Origin: Limosilactobacillus sp.
Lineage (GTDB): Bacteria > Bacillota > Bacilli > Lactobacillales > Lactobacillaceae
Assembly (NCBI RefSeq): GCF_022651205.1
Contig: NZ_JALCQI010000001.1
Span: forward strand, 62,001 to 126,000
Direction: 5' to 3'
DNA length: 64,000 nucleotides
Below the pieces are notes generated by a model. It was given only the letters and a program-made list of their open reading frames with translations, was not told where the DNA came from and did not search any database. Both the position numbers and the translations under genes were made by a program. Positions 1 to 64,000 of the stretch are shown here, in pieces (position 1 is the first letter of the stretch; each line of letters begins with the position of its first letter).

Positions 1-804
1 CAGAAAATGCAAAAGAAAGCTAAGCAAATGGGGATCACGGATGCCACAATTGTTAATCCCGTTGGCCTAAAAAATGGTGATCTAAAAGGGCTAAAGCAAA
101 AAGGAATCAAGAATAATGCCGAAAATGCCATGACCGCACGAGACGTTGCCTTAATGTCGCGTTACCTGGTTAAACATTATCCAAGCGTCCTAAAGGTTAC
201 CAGCCAACCAAAGGCTCAATTTATGATTGCTAAGGGAAAAACGAAAGATGTTGAGAACCTCAACAAGATGCTTCCCGGTGGTAAGTACACAGTGGATAAT
301 GTTCAAATTGACGGTCTAAAGACAGGAACTTCTGACGCAGCCGGTGCTTGTTTCGCAAGTACGGGAATTTATCAGGGGCACCGTTTAATTACTGTTGTTC
401 TTCACGCTAACGGTAAGGATAAAGATGCACGGTTTACCCAAACTCAACAGCTGTACCAATACTTTATTCAAAATGCTCACCAGCAAGTCCTCACGCTTAA
501 CAAAAAGCAGTCACAAAAGCGAGTTTCCAACGGTACTAAACGGATGCTAACAGTGGGTCCACACTCATTTACAGTTTGGCAAATGCAAAAGACCGCTCAG
601 TTCACAATTCAGCCTCGATACTATAAGCATTTAACTAACCGAAAAGCTCGGTTAAACGCCCCCGTTAAGAAGGGCGAACGTCTTGGCACCATTGCCGTTA
701 CCGGCTCCGATATCAGAACTGTCGACAATAAGCCCCTTTCCGTCCCTCTCCAAAGCACCGAAACCATCAACCGCGGTAATCTTTGGCAGAGGTTGTGGAA
801 TTAA
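1..804 (+). CDS. D-alanyl-D-alanine carboxypeptidase (peptidase S11), 5' end missing
   Basis: The reading frame is open from base 1, so the gene starts upstream and the ATG at 7 is internal. The KTGTSDAAG stretch (about residue 105 of the visible part) is the third active-site motif (KTG) of penicillin-binding D,D-carboxypeptidases. The SxxK and SxN motifs must lie mostly outside the window. The last 100 residues form the beta-rich C-terminal domain of PBP5/DacA-like enzymes, which trim the terminal D-Ala from peptidoglycan stem peptides outside the membrane. I see no clear C-terminal amphipathic anchor. The last codons before the stop are C-rich at the wobble position and then G-rich (CTTTGGCAGAGGTTGTGG), and a nested-hairpin repeat starts right after the stop. 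The family call is firm; the exact paralogue is not. Confidence 0.9.
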   Translation, partial: QKMQKKAKQMGITDATIVNPVGLKNGDLKGLKQKGIKNNAENAMTARDVALMSRYLVKHYPSVLKVTSQPKAQFMIAKGKTKDVENLNKMLPGGKYTVDNVQIDGLKTGTSDAAGACFASTGIYQGHRLITVVLHANGKDKDARFTQTQQLYQYFIQNAHQQVLTLNKKQSQKRVSNGTKRMLTVGPHSFTVWQMQKTAQFTIQPRYYKHLTNRKARLNAPVKKGERLGTIAVTGSDIRTVDNKPLSVPLQSTETINRGNLWQRLWN

Positions 805-805
805 A

Positions 806-938
806 TAGAGTGTGAAGCCGTTAAAACCTTCCGGTGGCTAACGATTTCTCCACCGAACGGCGTCTTGCCGTCGGAGGTGGAGGTCGTTAGCTTGAGGAAG
901 GTTAGGCTGAGCACCTTTCGACCTAGTTGCAGTAGAAA
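806..938 (+). repeat. Full 3'-UTR hairpin element, type 1
   Basis: The element begins within two bases after the carboxypeptidase stop with the head AGAGTGTGAAGCC. It folds into nested stems: AGCC/GGCT, AACCTTCC/GGAAGGTT, GCTAACGA/TCGTTAGC and CTCCACC/GGTGGAG around a CGGCG..GCCG tip. It closes with GTG/CAC and ends in the family tail CGACCTAGTTGCAGTAGAA. It is nearly identical to the element after the phosphatase gene at 10419. Confidence 0.85.
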
Positions 939-952
939 CATATAAGTAAAAA

Positions 953-1006
953 TATAGAGTCGTTTAACAAGACTGTATTGCCTTGATAAACGACTCTATA
1001 TTTTTT
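953..1006 (+). terminator. Rho-independent terminator
   Basis: TATAGAGTCGTTTA pairs with TAAACGACTCTATA across a 20-nt loop and is followed by a run of T. It ends transcription from the carboxypeptidase gene and lies just upstream of the lipoate ligase gene. Confidence 0.85.
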
Positions 1007-1079
1007 ATCTACTATCTTAATTCATAAATATGCAGTAAAATGTAAGCGTAATCTATTTTGAGCTTAAGGGGTGGCATAT

Positions 1080-2108
1080 ATGTTTTTTATTGATACAAGT
1101 TGTAATGGTAAGCCAGTACATGATGCAATTGTTAATCAATCATTGGATAATTATTTAATTAACGATCTTAGACTTAAGGGCCACGGTCTGATCTGTTATA
1201 TAAATCAACCCTCAGTTATTATCGGTGTTAATCAGAATGCCTATGCTGAAATTGATTTGCCATACCTGAAGAAACATAAGATTCAATTAGTTCGTCGTTC
1301 GAGTGGTGGCGGTGCCGTTTACCATGATTATGGTAACTTGGTTTTTGAAAACATCATTATTGGTGATGATGGACATTTCGGAGACTTTCACCGGATTGGC
1401 GATCCAATTGTAGATGCTTTGCACGACTTAGGAATTAAATCAGCTGAAGTTCGTGGACGAAATGATATGGCAATTAACGGTAAGAAGTTTTCGGGGATGG
1501 CAATTGTCAAGGCTGATGATGCATACGCTGCCGGTGGAACCATAATGTTTGATTTGAACATGGAAGCAGCTAATGAAGTATTGACTCCCGAAAAGGATAA
1601 GCTATCTTCTAAGGGAGTTAAGTCCGTTGATGCTCGAGTTACTAATATTAAGCCGTACCTTCCAGAAAAATACCAAGATTGGACAACCGAGGATTTTAAG
1701 AACTATCTTCTCTGTCACATGTTTGGTGTTGATTCAATGGATGATGTTGAGACCTACCATTTAACTGAGCACGACTGGACTATCATTGATCAACGATTAG
1801 ATTCTAAATACCGGACTGATGAATGGAATTATGGTAAGAACCCCGGCTTTAAGCACTATGTTTCTAAACACTATCCGGTTGGTACGATTGCATTTAATTT
1901 TAATGTAAGAGACGACCAAATTACTGAAGCAAAAATTTATGGTGATTTCTTTACTGCAGGTGATCCACATAAAGTTGAACAAGCTTTAGTTGGCGTAAAA
2001 ATGAATGCAACAGAAATTGAAAGAGCACTATCAAAAGCAGATTTGGATGTTAATTTAGGTCATGCTGATCCGAGTGAGTTGGCTCAATTAATCTTATCTG
2101 CTGACTAA
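1080..2108 (+). CDS. lplA: Lipoate-protein ligase
   Basis: About 342 residues, cytosolic. LplA activates lipoate with ATP and transfers it to a lysine of a lipoyl domain. The N-terminal half shows the BPL/LplA fold signature RRSSGGGAVYHD (residues about 75-85) and GRNDMAINGKKFSGMA, which forms the lipoyl-AMP pocket. The C-terminal third is the usual accessory domain. The track starts at GTG 1071, but AGGGG lies about eight bases before ATG 1080, which is the better start. The gene for a small lipoyl carrier follows after 13 bases with its own AGGAGG, so ligase and acceptor form one transcription unit. Compare the LplA2/GcvH-L pairs of Gram-positive bacteria; here no sirtuin or macrodomain gene accompanies them. 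Confidence 0.93.
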   Translation: MFFIDTSCNGKPVHDAIVNQSLDNYLINDLRLKGHGLICYINQPSVIIGVNQNAYAEIDLPYLKKHKIQLVRRSSGGGAVYHDYGNLVFENIIIGDDGHFGDFHRIGDPIVDALHDLGIKSAEVRGRNDMAINGKKFSGMAIVKADDAYAAGGTIMFDLNMEAANEVLTPEKDKLSSKGVKSVDARVTNIKPYLPEKYQDWTTEDFKNYLLCHMFGVDSMDDVETYHLTEHDWTIIDQRLDSKYRTDEWNYGKNPGFKHYVSKHYPVGTIAFNFNVRDDQITEAKIYGDFFTAGDPHKVEQALVGVKMNATEIERALSKADLDVNLGHADPSELAQLILSAD

Positions 2109-2121
2109 AGGAGGAATTGCT

Positions 2122-2469
2122 ATGTGGGAACGATTGGTTAAGTGGTTTAAGAAATTATTAGGTAACGCACCAGAGATTCATCGTGAAGAAAATGGATTAT
2201 GGTGGCAGAAAGAACAAAGTACGGTAAAAATTGGGCTTGATTCTAAAATTATTAAAGAATTAGGAAGTATTACCTTCTTTGATACTCCACAAATTGGTGA
2301 ACAAGTTCAGAAGGGGGATCAGCTGATTGATATTGAAGGTGGTAAAGCCGTTGAAACATTTAAATCGCCATTTGGTGGTAAGATTGTTGATGTTCGATCA
2401 GAATTTGAAGATAATCCTTCACTACTAAGCGGTAAAACGGATCCAGCCTTAGTAACGGTTGAAATCTAA
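2122..2469 (+). CDS. GcvH-like lipoyl carrier protein
   Basis: 115 residues. The core resembles glycine cleavage H protein: IKELGSITFFDTPQIGEQVQ, then the lipoyl-lysine turn in EGGKAVETF, then SPFGGKIVDV. The canonical H-protein context is ESVKA, so the modified lysine is probably Lys in GGKAVE (about residue 74). No gcvP or gcvT gene is nearby, and an N-terminal WERLVKWFKKLLG helix precedes the domain. This fits the GcvH-L class, found next to a dedicated LplA and proposed to link lipoylation with ADP-ribosylation. The 13-base gap to lplA contains AAAGGAGG. Lipoyl carrier is firm; the physiological partner is unknown. Confidence 0.85.
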   Translation: MWERLVKWFKKLLGNAPEIHREENGLWWQKEQSTVKIGLDSKIIKELGSITFFDTPQIGEQVQKGDQLIDIEGGKAVETFKSPFGGKIVDVRSEFEDNPSLLSGKTDPALVTVEI

Positions 2470-2495
2470 AAATATTCATCTAAATAAAGATCACC

Positions 2496-2540
2496 AAAGC
2501 CAGCCAACGAATCTATTTCCGATCCGTTGACTGGCTTTTA
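2496..2540. terminator. Bidirectional terminator between convergent units
   Basis: AAAGCCAGCCAACG pairs with CGTTGACTGGCTTT (one mismatch) around a 15-nt loop, with T on the right and A/T-rich sequence on the left. It serves the lplA unit on the plus strand and the osmoprotectant operon on the minus strand. Confidence 0.85.
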
Positions 2541-2563
2541 ATTAACCAACTAAATGTAACTAG

Positions 2564-3202
2564 TTATGCTTTCAACACCCGACGCCAGCGATGGGTGCAA
2601 GCCCGCTCAATCAGCCACAGAATACCAGCACAGCCAAGTGTTAAGACCATTGTTAAGATTGTTCCCCATAAAATTGGCACAACTTGCTGACCCTGTAGTC
2701 CTTCAAAAAGTAACTGGCCTAAACCACCAGCGTTAATTGTTGCCACAATCGTTGCCATTGCCATGGTTGAAGCAAGGGCAACTTGGAGTCCACTAAAAAT
2801 TGCTGGTAGGGCTAACGGAAATTGAACTTTCCAGAAAGTTTGCCGACTAGTCATCCCCATTCCCGAAGCAACCTCAACTAGTTGGGGATCAACGCCTTGA
2901 ATCCCGGTGATAAAAGAACGGAGTAAGACATATTCTGCATAAAGGGTCAAGACAATGATTGCAGTTCTCATCCCTAAGCCCGATAGTGGTAATAGCAAGG
3001 CAAAAAAAGCAAAACTGGGAATTGAATATAAGAGGGAAAAGAAATAAGTCAGACCGCTTAACCAGCGTTCGTGATGCAAGCACAGTAAGATTACAATTAC
3101 CGCAATTATTAACGCCGCACCAAGAGCTGACAAAACAATTGTTAAGTGTTGCTGCATATCTTCAAGCATGGTTGGCCAATTAGCATTCCAATAATCACTC
3201 AT
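2564..3202 (-). CDS. Osmoprotectant (glycine betaine/choline-type) ABC permease, second subunit
   Basis: About 212 residues with five to six membrane segments and the EAA-type loop VASGMGMTSRQTFWKVQFPLAL, which docks the ATPase. It belongs to the OpuC/OsmY permease family that imports compatible solutes. The track start at 3310 lies deep in the ATPase gene. ATG 3202 (MSDYWNAN) has GGAGGG upstream and overlaps the ATPase stop by eight bases, the usual coupling in such operons. It is the last gene of the unit binding protein, permease, ATPase, permease. The substrate is inferred from family only. Confidence 0.9.
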   Translation of the reverse strand: MSDYWNANWPTMLEDMQQHLTIVLSALGAALIIAVIVILLCLHHERWLSGLTYFFSLLYSIPSFAFFALLLPLSGLGMRTAIIVLTLYAEYVLLRSFITGIQGVDPQLVEVASGMGMTSRQTFWKVQFPLALPAIFSGLQVALASTMAMATIVATINAGGLGQLLFEGLQGQQVVPILWGTILTMVLTLGCAGILWLIERACTHRWRRVLKA

Positions 3203-3965
3203 CTTGTTCCCTCCATAGCTCTTGGTTTTGTCGGACCGTGCCAAGGAGCTTCTTAACAAAGGGCGTTGCCGGATGGCGAACAATTTCTGCTGGGCTAGCA
3301 AACTGTTCAATCCGTCCCTGGTGCATTACCATTACCCGTTGGCCGAGGAACAAGGCTTCATTAATGTCATGAGTAACAAACATGAAAGTTTTATCGGTTA
3401 GTGATTCATGAATTTGTTTGATTTCACCTTGTAATTCTTCCCGGGTCAAGGCATCGAGGGCGCCAAAAGGTTCATCGAATAGGACGTAGGACGGGTTAGT
3501 TGCTAAGGCGCGGGCAACGCCGACCCGTTGCTGCTGCCCACCTGACAATTGCGTCGGATAGCGGTTAGCATATTCATTCGGGTCTAACTGCACTAGCTTC
3601 AGTAACTCTTCGACCCGCGCATTGATTCTGGCTTGATCCCATTGTAATAACTTCGGAACAACCGCAATGTTTTGAGCAATTGTCATATGGGGAAATAAGC
3701 CGATTTGCTGAACCACGTAGCCCATATGACGCCGTAACTTAACTAAATCCAGCTGGTTAATGTTCTTTCCATCAATCAGGATTTCACCAGCACTTGGCTG
3801 CCATAAACCGTTAATCATCTTAAGGGTCGTCGTTTTCCCTGAACCAGATGTTCCGAGGATCGTCACGAATTCGCCCCGCTTAATTTGGAAGCTTAAATCT
3901 GGAAGTACCAGATTGTCGCCAAAACGTTTTTGAACGTGCTTAAATTGAATAGTTGCTTCTGTCAT
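3195..3965 (-). CDS. Osmoprotectant ABC transporter ATPase
   Basis: 256 residues. Walker A is GTSGSGKTTTLK (about residue 35), the Q-loop VVQQIGLFPHMT, the signature LSGGQQQRVGVARA and Walker B YVLFDEPFGALD, followed by the H-loop in VTHDINEA. This is the OpuCA/ProV class. No C-terminal CBS domain pair is present, so it is shorter than OpuCA proteins with CBS osmosensing modules. The start overlaps the upstream permease by 26 bases and the end overlaps the downstream one. It powers import of a quaternary amine such as glycine betaine, carnitine or choline. Confidence 0.92.
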   Translation of the reverse strand: MTEATIQFKHVQKRFGDNLVLPDLSFQIKRGEFVTILGTSGSGKTTTLKMINGLWQPSAGEILIDGKNINQLDLVKLRRHMGYVVQQIGLFPHMTIAQNIAVVPKLLQWDQARINARVEELLKLVQLDPNEYANRYPTQLSGGQQQRVGVARALATNPSYVLFDEPFGALDALTREELQGEIKQIHESLTDKTFMFVTHDINEALFLGQRVMVMHQGRIEQFASPAEIVRHPATPFVKKLLGTVRQNQELWREQDE

Positions 3966-4590
3966 ATGTCCGTACCTTTCTAATTAAAAAATCAAAGCCA
4001 AGCATTGCTAGTAAGGATAAAAAGGCAACGCTAAGGGCACCGATAACAACATAGGTCATATCGTACAAACCCAGTCCCGTAAAAATCAAAGTTCCTAACC
4101 CGCCAGCACCAATATAGGTTGCCAGCGTTGCACTAGCGATAATTTCAACAAGGGCCAGCTTAATCCCGTTCAAAATATACGGGAGGGCCAGCGGAATTTC
4201 GATCTGCCGCCGTAGCTGCTGTTGATCCATCCCTAACGCTGTCCCAACTTCTTGATAAAGAGGACTGACCTCATTAAAGCCTAAAATCGTATTGATTAAT
4301 AATGGCGGTAAGGCCAAGACAACTAAGGCAATTAACGCCGGCACAAAGCCGGTTCCAATAAACGGAATTAGCAGGAATAATAACGCCAAGCTGGGGATAA
4401 TCCGTAAAACCTGGGCAAAGGCGACACAAAAGCTCGCCACAAACTTGATTTGCGAACCAAGGTAGCCTAATGGTAAGGCAATCACCATTGAAATTGCTAG
4501 TGCTGCGATGGTCAAGCCGAGGTGTTGACCAACGTAATGCCAATATTGGCCACTATTTAATTGAAAATACTGAATTATCTGAGCTAACAA
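3940..4590 (-). CDS. Osmoprotectant ABC permease, first subunit
   Basis: 216 residues, about six membrane segments and the EAA-like loop VGTALGMDQQQLRRQIEIPLAL. It is homologous to the second permease of the operon, so the pore is probably a heterodimer. Its 3' end overlaps the ATPase gene by 26 bases. The binding-protein gene ends 55 bases before it, so all four genes are likely co-transcribed. Confidence 0.9.
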   Translation of the reverse strand: MLAQIIQYFQLNSGQYWHYVGQHLGLTIAALAISMVIALPLGYLGSQIKFVASFCVAFAQVLRIIPSLALLFLLIPFIGTGFVPALIALVVLALPPLLINTILGFNEVSPLYQEVGTALGMDQQQLRRQIEIPLALPYILNGIKLALVEIIASATLATYIGAGGLGTLIFTGLGLYDMTYVVIGALSVAFLSLLAMLGFDFLIRKVRTYDRSNYSI

Positions 4591-4645
4591 GTTATCACTC
4601 CTTACGAAAAAAGGTGATGAACGTATCCCATCACCCTGTTAAAAC

Positions 4646-5545
4646 TTATTTCATATTATCATTATACCAATTCTTAGCGACCGTCTTGTAATTTTGACCA
4701 TCGACATTTACCTTTTTGTTTAAGGCAGTTAACTGACTAGTTGTCAGCTTGGCATCAACCTTATTCAAGGCCTTCTCCATCTTTGGGTGACTCTTAGCAA
4801 CTTTTTGGTTGACTACCGGTACTAAGTTATATGGTGGCCAAATATTCTTGTTATCCTTAATCAGGGTAAATTTACTGGTTGCTAATTGACCATCAGTAGT
4901 TGAAACAGGAGCCGCTTGGGCCTTGCCCTCTTCCATAATCTTATATAGTAAGTTAACATCATAGTCCTTGATCGACTTAAAGCTAAATTTACCATAGACC
5001 TTATTCATTTCCGGTAAGGCATCAGCCCGTTTTTCAAATTCGCCCTGGGAGGCAAAGTTAATCTTTGGGGCCTGCTTTTGTAACTGGCTAAGGTTAGTAA
5101 TATGGTACTTTTTAGCAACTTTGGTCGGCATTGCAACCCCCTGCCGGTTATCTCCTGGTGCATACTTAAAGGTCGTTAAACCATCTTTTTTAATTCCTTG
5201 ACGGGCCATTTTTGCCATTTGAGAAGCGCTCTTACCAGTACCTTTCTTTTTTAGGTAAGCTTCAACAATTGTCCCAGTATATTCAGGATACACATCAACT
5301 TGGCCCTTTTGGGTGGCCTTGAAAATAACATTATTGGCAATATTAGGTTTACGGGTCACCTTATAGCCAGCATGCTCCAAGGCTAGGGTATAAATCTCAC
5401 TAACGGTTTTACTTTCCGAAACGTTTTTCGAGCCAACGATAATCGGTTTATTACTAGCTGCACTCGCCATTGTTGGCATTAGGATTCCTAATAATAAGGT
5501 AATTGCCCCTAGGAAGGGGAGAATAATTGATTTTTTATTTCTCAT
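4646..5545 (-). CDS. Glycine betaine/choline-type substrate-binding protein
   Basis: About 299 residues from ATG 5545, which has AAGGAG seven bases upstream; the track start at 5578 lacks this. The body matches the ProX/OpuAC-type binding fold (IIVGSKNVSESKTVSEIYTL near the N-terminus, VYPEYTGT in the middle). The N-terminus is a hydrophobic signal of about 30 residues ending MPTMASAASN with no lipobox cysteine. Gram-positive binding proteins are usually lipoproteins, so this one must be held by an uncleaved signal or be partly released. It is the first gene of the ABC operon, with a divergent Rrf2-type regulator 130 bases away. Confidence 0.88.
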   Translation of the reverse strand: MRNKKSIILPFLGAITLLLGILMPTMASAASNKPIIVGSKNVSESKTVSEIYTLALEHAGYKVTRKPNIANNVIFKATQKGQVDVYPEYTGTIVEAYLKKKGTGKSASQMAKMARQGIKKDGLTTFKYAPGDNRQGVAMPTKVAKKYHITNLSQLQKQAPKINFASQGEFEKRADALPEMNKVYGKFSFKSIKDYDVNLLYKIMEEGKAQAAPVSTTDGQLATSKFTLIKDNKNIWPPYNLVPVVNQKVAKSHPKMEKALNKVDAKLTTSQLTALNKKVNVDGQNYKTVAKNWYNDNMK

Positions 5546-5621
5546 TTCTAACTCCTTTTGTAACTTCATTAGTTTCAATTAATGGTTTTAAATTACTACT
5601 TAATAATTAATGTGTCAAATG

Positions 5622-5647
5622 TTAAAGTTGACTATTTGTAACTTTAA
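5622..5647. promoter_or_regulatory. Inverted repeat over the Rrf2 gene promoter
   Basis: TTAAAGTT and AACTTTAA form a perfect 8-bp inverted repeat with a 10-bp spacer. The left arm overlaps a possible -35 (TTGACT), and TACAAT about 18 bp on could be the -10. Position and symmetry suggest the autoregulatory operator of the regulator just downstream. It could also affect the divergent ABC operon. Confidence 0.5.
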
Positions 5648-5678
5648 CTGTTACAATAGCTATCAAAGGAATGATAAT

Positions 5679-6137
5679 ATGAAAATTTCAACACGTTTTA
5701 GTGATAGTATCCATATCCTCGCTTTCATTGATATTTACCAGGGAATTATTCCCCTAACAAGCAATAACATCGCCAGTAGTATTGAGACTTCGCCGGTGGT
5801 TGTCCGCCGGTTGATGAGTACCCTTAATAAGGCCGGATTAATTAATACTACTCACGGAACGGCTGACCCAGAATTAGCCAAGGCAACGAAGGACATTTCA
5901 TTATATGATGTTTTTCTGGCGATTGAAGGGGATGCCCCGTTGTTTGCAATTGACGAGCGGACAAACCCGCAATGTATCGTTGGCGGCAATATTCAGGAAA
6001 CCTTAAATGAATACTACCACCAGGCTGAAACCGCTGCTAAGGCTAAATTAGCGGCAACCTCACTGCAAGATATTATTGATACCATCCGCGTAAAACAAGC
6101 GCGGAAAGAAGCATTACAAAGAAAGAAGCAATCATAA
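5679..6137 (+). CDS. Rrf2-family transcriptional regulator
   Basis: 152 residues from ATG 5679, placed after AAAGGA; the longer track start has no ribosome binding site. The N-terminal 65 residues form the Rrf2 winged helix (DSIHILAFIDIY, IASSIETSPVVVRRLMSTL). Only one cysteine is visible (NPQC), so it lacks the three-cysteine Fe-S site of IscR/NsrR and is closer to the YwnA/CymR type. The stop overlaps the start of the reductase gene (TAATG), so both are translated together. It probably represses its own small operon through the palindrome at 5622. Confidence 0.88.
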   Translation: MKISTRFSDSIHILAFIDIYQGIIPLTSNNIASSIETSPVVVRRLMSTLNKAGLINTTHGTADPELAKATKDISLYDVFLAIEGDAPLFAIDERTNPQCIVGGNIQETLNEYYHQAETAAKAKLAATSLQDIIDTIRVKQARKEALQRKKQS

Positions 6138-6991
6138 TGAAATACATCATCACTGGTGCGACCGGTCACCTCGGTCAACACGTTGTTCAACAACTAAGTA
6201 AATTAACTGCTCCCCAGAATATCCGGGTAGGTATTCATAATCCTGCTAAAGCAAAGAAGTTTGCTGATGCTGGATATGAGACTGCCGCAGTTGACTATAA
6301 CGATGTTGATTCAATGGTTAAAGCATTTCAAGGAACTGACGTTGTAATCTATATTCCTAGCATTACCTACCAAGTTAAGGATCGAATCGATGAATTTGAA
6401 AATTCCTTAACTGCGATTCAGCGAGCTGGTGTACAAAATATTGTTGATGTCAGTTTTATTGCGGATCAACCAAATAATCCCTTTCAAATGGCTGGCTATT
6501 ATGCCTATCTTCCTGCACGGCTAGCTAGTTCTGGCTTGAATTATGCGGTGGTTAAGAACTCACTGTATGCTGATCCACTCGTTCCTTACCTTCCAGAATT
6601 AATTGAACGGCACAACGTCATTTACCCGGTAGGCGATCAGGCAATGAGCTTTATTTCGCGTCAAGATAGTGCTGAAGCAATCGCTAACGTGGCTGTTAAA
6701 CCATACCTGCGAGACAAGGAGCAAAATTACCTGTTGACGATGTCGCAAAATTACTCGATGGCAGAACTTAGCCACATCATGACCAAGGTGACTGGTAAAC
6801 AAATCGGCTACGCTCCAGTTAGCGTTGCCCGCTTTGCCGAAATCTATCAGGATGAAGGTGACGGCAGTGAATTAGCATCAATGTATCAGGCAGCCGCCAT
6901 GGGACTCATGGATAGCGTCACTAATGACTTCGCCCATATTACTGGACATCAGCCCCAAGATATGGAGAAATTCCTTACTGAAAACTATTAG
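6137..6991 (+). CDS. NmrA/SDR-family NAD(P)-binding oxidoreductase
   Basis: 284 residues. The start TGATGHLGQHVV is an atypical SDR glycine-rich nucleotide-binding motif, as in NmrA-like and QOR2-type quinone reductases. The Rossmann strands continue through residue about 160, and VIYIPSITYQ marks the edge strand near the active site. The SDR catalytic YxxxK is not evident, which is normal for NmrA-like proteins. It is coupled to an Rrf2-type regulator, an arrangement common for redox- or electrophile-responsive reductases. The substrate cannot be named. Confidence 0.85.
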   Translation: MKYIITGATGHLGQHVVQQLSKLTAPQNIRVGIHNPAKAKKFADAGYETAAVDYNDVDSMVKAFQGTDVVIYIPSITYQVKDRIDEFENSLTAIQRAGVQNIVDVSFIADQPNNPFQMAGYYAYLPARLASSGLNYAVVKNSLYADPLVPYLPELIERHNVIYPVGDQAMSFISRQDSAEAIANVAVKPYLRDKEQNYLLTMSQNYSMAELSHIMTKVTGKQIGYAPVSVARFAEIYQDEGDGSELASMYQAAAMGLMDSVTNDFAHITGHQPQDMEKFLTENY

Positions 6992-7011
6992 TAACAGTCA
7001 AAATCTAAATT

Positions 7012-7051
7012 AAAAAGCTGAACTGCAATCGAACTGCAGTCCAGCTTTTTT
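7012..7051. terminator. Terminator between convergent reductase and ltaS
   Basis: AAAAAGCTG..ACTGCA pairs with TGCAGT..CAGCTTTTTT, A-rich on the left and T-rich on the right, so it can act on both strands. Confidence 0.88.
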
Positions 7052-7076
7052 GATCCTGTAACATATTAACCAGTCA

Positions 7077-9209
7077 TTACTTATTGTTTCCATCCGGGTT
7101 AGTGATCTTAATCCGGTTAGAATCAGTAGAAGAGTGGTTTTGTTCAGGAGCATCGGTTGTGTAATCGTCAACGGTAGAACGGTTACCATTCTTAGAGAAG
7201 ATACTGGTTGATTTATTTCCCAATTTCTTCTCAATTCGTTTCTCCCGCTTAAGACCGTTAGAGTAGTTATAGTTTGCCGGGTTAACGGCTTTAAAGCCCT
7301 TTGGGTGGTAGAAGCGAAGGAGGTTCTTTTCGTTTAGAGAATCGGAAAGAGATAGTTCGGTATTAACAAATTCGCGATCCTTTTTCAGCCGTTTCTTTTG
7401 CTTTTCCGTTAATTTCGCGATTTTACCAGTCTTATTATCATAAATTGTCCCGCCAATGTTAGAGAAACGCGGTGTAACAAAATCACGATTTCGGAAGGCG
7501 ACTACTTGGTTATGGTGACTTGAGAAAAGATCGGTACCAAATTGAATATACCGCTTTGTACTAATTCCAAGAAGGTGAAGGAGAGTCGGCAGGACGTCAA
7601 CTTCACCGCCATATTGGTGGTAAATTCCACCATGACTACCGGAACCAGGAATGACAAACATTAATGGAACCCGTTGTAACTGACTATTATCAAAGTCCGT
7701 CCAGTCATCAGGATTCCTGTCGAGGGCGGTTGCCAGTGCCTTGTTTTCTGAGTTGGAAATTCCGTAATGGTCACCATAGATCATTACTACAGAGTCCTTA
7801 TCAAGCCCGGTCTTTTGCAAGTAGGCAAAAAACTCAGCTAGTGATTGGTCCAGATAGTGTGCCGTGACAAAGTAATTATCGACCGTTGTGTTTCCAGTAT
7901 TAGTTGTCTGGAAGTTTGGATCCTTATCTTCATCATCCAAACTGTACGGGAAGTGGTTAGTAACGGTGATGAACTTAGTGTAGAACGGTTGTTGGAGATT
8001 CTGCAGGTAGTTAACTGAGTTCTTGAAGAGGAGCTTATCCTTCAATCCGTAACCAGTGGCCTTATCACCAGAGGTATCGTAGTAACTAGCATCGAAGAAG
8101 TATTGGTAACCAAGGTTCTTATAGACGTTATTCCGGTTCCAGAAACTAGCAACGTTACCGTGGAAGACGGCACTAGTGTAGCCAGCTCGTTGGTTAAGGA
8201 TTGCCGGTGCACCTTGGAAAGTATTATCACTTCCTAGAGTAGCAAAGAGCGAACCCTGTGGAAGACCAAATGTACTCGTTTCAAGCATGTTTTCGGCATC
8301 ACTGGTCTTTCCTTGACCGACTTGGTGGAAGAAGTTATCGAACGCGTAGGTATCCTTACCGTGATACAAGGAATTAAGGAAAGGAGTAACCTCCTGACCG
8401 TTAACTTTTTTATCAATTAGGAATTGTTGGAAACTTTCCAAGTGGATAACAATAACGTTGCGTCCCTTAGCGATTCCAAACATCTTTGGATTTGGGGATG
8501 CGTAGTGCTTATCAGTAAATTTTTTGACTTTAAGCAGCTCAGATTTAGTAGCACTTTGGCGCATCTTACTAATATGCTGTGACTTCACAACATCATATCC
8601 AGTAAAAGCATCAATTCCTAAGTACTTAACAATGTATGTCCGATCGAAAGTTCGCGTAAGTAATTGTGGGCGACTCATTTCGGCGAATGAAAGGTTAATA
8701 CCAAAGAGAGTCAGTGACATTGAAGTGAAGGCAAATGCTAATTTACTGCTAATGGCTCGGGGATCGAAGTGAATTTTCCGCATCAGCATTAAAATAATGA
8801 TGATGACAATATCAAGCCAGTAGAAGAGATCGTGAACATTAGTTAGGGCTAAAGAACTACCGCTTAGTCCCTGGTTGACTTTTGAATAACCAGTCATTGT
8901 GGCGATCGTCATAAAGTCAGTAAATTCACGGTAGTAGATCACATTGAGATACAGTAAAAGTGTATTTGCGATGTCTAGTCCCATTAGAACCGGGTAGAAG
9001 AATCGGGCACGTTTGAAATAAAAAGCAATGCTGTAAATCAATGCGGTTACTGGTAGTGGATTAATAAGCAGAATCAGGTACTGAAAGATCCCTTCTGCCC
9101 CTAATTTGAAATCAGTAAAGTAAGCAAATAATGTCTTTAACCAAAAAAGGACTACTAAGAGGGTGAAGAACCCAATCCTAGTGTCCACAAATTTGCTTAG
9201 TTTTTTCAT
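7077..9209 (-). CDS. ltaS: Lipoteichoic acid synthase family protein
   Basis: About 710 residues from ATG 9209 (GAGG 11 bases upstream); the track extends to an unlikely TTG. Five N-terminal membrane segments are followed by an extracellular sulfatase-like domain. The GQGKTSDAENM segment carries the catalytic threonine, and MIYGDHYG and VFHGN are conserved metal and active-site segments. LtaS polymerises glycerol-phosphate from phosphatidylglycerol onto a glycolipid anchor. The protein is longer than S. aureus LtaS (about 646) because of a charged, low-complexity C-terminal tail of about 80 residues (SNGLKREKRIEKK onward). Family firm; synthase versus primase paralogue not settled. Confidence 0.9.
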   Translation of the reverse strand: MKKLSKFVDTRIGFFTLLVVLFWLKTLFAYFTDFKLGAEGIFQYLILLINPLPVTALIYSIAFYFKRARFFYPVLMGLDIANTLLLYLNVIYYREFTDFMTIATMTGYSKVNQGLSGSSLALTNVHDLFYWLDIVIIIILMLMRKIHFDPRAISSKLAFAFTSMSLTLFGINLSFAEMSRPQLLTRTFDRTYIVKYLGIDAFTGYDVVKSQHISKMRQSATKSELLKVKKFTDKHYASPNPKMFGIAKGRNVIVIHLESFQQFLIDKKVNGQEVTPFLNSLYHGKDTYAFDNFFHQVGQGKTSDAENMLETSTFGLPQGSLFATLGSDNTFQGAPAILNQRAGYTSAVFHGNVASFWNRNNVYKNLGYQYFFDASYYDTSGDKATGYGLKDKLLFKNSVNYLQNLQQPFYTKFITVTNHFPYSLDDEDKDPNFQTTNTGNTTVDNYFVTAHYLDQSLAEFFAYLQKTGLDKDSVVMIYGDHYGISNSENKALATALDRNPDDWTDFDNSQLQRVPLMFVIPGSGSHGGIYHQYGGEVDVLPTLLHLLGISTKRYIQFGTDLFSSHHNQVVAFRNRDFVTPRFSNIGGTIYDNKTGKIAKLTEKQKKRLKKDREFVNTELSLSDSLNEKNLLRFYHPKGFKAVNPANYNYSNGLKREKRIEKKLGNKSTSIFSKNGNRSTVDDYTTDAPEQNHSSTDSNRIKITNPDGNNK

Positions 9210-9333
9210 TAGGAATGTTCCTCGCAATCGAGATTTAATAGTTAATCAATGCTAGCAAAACTAGCAAATCAACAGCCATTCTATCATAGATTAGTTGAGA
9301 AACAGTCATATAAGGCTAGATTGTTGCCAAAAT

Positions 9334-9606
9334 TTAATGATTTGCTTTAACTGGAACTGGGGTTGGACCAGCTAACCAGTCATAGTTAAAGATTTTATGA
9401 AGCTTCTTGTTAACCGGAATCCAAATCCCGGCCCGGAGAATATCCTTTAATGAAGCAAGCCTAGTTCGGTCACGACGGTATTCCTTAGTTAACGGAACCG
9501 TCAATAGGTGGCCTTCTTCTGTAACCATAGTGACTTTCTTGCCACTGATGGCGATGATTTTAGCCGCGACAATATTTGGTTGAGAGTCAGTTTCCTTTAA
9601 TTTCAT
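9334..9606 (-). CDS. Small protein of unknown function
   Basis: 90 residues with a good ribosome binding site (GGAAGGGATTATTAATG). I do not recognise the family. The middle part (IVAAKIIAISGKKVTMVTEEGHLLTVPL) alternates like a small beta-barrel or SH3/OB-type fold, and the end YDWLAGPTPVPVKANH is proline-rich. No membrane segment or signal is visible. It lies 125 bases upstream of ltaS on the same strand with no clear terminator between them, so it may be co-transcribed with it. Confidence 0.7.
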   Translation of the reverse strand: MKLKETDSQPNIVAAKIIAISGKKVTMVTEEGHLLTVPLTKEYRRDRTRLASLKDILRAGIWIPVNKKLHKIFNYDWLAGPTPVPVKANH

Positions 9607-9764
9607 TAATAATCCCTTCCTTCAACTTGCTTTAAAGGATAGCGTGAAATTATGAAGAAGATGTGAAAATCAACGTAAGCAAGATCAAAGAATTAGTCAT
9701 TCTTCTAAATCAATAATGAGAGCGCTATAATTAAGAAGGAAAACTGAAGAATGGAGGGTAAAAT

Positions 9765-10418
9765 ATGACAAAATTAAATATTTACCTAGTACGGCATGGT
9801 CAAACATACTACAACATTTACAATAAGCTTCAAGGTTGGAGCAACTCGCCATTAACCGAAAAAGGTAAGCAAAATGCTAAGGATGCCGGAGAACGGTTAA
9901 AAGATATCCATTTTGACGCGGCATTTTGTAGTGACACGACGCGGGCAATGGAAACGATCCAGACGATTCTTGATATGAACCAGTCCGATTCCGTTGATAA
10001 ACCAGTAGTTGCACCATACTTCCGGGAAGAATTTTACGGCTCCTACGAAGGAACAAACATGGATCTTGCCTGGTATAATGCCGGGGCACCTCATGGTTAC
10101 AAAAACTTTAAGGAAATCGTTTTGGCAACCTCAATCGGTCAGGCCAAAGACTGGTTAAAAGATGCCGATCCGTTCCATGATGCAGAAAATAATCAAGAAT
10201 ATTGGCAACGGATGGATAAGGGAATTCAATTAATCCGTGATGCCGATTTACCTGATGGTGCTAATGTCCTATGGGTAAGTCACGGTAACACCCTGTTAAG
10301 CCTTGTCGAACGTTTTGGTGGCGGTAAATACGACGTCACCGTCCGTCCTAAAAACGGCAGTCTCACCACCGCCACCCTCACCGACCATGATTTGAGGATA
10401 GAGGAATATGATAAGTAG
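9765..10418 (+). CDS. Histidine phosphatase (phosphoglycerate mutase-like) protein
   Basis: 217 residues. LVRHGQTYYN near the N-terminus is the RHG motif with the phosphorylated histidine. SDTTRAMET supplies the second arginine region, FREEFYGSYEG the acid, and WVSHGNTL the second catalytic histidine. The family includes cofactor-dependent phosphoglycerate mutases and broad phosphatases. The sequence lacks the long insertions of true GpmA, so a phosphatase role is more likely. ATG 9765 follows GGAGGG, and a TATAAT lies at 9726. The last 60 bases are C-rich and then switch to TTTGAGGATAGAGGAATATG before the stop, where a hairpin element begins. Confidence 0.88.
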   Translation: MTKLNIYLVRHGQTYYNIYNKLQGWSNSPLTEKGKQNAKDAGERLKDIHFDAAFCSDTTRAMETIQTILDMNQSDSVDKPVVAPYFREEFYGSYEGTNMDLAWYNAGAPHGYKNFKEIVLATSIGQAKDWLKDADPFHDAENNQEYWQRMDKGIQLIRDADLPDGANVLWVSHGNTLLSLVERFGGGKYDVTVRPKNGSLTTATLTDHDLRIEEYDK

Positions 10419-10551
10419 AGTGCGAAGCCGTTAAAACCTTCCGGTGGCTAACGATTTCTCCACCGAACGGCGTTTTGCCGTCGGAGGTGGAGGTCGTTAG
10501 CTCGAGGAAGGTTAGGCTGAGCACGTTTACGCTATGTTGCATTAGAAGGAA
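10419..10551 (+). repeat. Full 3'-UTR hairpin element, type 1
   Basis: It starts at the base after the TAG stop (AGTGCGAAGCC). It shares almost every base with the copy at 806, including the nested arms AACCTTCC/GGAAGGTT, GCTAACGA/TCGTTAGC and CTCCACC/GGTGGAG, and ends with CGCTATGTTGCATTAGAAG. Confidence 0.87.
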
Positions 10552-10795
10552 ACTCGGGCGAAGCGCAGTAGCTGAGTGGCTTTTGTCATCAACAAGTTGA
10601 TAACAAAAAACCTACTCATCCTTGCGTGGGTTCACAGACGAAATTGATAGATCAATTTCTGGTTCACTCCAACGTTTATGCTCTGTTACCTAGGAGTTTG
10701 TTAGCTTTAGCAAGTCCCTGGCGAGCAGATCTTTACTATATAACAGTAGGACCTTAGCCCGCGGAAGGCTTAGTTAATTTGCAGTAGACCATCTT
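10552..10795 (+). repeat. Degenerate downstream fragments of hairpin elements
   Basis: This stretch has no gene. It holds successive pieces that match right arms and tails of the family. One is GTTAGCTTTAGCAAGTCCCTGGCGAGCAGATC plus ACTATATAACAGTAG (type 2 right arm and tail). Others are the tail-like TTTATGCTCTGTTACCTAG and AATTTGCAGTAG. Two local palindromes sit between them (TCATCAACAAGTTGATAA, AATTGATAGATCAATT). Left arms are missing. Confidence 0.6.
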
Positions 10796-10798
10796 CAA

Positions 10799-10850
10799 AC
10801 AACTCCAGCATTCAACGATTCTTGAATACCGGAGCTTTGTTTTAACTTGG
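10799..10850 (+). terminator. Probable terminator after the phosphatase/repeat region
   Basis: ACTCCAGCATTCAA pairs imperfectly with TTGAATACCGGAG and is followed by CTTTGTTTT. It ends any transcript running through the repeat cluster before the permease promoter. Confidence 0.65.
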
Positions 10851-10868
10851 TAAGATTAAAATTACCGT

Positions 10869-10921
10869 TTGAAACCACAACTTACTCCTGCTATAATTTG
10901 CTTAATTAATAAATATTCATT
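10869..10921 (+). promoter_or_regulatory. Promoter and possible ARG box for the first permease/aminotransferase operon
   Basis: TTGAAA (10869) and TATAAT (10892) are separated by 17 bases. TTAATAAATATTCA just downstream (10906-10919) differs by one base from the ARG-box core TGAATWWWWATTCA. A second half-like TGAATAATAAAATT follows at about 10926. The promoter is likely; the ArgR link is tentative. Confidence 0.5.
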
Positions 10922-10977
10922 TTTGTGAATAATAAAATTTAGCACTTGTTTATGGATAAAGATCGGAGTTAATGCCT

Positions 10978-12399
10978 ATGGAAAATAAAAAAGGAATTAA
11001 TACAACCGAACTGACGCTATTAATCGTTGGTTCTACAATCGGTTCTGGAGTTTTTGGAATTACAAGTGATTTGGCAACGGCTGCGGCACCTGGCCCAGCG
11101 ATTCTCGCGTGGATTATTGTTGGAATTGGTGTCTTAACCTTAGTCCTATCATTAAATAATCTCTCCCAAAAGCGACCAGAACTTGATTCGGGTATTTTTA
11201 GTTACGCTGGAGCTGCTTTTGGGCCGCTTGGCGAATTCATTTCTGGGTGGGCGTATTGGCTGTCTGCCTGGTTAGGAAACATTGCGTTCGCTACCATTAC
11301 AATGAGTGCTTTAGGAACCTTTTTCCCACAAGTATTTAAGAACGGGCAGAACTTAATTTCAATTATTGTTGCAATTATTTTGACATGGATTCTGACATTC
11401 TTAGTTAACCGGGGGATTGAATCGGCAGCCTTTATCAATTCGATTGGGACTGTCTGCAAGATTATTCCATTAGTTGTTTTCGTTATTTGTGTTGTTTTAG
11501 CTTTTAAAGCACGAATGTTTACCGCAGATTTTTGGGGAAACGTTGCTCAGAATGCTCATGGCCTAAAGCAAACGTCGCTATTTACTCAGGTTCGTTCATC
11601 AATTATTGTCATGATGTGGCTCTTTGTCGGGGTTGAAGGGGCATCGGTTCTTTCAAGTCGGGCACGGACGCGGACGGATGCTGAAAAAGCGTCAATCCTT
11701 GGCCTTGCTAGTCTGCTAACTATTTATATTATTGTTTCGATTTTGCCTTATGGTGTTATGTCTCGAGCACAATTAGCTGCTGGTGGGCAGCCAGCCCTTG
11801 GTGCAATCATGCAACACCTGGTTGGCAATTGGGGCGCTGCGCTGATTAGTATTGGCTTAATTATTTCAGTGCTAGTTTCATGGTTATCATGGACAATGCT
11901 CCCAGCCGAATCGTTAATGTTAATGGCTGAGGACCAGACATTACCGACATCATGGGGAAAACTGAATAGTAAGAAAGCACCAACCCGGGCATTAGTAATT
12001 ACTGGGATCCTTCAGTCAATTTTCCTTTTCTCATTATTATTCACAGATTATGCGTATAATTTTGCATATACCTTATGTACAGCCGCAATTCTGATTTGTT
12101 ACTTCTTGGTTGGGGTTTATCAAATGGAATATAGCGGTCAAAACAAGGAATGGGGTCAGTTCATTATCGGGTTAGTCGCAACCCTCTTTGAATTAATGGC
12201 AATGATCCTTTCAGGTTGGAAGCAGGTCATGGTAGTTTCGGTTGGTTTCATTCCGGGGTTCATTTTTTACCTGCAAGCATGTAAAGAATTCAAGCATGTT
12301 GTTACCACAAGAGAAAAGGTTGTAATGGCTATAATTGTTATTTTTGCGGTAGTTTCACTAGTTCTAATCGGTAACGGTACCATTTCGATTAATAATTAG
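10978..12399 (+). CDS. APC-family amino acid permease/antiporter, paralogue 1
   Basis: 473 residues with about 12 membrane segments. The start region IVGSTIGSGVFGI is the APC glycine-rich motif in helix 1. It resembles the basic amino acid/polyamine antiporters (ArcD, LysP-like exchangers). The track start at 10972 sits too close to the CGGAG; ATG 10978 gives good spacing. The aminotransferase gene follows after 13 bases. A very similar permease is encoded at 24065 on the other strand, also next to an aminotransferase. The likely job is exchange of an amino acid for its product; arginine, ornithine or lysine are guesses from family and context. Confidence 0.85.
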   Translation: MENKKGINTTELTLLIVGSTIGSGVFGITSDLATAAAPGPAILAWIIVGIGVLTLVLSLNNLSQKRPELDSGIFSYAGAAFGPLGEFISGWAYWLSAWLGNIAFATITMSALGTFFPQVFKNGQNLISIIVAIILTWILTFLVNRGIESAAFINSIGTVCKIIPLVVFVICVVLAFKARMFTADFWGNVAQNAHGLKQTSLFTQVRSSIIVMMWLFVGVEGASVLSSRARTRTDAEKASILGLASLLTIYIIVSILPYGVMSRAQLAAGGQPALGAIMQHLVGNWGAALISIGLIISVLVSWLSWTMLPAESLMLMAEDQTLPTSWGKLNSKKAPTRALVITGILQSIFLFSLLFTDYAYNFAYTLCTAAILICYFLVGVYQMEYSGQNKEWGQFIIGLVATLFELMAMILSGWKQVMVVSVGFIPGFIFYLQACKEFKHVVTTREKVVMAIIVIFAVVSLVLIGNGTISINN

Positions 12400-12412
12400 G
12401 AGGTTATTACTT

Positions 12413-13537
12413 ATGGTTGAAATTGCTCCATTCGGCGTTGAAGCGTGGTTAAACAAGTGGGAAAAGAGTGCCACTTATGATATCTCACAAAGTACGATCG
12501 CTTCACTGACGATGCATGAAGTTTTGAATCTTGACGGCAATAATGGTCAAGAATTCTATGAAATGTTAGACAAACAAAAGATGAATTATGGCTGGATTGA
12601 AGGATCGCCGGAATTTAAGCAGGAAGTTGCAAAGTTGTACAAGCACGTTGCACCGGAGAATATTTTACAAACCAACGGGGCAACCGGAGCAAATATTTTA
12701 GCGCTTTACAGTTTGATTCAACCCGGTGATCATGTGATTGCAGAATACCCATCATATCAACAGCTATACGATATTCCGAAGTCGCTAGGGGCAGAAGTTG
12801 ATTTTTGGCATATTCATGAAGAAGATAACTGGTATCCCGACATTGAGGAATTGAAGAAGCTAATCCGTCCTGATACCAAGATGATCTGTTTGAATAACGC
12901 TAATAACCCAACCGGGACGATCCTGGATGAAGAATTTTTGAAGCAAGTTGTTGAAATTGCTAAGTCAGTTGGTGCATACATCTTAGTAGATGAGGTTTAT
13001 TTACCTTTAGATGATCCTTCAAAGTTCACTTCGATTATTGATCTTTATGATAAAGGAATTGCGACAAATTCATTATCAAAGACATATTCAGTACCGGGTA
13101 TTCGAATTGGCTGGACCGCAACTAATAGTGAATTAGCGGATCTCTTCCGGAAATTTCGTGATTACACGATGATTTGTGGTGGTGTCTTTAATGATATGCT
13201 TGCAACGTACGTCCTTCGTCACCGTGATCAGGTATTAGCGCGGAACCGCAAATTGGTACTTGGCAATTTGAAGATCTATCAAGATTGGGTTGAACATGAA
13301 GATCGTGTTTCTGTGGTAATGCCTCAAGCAGTCTCAACTTCATTCCCGAAGTTAGATATTTCTGGTGATATTCATACCTTCTGTGAAAATCTCCTGAAAA
13401 AAGAAGGCGTCCTCCTCGTTCCCGGTGATGCTTTCGATACTCCTAAACACGTCCGTCTTGGCTACTGTGCACCAGAAAAGACCTTACGAGAAGGATTAAA
13501 GCGACTTTCTAAATATTTGAAAGAATGTGAGTCGTGA
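12413..13537 (+). CDS. Class I/II PLP aminotransferase, paralogue 1
   Basis: 374 residues, fold-type I. NNANNPTG binds the cofactor phosphate region, VDEVYLPL holds the PLP-contacting Asp and Tyr, and NSLSKTYSVPGIRIGW carries the Schiff-base lysine. It belongs to the COG0436-like group that contains capreomycidine-synthase-like and uncharacterised aminotransferases. The start ATG follows TAGGAGG, which overlaps the permease stop. The substrate is unknown; transport coupling suggests an amino acid carried by the upstream permease. The end of the gene has C-rich wobble codons (GGCGTCCTCCTCGTTCCCG), and a tail remnant of the hairpin family directly follows the TGA. Confidence 0.85.
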   Translation: MVEIAPFGVEAWLNKWEKSATYDISQSTIASLTMHEVLNLDGNNGQEFYEMLDKQKMNYGWIEGSPEFKQEVAKLYKHVAPENILQTNGATGANILALYSLIQPGDHVIAEYPSYQQLYDIPKSLGAEVDFWHIHEEDNWYPDIEELKKLIRPDTKMICLNNANNPTGTILDEEFLKQVVEIAKSVGAYILVDEVYLPLDDPSKFTSIIDLYDKGIATNSLSKTYSVPGIRIGWTATNSELADLFRKFRDYTMICGGVFNDMLATYVLRHRDQVLARNRKLVLGNLKIYQDWVEHEDRVSVVMPQAVSTSFPKLDISGDIHTFCENLLKKEGVLLVPGDAFDTPKHVRLGYCAPEKTLREGLKRLSKYLKECES

Positions 13538-13567
13538 CGAGTAGATCTCAGCCATGTTGCCTAGAAC
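13538..13567 (+). repeat. Tail-only remnant of the hairpin element family
   Basis: CGAGTAGATCTCAGCCATGTTGCCTAGAAC directly after the stop matches the end of type 2 elements (GCGAGCAGATCTCGGCTATATTGCAGTAGAA). Both arms are gone. Confidence 0.65.
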
Positions 13568-13582
13568 TACCAATATCAATAC

Positions 13583-13630
13583 AGTAAAAAAACGATCAAG
13601 AGATTAACTATCTTTTGATCGTTTTTTACT
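13583..13630. terminator. Bidirectional terminator
   Basis: AGTAAAAAAACGATCAA pairs with TTGATCGTTTTTTACT around a 15-nt loop, with A and T runs on the two sides. It separates the aminotransferase from the convergent response regulator gene. Confidence 0.9.
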
Positions 13631-14467
13631 CTAATTAACCGAATCAGCATCCGCCAACCCGTCAAGAAAACGCTGAAGGTTAACCCGACCGCCTGACTTT
13701 TGCTTATTTTGCTGATAAAGCATTTCACCGTGAACGTTCTCGTAACCAAAAAGAGAATTAGCAAGATCAGAGAGTTGTTCGTCATACGGATTATCAATGA
13801 GACGATTAGCGGTGTTTGCTAGGCCAACTTTAATTGCCCGTCTGATCCGTTGCTCTACCACTTTCTTCTGGTGTTCGGTGAGCCCTAATAGCTCGTTGAG
13901 GTTCAAGTTCCGGTAATTAGTCCCGTGACTTCTCATTAGAGGAATAATCTGCAGGATATCAGTTGCTCCCTTTTCTGAAGCCATCCCCAAATACTTCAGT
14001 GTTGCACTTGCCTGATCTGCTGGTGATGTTTGTTGCGGAGAGGTGGCTTGGTGGTTAAAATTGTTAATCATTTGTGAAATTGAAGATAGTTGGGAAGCCA
14101 TCTGCATGTTTTGCTCAACTTTCTCCAAAACGGCTTTAACCTCGATTAAGTTGATTGGCTTATTGATGAAAAATTCGATTCCTGCTTGGTAAGCCTTGGC
14201 ACGCATCTCACTATCCTGAACTTTGGAAATCATTACAAAACGAGTATTTGGCTTAATCTTTTTAACCTGCTTAACAAGCTCGATTCCAGAAAGCTCGGGC
14301 ATCAAAAGGTCAACTAAAACGATGTCGACATCGCGGACTAATAGTTCCTTTAGCGCAGCCGGAGAATGATCGTTCATCCCAACCACTTCATCATTAAAAT
14401 TCTGTTCAATGATGTTTTGTAAAACATAGAGAATCGACTGGTCATCGTCAATAATATAATATTTCAT
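13631..14467 (-). CDS. Response regulator, GlnL/YcbB type
   Basis: 278 residues. Residues 1-120 form a CheY-like receiver with DDD acidic residues near the start (IDDDQS), the phospho-acceptor in VDLLMPE (about Asp54) and the conserved lysine in FINKPI. The C-terminal half has no standard OmpR or LuxR helix and resembles the YcbB DNA-binding domain (GATDILQIIPLMRSHGTNYRN). In B. subtilis GlnL with GlnK activates glutamine use. The start has GGAGAATAATACG upstream, inside the end of the kinase gene four bases away. Likely targets are the divergent YfcC transporter gene and possibly the neighbouring aminotransferase unit. Confidence 0.83.
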   Translation of the reverse strand: MKYYIIDDDQSILYVLQNIIEQNFNDEVVGMNDHSPAALKELLVRDVDIVLVDLLMPELSGIELVKQVKKIKPNTRFVMISKVQDSEMRAKAYQAGIEFFINKPINLIEVKAVLEKVEQNMQMASQLSSISQMINNFNHQATSPQQTSPADQASATLKYLGMASEKGATDILQIIPLMRSHGTNYRNLNLNELLGLTEHQKKVVEQRIRRAIKVGLANTANRLIDNPYDEQLSDLANSLFGYENVHGEMLYQQNKQKSGGRVNLQRFLDGLADADSVN

Positions 14468-14471
14468 CGTA

Positions 14472-15764
14472 TTATTCTCCTTCCATAGTTAACTTTTGTC
14501 GATTGAGATTAACGAAAAAGGTTGTACCGACACCGACTGTTGAATCAACCGAAATCTGACCACCAAATTGTTCATGAACGATTGTTTGGACGTTTGAAAG
14601 ACCAATCCCACGGTAAATATCGCCAGACGCATCAAACTTAGTGGAAAAGCCAGACTTAAAGATCAATGGTAAGAGGTTCTTGGGGATCCCGTTGCCATTA
14701 TCCGTTACGGAAAGATAAACCCGTTTTTGGTCTTCCCGAACCTTGATTAAAAGCTCACCATTCCGTCGATTGCCAATTGCATCGATCCCATTAATGATTA
14801 GATTAGAAAGAATGGTCACCAAGTAATAATGCTGCGGAACCTTAATATCCACGTGGTTCTGGATTACTAGGTTAATGTGAGCCCCTTTCTCGCGGATGAT
14901 CATTTGTGAATAGCTAGTGACGATCTTTAAAATATCCTTCATTGGCATTGGCTCGTTGTTGCGGTCATCAAAATAATCGCCGAGTCCCTTAATAACGTTT
15001 TGGTATGAATGCTTAATTTCATGAACATTCTGGGCGATTTGGTAGGCCATCTTTTGTTCTTCTGGTCGGTGCTCAGCCGCTAATCGTTCATTGAGTTGGT
15101 AAGCATTTTTTGTTACTTGTTCAATCTCACCAATCGTTTTTCGCATAAAGTAAACTTCACTTTTAACCGCCGAAGCGACCCAGATAAAGTGGTAATATTG
15201 TCGTTCATGACTTTCACTTTTGACTGTTAATAGTTGGAAATAGTGAAGGATGAAGGAGAGAATAAAAGCAATTGTCGCTCGGGCCAGAGCGAGAAGAAAG
15301 AGAACCTGCAAGAGTTGTTGTGAGAACAGGTGAAAGTGATTTAAAAAGGCAATTTCGGCAAGGTTTGATAAATAATCACAAATAATAATCGTAAAGTAAA
15401 AGGCAACGTTATTCTGAAAAGTTCGCAACCAATAAAGTAAGTAGTAAATTAACGAATAACAAACAAAGAAAATAATATCAGCAATGGTATAGGTTAAAAT
15501 GTTTTCCGCAGTTGCTCCTTGGGTTACCAATAATGTAAAACCGCGGAAAACCGGTGAAGCAATCGCAATTGCTAAACCAATTTGGAGTGGGTTGAGGTCT
15601 TGGTTAAAGTAAAGAAAGAGGGGAAGGATGAATGCTGAAAGAGCAATGATATTTCCCGGGACAAATGCACTGACCTCAATTTGTGATGAGAGAGCAACGA
15701 TAATGGCGGCAATGATGATTCGCTGATATTTACGGTAGCGGAGGAGGTTGAGATTCCTTAACAT
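14472..15764 (-). CDS. Sensor histidine kinase, GlnK/YcbA-like
   Basis: 430 residues. About six N-terminal membrane segments (residues 10-190) come first. A dimerisation helix follows with the phosphorylated histidine in VHEIKHSYQN (about residue 246), and then a GHKL ATPase domain. The ATPase shows ILSNLIINGIDAI (N box), VTDNGNGIP (G1) and GIGLSNVQTIV (G2). The helical membrane input resembles sensors that respond to transported or cytosolic ligands, with no large extracellular domain. AAGGAG precedes the ATG. The response regulator gene follows by four bases. The signal is not known; glutamine or another amino acid is an inference from GlnKL. Confidence 0.85.
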   Translation of the reverse strand: MLRNLNLLRYRKYQRIIIAAIIVALSSQIEVSAFVPGNIIALSAFILPLFLYFNQDLNPLQIGLAIAIASPVFRGFTLLVTQGATAENILTYTIADIIFFVCYSLIYYLLYWLRTFQNNVAFYFTIIICDYLSNLAEIAFLNHFHLFSQQLLQVLFLLALARATIAFILSFILHYFQLLTVKSESHERQYYHFIWVASAVKSEVYFMRKTIGEIEQVTKNAYQLNERLAAEHRPEEQKMAYQIAQNVHEIKHSYQNVIKGLGDYFDDRNNEPMPMKDILKIVTSYSQMIIREKGAHINLVIQNHVDIKVPQHYYLVTILSNLIINGIDAIGNRRNGELLIKVREDQKRVYLSVTDNGNGIPKNLLPLIFKSGFSTKFDASGDIYRGIGLSNVQTIVHEQFGGQISVDSTVGVGTTFFVNLNRQKLTMEGE

Positions 15765-15816
15765 GTGAACTCCTTAATTTAGCACTGATGAAATATGATT
15801 ATTTTTGAATATTTAC

Positions 15817-15828
15817 GTAAGCGCTTAC
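15817..15828. promoter_or_regulatory. Perfect palindrome, possible cre site, between kinase and yfcC
   Basis: GTAAGCGCTTAC is a 12-bp palindrome that fits the CcpA cre core except for the outermost T/A bases. It lies in the 200-bp divergent region. A LacI-family or GlnL site are alternatives. Confidence 0.45.
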
Positions 15829-15964
15829 TAGAATAACGTGTGTAATCGGTTAATTAATAAATTAGAATTAGCCTAATTAGTTATTATTATACACTTATCA
15901 ATCGGCAACCATATACGAGGATCACCGGTTGATAGAGCAATTATTTTTAGTGAGGAGTAAGGTT

Positions 15965-17509
15965 ATGGACGCTTCAGTTAAGCCAAAGAAGAAGTGGAGA
16001 TTAAAAATGCCTGGTGCATTTACCATCCTGTTCTTCTTAACAGTTATTTCAGTATTCTTAACGTGGTTTGTTCCTGCGGGGAGCTATTCCAAGCTTTCTT
16101 ACAGTCACGATCATCTTCAGGTTACCGCACCAAGTGGTAAGAAGACGGTTTATCCAGCTACTCAAGCAACATTGAAGAAGCTAAACGTTAAGATCGATGT
16201 TGAACAGTTTAAGTCTGGTGCAATTAGCAAGCCGGTTTCGGTTCCTGGTACCTATAAACGACTTAAGCAACACCCAATGAGCTTGTACTCAATCTTTACA
16301 AGTATGGTAAATGGGACCATGCAAGCCGTTGATATTATGATCTTTATCTTTGTCCTTGGGGGACTGATTGGGGTCGTTAAGGCTAGTGGAGCCTTTGAAT
16401 CAGGACTGGAAGCATTGACGAAGAAGTCAAAGGGAAAGGAATTTATCCTTGTCTTTATGGTTGCGGTCTTACTTGCCTTTGGGGGAACGCTCTGTGGAAT
16501 TGAAGAAGAAGCGGTGGCGTTCTACCCAATCTTGGCACCAGTCTTTATTGCGATGGGTTACGATTCGATTGTCGTTGTCGGGGCGATCTTCCTTGCTTCG
16601 TCAATTGGGACAACCTTCTCAATCATTAACCCGTTCCAGGTTGTTATTGCTTCGAATGCAGCCGGAACACAGTTTACTCAAGGGATGATGGGCCGGATTG
16701 TCGGGTTCACCGTTGCCGTAATTTGCCTGCTCTTTTACCTTCACTGGTACGCCCGGAAGGTTCAAAAGGATCCATCGTTCTCATACACCTATGACGATAA
16801 GGAAAAGTTCGATGCAATGTGGTCAATGGATTCTGCTGAAGAGAAGGATCTAACCTTTACCATCAAGAAGCGGATTATCTTAATTCTCTTTGCGGCTTCA
16901 TTCATTATTATGATTTGGGGTGTGATGGCTAAGGGATGGGCCTTCCCAGAAATGGCATCATCATTCTTACTGATCGCTGTTATTATCATGTTCTTGACCT
17001 GTTTTGGTCCTAAAGACGGTCTTGGTGAATACCAAACAACCGAAGCCTTCTCTCGTGGTTCAGCTAGCTTAGTTGGTGTATCACTGATCATTGGTTTAGC
17101 TCGGGGAATCAATAACATCTTGAATGATGGTTATATTTCTGACACAATTCTTTACCAATCATCAGAATTAGTTCGTCACATGTCAGGTTCCGTCTTCATC
17201 ATTATGATGATGTTAATCTTCTTCGTTCTTGGTTTCATTGTGCCATCATCATCTGGTTTGGCAGTTCTTGCTATGCCAATCATGGCACCATTGGCCGACA
17301 CCGTTCACATTCCGCGGTACATCGTTGTTACTGCTTACCAGTTCGGTCAATACGCAATGCTCTTCTTAGCACCAACCGGATTAGTTATGGCAACCCTGCA
17401 AATGCTTGATATGAAGTACTCCCACTGGGTACGCTTCGTCTGGCCGGTAGTTGCCTTTGTCCTCATCTTCGGTGGGGGAATCTTGGTTACAGAAGTGCTG
17501 ATTTCGTAA
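15965..17509 (+). CDS. YfcC-family (DcuC/C4-dicarboxylate or amino acid) transporter
   Basis: About 514 residues with 11-13 membrane segments. The track begins at TTG 15929, but GAGGAG sits just upstream of ATG 15965. The family signature is LAFGGTLCGIEEEAVAFYPIL (residues about 170-190) with IGTTFSIINPFQV. An extracellular loop of about 70 residues follows helix 1. YfcC proteins are predicted importers or exchangers of peptides, arginine or dicarboxylates. It is divergent from the GlnKL-type genes, which suggests control by that system. The 3' end is C-rich at wobble positions, and a weak tail remnant follows the stop. Confidence 0.82.
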   Translation: MDASVKPKKKWRLKMPGAFTILFFLTVISVFLTWFVPAGSYSKLSYSHDHLQVTAPSGKKTVYPATQATLKKLNVKIDVEQFKSGAISKPVSVPGTYKRLKQHPMSLYSIFTSMVNGTMQAVDIMIFIFVLGGLIGVVKASGAFESGLEALTKKSKGKEFILVFMVAVLLAFGGTLCGIEEEAVAFYPILAPVFIAMGYDSIVVVGAIFLASSIGTTFSIINPFQVVIASNAAGTQFTQGMMGRIVGFTVAVICLLFYLHWYARKVQKDPSFSYTYDDKEKFDAMWSMDSAEEKDLTFTIKKRIILILFAASFIIMIWGVMAKGWAFPEMASSFLLIAVIIMFLTCFGPKDGLGEYQTTEAFSRGSASLVGVSLIIGLARGINNILNDGYISDTILYQSSELVRHMSGSVFIIMMMLIFFVLGFIVPSSSGLAVLAMPIMAPLADTVHIPRYIVVTAYQFGQYAMLFLAPTGLVMATLQMLDMKYSHWVRFVWPVVAFVLIFGGGILVTEVLIS

Positions 17510-17514
17510 GATAT

Positions 17515-17543
17515 GATTTGGCAATGTTACGCTATAGTTGAAT
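17515..17543 (+). repeat. Weak tail remnant of the hairpin family
   Basis: TTGGCAATGTTACGCTATAGTTGAATA just after the yfcC stop resembles the family tail (TTTACGCTATGTTGCATTAGAA) with several changes. Could be chance. Confidence 0.3.
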
Positions 17544-17546
17544 ACT

Positions 17547-17586
17547 AAAAAATGCTATTCAGAGTTTTCCGAATAGCATTTTTTTG
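17547..17586. terminator. Bidirectional terminator
   Basis: AAAAAATGCTATTC pairs with GAATAGCATTTTTT around AGAGTTTTCC. It separates the convergent yfcC and NhaC-family genes. Confidence 0.92.
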
Positions 17587-17610
17587 TTGAATAATCTTTA
17601 ATTTTCCTGC

Positions 17611-18981
17611 TTAATTCTTACTCATTCGCTTCAAACCAATTCCCGTAAATCCACTGATAACGGAGAATACAGGTGAGAAAAGACTAAAGAAGGCGAATGG
17701 TAGGAAGTGGAGAACGGGAACACCAAGGGTTGAACCGGCAAACATTCCGGCAACGCCCCATGGGATCAGGTAGTTAATAACACTACCACCATCTTCAAGG
17801 ACCCGACTAAGGGCTAATGGATCAAGCTTCATGTCCTTGAAGGCTAGTTTGAAGGCCCGTCCAGGAAGAATGACTGAAAGGTATTGTTCACCGACGAAGA
17901 GGTTAACCCCGATCCCTGAAAGGATTGTTGTCAGAATTAAACTACCAGGAGTCTTCAGGTGTTTAATCAGGGGGTTCATGGCTGATTGAATAACATGGAA
18001 TTGCATCAGAATTCCCCCAAGTGAAAGGGTCACGATGATTAGGGAAACAGTTCCCATCATGTTGGTAATCCCACCACGAGAAAGCAGTGCGTTAACTGAT
18101 GCATCATTTGTGTGAGCAACGAACCCTTCACTGAGCAAGTTAGTTAATGACTTGAGTGAGGTGTGAGGGCTTTGAATAAAAATCATGACAATCGTCACGA
18201 TGATGTTAATAAAGAGGGTTGGAATCGCTGGAATATGACGCCAAGCGCAAACGAAGAGGAGGGCGATTGGTAACAGTGCCCACCAACTAATAGCAAAGTT
18301 ATTGGTAAGCGTTTGGGTCGTGTGCATAATTTTACTGGAGTCCATCCCGCTACCGCTTTGGCCGATAATCCAGAAAAGGATAAACGAAACAATAAACGAT
18401 GGAATCGTCGACCACATCATGTTTTTGATATGAGCGAAGAGGTCACTACCGGCAATTGCTGAGGCAAGGTTGGTGGAATCGGATAGTGGTGACATTTTAT
18501 CACCAAAGACTGCCCCTGAAATGATGGCCCCGGCGACTAATGCAGGGTTGATTCCCATAGCATGGCCGACTGCGAAGAGGGCTAAACCGATTGTTGAGAT
18601 GGTCGTAAAACCACTTCCAATGGAAATCCCAACTAGTGAGCAAACAACGAAGGTCGACGGTACAAACCATTTAGCGCTGATGATCTTAAAACCAACAATC
18701 ATAATTGATGGAATGATTCCGGCCTTAATCCAAACGGCAATTAGTGAACCGATCAGGATGAAGATAAAAATTGGAATAATTGCTGTACCAATTCCATCCT
18801 GAATCCCCTTATGTAATTCATCCCAAGTGGCACCGCGTAACTTAGCCCAAAGCATAATTAGAGCAATAACGAACAGTACCGGAATCTGTGGGGATAACCC
18901 AAACTTAATAACAGCTGTCCCTAAGATAATTAACATGATTAGTAAGATACTAATCGCTTCACCGAACTTAATTGACTTCAT
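17611..18981 (-). CDS. NhaC-family transporter under T-box control (candidate tyrosine carrier)
   Basis: 456 residues with about 11 membrane segments of the NhaC ion-transporter superfamily. GDKMSPLSDSTNLAS (about residue 165) is a conserved NhaC motif. Classical members exchange sodium for protons or malate for lactate. A T-box leader with a likely Tyr specifier lies upstream, and YheL-type NhaC proteins with Tyr T-boxes have been predicted to carry tyrosine, so amino-acid transport is more likely than pH control. RBS GGGAG with good spacing. A 16-codon ORF with a strong RBS lies between the T-box and this gene. Start of the operon; no second gene follows before the terminator. Confidence 0.85.
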   Translation of the reverse strand: MKSIKFGEAISILLIMLIILGTAVIKFGLSPQIPVLFVIALIMLWAKLRGATWDELHKGIQDGIGTAIIPIFIFILIGSLIAVWIKAGIIPSIMIVGFKIISAKWFVPSTFVVCSLVGISIGSGFTTISTIGLALFAVGHAMGINPALVAGAIISGAVFGDKMSPLSDSTNLASAIAGSDLFAHIKNMMWSTIPSFIVSFILFWIIGQSGSGMDSSKIMHTTQTLTNNFAISWWALLPIALLFVCAWRHIPAIPTLFINIIVTIVMIFIQSPHTSLKSLTNLLSEGFVAHTNDASVNALLSRGGITNMMGTVSLIIVTLSLGGILMQFHVIQSAMNPLIKHLKTPGSLILTTILSGIGVNLFVGEQYLSVILPGRAFKLAFKDMKLDPLALSRVLEDGGSVINYLIPWGVAGMFAGSTLGVPVLHFLPFAFFSLFSPVFSVISGFTGIGLKRMSKN

Positions 18982-19014
18982 AATTCAAATCTCCCTTATT
19001 AAATAATTGATTGG

Positions 19015-19065
19015 TTAGTGTTTGAATTGAAGTTGATAACGAATAATGCCACCACAATTTTTCAT
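19015..19065 (-). CDS. Putative 16-residue peptide between T-box and transporter
   Basis: ATG at 19065 follows AAGGAGGAAAAATC, one of the strongest ribosome binding sites here, and encodes MKNCGGIIRYQLQFKH then TAA. It lies after the T-box terminator and 33 bases before the transporter start. The internal GTGGTGGCATTATTCG looks a little like a second T-box bulge sequence, so the ORF could be a relic. Translation is plausible, function unknown. Confidence 0.4.
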   Translation of the reverse strand: MKNCGGIIRYQLQFKH

Positions 19066-19094
19066 GATTTTTCCTCCTTGATTGTCTTGCGGAA

Positions 19095-19345
19095 CAAAAA
19101 ATCCCGCTGATGAAATAATTCATCAACGGGACGATTTATTAACCGCGGTACCACCCACATACGTACTGATATAGTACGCTCTCGTATCAGGTGGTAACGG
19201 CACTGACTATGGCCGAGCAATCTTAAACTCGTGATAATTCATTTACTCCGCCTGACCGGTTCGCACATCCCCACCGGCTCTCTGACACCGAACGAAGCAA
19301 CTACTGAAACGATAATTGTTGAAATTATTCTAGCGTGACTAAATT
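19095..19345 (-). ncRNA. T-box leader, apparent Tyr (TAT) specifier
   Basis: Read on the minus strand, the leader has AGTA on the 5' side of stem I, the AGAGAGCCGGTGG region, and then GAAT followed by TAT (19236-19234) in the specifier loop. The T-box bulge GGGTGGTACCGCGG pairs with the tRNA acceptor end. A terminator follows: ATCGTCCCGTTGATGAA..TTCATCAGCGGGATTTTTTG. Uncharged tRNA should stabilise the antiterminator and allow transporter expression. T-box is certain; the codon is placed by the GAA-N-codon pattern and also fits YheL-type family knowledge. Confidence 0.88.
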
Positions 19346-19379
19346 AAATTGTCAAGAAGATTATTAAAATTTAATGAGA

Positions 19380-20705
19380 TTAATTTTTGGCTGGCTTTTC
19401 CTTGCCGTAACCGTTGAAGAGAAGGTTAAGAACGACAGCGGCAACACTACCAACAACCACACCGTTTCCCATCATAATCTGAAATTCGGTTGGTAGAAAT
19501 TGGAAAATGTGTGGGTACATTGTTACCCCAAGACCAAGACCGACAGAGACTGAAGCTACAAGGATATTACCATTATCAGTGAAGTCAACCTTATGCAGGA
19601 TTTGAATCCCCTGGACACCAACAATCCCGAACATTACGATCATGGCACCACCAAGGACTGGGTCGGGAATTACAGTTGCCAGAGCACCTGCTTTAGGAAG
19701 GAGGCCTAATAAAAGGAGCATGAATGCAGCGTAGTAAACTGGTCGTCGAGTTTTAACACCAGACATCCGGATAACACCAACATTTTCAGAGAAAGTTGAG
19801 TAAGGGAAGGTGTTAAACAAGCCACCCAAAATAGCAGCAATCCCTTCAGCCCGGTATCCCCGCTTAATGTCATCACTGCTAAGCTTTTGTCCAGTAACCT
19901 CGCCTAGAGCGAAGAAGACTCCAGTTGATTCGATCATTGTTGTTAAGGAGACCAGAATCATTGTAATCATGGCACTACCGTTAAAATGGGGAACACCGAA
20001 GAAAAATAGTTGTGGAGTATGGAACCAGGCCGCCTCAGAGACCGGCTTTAAGGATACCATCCCCATCGCCCCAGCAACGAATGAGCCAATTAAGATCCCA
20101 AGAAGGATTGCAATTGATTTAAGGAACCCCTTTGCCCATGCATTGAGAAGCAGAATTATAACAATGGTGACAAAGCCAATGAAGAGGTTCTTTGGGTCAC
20201 CAAATGAATGAGCAGTTGGCGTACCACCCCCAAGGTCCTGAAAACCAACAGGAACTAAGGTGAAACCGATGATAGTGATTAGTGAACCAGTCACGACTGG
20301 TGGAAAGAGTTTTTTTAATCGGGAAAAAACGCCAGCAATCAAAAAAACGAAGATCCCGGCAGCAATGATCGCGCCGTACATGTAGGTAATTCCTAACTTG
20401 CTTCCGATTGATTCCAGTGGGGTGACCGATTGAACCGCGCAGCCAAGAACAACGGGAAGACCAATTCCTGTTAGTGGGGTTCGCTTTAATTGAAGCAAAG
20501 TAGCGATCCCACACATAAAAATATCGATTGATACCAAGTAGGTCATTTGGATCGCCGAAAAGTGCAAGTAACTACCAATCAGTAACGGGACGAGGACATC
20601 TCCTGAATACATTGCCAATAGGTGTTGAAAACCCAATACAAAGTCCTTCGGTGAGAAAAAGTTCCTTTTCTGTCGGTTAGTTGTTGGTGAACTTATTTCA
20701 TTCAC
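19380..20705 (-). CDS. pbuX: Xanthine/guanine permease (NCS2 family)
   Basis: 441 residues with about 12-14 membrane segments of the nucleobase:cation symporter-2 family. GIGLPVVLGCAVQSVTPL lies in helix 3, ALGEVTGQK in the core, and NTFPYSTFSENVGVIRMSGV is the family motif that contacts the base. Uracil and xanthine permeases share the fold, but the guanine-type riboswitch directly upstream points to xanthine or guanine uptake (PbuX). ATG is preceded by AAGGGGG. Transcribed alone; no terminator is evident in the 400 bp before the T-box of the next minus-strand gene, so some read-through is possible. Confidence 0.88.
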   Translation of the reverse strand: MNEISSPTTNRQKRNFFSPKDFVLGFQHLLAMYSGDVLVPLLIGSYLHFSAIQMTYLVSIDIFMCGIATLLQLKRTPLTGIGLPVVLGCAVQSVTPLESIGSKLGITYMYGAIIAAGIFVFLIAGVFSRLKKLFPPVVTGSLITIIGFTLVPVGFQDLGGGTPTAHSFGDPKNLFIGFVTIVIILLLNAWAKGFLKSIAILLGILIGSFVAGAMGMVSLKPVSEAAWFHTPQLFFFGVPHFNGSAMITMILVSLTTMIESTGVFFALGEVTGQKLSSDDIKRGYRAEGIAAILGGLFNTFPYSTFSENVGVIRMSGVKTRRPVYYAAFMLLLLGLLPKAGALATVIPDPVLGGAMIVMFGIVGVQGIQILHKVDFTDNGNILVASVSVGLGLGVTMYPHIFQFLPTEFQIMMGNGVVVGSVAAVVLNLLFNGYGKEKPAKN

Positions 20706-20722
20706 GATTAATCCCCCTTAAA

Positions 20723-20843
20723 TAAAAAATGAGACTATTGGCGGTTGCCATAGTCTCTACATTCATTAGTACGATTGCTTATAGTCCAAAGTTTAAGGCT
20801 TTGGGTAGAGACTCACCGACCATATTACGGTATTATATAGGCA
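20723..20843 (-). ncRNA. Purine (guanine/xanthine) riboswitch
   Basis: On the minus strand the aptamer reads CTATATAATACCGTAATATGG, then TCTCTACCC and GGACTATAAG. These are the conserved junction sequences of purine riboswitches, and C in GGACTA indicates a guanine rather than adenine aptamer. The terminator GAGACTATGGCAACCGCCAATAGTCTCATTTTTT follows before the permease start. Bound guanine or hypoxanthine should favour termination. Confidence 0.9.
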
Positions 20844-20939
20844 TAGTGTTGTTATCCTACCACGACTTGAAAAAGCTGGCAAGGCAATTAAGCAAAAGTG
20901 TTATTATAGTAGTAAACGTAGCTGAAAGGACGGGACAAA

Positions 20940-22370
20940 ATGAACGTCAAAAAGATGAGCAGTTGTACTGCAATGTTAGTTGGTAAGAATGCGTCAATCG
21001 ATGGCTCAACCATGATTGCCCGGAACGAAGATTATTACGATGGGGTTAACCCAAAGACTTTCCAAGTTTATCCAGCAAAGGATTATACGGGTGAACACTT
21101 TAAGTCAACCTACAATGGCTTAGAAGTGGATTTGGATGGCCAAGGTTGCCGTTTCACCGCTACAACTAATGGTGACATTAATAATGGTCGGTGGGATGAA
21201 CAAGGAATCAACGAATATAACGTTGCCATGAGCGCATCTGAGACCGAAATGACTAATCCACGAGTTCTTGGTCATGACCCATTAGTTGAAAAGGGTGTTG
21301 ATGAAGACTCAATGGTTTACCTTGTATTGCCATTCATCAAGAGTGCTCGTGAAGGTGTTCAACGACTTGGCCACCTGATCGAAACTTACGGTACTGGTGA
21401 AAGTAACGGGATTGCCTTCAGCGATAACAATGAAGTTTGGTACTTTGAAACTGCTGGTGGTCACCAGTGGGTTGCTCAACGGATTCCAGATGATGCTTAT
21501 GCTATTTGTCCGAATATCATGTGCATTGAAGAAGTTAACTTCGGTGATCCAGACAACTTCATGTTTGCCCCAACCATCCAACAATTTGTTGAGGACAACA
21601 ACTTGAATCCATACCCTGGTAGCTTTAACTTCCGGCGGATCTTTGGAACGAACGATGAAGCTGATCAATACTACAACACACCACGTTCATGGTATGGTCA
21701 AAAGTTATTTACCCCATCAGTTGAACAAGAACCGACAAGCTTAGATATTCCGTTCATTCAACGGGCAGAAAAGAAGATCGCTGTTGAAGATGTTGAATAC
21801 TTCTTATCATCACATTACAATGGCACACCGTATGATCCAACTGGTTCATACGCTTCTGGTGACGAAAAGGACCAAAAGAAGTTCCGTTCGATTGCTTTAG
21901 ACCGTAATCAAAGCTCATGCATTATGCAAATCCGGAATAATGTCCCAGCAGAATGCGCGGCCATTCAATGGATCAACTTTGGCTTCTTTGCTTACAGCCC
22001 ATATGTTCCATTCTTTACTAATATTAATGCAACCCCAGCATCATATGACCATGCTGGTAACAAGGTTGATGACAGTGCATACTGGCTACAAAAGCAGCTT
22101 GAGGTAATTGTTGAACCACGTTACCACGAATTCATCAACGAAGTAAATGCCTTCCGTGACGCTTCACAAAGTTACGCAGTTAAGCGGGTTGACATGATTA
22201 CTGCCATTGCCAAAACTAAGCAAGGGGATGCCGTTACCGACTTCCTTACCAAGCGGAACGAAAAGACCGCTACCCACGCCATGGATGCCACTAAAGATCT
22301 TCTCAACAGCCTCATCCACCAAGCCCTCCTCAACTCCAAATTCCAATTTGAGAGAGGGGATAATTATTAA
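20940..22370 (+). CDS. C69-family dipeptidase (PepD/PepDA type)
   Basis: 476 residues. The N-terminus MNVKKMSSCTAMLVGKNAS carries the cysteine that becomes the N-terminal nucleophile of this Ntn-hydrolase family after removal of the short leader. GSTMIARNEDYY and NEVWYFETAGGHQWVAQR are conserved C69 segments. It cleaves a broad range of dipeptides in the cytosol and feeds amino acids from peptide uptake. Start at ATG 20940 with AAAGGACGGG upstream. The last 25 codons turn strongly C-ending (AACAGCCTCATCCACC), then the final seven codons are purine-rich (GAGAGAGGGGATAAT). A full hairpin element follows at once. Confidence 0.9.
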   Translation: MNVKKMSSCTAMLVGKNASIDGSTMIARNEDYYDGVNPKTFQVYPAKDYTGEHFKSTYNGLEVDLDGQGCRFTATTNGDINNGRWDEQGINEYNVAMSASETEMTNPRVLGHDPLVEKGVDEDSMVYLVLPFIKSAREGVQRLGHLIETYGTGESNGIAFSDNNEVWYFETAGGHQWVAQRIPDDAYAICPNIMCIEEVNFGDPDNFMFAPTIQQFVEDNNLNPYPGSFNFRRIFGTNDEADQYYNTPRSWYGQKLFTPSVEQEPTSLDIPFIQRAEKKIAVEDVEYFLSSHYNGTPYDPTGSYASGDEKDQKKFRSIALDRNQSSCIMQIRNNVPAECAAIQWINFGFFAYSPYVPFFTNINATPASYDHAGNKVDDSAYWLQKQLEVIVEPRYHEFINEVNAFRDASQSYAVKRVDMITAIAKTKQGDAVTDFLTKRNEKTATHAMDATKDLLNSLIHQALLNSKFQFERGDNY

Positions 22371-22510
22371 GAGAGTGCGAGCCAGCAGAGGACTTGCGGT
22401 TGGCTAACGATGGCTTCTGGCGAAGGCGTGACTTGTCACGTCTAGCCAGAAGTGCGTTAGCTCTAGCAAGTCCCTGGCGAGCAGATCTCGGCTATATTGC
22501 AGTAGAAGGA
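22371..22510 (+). repeat. Full 3'-UTR hairpin element, type 2
   Basis: Head GAGAGTGCGAGCC directly after the stop; stems AGCCAG/CTGGCG, GACTTGC/GCAAGTC, GCTAACG/CGTTAGC, CTTCTGGC/GCCAGAAG and GCGTGACTTGTCACGTC at the tip; tail GGCTATATTGCAGTAGAAGG. The copy at 34621 is nearly identical although it lies on the opposite strand. Confidence 0.88.
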
Positions 22511-22612
22511 AATTTAGACTGTGTTGCCTAGAGTCGTTATCTTGAGGGAGCTTAGGCTGAACGTATTTTGGCTATGTAGCAGTAGAAGTGCGTTAGCTTT
22601 AGTAATACTTTA
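22511..22612 (+). repeat. Right-arm and tail fragments stacked after the full element
   Basis: Three fragments follow one another. First comes a bare tail (TTTAGACTGTGTTGCCTAG). Next is a type 1 right arm with tail (GTCGTTATCTTGAGGGAGCTTAGGCTGAACG..GGCTATGTAGCAGTAGAAG). Last is the start of a type 2 right arm (TGCGTTAGCTTTAGTAA). None keeps a left arm. Confidence 0.65.
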
Positions 22613-22627
22613 TCACCAAAATATATT

Positions 22628-22667
22628 AAGACCTCAAATTTCAGATTAGTGAATTTGAGGTCTTTTT
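22628..22667. terminator. Bidirectional terminator
   Basis: AAGACCTCAAATT pairs with AATTTGAGGTCTT plus T-run. It ends the dipeptidase/repeat transcript and faces the convergent aminotransferase. Confidence 0.9.
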
Positions 22668-22745
22668 ACTATAGTCTTTAAATTATACTATGCTTTGAAG
22701 TTCGGTATAATAGGATGAATCTTCGTATAATTAGTATTTAATCGC

Positions 22746-23906
22746 CTAACTTAGCTGCATTTCAAAATGTTGCAGTCGTTTTATGACCTCCTTTAGCACA
22801 CTCATTTTCTGCGTTGCCGCTACTCGAACAAATCCTTCTCCTGAATTTCCAAAGGCAATTCCAGGAATAACTAAAACTTTTTCACGATTGAGTAGCTGGT
22901 TAGCAAATTCAAGCGAGCTTAACCTCGTTTGGCGGATGTCAACAAATGCATAGATGCTACCGCCTATTGGAGATACTTTAAATTTCTTAAGGGCATTAAT
23001 TTCCTTTTCCAAAAATTGTAGCCGTCTCAAAAGTTCCTTAGTAATTGGTTGAGAAATTTTGTCATGATATTTCAAGGCGTATTCTGCTGCAACCTGAGAG
23101 ATTGTAGGTGCAGCAAAAGTGATTGCGTCATTGACAGCTTGGGCACCCTTTAGTAGCCAGCTTGGCCCGATCATATATCCAATTCGCCATCCAGTCATTG
23201 CAAAACTTTTTGACATTCCGTTTATGGTTACCGTATTTGATGGTGCGTAGGCAGCTAGAGGAGTAAAATGATGGCCTGGCATGATATAGTCTGCATAAAT
23301 TTCATCACTGATTAGTAGTAGGTTATTGTCCTTAGCTAGCTGGGCAAGTTCTTTCATCTCTTCATCATCCATTACATCACCAGTTGGGTTGTTAGGACTG
23401 TTAATAATGATGGCCTTTGTTTTTGTAGTTATCATCTTAGCAATTTGTGATGAATGAACTTTAAAATCGTCATTACCAGAAGTAGGAGCCATTATTGCGT
23501 GTGCACCGGCCATTTCTACTTGATCGATGTATGGTGAAAAGCATGGTTCCGGAATAATCACCTCATCTCCAGGCTCCAAAATAGCTTGGAGTAAAATATA
23601 CATGCCATGTTCTGCACCGGTAGTGATTAAGACCTCGCTTGAATTAAAATTTAAATCGTATTGTTTCTGGTAGTAGTCACAGATTGTATTTCGAAAGCTT
23701 TTTAATCCAACTGTATCAGAGTAATGAGTCATTCCTTTATTAGCTTGCTGGAATGCTTCTTTAATAATTTCTTTTGGAGTGGTGAAATCAGGATCACCAA
23801 TTGATAAGTCAATTATTCCGTTTAGTCGTGCGGCTTTAGCACAGAAAGTTGCAAGAATATTTGGTTGCTGGTTTCGATAATTATGATTGAGAATAGTTTT
23901 ATCCAT
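22746..23906 (-). CDS. Class I/II PLP aminotransferase (PatA/AspC-like)
   Basis: 386 residues. SIGDPDFTTP near residue 38, INSPNNPTG (about 170), ISDEIYADY and NGMSKSFAMTGWRIGYMIG with the PLP lysine (about 235) identify a subgroup I aminotransferase. It uses 2-oxoglutarate or another keto acid with aromatic or aliphatic amino acids; the exact substrate is not visible. It is more classical than the other two aminotransferases here and follows the second permease operon after a hairpin at 23947, so it has partly independent expression. RBS GAAGG precedes the ATG. Confidence 0.88.
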   Translation of the reverse strand: MDKTILNHNYRNQQPNILATFCAKAARLNGIIDLSIGDPDFTTPKEIIKEAFQQANKGMTHYSDTVGLKSFRNTICDYYQKQYDLNFNSSEVLITTGAEHGMYILLQAILEPGDEVIIPEPCFSPYIDQVEMAGAHAIMAPTSGNDDFKVHSSQIAKMITTKTKAIIINSPNNPTGDVMDDEEMKELAQLAKDNNLLLISDEIYADYIMPGHHFTPLAAYAPSNTVTINGMSKSFAMTGWRIGYMIGPSWLLKGAQAVNDAITFAAPTISQVAAEYALKYHDKISQPITKELLRRLQFLEKEINALKKFKVSPIGGSIYAFVDIRQTRLSSLEFANQLLNREKVLVIPGIAFGNSGEGFVRVAATQKMSVLKEVIKRLQHFEMQLS

Positions 23907-23946
23907 TTTAGTACCTTCTTAATTTATTAATAATTGCGTAGACAAC

Positions 23947-23974
23947 AAAAGATCGTAGGGGATACGATCTTTTT
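23947..23974. terminator. Hairpin terminator between permease operon and aminotransferase
   Basis: AAAAGATCGTA and TACGATCTTTT surround GGGGA, with TTTTGTTGT following on the minus strand. It is read after the permease gene at 24065. Confidence 0.8.
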
Positions 23975-24064
23975 ACTCACACTTATATTTATGTTTGAGG
24001 GTCTTTAATTGCAATTAACACCTTCTTTCCATAGTAGCGATGATTAAGTTAAGCATGTGTAGGG

Positions 24065-25486
24065 TTAGTTAATGTTTAGTATGCCGTTAAAAATCATCAC
24101 ACAAGAAATAACTGCTAATAAGCAGGTTATGGCAATCGTTAACCTTTCACCGTTTGTCAATTTAAGTTTATGTTGTTTACGACCAATGACATAAAAGATA
24201 AAGCCAAATGCATAAGCAATTGTTAAGGCGAGGATCCTTTGCCAACTACTGATAATAGCTATAAGTTCAAATACAACTAATAGCGCTCCTAAGAGGATCC
24301 CTTTTGTTTCGTTATGTTGGTATGAATATATAATTTGATAGGCACCAACTAAAATGTAACTAATCAAGATTGCCGCCGCTGCCAGTGTATATGCGAAGTG
24401 GTAAGCATAAGTTGTAAATAGTAGAGTAAACAGGAAAATAGATTGTAAACCGGCAGAAATAACCAGTGAATTTGTTGGTGATTCTTTAGCATTTACCTTT
24501 CCCCATGATTTTGGCAAGACTCCATCATCCGACATTAAGCGAGTGGTTTCGGCTGGCAACATTGTCCATGATAGCCAACAACCAATCACAGCAATGATGA
24601 TTCCAATATTAACAAGGACTACACCCCAGTGACCTACTAGACTACCCAACAAGTTAGCTACAACTGGTTGACTGTATGATGCAATTTGGGACCTGCTCAT
24701 TAGTCCATAGGGCAAGATTGATACTAATGTATAGATAAACAATAATGTTACTGTTCCGAGGATTGTTGCCAATTGTGCATCATGTCTAGTTCTTGCCCGA
24801 CTTGATAAAACACTAGCTGTTTCAGTACCGGTTAGAACCCAGACCATAACAATAATACTGTTGAAAATCTGCTGAAAAGTTGAAGCATGAAAACCGCTAT
24901 TGGTTGCTGAAGCATTTCGAATAACGTTTCCCCAGAAATCAGAAGTGAATACGTGAGCTTTAAAGGCTAATACTGCTGCAATAATAAATACGACCAAAGG
25001 GATCACTTTGCAAATAGTAATAATCATATTAATAAAACTAGCAGATTCAAAACCACGGTTTACTAACAAGGTTAATAACCATACCAAGATCACGGCTACA
25101 ATTACTGAAGGAAGATTTTGACCACCTTTAAAGATAGGAAAGAATTCACCTACAGCGCTCATTAGGAACGTTCCAAAAGCCACATTGCCTAACCAGGCAG
25201 ATAGCCAATATCCCCAGCCGCTAAGAAACTCGCCTAATGGTCCAAATGCTTCACCTGCATAGCTGAAAATTCCGGAACTAAGATCAGAACGTTTTTCTAG
25301 TAGGTTATTTAAGGAAAATACCAAAGAAAAAATTCCTATTCCGCAGATAAGCCATGCGATTAATGCTGGACCCGGTGATGCAACATTTGCTAAGTCGCTA
25401 CAAATGCCATAGACTCCTGGCCCAATGGAGGAGCCAACAATTAGTGCAATTAATTCAGCAAGGCTCAGTCCTGATTTTTCTTTCAT
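24065..25486 (-). CDS. APC-family amino acid permease/antiporter, paralogue 2
   Basis: 473 residues, about 12 membrane segments. It begins LAELIALIVGSSIGPGVYGI and is collinear with the permease at 10978 over its whole length (for example SGIFSYAGEAFGPLGEFLSGW against SGIFSYAGAAFGPLGEFISGW). In the same position the first helix carries GPG rather than GSG. It is the third gene of an operon with an ornithine-cyclodeaminase-family enzyme and an aminotransferase. It may import the substrate of those enzymes in exchange for their product; lysine or ornithine against pipecolate or proline is one hypothesis. Confidence 0.84.
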   Translation of the reverse strand: MKEKSGLSLAELIALIVGSSIGPGVYGICSDLANVASPGPALIAWLICGIGIFSLVFSLNNLLEKRSDLSSGIFSYAGEAFGPLGEFLSGWGYWLSAWLGNVAFGTFLMSAVGEFFPIFKGGQNLPSVIVAVILVWLLTLLVNRGFESASFINMIITICKVIPLVVFIIAAVLAFKAHVFTSDFWGNVIRNASATNSGFHASTFQQIFNSIIVMVWVLTGTETASVLSSRARTRHDAQLATILGTVTLLFIYTLVSILPYGLMSRSQIASYSQPVVANLLGSLVGHWGVVLVNIGIIIAVIGCWLSWTMLPAETTRLMSDDGVLPKSWGKVNAKESPTNSLVISAGLQSIFLFTLLFTTYAYHFAYTLAAAAILISYILVGAYQIIYSYQHNETKGILLGALLVVFELIAIISSWQRILALTIAYAFGFIFYVIGRKQHKLKLTNGERLTIAITCLLAVISCVMIFNGILNIN

Positions 25487-25511
25487 TCTGATCGCCTGAT
25501 TTCCTATTAGC

Positions 25512-26636
25512 CTAACCGAGTTCCTTCATAAATGCACTTACTTGTTCGAGGCCCTTCTTGAGGTTTTCTGCTTCAAAGGCATAACCAATCCGTAGTGAAT
25601 GCTCAATATCAAAGCAACTACCAGGAACTAACAATGTGTGGTATTCCTTCATTAACCGGTCACAGAATTCCGCACTTGGAATGTCAAAGTCATAATGTAA
25701 TAGGGTGGTTGTCCCTGCTTTAGGCTTCAACCACGAAATGTGTGGTTCTTTTTTGACCCATTCTTCTAGAATTGCCAAGTTCTTCCAGATGATTGTCCGG
25801 TTACGCTTTAAGATGGCATCTTGATGTTCAAGAGCTAAAGTACCAACCATTTCATCAAGTTGACCACAGCTAATGGTTGCGTAGTCACGGTGAGAAAGGA
25901 GATCACGCATCAATTGCTTATCGTGGGTTGCAATCCAGCCAAGCCGAATTCCGGCTAGGGAGAAGACCTTCGAGAAGCTGCTGGTTGAGATCCCCTTGTC
26001 ATACAAATCAATAACTGATGGTGAATATTCATCAGTTTGGGTTAGGTGCCGGTAAACTTCGTCACAGAGGACATAAGCATCGACGCTTTTGGCAATGTTA
26101 ATGATTGTCATCAGCCCTTCCTTGCTCATCAAGGAACCAGTTGGGTTATCTGGGTTATTGATCACGATCAACTTGGTCTTTGGTGAAACGAGTGACCGTA
26201 ATTGATCTGCATCAGGTAGGTAGTTGTTTTCTCGTTTGAGAGGAAGTAATTTAACCGTTGCCCCAATTGCTTCAGGGATTGATTGTAATTGTTGGTAAGT
26301 TGGGGTAACCGCAATTACTTCATCACCTGATTCGACAACAGTATTCAAGACCAGATTATTAGCCCCAATCGCACCGTGTTCTGTAACAATTTCGCCTGGT
26401 GTTAAGTTTTGGTAGAGACGAGTGATTTGTTCCTTTAACGGTACAGATCCTTCAATTGCACCATATGTCAGGCGGCGGTTAACTAGCTTATCAGCAAATT
26501 CCTTTTCATCTACTCCAGCGGTTTCACAAAGTGAGTGAATACTAAAAGATGATACACAGGTTTCACCCAGATTGTACTTAGCTTTAGTTTCATATTCGTT
26601 CATCCATTGTTCAACACCAAAATCTTTAATCTTCAT
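25512..26636 (-). CDS. Class I/II PLP aminotransferase, paralogue 2
   Basis: 374 residues, the same length as the aminotransferase at 12413 and similar throughout (FGVEQWMNEYETKAKYNLGE at the start). NNPDNPTGSL, LCDEVYRHL and TSSFSKVFSLAGIRLGW hold the cofactor residues and PLP lysine. Start after GGGAAGAAGAAC. It lies between the ornithine-cyclodeaminase-family gene (20 bases upstream) and the permease. In such a unit it could make an alpha-keto acid that cyclises to an imine for the upstream reductase. This is inference; the sequence only proves an aminotransferase. Confidence 0.85.
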   Translation of the reverse strand: MKIKDFGVEQWMNEYETKAKYNLGETCVSSFSIHSLCETAGVDEKEFADKLVNRRLTYGAIEGSVPLKEQITRLYQNLTPGEIVTEHGAIGANNLVLNTVVESGDEVIAVTPTYQQLQSIPEAIGATVKLLPLKRENNYLPDADQLRSLVSPKTKLIVINNPDNPTGSLMSKEGLMTIINIAKSVDAYVLCDEVYRHLTQTDEYSPSVIDLYDKGISTSSFSKVFSLAGIRLGWIATHDKQLMRDLLSHRDYATISCGQLDEMVGTLALEHQDAILKRNRTIIWKNLAILEEWVKKEPHISWLKPKAGTTTLLHYDFDIPSAEFCDRLMKEYHTLLVPGSCFDIEHSLRIGYAFEAENLKKGLEQVSAFMKELG

Positions 26637-26656
26637 TGTTCTTCTTCCCTTCTAAA

Positions 26657-27712
26657 TTAGAGGTCAACTACTACACCAACATTGAATTGCTTAGCACGTT
26701 GAAGGGCCAAATTAGCGGCTTCAAGGTCCTGGAGAGCAATCCCGGTACTATCGAAAATCGTGATTTCCTTAGGGTCCTGCCGACCAGCAACTTTCTTGGC
26801 GATAACGTTCCCAATTTCCGTAACATCGTCTTTCTTAATAACATTCTCTTTAATTGGGTTCTGAGTTTCCCCAACTTCACTTGCTTGGTCAAGGTCATCA
26901 GCGAAGGCCCGAGCATTTTGATAGAGTTGTGTATCTAATTCCTGCTTACCTTCCATGTCTGCCCCGATCGCATTAATATGTGTCCCGGGTTGGATCCACT
27001 TGGCTTTAATTAATGGCTTGGTTGAAGGAGTTGCGGTTACAATTACTTGAGAGTTCTTCGTCGCTTCAATAATGTTACTTGCAGCAATAAATTTAATGTG
27101 CTTAATTTGCTCTTTAATCTTGGCGGCCAATGTTGGTTGGTTTGTTTGGACATTATCAGCAAAAAGGGTTGTTAATTTTTGCGGAAGTTCTTGAACAAAT
27201 TTCCCAGCATTTTCGCTACTCATTGGGTCGTAGATAAGGACTTGCTTCAATTCGGGTAGAACACAAATCTGGGCCATAATTTGATATGCAGCCTGTCCTC
27301 CAGCACCGACCATTAATAATGTCTCTGTATTGGGATTAGCTAGTGCTTTTGTAGCAACAGCACCAGCGGCTCCGGTTCTAAAACCGGTTAAGGCTGGAGC
27401 ATTAATGAAGGCTTCAGGCGCTCCTGTTTCACTGCTGTATAGGGTCACAGCCCCATGTAATTCAGGCAGACCTTTCTTGCTGTTATTACCAAACCAGGTT
27501 AGTTCCTTATTACCAAAAATTCCCTTTGACTTCAAAAAGCCAGAGCGTATATCGGTATCAGCTGTTTCACTAAATGCGTTGTAGACCATCGGCCAAATTT
27601 CACCATCTTTAGTGGCTTTTTCCGCATACGCATCTTTAACTACTTGAATTACTGCCGGTATGTCCAGCAATGTACCGATATCATGTGAATTAAGTATTGT
27701 TACTTTTGACAT
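26657..27712 (-). CDS. Ornithine cyclodeaminase/mu-crystallin family enzyme
   Basis: 351 residues. MVGAGGQAAYQ (about residue 135) is the NAD(P) Rossmann glycine motif. LTGFRTGAAGAVAT and NAIGADMEGKQELD carry the arginine and aspartate of the OCD/AlaDH/ketimine reductase family. Members deaminate ornithine to proline, make alanine, or reduce cyclic imines such as piperideine-2-carboxylate to pipecolate. It starts after CAGGAGGG and leads the operon with aminotransferase and permease. The promoter overlaps a cre-like site, so carbon catabolite control is likely. Family firm; reaction unresolved. Confidence 0.85.
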   Translation of the reverse strand: MSKVTILNSHDIGTLLDIPAVIQVVKDAYAEKATKDGEIWPMVYNAFSETADTDIRSGFLKSKGIFGNKELTWFGNNSKKGLPELHGAVTLYSSETGAPEAFINAPALTGFRTGAAGAVATKALANPNTETLLMVGAGGQAAYQIMAQICVLPELKQVLIYDPMSSENAGKFVQELPQKLTTLFADNVQTNQPTLAAKIKEQIKHIKFIAASNIIEATKNSQVIVTATPSTKPLIKAKWIQPGTHINAIGADMEGKQELDTQLYQNARAFADDLDQASEVGETQNPIKENVIKKDDVTEIGNVIAKKVAGRQDPKEITIFDSTGIALQDLEAANLALQRAKQFNVGVVVDL

Positions 27713-27729
27713 TTAAATCCCTCCTGAAT

Positions 27730-27803
27730 AAAAAAAGAAGGCACTTACTACAAGCCTTAAATGAAATTAATCATTATACTTACGGCTTGTAATAAATGCC
27801 TTC
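27730..27803 (-). terminator. Leader hairpin with T-run before the OCD-family operon
   Basis: On the minus strand GAAGGCATTTATTACAAGCC pairs with GGCTTGTAGTAAGTGCCTTC, followed by TTTTTTT, 18 bases before the start codon. A smaller hairpin (TTTGCCTGACACTGGTTAGGTAAA) precedes it. This implies attenuation, but no known riboswitch or T-box motif is present. Confidence 0.75.
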
Positions 27804-27853
27804 AATTTACCTAACCAGTGTCAGGCAAATCTGCTTATTTAATTTACGGTTTT

Positions 27854-27882
27854 AATATAAAACTAATTGAAAACGCTGTCAA
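27854..27882 (-). promoter_or_regulatory. Promoter overlapped by a cre site, OCD-family operon
   Basis: Minus strand: TTGACA, 17 bases, TATATT. The 14-mer TGACAGCGTTTTCA overlaps the -35 and fits the CcpA cre consensus TGNNANCGNNNNCA, implying repression on preferred sugars. Confidence 0.7.
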
Positions 27883-27989
27883 GACTTTTTTGTTAATTTG
27901 TGAGCTTGTATTACCAAATAGTTAACTAAAAAATACCATATATTACTACAAAATGTTTGAGTAGAGATACATTATATGGGGTGCTATAC

Positions 27990-28100
27990 AGCAATAACGA
28001 GCTTCCTAGCTTCTACTTCAACCAAGCCAAAACGCGTTCGCAGGGAAGGCCCTATAGACAACAACCTCCCTCCCAGATGCTTACAGCATCCAGTCGGGAG
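27990..28100 (-). repeat. 5'-truncated type 4 hairpin element
   Basis: On the minus strand it starts at the apical stem (ACTCCCGACTGGATGCTGTAAGCATC), continues with the right arm GGGAGGGAGGTTGTTGTCTATAGGG, and ends with the tail GTTTTGGCTTGGTTGAAGTAGAAGC. The left arm seen in the full copy at 54948 is absent. Confidence 0.75.
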
Positions 28101-28223
28101 TTTACTTAGCGATAACGTGCTTCGTCCGAGCTTCCTAGAATTAGCGACCTCCTTCCGAGGCGCAAGTCGCCTTCGTCAGGAGAAATCGCTAATCAACCGG
28201 AAGCTTTTTGGGACGGCGCACTT
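28101..28223 (-). repeat. Full 3'-UTR hairpin element, type 3
   Basis: It starts two bases after the corA stop with AAGTGCGCCGTCCC. Stems include AGCTTCCGG/GGAAGCTCGG and TTAGCGA/TCGCTAA, and CTCCTGACGAAGGCG..GGAAGGAG forms the apex. It closes with GTGC/GCAC and reads away from corA. Confidence 0.82.
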
Positions 28224-28225
28224 CC

Positions 28226-29143
28226 TTACTTCCACCAATTCTTTCTAATCAGGAAGACGGCGCAGAGGATCATTAGGAGGATTGCGATCACGATGGTAAT
28301 GATCCAGGAGTAGCTTTTGTTGGCTAGTGGTAACGCGACGTTTTCACCGTAGAATCCGGCGACAATGGTTGGAATTGAAAGAAGGATCGAGTAGATGGTT
28401 AAAAACTTCATCGTTTGGTTTAGGTCACTGTCTAGGACCTTGCTGTACGCGTTTGAAACACGGGCAGAGACATCCGAGGTCATTTGGGCCATCTCCAGTC
28501 CTTGTTGCGCTTCGACGATGACATCATCTAAGTCGTTACTTTGGCGAGTTGACATCAGGGGCTTCATCCGTCGCTTGAATTCTTCGAGCAAGGAGACGTT
28601 ACCTTTTAATGAGGTGAGCATGTAGACCAAGCCGGTTTCAATTTCCATAAATTCGGTGATGGCTTTACGGCCAGTCCGTGCTTGAAGGGATTGCTGAATC
28701 TGTTGCCGCTTTTGGTCAACCCGTCGCAAGGGACCAAAGTAGTCAGTTGATAGTCGATAGAGAACGGCAAGGACAAGGTTGAGCTTTTCAACAACGGCAT
28801 CGCGATTTTGCAGTCTTTTAAGCTGGTTTGCAATGATCCCGTTAACAAAGTTAGTTTTTGCGTTTGTAAATGTGATCAGGTTATTGTTGGTTAACATGAT
28901 CCCGATTGGTGCGGTTTGGGGAGAGGTGACTGCGTGAGTTGGTACGTAAACGTCGAAGATTAGCAGGGTAACACCGGCGTCTGGATCAACTTCTACCCGG
29001 GCCTTTTCGTAGGGGTCGATGGCGTAGTCAAGGAGCTCTTTGGTGACCTCATATTTTTGAATCAGGTCCTGACGCTCATGGGGAAGTGGTTCAAAAACAC
29101 TGATCCACCAGCTATGAGCATTAATTCTCTCTGTACTTAACAT
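28226..29143 (-). CDS. CorA-family divalent cation channel/transporter
   Basis: About 305 residues from ATG 29143 (AAGGGG nine bases upstream); the track start is a TTG. A long cytosolic helical N-terminal domain is followed by two membrane helices at the C-terminus. CorA channels move Mg2+ or other divalent ions as pentamers and carry a GMN motif after helix 1; here the motif reads FYGENV, with Glu in place of Met. The C-terminus ends in a basic tail (RKNWWK). The last 20 codons are C-ending (ATCGTGATCGCAATCCTCC) and the final seven purine-rich, then a hairpin element begins. It could carry a metal other than Mg2+. Confidence 0.85.
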   Translation of the reverse strand: MLSTERINAHSWWISVFEPLPHERQDLIQKYEVTKELLDYAIDPYEKARVEVDPDAGVTLLIFDVYVPTHAVTSPQTAPIGIMLTNNNLITFTNAKTNFVNGIIANQLKRLQNRDAVVEKLNLVLAVLYRLSTDYFGPLRRVDQKRQQIQQSLQARTGRKAITEFMEIETGLVYMLTSLKGNVSLLEEFKRRMKPLMSTRQSNDLDDVIVEAQQGLEMAQMTSDVSARVSNAYSKVLDSDLNQTMKFLTIYSILLSIPTIVAGFYGENVALPLANKSYSWIITIVIAILLMILCAVFLIRKNWWK

Positions 29144-29233
29144 CCGCTTCATCCCCTTGCTTAAATCACCTATAACCCTATTCAACTATTTTAACAAAGA
29201 AAAGTAAAGCAGTCCGAAGACAAAATTCTAACT

Positions 29234-29247
29234 ATTTCCCGGGAAAT
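29234..29247. promoter_or_regulatory. Noc-binding palindrome
   Basis: ATTTCCCGGGAAAT in the divergent corA/hydrolase region is the exact consensus of the nucleoid-occlusion factor Noc binding site. Two more exact copies lie at 40273 and 49787. Confidence 0.75.
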
Positions 29248-29288
29248 CATTTAGACTAGTAATAATGAAAATGGGGAGGAAAAACGTT

Positions 29289-30266
29289 ATGTGTACCAGT
29301 ATCTATCAGGTAACGCTCGACAAAACTCACTTATTGGCCCGGACAATGGATTGGCCCCAGCTGAAGGTATCGCCGTTGTTCGTCCCACGTCAGTTTAAGT
29401 GGGCAACGGCATTTGACCACCGAATTTATACTAATAAGTACGCAATGGTCGGTGGTGGTAGCCTTTCAGCAACCCGGATTGATGTTTCAGACGGGGTAAA
29501 TGAACATGGCTTGATGGCTCAGAAATTAACTTTTGCTAACGGGGCACACTATGTTGATCAGCGAGATCAAAGTAAGACCCAACTAGCAGCGTATGAATTC
29601 ATCTTTTGGCTATTGGGTAATTTTCGAACAGTTACCGAGATTGAGGACCACCTTGATGAAGTCGAATTGATGAGCGAGAAAAATAGCGATACCAAGTATG
29701 GTAATCCGGAGCTTCACTTTGCGGTTGCTGATAAGATGGGGAGAATTGTTGTCATCGAACCTACCCAAAATCCGCTAAGAGTTGTTGAGAATCCGTTAGG
29801 GGTTGTCACTAATAGTCCTAATTTTGAAAAGCAGCTCCAGCAGATGGAAAAGTACGTCGACTTTACAACCGAATTTAAGGAGCACCGGGTACCGCTTAAT
29901 ACGCCACGGGTAACAACCGGTCGCCTTTCTGGAAAGACTAATCCACCAGGCTATTATTCGCCAAGTGCCCGCTTCGTCCGTGCGGCTTATTTAAAGGAAC
30001 GTTCTGATATCCCCCGCGATGAGAAACACGGGGTAATTAGTGAATGGCACCTCTTGGATAGTGTTACGGTACCTCAGAATACGCGTCACCAGGAAACTTA
30101 TTCGGTCTACCGGGCGGTGACGGTTGCTGAAAGCAGAAGTTATTATTTTCAGCCTTACCACCGTGGTGATATTACAAAGTTACAATTAACTTCAGAAATG
30201 CTTGACTGGGATAAGCCGAAAGTTTACCACGTCCCTGACCAATTAACTGTCCGGGAGGTAAAGTAA
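29289..30266 (+). CDS. Choloylglycine hydrolase family enzyme (bile salt hydrolase / penicillin V acylase)
   Basis: 325 residues from ATG 29289 (GGGGAGG upstream). After Met removal Cys2 is the N-terminal nucleophile (MCTSIYQVTL). LARTMDW supplies Arg18 and Asp21, GVNEHGL the loop residue region, TNSPNF the asparagine and SARFVRAAY the distal arginine. All catalytic positions of the Ntn-hydrolase group are therefore present. Family members cleave conjugated bile salts, penicillin V or N-acyl homoserine lactones; substrate cannot be read from sequence. Cytosolic, no signal peptide. It overlaps the next gene by one base. Confidence 0.87.
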   Translation: MCTSIYQVTLDKTHLLARTMDWPQLKVSPLFVPRQFKWATAFDHRIYTNKYAMVGGGSLSATRIDVSDGVNEHGLMAQKLTFANGAHYVDQRDQSKTQLAAYEFIFWLLGNFRTVTEIEDHLDEVELMSEKNSDTKYGNPELHFAVADKMGRIVVIEPTQNPLRVVENPLGVVTNSPNFEKQLQQMEKYVDFTTEFKEHRVPLNTPRVTTGRLSGKTNPPGYYSPSARFVRAAYLKERSDIPRDEKHGVISEWHLLDSVTVPQNTRHQETYSVYRAVTVAESRSYYFQPYHRGDITKLQLTSEMLDWDKPKVYHVPDQLTVREVK

Positions 30267-31168
30267 TGGCTGATTATCAATGGCAGCTTCGGGAACAGTT
30301 AGTCGCCGATCAGCCAGTGGTGTCGATTCGTGAGTTGTTACAACGTCAGTGGCTCCTTCCGAAAAGGTTCGTTCACTATCTCCGGAGTCGTCGTCAAGTG
30401 TTGATCAATGGTGAATATCAGTCAATGAATACCCTTATTCATTCTGGGGATCAAGTGACTCTGCAATTTAGAGGAGATGAATTTCGGCAGTCAGATGCTA
30501 ATCAGTACTTACCGACAGCAACGCCGCATTTAAATGTCCTATATGAAAACCGCGATCTGGTAGTTGTCAATAAACCGCGGGGACAGAAAAGTCATCCTAA
30601 CGAAAAGGGGGAAACCGGGACATTAATGAACGATGTTGCTGGTTACTTGCATCACCAAGCATATATGGTTCACCGAATTGATCAGCAAACTAGTGGTGCA
30701 GTAATTGTTGCAAAAAATCCAATCGTTGTGCCGATCTTGGACCGTTTGATTAGTCGTGGGCAAATTCACCGTGAATACCTGGCAATCGTTACTGGACGAC
30801 TGACAGGAAGCGGTGAGTGGAACTGGCCAATTGGGGATGACCCGACAGATCCGTGGCGCCGGATGGTTAATGGAGAAGCAGCTCAGCCAGCGCAAACATT
30901 CTACCAGACACTCGCCGCTACTGAGCAAGCTTCATTAGTACGGCTAAAACTTGGGACGGGAAGGACTCACCAACTTCGTGTCCACCTTGCTCATAGTGGC
31001 CATCCGATTATTGGTGACCCGATCTATAATCCTGGATCTGGTGAGGGGATGCTCCTTCATGGGCAAAGGCAACGATTGGTTTTACCATTCTCAAATGAGC
31101 AACTTGAAATTATTGCACCAGTTCCAACTTATTTTGAGCGGGATCTGGTAAAATATCATTTAGAATAA
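30266..31168 (+). CDS. RluA/RluD-family pseudouridine synthase
   Basis: 300 residues. A small S4-like N-terminal part (HYLRSRRQVLINGEYQSMNT) precedes the catalytic domain, whose motif HRIDQQTSGAVIVAKN holds the catalytic Asp (about residue 133). GTGRTHQLRVHLAHSGHPIIGD is the second family motif. It converts uridine to pseudouridine in rRNA or tRNA; which site is unknown. The start overlaps the previous stop (TAATG), suggesting translational coupling with the hydrolase. Confidence 0.92.
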   Translation: MADYQWQLREQLVADQPVVSIRELLQRQWLLPKRFVHYLRSRRQVLINGEYQSMNTLIHSGDQVTLQFRGDEFRQSDANQYLPTATPHLNVLYENRDLVVVNKPRGQKSHPNEKGETGTLMNDVAGYLHHQAYMVHRIDQQTSGAVIVAKNPIVVPILDRLISRGQIHREYLAIVTGRLTGSGEWNWPIGDDPTDPWRRMVNGEAAQPAQTFYQTLAATEQASLVRLKLGTGRTHQLRVHLAHSGHPIIGDPIYNPGSGEGMLLHGQRQRLVLPFSNEQLEIIAPVPTYFERDLVKYHLE

Positions 31169-31184
31169 ACAAAAAGGGGGACAC

Positions 31185-31952
31185 TTGTTGTCACTTTTAG
31201 GAAAACTTTACGGTCCATTCTTTGATGGTCATAATTGGGCAACCGTTATTACTTCAGGTCAGGATTGGCTAATCATTTTTTCACTGGTCTTGATTGAGTG
31301 TTTGCTGTCAGTTGATAATGCAATCGTTCTTGCTGCCCAGACTCGGGTACTGCCATCGTTAAAAGAGCAGGAAGAATCACTATTCTATGGTATCTGGGGT
31401 TCGTATATTTTTCGTTTCTTGGTTATCGGTCTAGGTACCTACTTGATCCACTTTTGGGAAATTAAGGTTCTGGGATCTGCCTACTTACTTTACCTGGTTT
31501 ACCGCTTCTTTAGCGCAAAATTCGGTAAGAAAGAGATTGGAGAGAAGAAGACTAAGAAGCGAAAATGGGGGACAAAGTTAACGGGACGGAAATTATTCTG
31601 GTCCGTTGTGGCTCAAATTGAAATGATGGATATTGTCTTCTCAATTGATTCCGTTTTAGCATCGCTGGCCGTTTCCAGTAATCCAGTAATTGTTCTGATT
31701 GGTGGAATGATCGGGATTGCATGTATGCGGGGAGTCGCTGAGGTGATTATGAAGCTAATGCGGAAGGTCCCTGAGCTTGAACCAATGGCATATATTCTGA
31801 TTTTTGTTATTGCGATTAAGCTATTTCTTACCATTCCGGCAATTGACATTGAAATCCCATCAAGTGTCTTTGGAATCTTCGTTCTAGTTGTCCTTGTGGC
31901 AACCCTAATTATCCATTACCTTCGCCGACCAAAGAAAAAGGAGAATGAATAA
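31185..31952 (+). CDS. TerC-family membrane protein
   Basis: 255 residues, seven or so membrane segments. IECLLSVDNAIVLAAQ and QIEMMDIVFSIDSVLAS are the paired TerC motifs with acidic residues that may bind metal ions. In firmicutes TerC proteins (YkoY, MeeF) have been linked to manganese export for secreted enzymes. Start codon TTG at 31185 or 31188 after AAAAAGGGGG. The stop overlaps the thioredoxin ATG (AATAATG), so they are co-translated. Confidence 0.9.
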   Translation: MLSLLGKLYGPFFDGHNWATVITSGQDWLIIFSLVLIECLLSVDNAIVLAAQTRVLPSLKEQEESLFYGIWGSYIFRFLVIGLGTYLIHFWEIKVLGSAYLLYLVYRFFSAKFGKKEIGEKKTKKRKWGTKLTGRKLFWSVVAQIEMMDIVFSIDSVLASLAVSSNPVIVLIGGMIGIACMRGVAEVIMKLMRKVPELEPMAYILIFVIAIKLFLTIPAIDIEIPSSVFGIFVLVVLVATLIIHYLRRPKKKENE

Positions 31953-32275
31953 TGGCTAAAGAAATTACTGATCAGACATTTGTAGCGGCTACTAAGGATG
32001 TGCCACTAGCAATTGTTGACTTTTGGGCACCATGGTGTGGGCCATGCAAAATGATGGCACCGGCCTTGGAGCACCTTGAAGAGAAATACCATGATCAGAT
32101 TAAGTTTTTTAAATTAAATGTTGATGATAATAAAGAAATCGCCGCTAAATATAAAGTGATGAGTATCCCAACCTTAGTACTTCTTCGCAATGGGGTAGCT
32201 AAGGAAAAGGTAACCGGCTTCTATCCAGAGGCAAAGTTAGATCATTACTTAGGGCGAAAAGTTAACGAAGCATAA
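31952..32275 (+). CDS. trxA: Thioredoxin
   Basis: 107 residues, full length. FWAPWCGPCKMMAP holds the redox-active CGPC pair (about residues 31-34), and the cis-proline is in MSIPTLVL. It reduces disulfides in ribonucleotide reductase and other proteins. Last gene of the four-gene plus-strand unit from the hydrolase gene, followed at once by a terminator. Confidence 0.96.
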   Translation: MAKEITDQTFVAATKDVPLAIVDFWAPWCGPCKMMAPALEHLEEKYHDQIKFFKLNVDDNKEIAAKYKVMSIPTLVLLRNGVAKEKVTGFYPEAKLDHYLGRKVNEA

Positions 32276-32280
32276 AATAT

Positions 32281-32327
32281 AAAAGCCACTAGAATTCGGT
32301 TTAAGCGAGTCCTAGTGGCTTTGTTTT
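32281..32327. terminator. Terminator after trxA
   Basis: AAAGCCACTAG pairs with CTAGTGGCTTT around an 18-nt loop, followed by GTTTTTG. Confidence 0.9.
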
Positions 32328-32337
32328 TGTATTAAGT

Positions 32338-33029
32338 TTAGTTGTTAACCTTAACCCGAAAGTTGTGGTGGAGACCATGCCAAATATGGTGGTCGAAAAA
32401 GCCGATTGCCGGGCCGTTTGTAAATAACGCAAAAAGGGTCCCGATATTGATGGCATATAGGTGGCCGTCAATTAAAAATATGATTAGCATAATGATGATT
32501 GGCGGGAGAAAATTAACTAGTTGAGCAACAATAACGTTATTGTGAAGATAAAGAAAACGGAGAATGTTGGTAGTATCGTCGTTCGGGTGCATTATGAGGT
32601 TAGCTCGCTGATAGATTGAAATGGCACAGCAGAACGAACGTGAGCACCCCAATGAAACAGAGAACAACACGGATAATTATTGGTAGTTTTGGAACGCCTA
32701 TCCAGTTAAAGAAGGCCAGAAAAACATCAACAAAGTAACTAAAGCAGGCGATGAAGCCAACTTCACCAAAGAAACGTAATTTATCCCATTGGTGAATCAA
32801 AATTTGATTAGCAATTGCTACCTAGTACACCAACAGTAAACATCGGTAAGTCGACTGATGTACCAACGATTGCAGCAATGTTAACTTCCGAGGCGGTCCA
32901 TGGACTTGTCCCCATGGCAGTTGAAGCTGTGAGACCATTTCCTAATGCATTTAGAACTAATCCGATAATCAGTGCAAGAATCCGGATTGACATCGGATTG
33001 TTGTGGTGGACCAATTGTGAAGTTTTCAA
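32338..33029 (-). pseudogene. Frameshifted YczE/YitT-like membrane protein gene
   Basis: Three consecutive ORF pieces in three frames (33029-32808, 32800-32600, 32670-32338) together form one protein of about 220 residues. It has a GNGLTASTAMGTSPWT start, a central SYFVDVFLAF helix and a conserved-looking ISIYQRANLIMHPNDDTTNILRF segment typical of this family. The first break is near 32825 (GTACTAGGTAGC, one base off), the second near 32650. Function before decay unknown; some YczE-type proteins affect secretion. Either a real pseudogene or two sequencing errors. Confidence 0.75.
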
Positions 33030-33031
33030 TA

Positions 33032-34367
33032 TTAATTTCCTTCTTTGTTAAAATGCGGTTCGTAAACTTTATAGAAAATAAGACTTAATATTAACGTTAG
33101 CATATCTGAACAAGCCTGAGCCGCTAATATCCCAGTGTAGCCGAAGAAGTGAGCTAAGATTGCAATTGAAAAGCCAAAGATGAGTCCTTGACGACTAAAC
33201 GAAAGCCAGAAAGCAGGAGATGCCTTTCCCATTGATTGGAAGGCCGTGGTGAATACCAAAATAATCCCAGCAAACGTTGTTGTTAACGAAAGCCACCGAA
33301 GCATTAATGCTCCTTCTTTAACGATTATTGGATCATTCATAAAGATCCGAATAACGTTTGGGGCAAAAATGAGAAGCAGAATTGTTAATCCGATGTTAAT
33401 TGAAGAAATAACAAATAGATCAAAGTGAATAATTTCATAGAAGCGTTTTTCGTTTTTTGCCCCATAGGCATAACCAATTAAGGGCTGAGCACCAAAAGCA
33501 AAGCCGACGATAATCATCACGATGATGGAATTGGCTTTCATCGCAATCCCCATTGCGGCAACGCTATTAGCCCCCGTATGAAATTAGATAACGATTGGTC
33601 ATGGCAGTTGCAAAGGAAACCATGATGTTAGTGATTGAAGCGGGGATACCGATTGCATAGATTTGCAATTGAAGATGACGATTGATTTTGGTTTCGTGAA
33701 TCGAAGTCGTCAACTTTTTACTTTTTGTCCTTAAGTAGTAAACCATGATAATATCAGCAATCACGCTAGAAGTAACGGTCGCAAGTGCTGATCCCGCAGC
33801 TCCTAATCCACAAGTGAAAATAAAGATCGGGTTAAGGAAGACGTTAATGATTGTACCGGCCATTGAGGCAATCATCGATTGGATCGCCAGACCTTCTGTT
33901 CGGAGAATATTGGTTGGTGATAGGCCAAAGATGATAAAAGCCGCACCCCAGGCGATTACCAAGTAATACTCACGAGCGTACTTCCAAGTGGTTGATGAGG
34001 CACCGAGCATGTGAAGAATCGGGTTTTGAAAAATTAACATTAATGCGGTGACGATGAGTCCACAAGCAATTGAATAGTAGAAGCAATATCCTGAAACATT
34101 TCTTGCAATCCGGTCCTTGTGTTCACCAAAGAGGCGGGAGATTAGCGAGCTACCACCAAGACCAAAAATATCACCGATCGCAATCATCAGGGTAAAAATT
34201 GGTGCTCCCTGAGATACCCCTGCGACCAAGTCAGGGTTACCGGTCTTCGAAACGAAGAAAGTATCAACTAGGTTATAGATAAGTGTGACAGCCATGCTTA
34301 GCACCACTGGTAGTGCAAGGGTAAAGTAGGCTTTTCTTATTGAAGTGTGTTCAAATAGGTTATCCAC
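33032..34367 (-). pseudogene. MATE-family multidrug/metabolite efflux gene with a frameshift
   Basis: Two ORFs, 34367-33567 and 33553-33032, join into about 445 residues if one G is removed from GGGGG at about 33572 (RYLISYGG* becomes RYLISYGANSVAAMGIAMK). The N-terminal half has DTFFVSKTGNPDLVAGVS and the C-terminal half GFAFGAQPLIGYAYGAKN, both typical MATE repeats. Start GTG with CAGGAGG upstream. As written it would give a truncated 266-residue protein. Its neighbour on the 3' side is also frameshifted. Confidence 0.8.
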
Positions 34368-34406
34368 AAAAATCCTCCTGTTAGAAATAGTTATTTAAAT
34401 CATTAA

Positions 34407-34434
34407 AGAGACCGAGGATAATCTCAGTCTCTAG
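34407..34434 (-). promoter_or_regulatory. Leader hairpin upstream of the MATE gene
   Basis: Minus strand AGAGACTGAG pairs with CTCGGTCTCT and is followed by a short TTT. It may be a weak attenuator of the efflux gene; no ligand motif is visible. Confidence 0.4.
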
Positions 34435-34499
34435 TATTTAAAGGATATTGATATTGTAGCGCAGGAGGGGATGGTTGTGTAAGGACTTTTTATGACTGG

Positions 34500-34620
34500 A
34501 GTGAGAGCTCGGCTCAGCTACTGTGCTTCGCCGAGTTTTCTACTGTTACATAGTTTAAACGTACTTCGCCCCGAGTTCCCTAAAGCTAGCAACCTCCACC
34601 TCCGACGGCAAGGCGCCGTT
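34500..34620 (-). repeat. 5'-truncated type 1 hairpin element with tail
   Basis: Minus strand: it begins at the apex (AACGGCGCCTTGCCGTCGG), keeps the right arm GAGGTGGAGGTTGCTAGC and the tail TTTAAACTATGTAACAGTAG, then short GC-rich palindromic debris (AGCTGAGCCGAGCT). The left half that would precede it is missing. Confidence 0.72.
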
Positions 34621-34759
34621 GCTTAGACGACAGAGTCGAGATCTGCTTGCCAGGGACTTGCTAGAGCTAACGCACTTCTGGCTAGACGTGAACAAGTCAC
34701 GCCTTCGCCAGAAGACATCGTTAGCCAACCGCAAGTCCTCTGCTGGCTTCGCACTCTCT
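34621..34759 (-). repeat. Full 3'-UTR hairpin element, type 2
   Basis: Minus strand: AGGAAGAGAGTGCGAAGCC directly after the ArsR-family stop, then the same nested stems as the copy at 22371 with only a few changes, and a degenerate tail (CGACTCTGTCGTCTAAGC). Confidence 0.85.
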
Positions 34760-34763
34760 TCCT

Positions 34764-35093
34764 CTAATACAAATTCTTCGGATGTGGTTCGCCTTTGATT
34801 TCGTGTTTAACGTGGGCGAGCATGTCATCGGTTAATTCCATGATATGAGGATCATCAAGAATGTAGAAGACTCGGGTGCCGGAGCGGCGAGAACAAACTA
34901 GTTGGTAACGACGGAGGATTCCTAGTTGTTTGGAAACCACTGGCTGAGCAAGGCCAAGATCATTAACAATTGTTTTTACATCAACCTCATTAGTTTGATG
35001 ACGAAGGTAGTAAAGAATTTTAATTCGCGTACTATTGCTTAATACTTTGTAAATCTTTGCCGCTTCATTAATTAAGACATCTGCTTGTTCCAC
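34764..35093 (-). CDS. ArsR-family metal-responsive repressor (CadC/CmtR-like)
   Basis: 109 residues from GTG 35093 (MEQADVL), which has GGAGG at the right distance; the track start is a TTG inside the promoter. The winged helix shows YKVLSNSTRIKILYYL and AQPVVSKQLGILRRYQLV. Few candidate metal ligands are visible (CSRR, DPHIMELTDDMLAHVKHE), so an alpha5-type His/Asp site is possible. It lies next to a CadD-type gene and has its own promoter at 35125-35152. Its 3' end is followed by a hairpin element. Confidence 0.87.
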   Translation of the reverse strand: MEQADVLINEAAKIYKVLSNSTRIKILYYLRHQTNEVDVKTIVNDLGLAQPVVSKQLGILRRYQLVCSRRSGTRVFYILDDPHIMELTDDMLAHVKHEIKGEPHPKNLY

Positions 35094-35124
35094 GGGTAAA
35101 GTCCTCCATCGCTTTTTGATGAAT

Positions 35125-35152
35125 ATTATACCAGACCAACCCACTGTGCCAA
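35125..35152 (-). promoter_or_regulatory. Promoter of the ArsR-family gene inside the cadD 3' end
   Basis: Minus strand TTGGCA, 16 bases, TATAAT. The -35 is within the last codons of the cadD gene, so the regulator can be made independently of the transporter. Confidence 0.6.
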
Positions 35153-35701
35153 GTGATGAATCAGTCCACTATCAAAGAAGACATAGATTCCGACCCCAAT
35201 ATAAACAATCTTCATTAACAGTTCACTATACTTATCCATAAACCGAGCGACTGGAGATAGTTTGCCGATTCCCTTAATCAAGATTACAACGAGAACGGTG
35301 AGGATCAGGATGAAACTCAATGCTAAACCAAAGTGACTAAGCGGAATTCCAGTTAAGATTGGTAAGAAGATCGAGAGATTGCAGCCAGAACAAACTGCAA
35401 GGTAAGTTATAAGAACAATTAGAATTGGCGATCGGGTGGCTGATTGCTGATTTGGATCTTCGTCATTATCGTGAAGCGCCATGTAAATTGGTAAAATTCC
35501 AAGAAAACCAAGGATCCATTCGGGAAGGAAGAGTGCAAGAACCTTTCCGGCAGCAAAACTAGTGGTGACCAGGAGTGCGACCCCAATCACATAGCCAATA
35601 ATGACGTCTCGCAATGGATACTTATTAACCAAACAAAGCAAGATAAAGAAGAAGTCCAGGTTAACTGCGATAAAGGTAACAAAAAGAAGCCAATAATTCA
35701 T
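35126..35701 (-). CDS. cadD: CadD-family cadmium resistance transporter
   Basis: 191 residues and five to six membrane segments. The sequence NYWLLFVTFIAVNLDFFFILL at the start and VCSGCNLSIFLPIL (about residue 115) with a cysteine pair are typical of the CadD/LysE-like cadmium transporters of Gram-positive bacteria. It likely exports or sequesters Cd2+. The upstream region contains two nested palindromes that could bind the adjacent ArsR-type repressor. Start ATG after CCTCC complement (GGAGG). Confidence 0.87.
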   Translation of the reverse strand: MNYWLLFVTFIAVNLDFFFILLCLVNKYPLRDVIIGYVIGVALLVTTSFAAGKVLALFLPEWILGFLGILPIYMALHDNDEDPNQQSATRSPILIVLITYLAVCSGCNLSIFLPILTGIPLSHFGLALSFILILTVLVVILIKGIGKLSPVARFMDKYSELLMKIVYIGVGIYVFFDSGLIHHLAQWVGLV

Positions 35702-35714
35702 GGTTTAAACCTCC

Positions 35715-35768
35715 AATATTCCAAAAACGATATATTTCATTTTAAATATATATCACTTTTGGAATATT
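35715..35768. promoter_or_regulatory. Nested palindromes upstream of cadD
   Basis: AATATTCCAAAA and TTTTGGAATATT form an outer 12-bp inverted repeat. Inside lies GATATATTTCATTTTAAATATATATC, an imperfect palindrome. The layout fits an operator for the ArsR-family repressor overlapping the cadD promoter. Confidence 0.55.
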
Positions 35769-35775
35769 TACAAGG

Positions 35776-36540
35776 TTAATCTTCAAAATAGGTGTAAAGT
35801 TTCTCTGTTGTTAGGGATTCCTTTTCTTCTCCCTTAAAGTCAGCTTTAACTTGGCCGTCTTTTAGGACAATTAGGCGATTCCCGTAAGTTAAAGCATCCT
35901 CAAGGTGGTGAGTAATCATTAGTGCTGTCAGGTGATCCTGATTAATCCGTTCATTAGTTGCGTGGAGGAGGTTTAAACTTGTGTGCGGATCAAGGGCAGC
36001 TGTATGTTCATCCAGTAGGAGAATGTCTGGCCGCTTAAGAGTTGCCATTAAGAAGCTTAGGGCTTGACGTTGACCACCAGAAAGTGCTCCGGTTGCCGTT
36101 GTCATCCGGTTCTCAAGACCATTGTTCATTGTAGCGGCAAGTTTAGTAAACCGTTCCATGTTCTGCTTAAGTTTACGAAGAACGAGGTGGCGCTTTTCAC
36201 CACGCTTTATAGCAAGTAACATGTTTTCAGCAACAGTCATTCGGGGAGCCGTTCCAAGCTTAGGATCCTGGAAGACCCGAGCAAGAAAAGTGGTTCGCTG
36301 TTCTTCGGTTGAATGGGTAATATCTTTACCGTTATGAAGAATTTGCCCGCTGTCCGCTTGGAGATTACCCCCGATGACGTTGAAGAGGGTTGATTTTCCA
36401 GCACCGTTAGTGCCGACAATGGTAATGAAATCTCCTTCATTAATTTTAAGGTTAATCCCCTTAAGAATTGTGGTCTCGTTTGCGGTGCCCTTATTAACAA
36501 CCGTCTTGACATTTTTTAGTTCTAAAATTGGTTTATTCAT
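35776..36540 (-). CDS. ABC ATPase of a TrpXYZ-like importer
   Basis: 254 residues. Walker A GTNGAGKSTLFN, signature ALSGGQRQALSFLM, Walker B ILLLDEHTAALDP and H-loop MITHHLEDA. It belongs to the COG1101 ATPases that always pair with a COG4120 permease and a COG2984 binding protein. The start overlaps the permease stop by eight bases. In streptococci the set is annotated as tryptophan uptake (TrpXYZ); other substrates are possible. Confidence 0.88.
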   Translation of the reverse strand: MNKPILELKNVKTVVNKGTANETTILKGINLKINEGDFITIVGTNGAGKSTLFNVIGGNLQADSGQILHNGKDITHSTEEQRTTFLARVFQDPKLGTAPRMTVAENMLLAIKRGEKRHLVLRKLKQNMERFTKLAATMNNGLENRMTTATGALSGGQRQALSFLMATLKRPDILLLDEHTAALDPHTSLNLLHATNERINQDHLTALMITHHLEDALTYGNRLIVLKDGQVKADFKGEEKESLTTEKLYTYFED

Positions 36541-37432
36541 GTGGCTGCACTCCCTTCATGATTGGCTTCCGGAGATGAACGACCTTTTCTAATTGTGGTA
36601 ACATCATGCAGATTGCGAGGACAACTGAAGAGATCAAGTTAAGATCATTAGCGGAGAAGCCAAGTTGGAGTACCGCAAGAAGGATTAGCCGGTAAATAAT
36701 TGAACCGAGGGTTACGGCAACTAGTCGTTGGTTAAGTGTTAAATCACCAAACGCTACTTCACCGATAATAATGGAAGCAAGGGCAATTACGATTGTCCCG
36801 ATCCCCATGTTAACATCAGCGTAACCGTTACTTTGCGCTACTAGAGCACCACAAAGGGCAACCATCCCGTTGGAAACCATTAGCCCCACATTGATCATTG
36901 AATCGGTGTGAATCCCTAATGATTTAGCCATTGTTGGGTTATCACCGGTGGCAATGAAGCCTTGACCATAATCGGTTGCTAAGAAAAGCATCATTAATAC
37001 CGTAACGATGATGATTACGATCAGACCGACAGAGACACTGTCAAAGAACTGGGGGAGTTGCTGAAGAAAGTTACCATTAAAAAGGGTCGGCTTTCCAAGC
37101 AAGGAAATGTTAGACTTTCCCATAATCCGTAAGTCAACGGAGTAAATCGCGGTCATTGTAAGAATCCCGGCTAAAAGACTCGGGATCTTCCCCTTAGTAT
37201 AGAGGAGACCAGTGATTAGTCCGGCGATCATCCCCGCACCAATTGCTAATAACGTTGCCAAAAATGGGTTAATTCCGTTTGAAATAGCGGTAACGGCAGT
37301 AGCAGCACCGAGAGGAAAGGTCCCTTCAACAGTCATATCAGCAAAATCGAGAATCCTAAATGTAAGGTAGAGACCGAGACCGAGAAGAGCCCATAACAGT
37401 CCCTGCCCGATTGATGAGACGATTAAATTCAT
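36533..37432 (-). CDS. ABC permease of a TrpXYZ-like importer
   Basis: 299 residues, about eight to nine membrane segments, COG4120 family. ALLGLGLYLTFRILDFADMTVEGTFPLGAA at the start is the family hallmark, with the branched-chain-permease-like fold. It overlaps both neighbours by a few bases (ATGA-type with the binding-protein gene), so the three genes are one unit. Confidence 0.88.
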   Translation of the reverse strand: MNLIVSSIGQGLLWALLGLGLYLTFRILDFADMTVEGTFPLGAATAVTAISNGINPFLATLLAIGAGMIAGLITGLLYTKGKIPSLLAGILTMTAIYSVDLRIMGKSNISLLGKPTLFNGNFLQQLPQFFDSVSVGLIVIIIVTVLMMLFLATDYGQGFIATGDNPTMAKSLGIHTDSMINVGLMVSNGMVALCGALVAQSNGYADVNMGIGTIVIALASIIIGEVAFGDLTLNQRLVAVTLGSIIYRLILLAVLQLGFSANDLNLISSVVLAICMMLPQLEKVVHLRKPIMKGVQPHE

Positions 37433-38418
37433 TTGAATACTTCCCCCTTTGTTTGAGCTTCGTGTTCAAATTGAGCTGGAATTTGAAGGTGGAGCTTCTT
37501 TGCCTGCTTAAGATTGAGGACCGGGTCACCATGGCGTACATACTCAATTGGCATGTTACCGATCTGCTTCCCCTTGATTACTTTTACCGTCATCTTGGCA
37601 CTCATAACCCCAAGTTTGTATTGGTTAACGCTATATGTAGCGACACCACCCTGTTTAACCATCGTATCACTAGCTGGAAAGACGGGTTTGTTAACTGCAT
37701 CGGCATTTTTTACTAGCGTTTGCATTGCACCGGCAACTGTATTATCGGTTGGGACAATCACGGCATCGACTTGACTTAACATTTGTTGTGAAACCTGGTT
37801 TAAGTCGTTACTGTTAGAAATCGAGTAAGCCTTAAGGTTGATGTGCATTTTCTTGCATTCACGGACAATTTGGTGGTAACCAGTGACACCGGAACTATCG
37901 TTTGAAGTGTAAATGACCCCGAGTGTTTTTAAGTTTGGTACAAATTGCTTAATCAATGTTAATTGTTGATGAACGGGTGCAAGGTCAGAGACCCCACTGA
38001 TATTGCTACCAGGGTGTTCATTATTTTTTACAAGTCCGGCACCTTGTGGATTAGAAACCGCACCAAGGACGATTGGAATTTTACTGGTTGAGTTCGCTAA
38101 TGCTTGGGAAGCTGGTGTGGTAATTCCAAAAAGCACCGTTGGATTATCGTTGGCTAATGTATTCGCCATCGTCTTCAGGTTACTTTGATCACCGTTTGCG
38201 TTTTCGTATTCAATTTTAATATTTTTACCGTTGTGGTAACCTTCCTTAGCAAGTTCATCAATAAATCCTTTGTAGATCTGGTCTAAGGCGGGATGGTGCA
38301 TTAGAGTTAAGACACCGACCTTCGGAACTCGCTGCTTAGTAACGCCGCCATTTTCAGTGAAAAAGGCGATCCCGAGGAATCCCAACAATAGGATAATTAC
38401 CGTATACATCCTTTTCAT
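37429..38418 (-). CDS. Substrate-binding protein of a TrpXYZ-like importer
   Basis: About 329 residues from ATG 38418 (GGAAGGAG upstream). A single N-terminal hydrophobic segment (residues 4-22) without a lipobox cysteine anchors a periplasmic-binding domain of the ABC_sub_bind family. VGVLTLMHHPALDQIYKGF, FGITTPASQAL and SNPQGAGLVKNNEHPGSNISGVSDL are typical. Again the lack of a lipid anchor is odd for a Gram-positive binding protein; the helix probably stays in place. A structured leader with a terminator precedes the gene. Confidence 0.87.
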   Translation of the reverse strand: MKRMYTVIILLLGFLGIAFFTENGGVTKQRVPKVGVLTLMHHPALDQIYKGFIDELAKEGYHNGKNIKIEYENANGDQSNLKTMANTLANDNPTVLFGITTPASQALANSTSKIPIVLGAVSNPQGAGLVKNNEHPGSNISGVSDLAPVHQQLTLIKQFVPNLKTLGVIYTSNDSSGVTGYHQIVRECKKMHINLKAYSISNSNDLNQVSQQMLSQVDAVIVPTDNTVAGAMQTLVKNADAVNKPVFPASDTMVKQGGVATYSVNQYKLGVMSAKMTVKVIKGKQIGNMPIEYVRHGDPVLNLKQAKKLHLQIPAQFEHEAQTKGEVFK

Positions 38419-38439
38419 AAGATAAACTCCTTCCAAATT

Positions 38440-38476
38440 AAAAAACGGAGAACCACATGCGAATGGCTCCCCGTTT
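38440..38476 (-). terminator. Leader terminator upstream of the TrpXYZ-like operon
   Basis: Minus strand AAAACGGGGAGCC pairs with GGTTCTCCGTTTT, followed by TTAATT. It sits 22 bases before the first start codon and should cause premature termination unless an upstream structure prevents it. Confidence 0.8.
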
Positions 38477-38489
38477 TAACAAAAGAAAA

Positions 38490-38605
38490 GCCTGCATGTT
38501 TGATCCATGCAGACTGAATAAATGATCACTTTCAGCCGGCACAGATGCAATCTGTCATCTCAGGTTGCATCCATGACGAATTCAACCCGAACTACCGGCT
38601 TTGCC
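38490..38605 (-). ncRNA. Candidate regulatory RNA with a pseudoknot
   Basis: On the minus strand AGCCGG and CCGGCT close a domain in which GTCAT pairs with ATGAC and GATGCAA with TTGCATC in crossed order, i.e. an H-type pseudoknot. A second hairpin CTGCATGGATCAAACATGCAG follows before the terminator. It matches none of the riboswitch consensus sequences I know (T-box, SAM, preQ1, THF, TPP, purine). Confidence 0.6.
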
Positions 38606-38642
38606 AACGAAGACTTAACTTGTTGCGATTTAAAGTAATCAT
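38592..38642 (-). CDS. Putative 16-residue leader peptide with one Trp codon
   Basis: ATG 38642 lies eight bases after GGGAG and encodes MITLNRNKLSLRWQSR. The TGG codon is followed by CAAAGCCGGTAG, so the last codons form the 5' strand of the AGCCGG stem that closes the pseudoknot domain. A ribosome stalled at Trp would mask it. An overlapping 29-codon ORF from ATG 38649 is an alternative but has poor RBS spacing. Confidence 0.4.
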   Translation of the reverse strand: MITLNRNKLSLRWQSR

Positions 38643-38828
38643 TTAACATTCTCCCGTTCATTTAGATTGTCTATAGTTTAGCGAAGGGTTATCTGGATGT
38701 CAAGGTAAAAATGAGACTTTTTTAATAATCACATTAAAGAGTGGAGAAGGCTTTGGTTTGGAGAGCAATTTAATTTGTGTTACCATATTAAGCAGTTTAA
38801 AACGGCAAAATGAGGAGAGAGAAACGAC

Positions 38829-40370
38829 ATGGCAGTATTAGATGTCAAAGGACTGACGATGAGTTATGCTGATAAACAGCTCTACGATGATGCGAGCTTC
38901 CAGCTTGAAAAGCATGAACATATGGGAATCGTTGGCCAAAACGGTGCAGGGAAGAGTACACTTATTAAGATTCTAATCGGTAAGGTCCTTCCAGTGGCAG
39001 GAACGGTTACTTGGGCGAAAAATGTCAAAATTGGTTATTTGGACCAGTATGTGGATATTCCAAAGGGGATGACCCTGATTAAATTTCTTCATACTGCCTT
39101 TGCCGATCTCTATGAAATCAATGACCGGATGAATAAGTTGTACCAAGATTACGCTCAAAACATGGACGATGAACTGCTAACTAAAGCGGGTCGGTTACAA
39201 GAACAGCTTGATGCCCATAACTTCTATGATATTGAGACGGAAGTTGAGCGGGTAATGAACGGACTAGGATTGACTGAAATTGGGAAGGATCACGTTGTTT
39301 CGGAGATGAGTGGTGGTCAACGGTCAAAGATTATTTTGGCTAAGATGCTGCTGGAAAAGCCAGATGTGATCCTGCTTGATGAACCGACTAACTATCTTGA
39401 TACTGCTCATATCGAATGGCTAATTGATTACCTCAATAACTTTGATGGGGCAGCAATGATTATCTCGCATGACTATGATTTTCTGGAACAGGTAACTAAC
39501 ACGATTTGTGACGTGGCGTTTGGAAAAATTACTAAGTATCGCGGTAGTTTTGAGCAAGCAATGCGGCAAAAGGAAGAGCGGAAAGAAACTCAAGAACGCG
39601 AATACGAAAAGCAACAGGTTGTCATTGAAAAGGCCGAGCGCTTTATCCGTAAGAATAAGGCCGGTTCAAAGTCAACAATGGCCAAGTCACGGGAAAAGAT
39701 GCTTGCCCGGATGAAACGGATTGATCCACCGGCAGATAATCTAAAAGCAACGTTTAAATTTCCGTATGAAAACACTGGCTCCGCAAATGCACTCCGGGTC
39801 GAAAAACTTTCGGTTGGTTATGGACACCCATTATTAGCCCCTGTAACTTTCTCAATGACGATGGGAGAAAAGCTTCTTTTCACGGGATTTAACGGTGTTG
39901 GGAAGTCAACGTTGATTAAGTCAATTCTTAAGAAGATCCCTGCCCTTGGTGGAACTGCAACCTTTTCGCCATCCGCTAAGATTAACTACTTTGATCAGGA
40001 TCTTGAATGGGATGATCCATCGTTAACGCCATTACAGACGATTCAGAATATGTTTCCAACGATGCAGCCAAAGACGATTCGTCAAAAGTTAGCCCGAGCT
40101 GGAATTAACGCGGCAAACACGATGAAGCCATTGCACCTCCTGTCTGGTGGTGAGCAAACCAAGGTGAAGTTGGCAATCCTCGAGTTAACGCCATGTAACT
40201 TTTTGATCATGGATGAACCGACAAACCACTTGGACGATGAAACGAAGGATGGGTTAAAGACAGCTCTCCAAAATTTCCCGGGAAATTTAATTTTGGTTAG
40301 TCACGAACAGAGCTTCTATGAGGGTTGGCTTGATAAGATCCTGAACGTTGAAAAACTTAGTTTAAAATAA
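38829..40370 (+). CDS. ABC-F family ATPase (YbiT/EttA-like translation factor)
   Basis: 513 residues, two ABC cassettes and no membrane segments. Walker A motifs are GQNGAGKST (about 36) and GFNGVGKST (about 360), signatures MSGGQRSKI and LSGGEQTKV, and Walker B VILLDEPTNYLD and FLIMDEPTNHLD. A charged linker (RQKEERKETQEREYEKQQ) joins them. ABC-F proteins bind the ribosomal E site to relieve stalls or protect from antibiotics; which role applies is open. A Noc-site palindrome lies within the 3' end of the gene. AGGAGAG precedes the ATG. Confidence 0.9.
   Translation: MAVLDVKGLTMSYADKQLYDDASFQLEKHEHMGIVGQNGAGKSTLIKILIGKVLPVAGTVTWAKNVKIGYLDQYVDIPKGMTLIKFLHTAFADLYEINDRMNKLYQDYAQNMDDELLTKAGRLQEQLDAHNFYDIETEVERVMNGLGLTEIGKDHVVSEMSGGQRSKIILAKMLLEKPDVILLDEPTNYLDTAHIEWLIDYLNNFDGAAMIISHDYDFLEQVTNTICDVAFGKITKYRGSFEQAMRQKEERKETQEREYEKQQVVIEKAERFIRKNKAGSKSTMAKSREKMLARMKRIDPPADNLKATFKFPYENTGSANALRVEKLSVGYGHPLLAPVTFSMTMGEKLLFTGFNGVGKSTLIKSILKKIPALGGTATFSPSAKINYFDQDLEWDDPSLTPLQTIQNMFPTMQPKTIRQKLARAGINAANTMKPLHLLSGGEQTKVKLAILELTPCNFLIMDEPTNHLDDETKDGLKTALQNFPGNLILVSHEQSFYEGWLDKILNVEKLSLK
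40273..40286. promoter_or_regulatory. Noc-binding palindrome within the ABC-F gene
   Basis: Exact ATTTCCCGGGAAAT inside the coding sequence (codons for NFPGN). Noc sites commonly fall in genes because their role is positional on the chromosome. Confidence 0.75.
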
Positions 40371-40411
40371 AAAATATGAGACAATAAATACTGAAGGGAG
40401 GATGCGGTGTT

Positions 40412-41197
40412 ATGCACTACTACTCATTATCAGAAATTATTGTCTTATTTTTTACCTATTCAATTGTAGGTTGGTTATGGGAAACTTTTTACTGCTCAAT
40501 TAAGGATCATCATTATGCCTACCGGGGATTTTTGTTTGGTCCGTACTGTCCAGTATATGGCTTTGCGGTTACAACAATCCTAATTACCGCGGAACCGGTT
40601 AAGCATAACCTACTTCTCCTATTCATTGTTGGTTTTATCGTTGCTAGTATTTTTGAGTATTTTGCAAGCTTGCTGCTAGAAAAACTTTTTCACATGAAAC
40701 TTTGGGATTACTCGAAACTAAAGGGAAACATCCAGGGACGGGTTGCTCCAGAAATATCACTGTTCTGGGGAATTGGCGTCGTGTTCCTGGTTAAATATAT
40801 CCAACCATTTATCCAAAGAATCATTAACTGGGAAGAAGCGAGAACTCACGGCTGGCTAGCGGTAATAATTGTTCTTGTGATGGGAACCGATACTGCTTTA
40901 ACAATGATCAGTGTTCATCAATTCCATACTTCTACCAAGCAGTGGGATCAACGGATTAATCAACACCTTGAAGAACTCCACCAGCGAATTCATGTTGCGG
41001 GACCTGCCGAAAGCAAACTACTAAAACACCGCTTAGCAAATTGGCGTGCTGAGGTAACGGATAGTGATGAACTGCGGAAGTTTAAGCAGCAGCTTTCTTG
41101 GAACCAACGGCGGCTGATTAAGAGCTTCCCAAGAATGAAGCTGACTGATACGAAGCGGTTTAATGAAGTAAAGAAGAACTTAGTAAAGAAAGACTAA
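40412..41197 (+). CDS. CmpB-type putative ABC permease family membrane protein
   Basis: 261 residues, five to six membrane segments in the first 170 and a charged helical C-terminal tail (KQWDQRINQHLEELHQRI). YSIVGWLWETFYCSI and YRGFLFGPYCPVYGFA are conserved features of the PF06541-like family, annotated as putative ABC permease without proof. It follows the ABC-F gene after 41 bases; a physical link to that ATPase is unlikely since ABC-F proteins do not power transport. AAGGGAGG precedes the ATG. Role unknown. Confidence 0.8.
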   Translation: MHYYSLSEIIVLFFTYSIVGWLWETFYCSIKDHHYAYRGFLFGPYCPVYGFAVTTILITAEPVKHNLLLLFIVGFIVASIFEYFASLLLEKLFHMKLWDYSKLKGNIQGRVAPEISLFWGIGVVFLVKYIQPFIQRIINWEEARTHGWLAVIIVLVMGTDTALTMISVHQFHTSTKQWDQRINQHLEELHQRIHVAGPAESKLLKHRLANWRAEVTDSDELRKFKQQLSWNQRRLIKSFPRMKLTDTKRFNEVKKNLVKKD

Positions 41198-41268
41198 AAT
41201 TACTCGCCTTAAACTAATTGATTGGCTATAATAAGCGCGAATGCTTATATCAAAAGAGGAATAACAGG

Positions 41269-41862
41269 ATGAAAAAAGAAACTAAAATTATTTCGGCAAT
41301 CACGATTGTATTCTTACTCATTGTTTTTGCGATCTGTGGAATTACAATTAAAAACAACCCGATGTCGGGGATGCCACGACAAATTCACGATCAAAACATG
41401 ACAGTTCAAGAATTTGTTTCCCAGGTTGCACCAGCTGCTCAACGGGAACAAAAGAAGTATGGTATTCCGGCCAGCATCACCATTGCTCAGGCAGGACTAG
41501 AATCTCAATGGGGTAATAGCCGCCTTGGTAATAAATATAATAACCTGTTCGGAATGAAGGCCACTAAGGGTGAAGAAAAGGTTCGGATGTACACCATTGA
41601 AAACATTAATGGTAAGCGCCGTTATATTCCCCAATACTTTGCCGTTTACCAAACTTGGGACGATTCAATTAAGGCCCACACTAACATCATTGTGAACGGA
41701 ACTAAAGATAACCACCACCGTTTCGATGGCGTTCGGACCAAAACCGACTACCAAAAAGCCGCCCAAGAGCTCCAAAAGAACGGTTACGCAACCGATCCCA
41801 ACTACGCCAACAAACTCATCTACGCTATCCATAAGTTTGGGTTGGAGAAGTATGATAAATAG
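41269..41862 (+). CDS. Cell-wall glucosaminidase (LytG/FlgJ-like)
   Basis: 197 residues from ATG 41269 (AGAGGA upstream). An N-terminal membrane anchor (residues 6-28) is followed by a mannosyl-glycoprotein endo-beta-N-acetylglucosaminidase domain. ITIAQAGLESQWGNSRLG contains the catalytic Glu (about residue 80), and NLFGMKATKGE and FAVYQTWDDSIKAHT are family segments. It cleaves peptidoglycan glycan strands at the outer face. No SH3 or LysM domains, so it is a minimal enzyme. The last 120 bases are C-rich then GGAGAAGTATGAT before TAG, followed by a hairpin element. Confidence 0.92.
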   Translation: MKKETKIISAITIVFLLIVFAICGITIKNNPMSGMPRQIHDQNMTVQEFVSQVAPAAQREQKKYGIPASITIAQAGLESQWGNSRLGNKYNNLFGMKATKGEEKVRMYTIENINGKRRYIPQYFAVYQTWDDSIKAHTNIIVNGTKDNHHRFDGVRTKTDYQKAAQELQKNGYATDPNYANKLIYAIHKFGLEKYDK

Positions 41863-41992
41863 AGTGCCTTCGCCCCAAAGGTTTTCCGGAAGGCTAGCAA
41901 TTTCTCCTGACGAAGGCGACCTGCGCCTAGGAAGGAGGTTGCTAGCCCTAGGAAACTCGGGCGAAGCACGTTTAGGCTATGTTGCCTAGAAG
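41863..41992 (+). repeat. Full 3'-UTR hairpin element, type 3
   Basis: It starts on the base after TAG. The outer stem GTGCCTTCGCCC pairs with GGGCGAAGCAC. Inner stems are TTTTCCGG/CTAGGAAA (partial), GCTAGCAA/TTGCTAGC and CTCCTGACGAAGGCG..GGAAGGAG, with tail GGCTATGTTGCCTAGAAG. Confidence 0.85.
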
Positions 41993-42078
41993 TGTTAGTT
42001 CTAGTAAGTTCCTGATGAGCAGATCTTTACTATGTAACAGTAGAACCTTAGCTCTAGAAAACTCTGGCCAATGTTACA
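41993..42078 (+). repeat. Right-arm and tail fragment of a type 2 element plus debris
   Basis: TGTTAGTTCTAGTAAGTTCCTGATGAGCAGATC plus TTACTATGTAACAGTAG matches the right half of type 2 elements. A further fragment TTAGCTCTAGAAAACTCTGG..ATGTTACATTA follows. No left arms. Confidence 0.65.
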
Positions 42079-42080
42079 TT

Positions 42081-42133
42081 ATCAAAAAAATAGCAGGTAC
42101 CGACCTATTATCAGTACCTGCTATTTTTTTGAT
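42081..42133. terminator. Bidirectional terminator
   Basis: ATCAAAAAAATAGCAGGTAC pairs with GTACCTGCTATTTTTTTGAT around a 13-nt loop. It separates the glucosaminidase/repeat unit from convergent brnQ. Confidence 0.93.
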
Positions 42134-42153
42134 CTTCAAGATTATATTTTCTA

Positions 42154-43533
42154 TTAATCAACCTCAGTCTGATTAACATGAACTTGGTTGCGACGGAAGA
42201 AGTGGAATGCGAGACCAACAGCTAATCCAACGAGGGCTGGAACAACCCAGGAAAGGCCCATTGAAGCAAGTGGCAACATCTTCCGGACACCAGCTACCCA
42301 GAGGCCAAATGAACTTTGACTAACAACCGCTGGGAAAGCAACGACCATGTCACCAAGTGCGGGAACCACTGTTAAGAGAACAACGAAGAAGTAGACAACG
42401 CTGTCACGATGGAAAAGTGGTGAAGCAACGGAAAGAACGATCAATACCATTGATAATGGGTAAAGGAACATTAACATTGGGGTAGACCAAGCAATGATTT
42501 GATCGAGACCAAAGTTGGCAGTTAAGAATGAAGCAAGGCAGCTAAGGGCTAACCAAGCGTGGTAGCTAACCTTTGGAAAGTGTTTATGGAAGTCTTGGGC
42601 AAAGGCAGCAACTAAACCAACAGCGGTTGTTAAACAAGTAACCGTCAAAAGAAAGGCAAGAACAACTTGACCAAAGGCACCGGCATAAGCGTTAACTAAT
42701 TGGTTGAAGGCAACACCACCATCAGGAGAAACCTTAAAGCGTCCAAGTGACATTGCACCAAGAACGATCAAGAGAAGGTAGATAAAGCCGATGGCACCAA
42801 CAGCAAGAAGGCCAGAACGGGTAACAACCTTAGAAACAGCGCCTGGACGACGAACGCCCATCCCTTTAACAGCAGTAACAACAGTAACACCAAAAGCTAA
42901 TCCGGCAAGAGCATCCATTGTGTTGTAACCTTCAAGGAAACCATTAGTAACAGCACCGTGAACGTAAGCGCCTGTTACGGGAGCGCTGGCAGGGTTACCA
43001 AGTGGATTAGCGAATGCGACAACGAAGACAAGAAATAAGAGTGCAAGGAAAACTGGGTTCAAAACTTTACCAACATTTGAAAGAATGCTGTTTTCCTTGT
43101 AGGAGAAAGCAAAGGCGAGGACGAAGAATACCGCGGAGAATAGGAGAAGTGCCCAACCTTGAGCTGCTTTTGGAACGAACGGAGCGACACCAACAGTGAA
43201 TGATACGGTTGCTGTCCGGGGAGTTCCGAATAATGGACCGATGGTAGCGTGAATCAGGACCATAAATACTAGGGCAAACACTGCGCCAAGCGGCCGACCA
43301 ACGTCATAAACCCCTTCTGCACGAGTTACGGCAATTGCTAATACTGATAGCAACGGGAGTAAAACTGCGGTAACGAGGAAGCCTAATGCGGCTGGTCCCC
43401 AATGAGCACCGGCTAATTGTCCAAGGTGAAGGGGGAAAATTAAGTTCCCAGCACCGAAGAACAATCCGAATAGTAGTGAAGCAACAACTAAGTATTGCTT
43501 AAATGTCAACTTTTTTGTTGTTAAATCCTGCAT
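42154..43533 (-). CDS. brnQ: Branched-chain amino acid:cation symporter
   Basis: 459 residues, about 12 membrane segments. FGLFFGAGNLIFPLHLGQLAG at the N-terminus is the BrnQ/LIV-II hallmark. It imports Leu, Ile and Val with Na+ or H+. The T-box just upstream has an apparent Ile specifier, which agrees with the product. CTAGGAGGG gives the ribosome binding site. Single-gene transcript. Confidence 0.94.
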   Translation of the reverse strand: MQDLTTKKLTFKQYLVVASLLFGLFFGAGNLIFPLHLGQLAGAHWGPAALGFLVTAVLLPLLSVLAIAVTRAEGVYDVGRPLGAVFALVFMVLIHATIGPLFGTPRTATVSFTVGVAPFVPKAAQGWALLLFSAVFFVLAFAFSYKENSILSNVGKVLNPVFLALLFLVFVVAFANPLGNPASAPVTGAYVHGAVTNGFLEGYNTMDALAGLAFGVTVVTAVKGMGVRRPGAVSKVVTRSGLLAVGAIGFIYLLLIVLGAMSLGRFKVSPDGGVAFNQLVNAYAGAFGQVVLAFLLTVTCLTTAVGLVAAFAQDFHKHFPKVSYHAWLALSCLASFLTANFGLDQIIAWSTPMLMFLYPLSMVLIVLSVASPLFHRDSVVYFFVVLLTVVPALGDMVVAFPAVVSQSSFGLWVAGVRKMLPLASMGLSWVVPALVGLAVGLAFHFFRRNQVHVNQTEVD

Positions 43534-43586
43534 AATTAATTCCCTCCTAGGATATAAAAAGCATTAAATAATTGCTTTGATCCCAA

Positions 43587-43860
43587 CAAAAAAGTCCCTT
43601 AACCAAAATTGCTTTGGCTAAGGGACGCTCGAGCGTGGTACCACCCTATCTTCGTATCATCATTGCTGATAATACCTTACACGTACGGCCCGGGACTGGG
43701 CGATACGCTGGCACGTTAATGGGTGCTACCATTAAATCTTACTATCGTTAAGACTTAAGCTCGAAAGTGATTTTCGATTAACGTTAAACCTATCTCCTTT
43801 CACCTGACGAGACTCGCTTAAGGTTACCGTTAATTTACTCTTCTTTCTCATTGCGATCGA
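43587..43860 (-). ncRNA. T-box leader, apparent Ile (ATC) specifier
   Basis: On the minus strand AGTA in the 5' strand of stem I is followed on the 3' strand by GAAA then ATC (43771-43769) and A. AGGGTGGTACCACG is the T-box bulge, and GTCCCTTAGCCAAAGC..GGTTAAGGGACTTTTTTG the terminator. Uncharged tRNA-Ile should switch brnQ on. Confidence 0.9.
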
Positions 43861-43928
43861 ATAATTAAATTGTTGTTTATTATTCTAACTAATTTTTAAT
43901 CAAAGTCAACATTTTTTTAGAATCTTTT

Positions 43929-45173
43929 TTATTTTTTCTTGTAATTGGCTAAATCTTCGCTTGTTTGAGCATAGGCTGGATCGCCATTTAATGCTCGAGC
44001 AATTGCCCGTTCTACGGCTGTGTTTGTAGTGGTATTAGCAATTGCTAAAGGCTTTTCATAACGCTTAGCATGGTGGTTTGCCAGCTGGCTAATTCGGTGG
44101 TGGATCTTATCAATGCAAACCACAACAAAATCGGCTTCACGGATTTCCCGTTTCATCTTGCTGCTTGAAACCTTATCTTCCATCGAGGCATCAAGGGCAT
44201 GGTAAATTCCGTGGTGCTTATCAACAACGTTCTTGAGTTCTTGTGAACGTTCCCGGTCGCCGGTGATGACGAGGACGATCCGTTGTTTCAAATCATAATC
44301 TAATTTTTTCTCGTAGTCGTGACGAGTGTGGACGGGCTTTTTAGTTTGCTTTGGCTTTTCAGGCTGCTTAGTAGTATCAAAGTCCTGCTTTTCATGAATC
44401 CAGCGAATTGATCCGTTCTTAGCGTCTTCAAGGCCGTTACCATGATCGAAGTAGGCATAGTCAATTACCATTCCGGCTTTCAGGCTCCGACCAGGGAACT
44501 TGAAAGGATCAATGACAATGGTGTTAGCAGAAGCTTCATCAAGGATTGAGTTTCCCTTCATTGTGGAACTGATCTGGAGAACATCTGAACCAGGAACGCT
44601 AGTCAGCTCAGCATACTCGATTACTTTGATCTTTTGGGGTTCGTAATCGTCAATGTGATCAGCAGTCACTCGACGGATCGCTGGTAGTCCACGAACAGTT
44701 TGTTGCGGATCCAGTTGGACGATATCACCATCCTCAATTGGAAAGTGAAGTGAGTGAATCAACGCTTCGTTATAGTAGCGATGATTAATCTCGGCACCGC
44801 TTAACTTCCTGTGGACGAGGTAAAGATCGTCCGCAGCAAGGCGTTCTTCTTGAGAAACAGTTTCAACTGCAGTCGGTTCAACCGGGAGAACTGAGTGGCT
44901 CACTGAATTAGTAGTTACCTCATGTGCTGGTCCGGTAAGGAGGGATGAGTGACTTGCTTGACGAATCCGTGGTGCTGGCCGTTTAGCCTTGTTTTCACTT
45001 TGAGAAAACCGCTTTGGCCGCTGGATTGGGGTGCTTGAATCGTGATCCTCATAGTGGTTTAAGATATTAATAACGGTGGTTAAACTGTGTAGTGTTTGTT
45101 TTAGGCTTTCTTGATCACTACTGGTACTTTCCAGCAGCTCAATTAAGTCATGTCGATAATCATATAATTGCAT
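43929..45173 (-). CDS. DUF2325 domain protein of unknown function
   Basis: About 414 residues from ATG 45173 (AAAGGGT upstream). An N-terminal helical region and a charged, low-complexity stretch (RPKRFSQSENKAKRPAPRIRQ) come first. A beta-rich middle follows, then a C-terminal DUF2325 Rossmann-like domain of about 100 residues (IVLVITGDRERSQELKNVV, ADFVVVCIDKIHH, YEKPLAIANTTTN). DUF2325 proteins are common in firmicutes and no function is established. Divergent from the DHH phosphoesterase gene. No membrane segment. Confidence 0.78.
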   Translation of the reverse strand: MQLYDYRHDLIELLESTSSDQESLKQTLHSLTTVINILNHYEDHDSSTPIQRPKRFSQSENKAKRPAPRIRQASHSSLLTGPAHEVTTNSVSHSVLPVEPTAVETVSQEERLAADDLYLVHRKLSGAEINHRYYNEALIHSLHFPIEDGDIVQLDPQQTVRGLPAIRRVTADHIDDYEPQKIKVIEYAELTSVPGSDVLQISSTMKGNSILDEASANTIVIDPFKFPGRSLKAGMVIDYAYFDHGNGLEDAKNGSIRWIHEKQDFDTTKQPEKPKQTKKPVHTRHDYEKKLDYDLKQRIVLVITGDRERSQELKNVVDKHHGIYHALDASMEDKVSSSKMKREIREADFVVVCIDKIHHRISQLANHHAKRYEKPLAIANTTTNTAVERAIARALNGDPAYAQTSEDLANYKKK

Positions 45174-45297
45174 AATACTTACCCTTTCTAAATGCTTACT
45201 AATAACAATCATACCAAGAAGTTCGGAAAGTGTCAGGACATAAGTACGGGCTTACTGTATAATTGATGTGGATTAATCAAAGGAAATGGTAATAAAC

Positions 45298-46377
45298 ATG
45301 GCAAATCAGGTAATTAAAATTTTCTCACACAACGACTTGGATGGCTTTGGCGCACCGCTATTGTTAGAAGCCGTTAAAGAGACGATGTTCCCCAATTGCG
45401 AGTTTGATCTCACAAATTGTGGTGCAGGACGGATCGATGAAGAATTCGCTAAGTGGCTACAAACAGCAGAATCTAGCCGTGCCACTGATGTCTACATTAT
45501 GGATATGACACCGGATAGTGACTATACATTTAAGCAGCTAAATACTAATTTTGCTAATCATTGGCTAGTATTTGACCACCATGAAACGGAAGCCAATTTA
45601 CGGGAGCAATATTCCGCTAACAGCATTCGACCAGCTAACCCCAAAGTCAATCCAAGTGCAACCAGTTTGGTATGGGATTGGCTAAAGGAACAGCCGCACT
45701 TTAATGAATTAAGTGAACAGCGCCGTCAGCAGCTTGACTATCTTGTTGAGTTGATTCGCGCTTATGATACGTGGGACTGGCAAAATGATCCTGATATTAC
45801 TGAAGAGGAACGGGTCGCTGCGGATAACTTTGACCAGCTGTTCTGGTTCTACCCATTACAGGATTCAGCGTCATTTGTATCCAATGTCTTTAGTACCGGT
45901 TGGGATGAATATTCCAAACAAAATCGCCTTCTAATTAAGACACTGAATGAGCGCCGGGCAAAGTACTTGAAGAGTCACCTTAAGGATACTCTGGTTACAA
46001 AAATTGACGGTCACCAGTTAGGAATCGTTTATGCTGATGACTATAAGTCTGAAATCGCGCACGAGTTATTGCTTCAGTACCCGGATGTCGAAGCAGCTTT
46101 GGTGATTAGCCCTGTTAGTGTTTCACTACGGAGTAACGGGAAATTAGACGTTGCTAAGTTTGCCGAAAAATACTTTAATGGTGGCGGTCATGCTGATGCC
46201 GCTGGTGGTCGCTTGACCATTAACCCAGTTGAGATTGGTGAACAGGCAGTTGCCGACAACTTAGCCGAAGTAATTAAGAACAGTCAGCAATCAAAAGCAG
46301 AAAATAATACAGGAACGCTTGCGGATAACCTCGATCCTGAAGTTGCTGCTAAAATGGCACAGTTATTCAAAAAATAA
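45298..46377 (+). CDS. DHH-family phosphoesterase (NrnB-like oligoribonuclease)
   Basis: About 359 residues. FSHNDLDGFGAP (residue about 10) and VFDHHETE (about 95) are DHH metal-binding motifs, and the C-terminal FNGGGHADAAGGRL is the DHHA1 substrate motif. NrnB-type enzymes degrade short RNA or pAp with Mn2+. Two in-frame ATGs exist (45286, 45298); the second gives a workable distance from AAAGGAAA. Confidence 0.9.
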   Translation: MANQVIKIFSHNDLDGFGAPLLLEAVKETMFPNCEFDLTNCGAGRIDEEFAKWLQTAESSRATDVYIMDMTPDSDYTFKQLNTNFANHWLVFDHHETEANLREQYSANSIRPANPKVNPSATSLVWDWLKEQPHFNELSEQRRQQLDYLVELIRAYDTWDWQNDPDITEEERVAADNFDQLFWFYPLQDSASFVSNVFSTGWDEYSKQNRLLIKTLNERRAKYLKSHLKDTLVTKIDGHQLGIVYADDYKSEIAHELLLQYPDVEAALVISPVSVSLRSNGKLDVAKFAEKYFNGGGHADAAGGRLTINPVEIGEQAVADNLAEVIKNSQQSKAENNTGTLADNLDPEVAAKMAQLFKK

Positions 46378-46383
46378 ATGATA

Positions 46384-46425
46384 AAAATCCCCTAAGGTTA
46401 AACGATAAACCCTAGGGGAATTTTT
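46384..46425. terminator. Terminator between convergent genes
   Basis: AATCCCCTAAGGTT pairs with AACCCTAGGGGAATT, followed by TTTTTT. Confidence 0.87.
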
Positions 46426-46437
46426 TAGTCTCAATAT

Positions 46438-47088
46438 TTAATCAACGTCCAATAAGTCTTGTGGTTTATGGAGCGGATAATCAGCACCTTGGATATTTTG
46501 TGGTTGTGATGATCCATATAGTGCACCAGCAAATTTAATTCCAGCGTTGTGGGCGGCTTTTAAGTCGTTAATCGTGTCGCCAACATAGACGGAATTTTCA
46601 GGACGGGCGCCCATTTTCTTCATTGCTAGCAGGATTGGATCAGGATCAGGCTTGTGTTTGCTGGTTAACTCTTCAGTTACGGCAACATCAAAATACTTTG
46701 TCCACTCGTAGTCATTAACAAAGTGTTCCTGGTAGTCTTCGCGAACTTTAGAGGTTGCAATGGCTAGCTTAGTGTCCGGACGAGCTGCTAACCCTGCAAT
46801 CATTTCTTTGATTCCGGGGAAAGCCGTTACTAAGTCTTCGCGTTGGAACGAAAGCTCACGCCACTCAGCAGTCATTTCAGGAATATCTTCTTCCTTAACG
46901 CCCGCTTGACGTAGAGAATCGGCTCCAGTGATTCCGAACAGTTCTCGTTTCAGAGTATCAACTTGATCTGCCGGAACGTGGTAACCATGCTTTTCCATTA
47001 CTTCAATCATTGGTGGCATGTATTTTTCGTAAGTATTAATCAACGTACCATCAATATCAAAAATAAAGTTAGTAATTTGGCGTGCCAT
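46438..47088 (-). CDS. HAD-superfamily hydrolase (PpaX/Gph-like)
   Basis: 216 residues. FIFDIDGTLINTYEKY holds the nucleophile Asp pair, IATSKVREDY motif II, KHKPDPDP the lysine of motif III and VYVGDTINDLKAAHNAG motif IV. The alpha-helical cap between residues 18 and 85 puts it in subfamily IA, with pyrophosphatase PpaX and phosphoglycolate phosphatase. Substrate not identifiable. Monocistronic, minus strand, between the convergent DHH gene and the iminopeptidase gene. Confidence 0.9.
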   Translation of the reverse strand: MARQITNFIFDIDGTLINTYEKYMPPMIEVMEKHGYHVPADQVDTLKRELFGITGADSLRQAGVKEEDIPEMTAEWRELSFQREDLVTAFPGIKEMIAGLAARPDTKLAIATSKVREDYQEHFVNDYEWTKYFDVAVTEELTSKHKPDPDPILLAMKKMGARPENSVYVGDTINDLKAAHNAGIKFAGALYGSSQPQNIQGADYPLHKPQDLLDVD

Positions 47089-47185
47089 AAAATAAACCTC
47101 GCAATCTTAAGTGTTTCCAGTGTCATTATACCAAAAGTAAGGTAATGAATTAATTAATTCAACCAGGCACTAAAGAAAGAGAAGG

Positions 47186-48097
47186 TTACTTGTTAAAAGT
47201 GTTATTTTCAACCTGACGGATAAAGTCAGCAAGGTGCTTGTAGTAAACGTCAGGATTATCAACCATGTGGTGGTGACCACCCTCTGGCGTTGTAACAAAT
47301 TTAGCGTTTGGGATTAACTCAGCCATCTTTTTACCAGTGGCGAGAGGCATTGATTCGTGTTCACCAAAGGTTACCAGAGTAGGAACTTTAATGTTCTTAA
47401 GTTGGTTACGGAAATGCCAATCCTTTAATTTCCCGGTAATGACAAATTCATTATCACCTTGGAAGGCATTGTAAACAGCATCGCCACCAATATCCTTAAG
47501 GTGGTCAAGCTTGGAAGGTTGCTTCCGGTCAATGTAATTTTCATTCATTACCTGAACGTATTCTTGGTACTTTGGATTGCTGTAGTCGTTCTTTGCCTCA
47601 CAGTCCTTCATGAAATCAACGGCTTCCTTAGGGAGAGTCTTTTCCCGAAGTGCATTAACATGCTTAACGTAGTCATCAATTTCGTCAACCATTGATGAAA
47701 TGATTGCGCCCTTTAGGTGTTGACCGTATTTAACGGCATATTCTTGAACGAGCAAGCCGCCCCAACTTTGGCCGATCAGGTAGAAGTTATCAAGACCTAA
47801 TTTTTCCCGAACTTCATCAACTTCGTCCAAGAAGTATTCATAAGTCAGGTATTTCTTCGCAATTTCAGGATCTGAGTAATCAGGCTGATCAGAGTAAAGT
47901 GAGCCTAGTTGATCGTACATTGTTACTTGAACGTTTAAGCCCTGCTTCTTTAATTGGTCAGCAGCATCTTCCCAGTATTCATGGTTACCACCTGGGCCAC
48001 CGTGGAGGGCAAGCAAGTGAATATCACCTTGTCCTTGAGTATTTGTCCAAAGATGATAACCGTTATCAAGGGTGATAATCTTGGTTCCTGTTTTCAT
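47186..48097 (-). CDS. pepI: Proline iminopeptidase-like alpha/beta hydrolase
   Basis: 303 residues from ATG 48097 (AAAGGAGAG upstream). LALHGGPGGNHEYW forms the oxyanion hole region, LIGQSWGGLL has the nucleophilic Ser (about residue 108) and PEGGHHHMVD the histidine. The S33 family removes N-terminal proline from peptides and is common in lactobacilli. It stands next to pepX, which supplies X-Pro cutting, so the two share a role in proline-rich (casein-like) peptide use. Confidence 0.9.
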   Translation of the reverse strand: MKTGTKIITLDNGYHLWTNTQGQGDIHLLALHGGPGGNHEYWEDAADQLKKQGLNVQVTMYDQLGSLYSDQPDYSDPEIAKKYLTYEYFLDEVDEVREKLGLDNFYLIGQSWGGLLVQEYAVKYGQHLKGAIISSMVDEIDDYVKHVNALREKTLPKEAVDFMKDCEAKNDYSNPKYQEYVQVMNENYIDRKQPSKLDHLKDIGGDAVYNAFQGDNEFVITGKLKDWHFRNQLKNIKVPTLVTFGEHESMPLATGKKMAELIPNAKFVTTPEGGHHHMVDNPDVYYKHLADFIRQVENNTFNK

Positions 48098-48194
48098 TCT
48101 CAATCTCTCCTTTGTTCGTATATTTATACGATATAAAGACCATTCTAGCACATGATGAACTTGCTTGTGAAAATAACGGTCTTAAATTGAACCA

Positions 48195-50600
48195 TTAAAA
48201 AGGCATTACTCCAGGAATTTGTAATGAACTTTCGCCTGGTTTAATTGTGTAACTGATCGCCTCGTTACCACGGAGAGTAGCACCAAAGTCAGTACTGTAG
48301 ATGACTAATCCAAGTTGGTGACCCTTAAGTAAATGGTGGAAAATTGGCTGAAGTTCAAAATGAATTTTCACAAATTGGTTTGCGGATAACTCATCAACTT
48401 GACTAGCACTATGACGGTTCTGCAAGTTGATATGGCCATCAGCGATCACCTTGAAGGCACTTGTCTTTTTCTGTAGACGGAATTCACGAAGATCATCACT
48501 AGCCCAGTGGAAGCCCAGTTGGAGACCATTGCGATTCATTAATACTGGAGATGTAGTTAACCGTTTGGCATTTCCAAAATCAACAAGTTGAGCACTAATC
48601 ATTCCGTGATCAGCCGAACTGGCAACGGTGATGTCTACGGTTGGTGTTCCCCGAAGCAACAGATCTTGAGTGACTGGGGCAGTTCTTAGTTGATAAGAGA
48701 ACTTTCCGTTATCCTGAATTAGAGCAGTTTGCCAAGCGATATTATCCTGGCACCACTTTTCAAAAGTTTCAGGCGATTGTTGATCGTTGAAGTGGACCTC
48801 TGTAACGTCTTGTGATTCTTTATCACTTAACCTTGCTTGATCGAAGTAAAGCTTTTTTCGCTTGCCAGCTGTCCACTGATCATATGTCTGCCAAGTTTCT
48901 GGTCGAGTATTATCCTGAACAAGGACATCAGGAAGAGTTTCATCAGCGTGGTTCTTTTGGCCCCAAAGTTTATTTGCTAGCCACAGGTTAACCATTTCGG
49001 AAAAGTCTAATGACTGGAAAGCGTTAATGTAAATGTGCTGTCCTTGGTGAAGAATTAGCTTACTGGTTACGGGGAGCTCCTGTAAACCGTCGTAAAGGGC
49101 CTTGACGTTGCTTGGCTTAACATTGGTGTCGTTTAGGCCGTGGACCATCATTACCGCTGCCTTAATATTCTTAATGGCAGGACGATAGTTTCGGTTGGCC
49201 CAAAAGGCGTTATAGTTTCCGGCTTCCCGATCCATCGCTTTAGCTAGGCCAGCGATATACTTAGTATTGGTTTCTTCGATTCGGTGATAGTCGGCAGGGC
49301 GCTTAGTTCGGCTAAAGGTTTCGTCTGCAAGAACATCTGCGTCTTCACCCTGAAAACCGCCAGCAGCCCGAACAAGACCATTTTCCCGGTAATAGTCATA
49401 CCAGGAAGAAATAGCGGCTTCACTAATGATTGCCTTTAAGCCAGGGACGGCAGTAGTTGCGACCGCGGTAGCAAGGGTTCCCAAGTAAGAGCGACCAGTC
49501 ATCGCAACGTTACCATTACACCACCAGGCCTTGATTTGGATCCCACTGTGTCTATCGGTAAAGGCGACTCGATCACCATGAAGCCATTCGACAATCGCCT
49601 TCATTGAATCTGTTTGTTCAGGTGAGCCACATGTTTGTAAACCATCAGAATCTTTCGTCCCGATTCCTGCTGAATAAACAATTGCGTATCCCCGGGCAGC
49701 AAGGTAGTTATTAAGCGTATAAGCAGGTGTTTCCGCAAAGCTTTCGGTAGCTATTTTACTTTTACCTTTTATTTCCTGATGAGAAAATTTCCCGGGAAAT
49801 GTTGGCTCAGCTGGTGCTATGTCATCGGCGGTTTTATGGGTTAGGGGATGATTAACGTGGTGGGTTGCTTTTTCACCCCACTCGTCATTTGTTCCCTGGT
49901 TGTATGGACTAGCAGTAAAAACGGCGGGGACCTTTAGACCGTCATTGCTATCGACCGGACGGAGAATTTCAGCTTTGACGAGATCGGCGTGACCATCATA
50001 ATCAGTATCCATGTCCGTTTCAACGTACACGACTTCACGGATGAATTTTGCGGGATCAAATGATGCTAGTGGCTTACCGTTGAAAAAGAGCGGCTTTTGT
50101 GAAGCGGAGAGCTGGTATGACCAGGCCATAAATCCTTCGCTGGTAAGTTGATCAATGTATGATTGCCCATTCTTATTTCTAGTGTTAAGGAGAAGGTAAA
50201 AAGCGGTTAAAACGTCTTCCGTTGACCAGCTGGTATGTTGGGCAAATGGCAGACCAATGTGTGCCCAATCTTCGAGGGGATGGTCGAGGCTAAAGTCAAT
50301 TGCCGGTTCAAAATTAAGAAGCTGAAAAGCAACTCGGTAAAAGATATCGGTTGTTAACGGTTGGTCACGTTCAAGCCATTCGTCAACGGCGAGATCAGGG
50401 GTGGCTAACAGATCGTGAAGCCACTGTCGGATTGCGACCGGTTCCTGACTTGTTGTGTGGGTTCGAGTTAGTAGAGTTAGCCACATTTGGGTTGGATCAA
50501 GTTCAACTGCTTCGTTTCCTTTAAGAAGGTGGATTCGTTTTAGTTCACGTAGTTGTTCTTCTGGATTTGTTTTAGTAATGCTAAATTGATTAATATGCAT
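48195..50600 (-). CDS. pepX: X-prolyl dipeptidyl aminopeptidase
   Basis: 801 residues, full length for the S15 family. The start ATG 50600 follows GAGGTG; the track adds three residues. The nucleophile is in VAMTGRSYLGTLATAV (about residue 370), with the acid in VHGLNDTNVKP (about 475) and the His in LHQGQHIY (about 510). It releases X-Pro dipeptides from peptide N-termini in the cytosol. A C-terminal galactose-binding-like domain follows. A Noc-site palindrome lies in the middle. The upstream region is filled by a hairpin repeat cluster reading toward pepX. Confidence 0.95.
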   Translation of the reverse strand: MHINQFSITKTNPEEQLRELKRIHLLKGNEAVELDPTQMWLTLLTRTHTTSQEPVAIRQWLHDLLATPDLAVDEWLERDQPLTTDIFYRVAFQLLNFEPAIDFSLDHPLEDWAHIGLPFAQHTSWSTEDVLTAFYLLLNTRNKNGQSYIDQLTSEGFMAWSYQLSASQKPLFFNGKPLASFDPAKFIREVVYVETDMDTDYDGHADLVKAEILRPVDSNDGLKVPAVFTASPYNQGTNDEWGEKATHHVNHPLTHKTADDIAPAEPTFPGKFSHQEIKGKSKIATESFAETPAYTLNNYLAARGYAIVYSAGIGTKDSDGLQTCGSPEQTDSMKAIVEWLHGDRVAFTDRHSGIQIKAWWCNGNVAMTGRSYLGTLATAVATTAVPGLKAIISEAAISSWYDYYRENGLVRAAGGFQGEDADVLADETFSRTKRPADYHRIEETNTKYIAGLAKAMDREAGNYNAFWANRNYRPAIKNIKAAVMMVHGLNDTNVKPSNVKALYDGLQELPVTSKLILHQGQHIYINAFQSLDFSEMVNLWLANKLWGQKNHADETLPDVLVQDNTRPETWQTYDQWTAGKRKKLYFDQARLSDKESQDVTEVHFNDQQSPETFEKWCQDNIAWQTALIQDNGKFSYQLRTAPVTQDLLLRGTPTVDITVASSADHGMISAQLVDFGNAKRLTTSPVLMNRNGLQLGFHWASDDLREFRLQKKTSAFKVIADGHINLQNRHSASQVDELSANQFVKIHFELQPIFHHLLKGHQLGLVIYSTDFGATLRGNEAISYTIKPGESSLQIPGVMPF
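49787..49800. promoter_or_regulatory. Noc-binding palindrome within pepX
   Basis: Exact ATTTCCCGGGAAAT inside the coding region, the third exact copy in the window, about 9.5 kb from the previous one. Confidence 0.75.
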
Positions 50601-50617
50601 AAAAATCACCTCATATT

Positions 50618-50841
50618 GTTCAGAGAGTGCTTAGGTTCGACTGTTATTAGTTCTACTGTAACATAGTCGAAACGAGTTCGCCGCGACCGCCACCTCCGTC
50701 TAATGTTCTACTGCAACATAGTCAAGATCGGTTCGCCAGGAGCTTGCTAGAGTTAGCAACCTCCTTCCTAGGCGTAGGACACCTTCGTCAGGAGAAATTG
50801 CTAACTTACCGCAAGCTCTTTGCTGGCTCACACTCTCTTAG
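50618..50841 (-). repeat. Mosaic hairpin element cluster between potA and pepX
   Basis: On the minus strand AAGAGAGTGTGAGCCAGC starts a full element. Its outer arms follow type 2 (GAGCTTGC/GCAAGCTC) but its core follows type 3 (TTCTCCTGACGAAGG..GGAAGGAG). A tail comes next, then a right-arm fragment GGAGGTGGCGGTCGC with a second tail, and finally CACTCTCT. This last motif is the inverse of the head AGAGAGTG, so the cluster is bounded by an 8-bp inverted repeat. It is the one full copy not directly after a coding stop. Confidence 0.75.
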
Positions 50842-50898
50842 TGATATAATTAATACGCCATTCTTAAGCGGAGAAAAAAGGGATTGCGGAGGACGGAA

Positions 50899-51993
50899 AT
50901 GGGAAAGAATATTCTGGAATTTAAGCATGTTGGTAAGCGTTACGATGAAAATGTGGTTCTTCGAGACATTAATTTTGGGGTTGAGGCGGGGAAGTTTTAT
51001 ACGTTGCTTGGTCCGTCAGGTTCGGGGAAGACGACTATTTTACGGATTATTGCGGGCTTCGATCAGGCAAGTAGTGGTGAAGTCCTTTTTGACGGTCAAC
51101 GGATTAATGATGTTCCGGCTAACCAGCGACAGGTAAATACTGTTTTTCAGGACTATGCTTTATTTCCACACATGAATGTTGCTGAAAACGTGGCATTTGG
51201 TCTTCAGATTAAAGGAGTAAAAAAGACGGTGATCCAGCAACGGGTCAAAGAAGCACTTCACTTAGTTCGCCTAGATGGTTACGGAGAACGAGCGATCACG
51301 GCAATGTCTGGTGGTCAACGACAACGGGTAGCGATTGCTCGGGCGATTGTTAACCGACCGAAAGTTTTATTGCTTGATGAAGCATTGTCCGCTCTTGATC
51401 ATAAGCTCCGGGTAGATATGCAGCGAGAATTGCGCCAACTACAACGGCAATTGGGAATTACTTTTATTTTTGTGACCCATGATCAAGAAGAAGCGTTGGC
51501 AATGAGTGACCAAATCATGATTATTAATGATGGACGGATTCAACAGACTGGGACACCAGTTGATATTTACGATGAACCATTGAATCACTTTGTCGCTGAT
51601 TTTATTGGGGAAAGCAACATTGTTCCTGGGGTAATGAAAAAGGACTATGTTGTTAACATTAACGGTCAGGACTTTGAATGTGTCGATGCTGGAATGAAGC
51701 CTAACGAAAAGGTCGAGGTTGTGATCCGACCGGAAGATCTCGATATTACCACGGTCGATAAGGGTGAGTTGAAAGCAACGGTAGACACCCAATTGTTCCG
51801 GGGAGTTGATTATCAGATAACTGCCCACGATCAGCGGGAACATGAATGGAAGATTAACTCGATCCATAAAACAACTGTTGGGGCACAGGTAGGAATTGTC
51901 TTCGATCCCGAAGATATTCACGTAATGCGCTATAACGAGTCCGAAGAAGACTTTGATGCACGACTTGACAGTTACGAGGAGGATGAGGATTAA
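50899..51993 (+). CDS. potA: Spermidine/putrescine ABC transporter ATPase
   Basis: 364 residues from ATG 50899 (GGAGGA upstream). Walker [10 protein letters not shown], signature [15 protein letters not shown] and Walker [13 protein letters not shown] are followed by a C-terminal TOBE-like regulatory domain ([15 protein letters not shown]). It energises polyamine uptake. A TATAAT at 50845 lies at the very edge of the repeat cluster, so the repeat head (CACTCTCTTAG) forms part of the promoter spacer. First of four overlapping genes. Confidence 0.93.
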
Positions 51994-52799
51994 TGCGGCA
52001 AAAAGCACTATTTATCGTTCCCTACGCTTTATGGATTGTCTTATTCGTGATCGCACCACTAGCTTTAATCTTTTACCAATCATTTTTCGATTTGAATAGT
52101 CACTTTACCCTGGCTAATTACCAAGATTATTTAACTTCAGCAACATATTTGAAAATGACGCTAAATTCAGTTTGGTATGCGGCCTTAATTACGGTTGTGA
52201 CTCTGGTGATCAGCTACCCGACAGCCTATGTTTTAACCCAGTTAGAGAACCGCCAGTTTTGGTTGTTGATCGTTATTTTGCCAACATGGATTAACCTTTT
52301 ATTGAAGACCTACGCATTTATTGGTCTCTTTTCCCGGACAGGTTCAGTTAATCAGTTTTTACAGTTTATGGGATTAGGAAGTCACCAGTTGTTATTCACT
52401 GATGCTAGCTTTATGTTCGTTGCGGCATATATTGAGATTCCGTTTATGGTTTTACCGATCTTCAATGCATTGATTGAAATCAACCCGTCATTATTAAATG
52501 CCAGTAAGGATCTGGGAGCGACGTCATGGCAGACTTTTCGGCGAATCGTTTTGCCGTTATCAATGCCAGGGGTTAAGGCCGGAATTCAAGCTGTCTTTAT
52601 CCCGTCACTATCCCTCTTTATGATTACCAGATTAATTGGTGGGAACCGGGTGATTACTCTCGGAACGGCAATTGAAGAGCATTTCCTAACGACCCAAAAC
52701 TGGGGAATGGGTTCCACAATTGGTGTTGTCCTGATCTTGGCAATGTTTATTGTAATGTTTATTACTGGTGATTCACGGGAGAAGGGAGGACGCCACTAA
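51993..52799 (+). CDS. potB: Spermidine/putrescine ABC permease B
   Basis: 268 residues, six membrane segments. The EAA loop is NASKDLGATSWQTFRRIVLPLSMP (about residue 168). The start overlaps the potA stop (TAATG) and the stop overlaps potC, so translation is coupled. Confidence 0.92.
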   Translation: MRQKALFIVPYALWIVLFVIAPLALIFYQSFFDLNSHFTLANYQDYLTSATYLKMTLNSVWYAALITVVTLVISYPTAYVLTQLENRQFWLLIVILPTWINLLLKTYAFIGLFSRTGSVNQFLQFMGLGSHQLLFTDASFMFVAAYIEIPFMVLPIFNALIEINPSLLNASKDLGATSWQTFRRIVLPLSMPGVKAGIQAVFIPSLSLFMITRLIGGNRVITLGTAIEEHFLTTQNWGMGSTIGVVLILAMFIVMFITGDSREKGGRH

Positions 52800-53614
52800 T
52801 GAAAAGGAAAGTTGCTTGGGGAAAGGTTTACTTAGGCTTAGTGTTCGTCATCCTTTATGCCCCAATCTTATATTTGATGATCTTTTCCTTTAGTTCTGGA
52901 AAGACGATGGAAAGGTACCATGGCTTCTCCTTTCAACACTACGCAGACCTATTCGCTGATTCTCGAATGATTACGATCGTGATCAATACCGTATTGGTCG
53001 CTGTTTTAGCGTCCTTAATCGCGACAATCGTGGGGACACTTGGTGCATTAGCAATCAAGGAAAGCCGTGGTGCATGGCGGAATAGTTTACTATCGCTTAA
53101 TAACGTTTTGATGGTTTCTCCAGATGTGATTATTGGGGCAAGCTTCCTGATATTCTTTACGGTTCTTGGAATTCGTCTGGGCTTTATCTCGGTTCTTTTA
53201 AGCCACATTGCCTTTTCGATCCCAATTGTTGTCTTAATGGTTTTACCTAAGATTAACGAACTATCACCAACGTTAGTGGATGCTGCCTATGATCTTGGTG
53301 CGACACGCTGGCAGGCTTTATCTCGAGTAATCTTACCGGCAATTTCACCGGGAATCATAGCCGGTTACTTTATGGCATTAACGTATTCTTTGGATGACTT
53401 TGCGGTAACTTTTTTCGTCACGGGAAACGGCTTTTCCACTTTATCGGTGGAGATTTATTCGCGGGCACGCCAAGGAGTTAACCTTGAAATTAACGCTTTA
53501 TCAACATTGATGTTCCTTGTTTCTTTGGCATTAGTAATTGGTTATTACTTTGTCAGTAAGCACGCAGGTCGACGTCAGCGAGTTGTCGCGGTTAAGGAGG
53601 GTGATGCTCAATGA
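52799..53614 (+). CDS. potC: Spermidine/putrescine ABC permease C
   Basis: 271 residues with six membrane segments and the EAA loop DAAYDLGATRWQALSRVILPAISP. It pairs with PotB to form the pore. TAATG overlap with potB; four-base ATGA overlap with potD. Confidence 0.92.
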   Translation: MKRKVAWGKVYLGLVFVILYAPILYLMIFSFSSGKTMERYHGFSFQHYADLFADSRMITIVINTVLVAVLASLIATIVGTLGALAIKESRGAWRNSLLSLNNVLMVSPDVIIGASFLIFFTVLGIRLGFISVLLSHIAFSIPIVVLMVLPKINELSPTLVDAAYDLGATRWQALSRVILPAISPGIIAGYFMALTYSLDDFAVTFFVTGNGFSTLSVEIYSRARQGVNLEINALSTLMFLVSLALVIGYYFVSKHAGRRQRVVAVKEGDAQ

Positions 53615-54684
53615 AAAAACTTTGGGGCGCCCTTCTGGGGATTATTGCGCTGTGCTGTTTGCTAGCTCTTGGTGATTACCTAATGAACCGTCAGAGTAAT
53701 GGAACCGGTGGACGAACTTTGACCGTTTATAACTGGGGCGATTATATTGACCCAGCATTGATTAAAAAGTTTGAACGGCAAACTGGCTACCACGTTGACT
53801 ATGAAACTTTTGATAGTAATGAATCAATGTTAACGAAGATTCGTCAGGGTGGAACCAACTACGATGTTGTGGTGCCGAGTGAATACACTGTGCAGCGGAT
53901 GAAGAAGGAGCACTTGCTTGCACCGCTAGATCACCGGAAATTAACTAATTTTCACTATATCGATCAACGTTTTTTGAACAAGGACTTTGATCCGGGAAAT
54001 AAGTATTCGGTACCGTATTTCTGGGGAACGTTAGGCATTATTTATAATGATCAAAAGGTTGCTGGTCAAGATGTACAACATTGGTCCCAACTTTGGAATC
54101 CACAGTTCAAGAATAATTTGTTATTAATTGATAGTGCCCGTGATGTCTTTGCGATGGCGTTGATTACGCAAGGGGACTCAGTTAATACAACTAATTATTC
54201 AAAATTAAAGCAGGCTCAACATCATCTTCAGGCACTGACACCGAACGTTAAGGCGATCATTGCGGATGAAATGAAGATGTACATGGAGCAGGATGAAGCG
54301 GCTGTTGGGGTGACCTATTCGGGGGATGCCAGAGAAATGATGAGTGTTAATCATCACTTGCATTATGTAGTCCCTAGCGAAGGGAGCAATATCTGGTTTG
54401 ATAATATGGTGATTCCTAAGTCGGCGAAGAATAAGCAAGCCGCTTACCAATTCATTAACTTCATGCTTCAGCCAGAAAATGCAGCCAAAAATGCGGAATA
54501 CGTTGGCTATGCAACACCAAATAAGGCCGCCAAGAAGTTGCTGCCTAAATCAGTAACAGCTGACCAACAATTCTATCCGCCAGAATCGACAATGAAACAT
54601 CTACAAACCTACAAGGATCTACCACGCCGAGTTTTGGGTGAGTATAATGATCTGTTTTTGGAGTTTAAGATGTTTAGAAGGTAA
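53611..54684 (+). CDS. potD: Spermidine/putrescine-binding protein
   Basis: 357 residues. TLTVYNWGDYIDPALIKKFE near residue 33 is the PotD/PotF hallmark, and IWFDNMVIPKSAKN is another conserved segment. The N-terminus has a hydrophobic signal with two adjacent cysteines (GIIALCCLLALG). A canonical lipobox is not clear, so lipidation on one of them is possible but unproven. Last gene of the operon, followed by a strong terminator. Confidence 0.92.
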   Translation: MKKLWGALLGIIALCCLLALGDYLMNRQSNGTGGRTLTVYNWGDYIDPALIKKFERQTGYHVDYETFDSNESMLTKIRQGGTNYDVVVPSEYTVQRMKKEHLLAPLDHRKLTNFHYIDQRFLNKDFDPGNKYSVPYFWGTLGIIYNDQKVAGQDVQHWSQLWNPQFKNNLLLIDSARDVFAMALITQGDSVNTTNYSKLKQAQHHLQALTPNVKAIIADEMKMYMEQDEAAVGVTYSGDAREMMSVNHHLHYVVPSEGSNIWFDNMVIPKSAKNKQAAYQFINFMLQPENAAKNAEYVGYATPNKAAKKLLPKSVTADQQFYPPESTMKHLQTYKDLPRRVLGEYNDLFLEFKMFRR

Positions 54685-54686
54685 TA

Positions 54687-54732
54687 CAAAAAGATCACAG
54701 CATTTACAAAGAAGTGTGCTGTGATCTTTTTT
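54687..54732. terminator. Terminator after potD
   Basis: AAAAAGATCACAGCA pairs with TGCTGTGATCTTTTTT around a 13-nt loop. Confidence 0.92.
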
Positions 54733-54765
54733 GAATGTTGGTAGGTGTGGTTAAAGCGTGACTTG

Positions 54766-54822
54766 ATTGTGGCTTCTACTGAACAGAGTCGAAATGAGGT
54801 CGCCAGGGTCGGTTTCTACTGG
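54766..54822 (-). repeat. Tail fragments behind the steT hairpin element
   Basis: Minus strand: CGACCCTGGCGACCTCATTTCGACTCTGTTCAGTAGAAGCC follows the full element as a truncated right arm (CCTGGCGA) plus tail. Its left parts are missing. Confidence 0.65.
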
Positions 54823-54947
54823 GACTGAGTCGAAATCGGTTCACAGGAAAGCCCCTATAGACAACAAACTCCCTCCCAGATGCTTTCAGCATCCAGTCGG
54901 GAGAAATTGTTGTCTTACGGGCCTTTTTTACCTGTTCACACTCTATT
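54823..54947 (-). repeat. Full 3'-UTR hairpin element, type 4
   Basis: Minus strand: AATAGAGTGTGAACAGG directly after the steT stop. Arms are ACAGG/CCTGT, GCCCGTA/TAGGGGC (imperfect), AGACAACAA/TTGTTGTCT and CTCCC..GGGAG, with apex GATGCTGAAAGCATC and tail TTTCGACTCAGTCCCAGTAGAAACC. Confidence 0.85.
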
Positions 54948-54948
54948 C

Positions 54949-56283
54949 TTACATCCTCTTTTCATCCATCCTTTTAACGGCGTAGAAGATGGGGAGGCCG
55001 ACGATGACGATGCCGACGAAGAGAAGGACACCGGCAGGGTCGTTGAAGATTTCACTGACGAGGACGAAGATTCCACCGGCGATTGCAATGATTGGTACGA
55101 GTGGGTAGAGTGGAGTGCTGAAAGGCCGTGGTCCCTTATTTTTCTTTCTGAGAATGAAAATACCAAAGAAAGCTAAAAGGTAGAAGCAGTAAACGGTAAA
55201 GACACAAAGGTCCGAGAGGTGATCAGGATCGAAGAAGAACATCATTATGGTAGCAAGGGCAACGATAAATAATGTTGCAACAACAGGCGACTTACCTTTT
55301 GGTGTAACGAACGAAAGGAAGCGCGAGAATGGCAGGTCACCACGACGCGCCATTGCGTAAACAATCCGGGGGAAGGTAATCATTTTTCCGTTTAGGGTAC
55401 CCATCATCGAAATGATAATTCCGGCCGAGAGGAGTTTGCCACCGATTGCACCGAAAGCCTTAGTGGCAAGGTAAGCAGTGGCGTTTTCACCAAGGCGGTG
55501 GATCAGGTTAGCAGGTAAGAACTTAAGAATTCCAACTGTGATTAAAGTATAGATTACAAGAACGGCGGTGATCCCAAGGATGATTGCCTTTGGTAGTAAT
55601 TTTTGTGGGTTCTTCATTTCACCACCAAGGTTAGCGATCAAGATCCAGCCATCATAACCGAAGAGGGTTGCTAAAACGGCAACACCAAAGCCACCAGTAG
55701 CGTGTTGAACTTCGGTAACGGTTTGACCAAAGGCGTGTTGGTTACCAAAGAACAAACCGAAAATAATAATGGCAGCGATTGGAATCATTTTTCCGGCTGT
55801 TGTAATGATAGCGAAAATTGCCCCAACCTTGTTTTCAAACAGGTTCATGATTCCGATTGCGAGGACGGTAATCACGGCTAACGGAATTCGCCATGCAGCA
55901 CTAAGACCAAAGAAGTTGGCCATCAAGATACTCATGAAGCCGGCAACCGAAGCAATGATTGCAGGGCCGTAAACGATGACTTGCATCCAGCCGGCAAGAA
56001 AACCAAGGATTCGTCCATAAAGATTTTCAATGTAGACGTAAAGCCCCCCAGTGTAAGGCATCTGGGCACCAATTTCGGCAACCGTTAAACCACCAGTTAG
56101 GGTAATGATTCCCCCAAATACCCAGGCAGCAATTGCAAGGGATGATGTGCCGGCACTATCAAGAACGGAACCTTGCTTGAAGAAGATCCCTGAACCAATA
56201 ATTGTCCCCACGACAATCGAGATTGCCGACCAAAATCCTAACGACCGTTTCAATTCTTCTTTTGGTTGATTATTCATCGCCAT
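54949..56283 (-). CDS. steT: Serine/threonine exchanger (SteT-like LAT transporter)
   Basis: 444 residues, 12 membrane segments, L-amino-acid-transporter branch of the APC fold. ISIVVGTIIGSGIFFKQGSVL is the helix 1 motif; GLYVYIENLYGRILGFLAGW and ATLFGYDGWILIANLGGEMKNP match B. subtilis SteT almost position for position. SteT exchanges serine, threonine and some aromatic amino acids. Upstream is a 21-codon leader ORF with eight codons SSSSASSS and a terminator, which fits serine control. The last 35 codons before the final eight use C at the third position 27 times, and the final eight are AAAAGGATGGATGAAAAG-like, purine only apart from T. A hairpin element follows the stop. Confidence 0.9.
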   Translation of the reverse strand: MAMNNQPKEELKRSLGFWSAISIVVGTIIGSGIFFKQGSVLDSAGTSSLAIAAWVFGGIITLTGGLTVAEIGAQMPYTGGLYVYIENLYGRILGFLAGWMQVIVYGPAIIASVAGFMSILMANFFGLSAAWRIPLAVITVLAIGIMNLFENKVGAIFAIITTAGKMIPIAAIIIFGLFFGNQHAFGQTVTEVQHATGGFGVAVLATLFGYDGWILIANLGGEMKNPQKLLPKAIILGITAVLVIYTLITVGILKFLPANLIHRLGENATAYLATKAFGAIGGKLLSAGIIISMMGTLNGKMITFPRIVYAMARRGDLPFSRFLSFVTPKGKSPVVATLFIVALATIMMFFFDPDHLSDLCVFTVYCFYLLAFFGIFILRKKNKGPRPFSTPLYPLVPIIAIAGGIFVLVSEIFNDPAGVLLFVGIVIVGLPIFYAVKRMDEKRM

Positions 56284-56308
56284 TCCTCCAATTCAAAATC
56301 GGCATAAT

Positions 56309-56366
56309 AAAAGCCGGGTCCAACCTTAATCATCTGGAAATCGCCAAATGATTAAGTGAACCCGGC
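56309..56366 (-). terminator. Attenuator terminator upstream of steT
   Basis: Minus strand GCCGGGT..CTTAATCAT..TGG pairs with CCA..ATGATTAAG..ACCCGGC, followed by TTTTATT. It lies between the serine leader peptide and the steT start. Confidence 0.9.
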
Positions 56367-56403
56367 ATTACATTAAACCGTTCTATAGGTACACTAAAAT
56401 CAC

Positions 56404-56469
56404 TCAGCCTCGGATAGAGCTAGAGGCTGAGGAGGAAGATTGTTGTAATTGATTATTGAATACTAACAT
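56404..56469 (-). CDS. Serine-rich leader peptide of steT (attenuation)
   Basis: ATG 56469 lies behind AAAGGAGAAAGATCA and encodes MLVFNNQLQQSSSSASSSIRG then TGA, 21 codons. Seven of the eight codons 11-18 are serine (TCT TCC TCC TCA, TCT AGC TCT). The Ser codons overlap a hairpin CTCAGCCTC/GAGGCTGAG, and a T-run terminator follows. This is the classical layout of ribosome-mediated attenuation: slow translation when serine-tRNA is uncharged should open the downstream gene, here a serine/threonine exchanger. The pairing of the antiterminator is not resolved. Confidence 0.85.
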   Translation of the reverse strand: MLVFNNQLQQSSSSASSSIRG

Positions 56470-56561
56470 TGATCTTTCTCCTTTCGTGTACTTGATGTTT
56501 CTTAGAATACCATTAGAAAATTAATTTGGCAAGTACTAAATAAGAAATACAATTACTAAAA

Positions 56562-56885
56562 TTAGCTTTCTATATTTTCAATAAATTTAGCAAGTCCTTT
56601 TCTGTCTTTTATCGTTAGCTTACCGACATATTTTAATGATACATCTTTTTTTGAAAGATTAAGGACGGTTCCTACGTCAATATAAGATTGTTTCTTTAAT
56701 CCTTCATTTTGCCAATCTTGCAGTGGGTAATAGATCTTTTTGATTCGTTCAGATTTATTACTGTATTTACTTGTTACTTTTAAAAAATAAAATTCATTAT
56801 TTTCTGTTTCTATAATGAGGATTGGCCGCCTTTTACCACCGTTTTGCCAGGTAACGAATGCGGTATATATTTCATTAATCTTCAT
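56562..56885 (-). CDS. PemK/MazF-like toxin
   Basis: 107 residues. The N-terminal KINEIYTAFVTWQNGGKRRPILII resembles the start of PemK/MazF barrels (xRGxVYWxxxxxxxGxxRPxLV). The central part is lysine-rich, and the end KDRKGLAKFIENIE is a C-terminal helix. MazF-type toxins cleave mRNA. It overlaps the antitoxin gene by 11 bases. AT-rich compared with neighbours, so likely acquired. Divergent from known MazF; toxin activity is inferred from fold and context. Confidence 0.75.
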   Translation of the reverse strand: MKINEIYTAFVTWQNGGKRRPILIIETENNEFYFLKVTSKYSNKSERIKKIYYPLQDWQNEGLKKQSYIDVGTVLNLSKKDVSLKYVGKLTIKDRKGLAKFIENIES

Positions 56886-57165
56886 CGTTAAAAAATTCCT
56901 CTAGTTCTTTTTTAGTTCTTAATTTTTTTACAGGCAATTTTTTTAAAGCATTTTGTAGTTCTAGATCAGCCATCTGCTCTGATGTTAAAGAAAAGTCTAG
57001 GGGGATACTTCCAGTAGAAGCAATTTTACGATAAAGGCCATTAATAACTGCAGTTGGAGTTAAACCGACTTCTTTAATAACTTTTTCTGCCATATCTTTA
57101 ATTTCAGGGTCAACATTTGCTTGTACACGTGATTGTGATTTTTTACTTTTTAGCATTGTACTCAT
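56875..57165 (-). CDS. RelB/DinJ-family antitoxin
   Basis: 96 residues. SRVQANVDPEIKDMAEKVIKEVGLTPTAVINGLYRKI is the ribbon-helix-helix of the RelB/DinJ group, and the acidic C-terminus (KKELEEFFNDED) is the usual toxin-binding tail. GAGGTG precedes the ATG and overlaps a palindrome that is probably its operator. It precedes the PemK-like toxin rather than a YafQ/RelE toxin. Confidence 0.85.
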   Translation of the reverse strand: MSTMLKSKKSQSRVQANVDPEIKDMAEKVIKEVGLTPTAVINGLYRKIASTGSIPLDFSLTSEQMADLELQNALKKLPVKKLRTKKELEEFFNDED

Positions 57166-57175
57166 ATCTGTTCAC

Positions 57176-57193
57176 CTCATAATTTATTATGAG
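57176..57193. promoter_or_regulatory. Palindromic operator of the toxin-antitoxin pair
   Basis: CTCATAATTTATTATGAG is an 18-bp perfect palindrome overlapping the ribosome binding site. Autorepression by the RelB-like protein is likely. Confidence 0.65.
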
Positions 57194-57285
57194 TATATTT
57201 TACTATAATGTGTTAAAAATAATCAAATATAAACCCAAAATAAGGCATCGAATCCATATAGTTTCGATACCTTATTTATTTAAGA

Positions 57286-59952
57286 TTAAGCCTTCTTCAT
57301 CCTAAACCGAATCCACTTATCTCCTTCAGTGAAAATCATAATCAAGCAGGAGAAGAGAATTACGGCACCCCATTCAATGAGGCTGATTCCGGTGACGTGG
57401 AATGCTGTTTGCATGAACGGAACGTAGGTTAAGATTAGCTGGAAGATAATCATTAAGCCAATTACGCCCCAAGCTTTCTTGTTGATGTCGTTAATTTGGG
57501 TTAAGCCATATTGTTCAGTTCGAATACTGAAGAAGTAGAAAATCTTGCTGATAACAATTGTGTTAACCATCATTGTTGTAGCGCTAAGCTCACCTGCACC
57601 GGCGCGAATAAACCATTCGTAACCAATTAAGGCAAAGATTGCCATCAAAGCGGAAACGTAGCCCATTTGGAAGAGGTCATGTCGGTTCATCAGCCGTTGG
57701 GTGATTGGTCGTGGTGACCGTTCCATTATGCCATCTTCAGCCTTTTCAAAGACGAAGGCAAATTGGATTGTGATGGCGGCAATTAGGTTGATCCAGAGCA
57801 ACTGAGCAGGTTGTAGTGGAACCTGTTGGCCAGTCAGGATTGAGAAAGCAACGACTAGTCCTTCAGCAAAGGAAGTTGGTAAGAGGAAAAGAATACTCTT
57901 CTTAATGTTGTCGTAGATCCGTCGACCTTCCTTAATTACGGCGGCCATTGTTGCAAAGTTGTCATCACCAAGGATCATGTCAGCTGCGTCTTTTGCAACA
58001 TCGGTTCCCTTGATTCCCATTGCAACCCCAATATCGGCTTTCTTTAGAGCAGGAGCATCGTTGACCCCATCCCCAACCATTGCAGTCACCTGTTGCTGGT
58101 TTTGGAGAGCTTCCACAATTTCAAGCTTGTTTTGTGGAGTTGTTCGAGCAAAGACCTGAGTATTTAGGGCAACGGTTTCCCGTTCCTTCGATGATAGCTT
58201 ATCCCATTCAGCACCGGTAATGGCGTTAATTGGACCGTTGGTTAAACCAAGTTCTTTACCGATCGCCCGGGCAGTCTGTGGGTCATCACCAGTGATCATC
58301 TTAACGTGAACCCCAGCTGTGTTCATCTTCTTCAATGCAGCGATTACTTCTTCACGCGGTGCATCAAGAAGGGCAGCTAGGCCAAGAAACTTAATTCCTT
58401 GATAGAGGTGTTCGTGATCAACCTCAGTTAAGCTTTCACCCTTTGGTACAGGTTGGTAACCAACAGCGATTACCCGCTTACCAACACTTGACCAGTCATT
58501 AACCCGTTGTTGCCACTTGTTAAGATCGAAGTTTGGATCTTCTCTTTGTGCCATTTCAAATAACTTGTCAGGAGAACCCTTGATAAAGATTACTTGTTGG
58601 TGGCTTTCTTGATCTTCCGTTAGCTTGGCGATGTAGCGGTAGTCGGAATCAAACGGTAGTAAGTCAATATCAGTGTACTTTGATTGATATTGGGGACCGT
58701 GAGCCTTGTGATAAAGTGTCAGGAAGGCACCATCAGTCGGTTCACCATTAATGTGCCATGCCCCGTTATTTTCGCTCAAGACAGTATCGTTAGCTTGGTA
58801 GCCGGCTTCCACGAACAGTTGTAACTGGTCGGTGAGGGCAGCTTTTTTACCATCTAGTTTAATTTCACCAGTTGGTGCGTAGCCAGTCCCCGAAACTTTA
58901 TAGAGTTGATCACCAACCCAGAGTTCAGTCGCTGTCATTTCGTTCTTAGTCAACGTCCCTGTTTTATCAGTGGCAATCACATCAACCGAACCGAGAGTTT
59001 CGACGGCTGGCATTGATTTAATGATTGTCTTGTATAATTTGGCCATTTTGCTGATCCCGAAGGCAAGAATCACGGAAGTAATTGCTGGTAGTCCTTCAGG
59101 AATGGCACCCACAAGCATAGCAACAACTGCAAGGGCTAGAGCAGGCAGTGAGTAAATCTTTAATATGAAGCCAACGATGAAGACGATGATCGAAGTTGTG
59201 ATGGTGATGTATGAAACCACCTTCCCAACGTGGTCGATTTCCCTTGTTAAAGGAGTCTTCTTTGGCTTGATGTGGGCAACCTCTTGAGAGATCTTCCCGA
59301 TTTCAGTCTGTTCAGCAGTTGCAATAACCACTCCCAAACCACTCCCGCTAGTTACGGAAGTTGAAGCGTAGGCCATGTTAACCCGTTCAGCTAACGGAAT
59401 GTTATCGTCACTTAATGGCTCATCAGTCTTAATCACCGAGTTTGTTTCACCAGTTAATGCCGATTCCTCAATCCGGAGGTTATCGGCAGAAACGATCCGT
59501 AAGTCTGCCGGAACGTTATCCCCAGCTTCAAGGAACACAACATCACCGACAACCAAGTCAGCTGCATCAATATCTTGTCGCTTCCCATTGCGGTAAACAG
59601 TCGCCTGGTTAGCCATCATTTCTTTAATCTTTGCTAGTGCGTTTGCAGCACTTGTCTCTTGGAAGTACCCGATCAGGGAGTTCAAAATTACTACGGCACC
59701 AATAACGATGGCATCAGTGTAATGCCCAATGATTACCGTTAGCAATGTTGCAACTAGCAGGATATAAATCACGATGTTATTAAATTGGCGAAGGAAGATC
59801 TTCCACTTTGACGTTGACTTTGCCTCGAGAACGTTTCGACCATCTTGGGCTAACTTTTGCTTAACTGTTGCGTCGTTAAGTCCTTGAGTAAAGTCCGTTA
59901 AGTTGAACTCTTGCTTCAGCTCGTTAGTAGTTAATTGATATTTTTCTTTCAT
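57286..59952 (-). CDS. P-type cation ATPase (PacL/PMCA-type calcium exporter)
   Basis: 888 residues. DKTGTLTKNEMT holds the phosphorylated Asp (about residue 330), TGES-like LTGETNSV is the dephosphorylation loop, and GDGVNDAPALKKADIGVAMG the hinge. PEGLPA in helix 4 and NLIAAITIQF in helix 6 fit the Ca2+-ATPase subgroup (type IIA). The membrane layout has ten helices. It exports Ca2+ or Mn2+. AAGAGGAG precedes the ATG. A GC-rich hairpin (CACGGG..CCCGTG) lies in the 5' leader. Confidence 0.9.
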   Translation of the reverse strand: MKEKYQLTTNELKQEFNLTDFTQGLNDATVKQKLAQDGRNVLEAKSTSKWKIFLRQFNNIVIYILLVATLLTVIIGHYTDAIVIGAVVILNSLIGYFQETSAANALAKIKEMMANQATVYRNGKRQDIDAADLVVGDVVFLEAGDNVPADLRIVSADNLRIEESALTGETNSVIKTDEPLSDDNIPLAERVNMAYASTSVTSGSGLGVVIATAEQTEIGKISQEVAHIKPKKTPLTREIDHVGKVVSYITITTSIIVFIVGFILKIYSLPALALAVVAMLVGAIPEGLPAITSVILAFGISKMAKLYKTIIKSMPAVETLGSVDVIATDKTGTLTKNEMTATELWVGDQLYKVSGTGYAPTGEIKLDGKKAALTDQLQLFVEAGYQANDTVLSENNGAWHINGEPTDGAFLTLYHKAHGPQYQSKYTDIDLLPFDSDYRYIAKLTEDQESHQQVIFIKGSPDKLFEMAQREDPNFDLNKWQQRVNDWSSVGKRVIAVGYQPVPKGESLTEVDHEHLYQGIKFLGLAALLDAPREEVIAALKKMNTAGVHVKMITGDDPQTARAIGKELGLTNGPINAITGAEWDKLSSKERETVALNTQVFARTTPQNKLEIVEALQNQQQVTAMVGDGVNDAPALKKADIGVAMGIKGTDVAKDAADMILGDDNFATMAAVIKEGRRIYDNIKKSILFLLPTSFAEGLVVAFSILTGQQVPLQPAQLLWINLIAAITIQFAFVFEKAEDGIMERSPRPITQRLMNRHDLFQMGYVSALMAIFALIGYEWFIRAGAGELSATTMMVNTIVISKIFYFFSIRTEQYGLTQINDINKKAWGVIGLMIIFQLILTYVPFMQTAFHVTGISLIEWGAVILFSCLIMIFTEGDKWIRFRMKKA

Positions 59953-59974
59953 TTTGCTCCTCTTAATACTTTCC

Positions 59975-60095
59975 CTAAAGCAACATCACGGGTTCCCGTC
60001 CCCCGTGGGTAATAAATTACAAATGCTTTGAGTTAAATTACTTTAATCAGTCCTTTTCTTATTTTTCGTAAGAATATTATACCATTCTGATTAAA
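59975..60095 (-). promoter_or_regulatory. Promoter and leader hairpin of the P-type ATPase gene
   Basis: Minus strand: a TATAAT (about 60080) followed by a leader of about 100 nt with AAAGCA/TGCTTT and CACGGG/CCCGTG stems. Checked against the yybP-ykoY manganese riboswitch, which begins with GGGGAGUAG; not found here. Possible ion control remains open. Confidence 0.45.
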
Positions 60096-60151
60096 GGGAG
60101 AAGCTGCTATTAAAGGATTCTTAGACGATAGTTCAATAAAATTTCATAATT

Positions 60152-60199
60152 AATAAAGCCCAAGTCTGGCCATCAAGGTAGCATAAACTTGGACTTATT
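60152..60199 (-). terminator. Terminator after the MFS gene
   Basis: Minus strand AAGTCCAAGTTT pairs with AGACTTGGGCTT around an 18-nt loop, followed by TATTAATTATG. Weak T-run. Confidence 0.6.
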
Positions 60200-60204
60200 G
60201 ATGT

Positions 60205-61527
60205 TTATTTGTTTTCTTCTTTCTTCATAAACCGCGGTGATGTTTCAGGAGCCCAGAAAAGACAGATAATTCCACCAACGATTAAAACAATGGTGCAGAC
60301 AAGCATTGCCAAATGAGCACCGCCGATGTTAGTTAATACCGGTAAGAGGAATGTTCCACTTGCAGCACCGATCCGGCTAATAGTAATACAAGTTCCAACC
60401 CCAGTAGCCCGAACCTTGATGTCAAAGAGTTCAGTGGGGTAAGGATAGTCAAGGGTTAACCCTGAAGAAAGGATGATTGAAAAGAGGGCAAAGATCCCAA
60501 TTTGAAAGCCCAAAGATGACTGGGGACCAATCATCATGGCAATTAAACCGATCGCAGAAAAGAAAAAGGTTCCGATTAGAAATGCCCGGCGACTAATCCT
60601 CTTGAAAACCCAGGCACCGGCCAGCACACCAATCAGCATACAACCGTTGTAGATGATTCCTGACAAATTACTGTCTCCCATATGCATACTCTTTAACAGG
60701 ATCGGCAGGAAGATACTGATACCGAAGAACGCAAACACTTGGCAGGCATAAAATAATCCACCAACAAGGGTTCGCCGTCGGTATTTTTTGCTAAATAAGA
60801 TCGTCCATGAAATATTATCAGCGGGTTTAGCCTTGAGAAGGCGAAGTGGGAGGCCCCAGCGTTTACCGATATGCTTTTGAATTAACTTTTGGGCCTTCTT
60901 GTTTTCCCCTTGGCTAGCAAGCCAGCTAGGCGAAGCAGGAAGTTTTGATACCGAACGAAAGATTCCGGCAACTAATCCGGGAACAACGGAAGAAGCGAGG
61001 ATTACTTGCCAGGTATGGCTCCCCAAACCGCTAATCATAATTCCGGCAATGTAGGAAAGAATAAAACCGATTGTCCAGTAGATAATTAATTGACTTTGGC
61101 GTTTACCACTTTCATTGGCTGGCAGCCATTCAACAAGCAACGAGTTTCCCACCGTATAATCAATGGCAATCATTAAACCAATGAGGAAACGAAGAATAAA
61201 CAATAAGAATAGGTTAGTAGTCACCAGCTGGAGGAGTGAAAAGGCCGCAAAAAGGTACATGTCAATCATTAACATCCGTCGTCGACCAAATTGATCGGCT
61301 ATTCGCCCCATTAAGGCACTTCCCATGAGTCCAAGTAAACTACCCGCACCAATTAAACCAACCCAAAAATCATTAATGGTAATATAATTTTGAGCTTTAG
61401 TAAGTCCAGTTCCGCTAATACCGAGGGCGTATCCACAGGCGATTTGGCCGAGGATAATTGCAAATAAGACGCGAAAATGAACAGCTTTTAATGGTGCTTT
61501 TTTATAATTCTTTTTTGTATATTCCAT
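60205..61527 (-). CDS. MFS transporter, sugar-porter-like
   Basis: 440 residues, 12 membrane segments. GRIADQFGRRRMLM after helix 2 is the MFS signature, and RFLIGLMIAIDYTVGNSLLVEWLP in helix 4-5 resembles metabolite:H+ and sugar porters. PYPTELFDIKVRATGVG precedes helix 10. Substrate unknown. No AGGAGG close to the ATG, so translation may be weak or start elsewhere. Confidence 0.82.
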   Translation of the reverse strand: MEYTKKNYKKAPLKAVHFRVLFAIILGQIACGYALGISGTGLTKAQNYITINDFWVGLIGAGSLLGLMGSALMGRIADQFGRRRMLMIDMYLFAAFSLLQLVTTNLFLLFILRFLIGLMIAIDYTVGNSLLVEWLPANESGKRQSQLIIYWTIGFILSYIAGIMISGLGSHTWQVILASSVVPGLVAGIFRSVSKLPASPSWLASQGENKKAQKLIQKHIGKRWGLPLRLLKAKPADNISWTILFSKKYRRRTLVGGLFYACQVFAFFGISIFLPILLKSMHMGDSNLSGIIYNGCMLIGVLAGAWVFKRISRRAFLIGTFFFSAIGLIAMMIGPQSSLGFQIGIFALFSIILSSGLTLDYPYPTELFDIKVRATGVGTCITISRIGAASGTFLLPVLTNIGGAHLAMLVCTIVLIVGGIICLFWAPETSPRFMKKEENK

Positions 61528-61591
61528 GATAAAAAATATAAGAAAACCTTATATTAAAACACCCCTTAGTTGATGCTATAGATTGAGAAAA

Positions 61592-63205
61592 TTAATCCTC
61601 TTTAGCCTGGCGTTTAACCTTTGCATTAATTTTATCTGCCATCTTCAAATCAGGGGCATTCTTCATCTTACTAAGTAATCCCCAACGGTAGAAGAGGTAA
61701 CTAGCGATAATAATTACAACAAAGTCCCAGGGATAATGGAGAATATTTTTACCGTTAAAGCCAGTACTTCCGATATACGAAATGATCGAAATAAAAATAA
61801 GGTAGGTAATTAGCCAGCCACTACTTTTTAGCTGTTGCTTAATGGTTGTTCGACCTCGTTTGTAATCAAAATAAATGTATAGGGGCAACCCTAAGATGAT
61901 TACAAAAATGACCTCAATCGTTGTTGGCCACATTGCCCAGTAAATAGCTAAACTAGCAGCGATAAATGATAATGGAGCTATAATCGGCAGAAGTTTCGAC
62001 TTAACTGGTCGAGTATAGTTTGGTCGTAACTTTCGCATGGTCATAACAGTAACAGGACCGGTAAGATAAGCAATCAACGTTGAAGTTGAGATTACACTCG
62101 CAAGAACGTCCCAATCACGGAAGACAGTTACCATTCCTGCTCCAATTACCAAGTTAGTTAAGTATGCTAAACGGGGGTTCCCATAAATACCGTCAGTCTT
62201 TCCTAACCAAAGAGGAACGTGACGGTTGAGAGTCATGGCCGCTAACGTTCGCCCTGACGAGGCAACAAAGGAAACCCCGGTCCCAAATGGTGAGACAAAG
62301 GCATCTAAATATAAAAGAACAGCTAACCAGTTAATGCCAAGCATTATTGCAATATCAGCAAATGGCGAGTTGAAGTTCAACCCTTGCCAGCCGTCCTTAG
62401 CCAAGCTTGTCGGCTTAATTGCACCGATAAAAGCTAATTGGAGAAAAATATAAATCAATGCGGCAACGCTAAGTGAAATCACAATTGCCCGGGAAATATT
62501 TTTGGCAGGATTCTTAATTTCTCCACCAATATTAATAACCGTTTGGAAAGCATTATAGGAAAAGAGAATCCCGGAAATTGTTGTTGCCTGGAAAATAGCA
62601 CTAGTTCCGTTTGGAAAGAAACTATGAACGGAATTACCGAAATTCCCAGGATGAAAACTACTAATCATTAAAATAATAATTGTTAATAACGGCATCCCAA
62701 CTTTAAAAATAGAAATAAGATTGGTGAACCGTGTCATCAGTTCAACTGACCAAAAGTTTAGAAGGGTAAAGATAATCATGAACAAGAAGACTACCCAAAG
62801 GCCGCTATTACTAATGTGGCCGTTAGCCATGAACCGGTTAGTCCAGTTCGCCCAACTCCAAGGCCAGGAACTCATATATTGAACAGCCGCTACTGCTTCA
62901 ATTGGAATGATTGCTAATAATGAAACCCAATTAGCCCATGAAGAAATAAAGCCAAGTAAAGGCCCGTGGGTGTATTGAGCATAGCGACTCATTCCGCCAC
63001 TTTCCGGAAGCATTACTCCCAGTTCGATGTAGTTAAAGGCAATTAACCCCATCACGATCGCACCGACAATCCAGGAGATAATAGCGGCAGGTCCAGCAGT
63101 AGCTGCTGCTTCGCTGGCCCCAAATAACCACCCAGAACCAATTAACGAACTAATTGCGAGCATTACTGCTGAAAGTAACGAAATCTTTTTAGAATTTTTT
63201 TGCAA
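61592..63205 (-). CDS. APC-family amino acid permease (AspT/YveA-like)
   Basis: 537 residues from TTG 63205 with GAGGTGAAAATT upstream. SSLIGSGWLFGASEAAATAGPAA is the helix 1 motif and GILFSYNAFQTVINIGGEIKNPAKNI a core segment. The length and 12-14 helices resemble the aspartate:proton symporter YveA of B. subtilis; glutamate, GABA or other amino acids are alternatives. The C-terminal tail is basic. It lies between the MFS gene and a second APC gene, all on the minus strand. Confidence 0.8.
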   Translation of the reverse strand: MQKNSKKISLLSAVMLAISSLIGSGWLFGASEAAATAGPAAIISWIVGAIVMGLIAFNYIELGVMLPESGGMSRYAQYTHGPLLGFISSWANWVSLLAIIPIEAVAAVQYMSSWPWSWANWTNRFMANGHISNSGLWVVFLFMIIFTLLNFWSVELMTRFTNLISIFKVGMPLLTIIILMISSFHPGNFGNSVHSFFPNGTSAIFQATTISGILFSYNAFQTVINIGGEIKNPAKNISRAIVISLSVAALIYIFLQLAFIGAIKPTSLAKDGWQGLNFNSPFADIAIMLGINWLAVLLYLDAFVSPFGTGVSFVASSGRTLAAMTLNRHVPLWLGKTDGIYGNPRLAYLTNLVIGAGMVTVFRDWDVLASVISTSTLIAYLTGPVTVMTMRKLRPNYTRPVKSKLLPIIAPLSFIAASLAIYWAMWPTTIEVIFVIILGLPLYIYFDYKRGRTTIKQQLKSSGWLITYLIFISIISYIGSTGFNGKNILHYPWDFVVIIIASYLFYRWGLLSKMKNAPDLKMADKINAKVKRQAKED

Positions 63206-63556
63206 ATTTTCACCTCAAAAATATTTTAGTGATCCTTATGCAAATAGTGCCTAGTTGGATAACGCTAGACAGAAGTAAATCTCTTAATTGTGTTCCAAAC
63301 AACTAATGTCTATTCACACAAAAATTCAATTTCTTAAAGACAGATTACAATATACCATATCACGCAAAAAAGCTGTGATGCAAATCACTAGTGATAAAGT
63401 AAACGGATACATAGCTCAAAAATTGAATTTTTTAATCCATTATCAAAACTTATAATGATGGGAATTAGAAATATTTAAAATAAAAAGAAAGCAGAATTAC
63501 GAAATTAAGTTTAAACACGTAACCCTGTTTTCCAATATATCAATATAGTGAAGAGT
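63206..63556. other. Gene-free stretch between two APC genes
   Basis: About 350 bases, A/T-rich, with no ORF of note. AAAAATTCAATTT (63320) and AAATTGAATTTTT (about 63418) form a long-range inverted repeat. GTGATTTGCATCAC then AGCTTTTTT on the minus strand (63368-63387) could be a weak terminator for the gene to the right. Confidence 0.5.
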
Positions 63557-64000
63557 TTATTTTACTTGATTTAGTTTGCTATGCCGGTACCCATATGTGA
63601 AGTAAATGATTAATCCAATTACAAACCAAATTCCGGCCCCAATATAAGTTTCCAATTGAAGCTGAGTCATCATTGCGAGACATAGAAGGCCTGAAAGCAC
63701 TGGAATGAATGGGTAAAGGGGAACCTTGAAGCCACCACGATTACCAATGTCTTTCCGTCGACGAAGTGGGATGATCCCAAATGACACGAGGGTAAAGGCA
63801 AACAGCGTCCCGATGTTAACCAGACTAGTTAATTGATCAAGGGAAACCAAGCCACCCATCGCAGCAATAATGATTGCAACGACCCAAAGAGCTACTTGTG
63901 GAGAGTGGCTCTTCTTATCTAACTTACCAAGAAATGCTGGCAACAGTCCGTCACGGCCGATCGCATAGATTAACCGTGAACTGGAGTAGATCATTGCTAC
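63557..64000 (-). CDS. APC-family amino acid permease, N-terminus outside the window
   Basis: The frame is open to the right edge. The visible 147 or so residues are the C-terminal third: SSSRLIYAIGRDGLLPAFLGKLDKKSHSPQVALW is a conserved loop of YfnA/CAT-type cationic amino acid transporters. RRRKDIGNRGGFKVPLYPFIPVLSG starts the last helices. Four to five membrane segments remain. Confidence 0.85.
   Translation of the reverse strand, partial: VAMIYSSSRLIYAIGRDGLLPAFLGKLDKKSHSPQVALWVVAIIIAAMGGLVSLDQLTSLVNIGTLFAFTLVSFGIIPLRRRKDIGNRGGFKVPLYPFIPVLSGLLCLAMMTQLQLETYIGAGIWFVIGLIIYFTYGYRHSKLNQVK

Follow-up and report, generated by a model that had tools for sequence, protein, structure and literature searches.

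In Bacillota, the sensing of amino acids for gene control relies mostly on T-boxes, and translated leaders are few. The his, thr, leu, ilv, and trp attenuators of Enterobacteria comprise a leader ORF with a codon run, segments 1 to 4 that form mutually exclusive 1:2, 2:3, and 3:4 helices, and an intrinsic terminator before the gene. The locus described here resembles them in each of these features, whereas its codons are serine codons, its target is a transporter, and its host is a lactobacillus. The ilv-leu operon of Staphylococcus aureus has a leucine-rich attenuator peptide with experimental support (PMC5794164), and a comparable attenuator belongs to Listeria ilv (PMC5864092). Both leaders also represent translated leader attenuation in Bacillota, but they sense branched-chain amino acids and control biosynthesis, unlike the serine leader (PMC5794164, PMC5864092). 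The His leader peptides of Bacillus, Clostridioides, and Erysipelotrichales are predicted attenuators that share with the serine leader the phylum, the comparative-genomic approach, and the combination of a terminator with an antiterminator; they differ in their His codons and in their targets, hisS/hisZ and the his operons (PMC2965389, PMC9413887). The same transporter family is also under an amino-acid-sensing transcription attenuator in the Bacillus cereus group, whose SteT (YkbA) orthologue is preceded by a Thr T-box (PMC2494555). That T-box binds uncharged tRNA directly, whereas the locus described here has a translated leader instead and no T-box.

We found no serine or asparagine leader-peptide attenuator in open-access full texts, a search that could have missed one published in a subscription journal. 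The claim of the preliminary description that a serine leader in front of a transporter is undescribed holds within the literature searched, in which His and Leu/Ile leaders of Bacillota are already known. As far as checked, serine as the amino acid, an exchanger as the target, and lactobacilli as the lineage are new, and the type of mechanism is a known one. At the leader, the T-box family (Rfam RF00230) gave no match at the gathering threshold or at E ≤ 5, and no other Rfam element, including the known leader families, was matched. A T-box is found elsewhere in the window (the whole stretch of 64,000 nucleotides that was analysed), and therefore the T-box search works.

We consider it very probable that the leader is a serine-responsive, ribosome-mediated transcription attenuator of the exchanger gene. 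The features of the locus are as follows.

56504..56532, minus strand: promoter, TTGCCA (56532..56527), a 17-nt spacer, and TATTCT (56509..56504); sigma-70-like, consensus score 9/12
56478..56484, minus strand: leader RBS AAAGGAG, 8 nt before the ATG (sequence)
56404..56469, minus strand: leader peptide ORF of 21 codons, MLVFNNQLQQSSSSASSSIRG and stop (translation; kept at 42 of 48 orthologous loci)
56416..56439, minus strand: Ser codon run TCT TCC TCC TCA GCC TCT AGC TCT (Ser columns conserved)
56423..56431, minus strand: segment 1, CTCAGCCTC, the 5′ arm of the 1:2 hairpin, within the Ser run (pairing and covariation)
56388..56411, minus strand: segment 2, GAGGCTGAGTGATTTTAGTGTACC, the 3′ arm of the 1:2 hairpin and the 5′ side of the antiterminator (pairing and covariation)
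56344..56366, minus strand: segment 3, GCCGGGTTCACTTAATCATTTGG, the terminator 5′ arm and the 3′ side of the antiterminator (pairing, slid controls)
56313..56337, minus strand: segment 4, CCAGATGATTAAGGTTGGACCCGGC, the terminator 3′ arm (fold and covariation)
56304..56312, minus strand: terminator U-run, TTTTATTAT (sequence)
54949..56283, minus strand: steT-like amino-acid exchanger of the APC superfamily, L-type/BasC group, 444 aa (Pfam and PDB matches)

The 21-codon ORF with a strong RBS and a Ser run had been placed correctly in the preliminary description (56469..56404). Its promoter is found again in most orthologous loci as TTGC-N17-TATTCTAA, at approximately −60 to −68 from the leader ATG. 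The interval between the leader and the transporter gene contains no comparable promoter, and the best site in it scores 6/12 in the same sigma-70 consensus scoring. A Rho-independent terminator, also claimed earlier, does stand between the leader ORF and steT (56366..56304), with a 23-bp stem followed by TTTTATTAT. The leader RNA folds strongly at −56.2 kcal/mol (z = −6.3), a value reached by none of the 200 shuffles. The earlier statement that the Ser codons lie in the 5′ strand of a hairpin is correct for codons 14–16 (TCA GCC TCT), which are the only leader codons that the CTCAGCCTC/GAGGCTGAG hairpin includes in its 5′ arm; the earlier Ser codons of the run are located just upstream of this arm. 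The stop codon of the leader, TGA, sits inside segment 2.

Directly upstream of the leader promoter, a gene for a RelB-family antitoxin (Pfam RelB, E 6e-8) and one for a partner of 107 aa that matches no Pfam family occupy 56562-57165 on the minus strand, and the two are probably a toxin-antitoxin pair.

The exchanger matches Pfam AA_permease_2 (E 4.9e-57), and among solved structures it is closest to PDB 6f2g/9h76 (E 2e-84 over residues 19-438), which shows its homology to the SteT/BasC family. PDB 6f2g is BasC, an alanine-serine-cysteine exchanger from Carnobacterium, and YkbA/SteT of B. subtilis is a Ser/Thr exchanger. Among the NCBIfam models, the L-type family stayed below its cut-off and no curated substrate-level family reached the cut-off. 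The downstream gene had been called a close SteT homologue; its membership in the L-type/BasC/SteT group stands, whereas a substrate-level assignment does not follow from the family models. Serine transport by this protein is plausible from its homology.

Segment 2 also pairs with the terminator 5′ arm, GCTGAGTGATT with AATCATTTGGC and then AGTG with CACT, and the resulting 2:3 duplex amounts to approximately −22.6 to −24.8 kcal/mol, both in the window and in the relatives nearest to it. This antiterminator pairing, which was absent from the preliminary description, exists and covaries. In an alignment of 41 leaders, with slid helices and 500 shuffles as controls, pairing is present in 91.8% of the cells of the 1:2 helix (15–50% when slid), 80.4% of those of the 2:3 helix (31–43%), and 70.2% of those of the 3:4 terminator helix (31–53%). 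Compensatory changes occur in 28 cells of the 1:2 helix, a number reached in 0 of 500 shuffles, and 22 pairs of the terminator show double-sided changes in the aligned leaders. For each of the three helices, the cells with double-sided changes exceed those of all 500 shuffles, in statistics that were computed on related sequences. In three leaders (L067, L072, and L077), segment 1 CCUCAACC goes together with GGUUGAG in segment 2 and with AACCACC or AACCACU in segment 3.

Folding with a masked ribosome agrees with this arrangement. When the ribosome was placed at the Ser codons, 21 of 28 segment-3 bases were in the antiterminator (−24 kcal/mol); when it was placed at the stop codon, just 10 segment-3 bases were paired upstream (−9 kcal/mol). 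The fold without a ribosome also has some upstream pairing of segment 3. The rows of a few species, for which the automatic procedure selected segment 3 poorly, are to be ignored. Because the full-length RNA prefers the terminator over the antiterminator in every case, the model needs co-transcriptional kinetics, as in the classical attenuators.

The anatomical elements of a leader-peptide attenuator are thus found upstream of the exchanger gene: a short, putatively translated ORF with an RBS, a run of codons for the regulatory amino acid (Ser) that overlaps or just precedes segment 1, an intrinsic terminator 3:4 between the ORF and the gene, and 1:2 and 2:3 helices that are mutually exclusive by covariation and ribosome-masked folding. 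In the proposed mechanism, when charged tRNA-Ser is plentiful, the ribosome would pass the Ser codons and reach the stop codon in segment 2. With segment 2 then either covered or paired with segment 1, terminator 3:4 would form, and the exchanger gene would not be transcribed. When serine is short, the ribosome would stall on uncharged tRNA-Ser in the Ser run and mask segment 1; segment 2 would be free for segment 3, the antiterminator would prevent the terminator, and the exchanger would be made. If this is true, the serine leader of gut and vaginal lactobacilli extends translated attenuation to a further amino acid, and it predicts when these lactobacilli take up serine.

The preliminary description had proposed to look for conserved Ser runs and paired regions in the leaders of relatives. 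Both are present: the helices covary, and in the leaders aligned on the conserved TCA (n = 42), the five Ser codon columns hold Ser in 39, 39, 40, 42, and 40 sequences. The columns outside the paired core alternate among TCT, TCC, TCA, AGT, and AGC. A switch between TCN and AGY at a shared Ser column is seen in 359 sequence-pair comparisons, which are not independent events. The identity of the leader residues is 0.76 in frame, as compared with 0.46 and 0.53 in the other frames. The core TCC TCA is also constrained by RNA pairing, and therefore the conservation of Ser at these codons is partly unrelated to serine. One could go further and regard the pairing itself as the conserved thing, in a protein- or ligand-bound, riboswitch-like attenuator whose Ser codons are a by-product of CCUCA. 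The core UCC UCA does pair with UGAG of segment 2, and one column inside the Ser run varies among Ala, Thr, Val, and Ser (GCC/ACC/GTC/AGT), following the RNA pairing and not the amino-acid identity. We regard this explanation as very improbable, because Ser is kept outside the core, in an ORF with an RBS and in its frame, through synonymous changes that include TCN/AGY switches, the residue identity falls sharply out of frame, no Rfam family or T-box is matched at the leader, and the Weissella paralogues described below hold the same arrangement with Asn or Thr/Ser runs instead. By these comparisons of sequences, the Ser codons of the leader are selected as codons. The synonymous conservation of the Ser run across two genera also supports the central proposal of the preliminary description, namely that a Ser-codon leader would control the exchanger through the terminator.

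The choice among the Ser codons is uneven. Outside the paired core, TCT and TCC account for 126 of 162 Ser codons (78%) and TCG for none of the 162, and TCG is absent from every Ser column of the leaders (L038-L094). Among the Ser codons of the transporter genes, TCT and TCC make up 18% and TCG 27%. The dominance of TCT/TCC and the absence of TCG may reflect the sensing of one tRNA-Ser isoacceptor (UCU/UCC).

The Ser-run leader ORF is far beyond chance. A GGAG RBS followed by ATG and four TCN codons occurs once in the whole genome of the window, at the exchanger leader. Among 469 short ORFs with ATG and RBS in the orthologous loci and the window, only two others have at least five Ser in eight residues, and both lie on the strand opposite the transporter. 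Across the genus, the RBS-ATG-TCN4 pattern was found at transporter leaders only, apart from chance-looking matches, and no convincing leader was found upstream of the other APC permeases in the genome of the window. One candidate for another Ser-run leader (G003, contig 9) was dropped because it reads into sequence that is seemingly antisense to a coding gene.

The genome scan yielded 65 loci, 48 of which are from Limosilactobacillus or Lactobacillus, including one MAG labelled Bacteroides and records still named Lactobacillus sp. The Bacteroides-titled MAG (L066), which has a Lactobacillus-type steT locus with a Ser leader, is evidently mislabelled or contains a contaminated contig. A short ORF with an RBS and a Ser run is located approximately 150-210 nt before the transporter gene in 42 of the 48 loci, and the same leader is present in further Lactobacillus-group genomes (L116-L119). 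The transporter of the window shares 97% identity with its counterparts in L. portuensis, L. vaginalis, and other species, and the window is therefore from a Limosilactobacillus. The leader peptide varies in length (17-24 aa), its residues are poorly conserved except in the Ser run and the paired segments, and eroded forms occur (SLSS in L074, SPSSVS in L060, and SSSS in L085).

The leader is absent in six Limosilactobacillus orthologues (L064, L065, L069, L070, L071, and L075), where inspection found promoter-like sequence immediately ahead of the transporter gene, with no terminator in between. We searched the Limosilactobacillus and Lactobacillus orthologues for a locus that kept the terminator but had lost the Ser run, which the preliminary description had named as contrary evidence, and found none; the six leaderless orthologues are not such a case, because they also have no terminator downstream of the apparent promoter. 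Leader-bearing transporters cluster on the protein tree, with 1 label change as compared with 30.5 in shuffles. The support of 83 for a single clade makes one origin of the leader likely, but not proven. In the drawn sample of upstream regions, distant orthologues from other Lactobacillaceae genera had no such leader.

Weissella genomes carry two or three transporter paralogues (loci L174-L179, L182-L197, and L205-L219). The paralogue that is approximately 50% identical to the transporter of the window is preceded by a short ORF with 5 to 7 Asn codons in 17 genomes, two of which have Asp/Asn instead of the Asn run. The short ORF of the second paralogue contains Thr and Ser codons, as in MNNRISTAMIMTTSSDSTT..., MTNLKNMQINNSTSSDSTV..., and MDYRHGLNNITSRSTSV. 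Terminators follow the leader ORFs of both paralogues, although some automatic terminator picks for copy 2 (L205-L210) are the wrong hairpin. The segment after the run can pair with the terminator 5′ arm, UUAGUGAUUGG with CCAAUUACUA and GGUUGAG with CUCAACC. The Weissella case is less secure than the serine case, because several of the Asn leaders form a weak 1:2 hairpin and slippage can give rise to an AAT run. We think it reasonably likely that the L-type/SteT-like exchangers of Lactobacillaceae have a family of leader attenuators whose codon run corresponds to the amino acid served (Ser in Limosilactobacillus and Lactobacillus; Asn or Asn/Asp, and Thr/Ser, in Weissella). If this is true, the codon content of the leader predicts the substrate of the transporter and can be read from DNA, and serine and asparagine are new specificities for translated attenuators.

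The Weissella loci also bear on the idea that the leader senses the general state of translation, as the ermC and msrD leaders do, by stalling in response to an antibiotic or slow codons. UCU and UCC are among the less used Ser codons of the transporter genes, so that any slowdown could stall the ribosome there, and antibiotic-responsive leaders exist in Bacillota (PMC10314930). This idea is nevertheless very improbable, since the controlled gene encodes an amino-acid exchanger and not a resistance protein, the run consists of one amino acid, and the codon run in Weissella differs by transporter paralogue. Extremely improbable is a small functional peptide whose gene ends at the terminator, with read-through to the exchanger: the ORF does have a promoter and an RBS of its own and is followed by a strong terminator, but peptide length and residues vary as described above, segment 2 is complementary to the terminator 5′ arm with compensatory changes that a plain terminator does not need, and no other promoter of comparable score precedes the exchanger. 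Serine-responsive attenuation is the reading that we retain.

Two other RNA elements were observed in the window. The T-box leader mentioned above (104 bits, 43618-43860, minus strand) precedes a transporter-like ORF of 459 aa (42154..43533) that resembles a branched-chain amino-acid carrier. A purine riboswitch aptamer (67 bits) is located at 20762-20860 on the minus strand.
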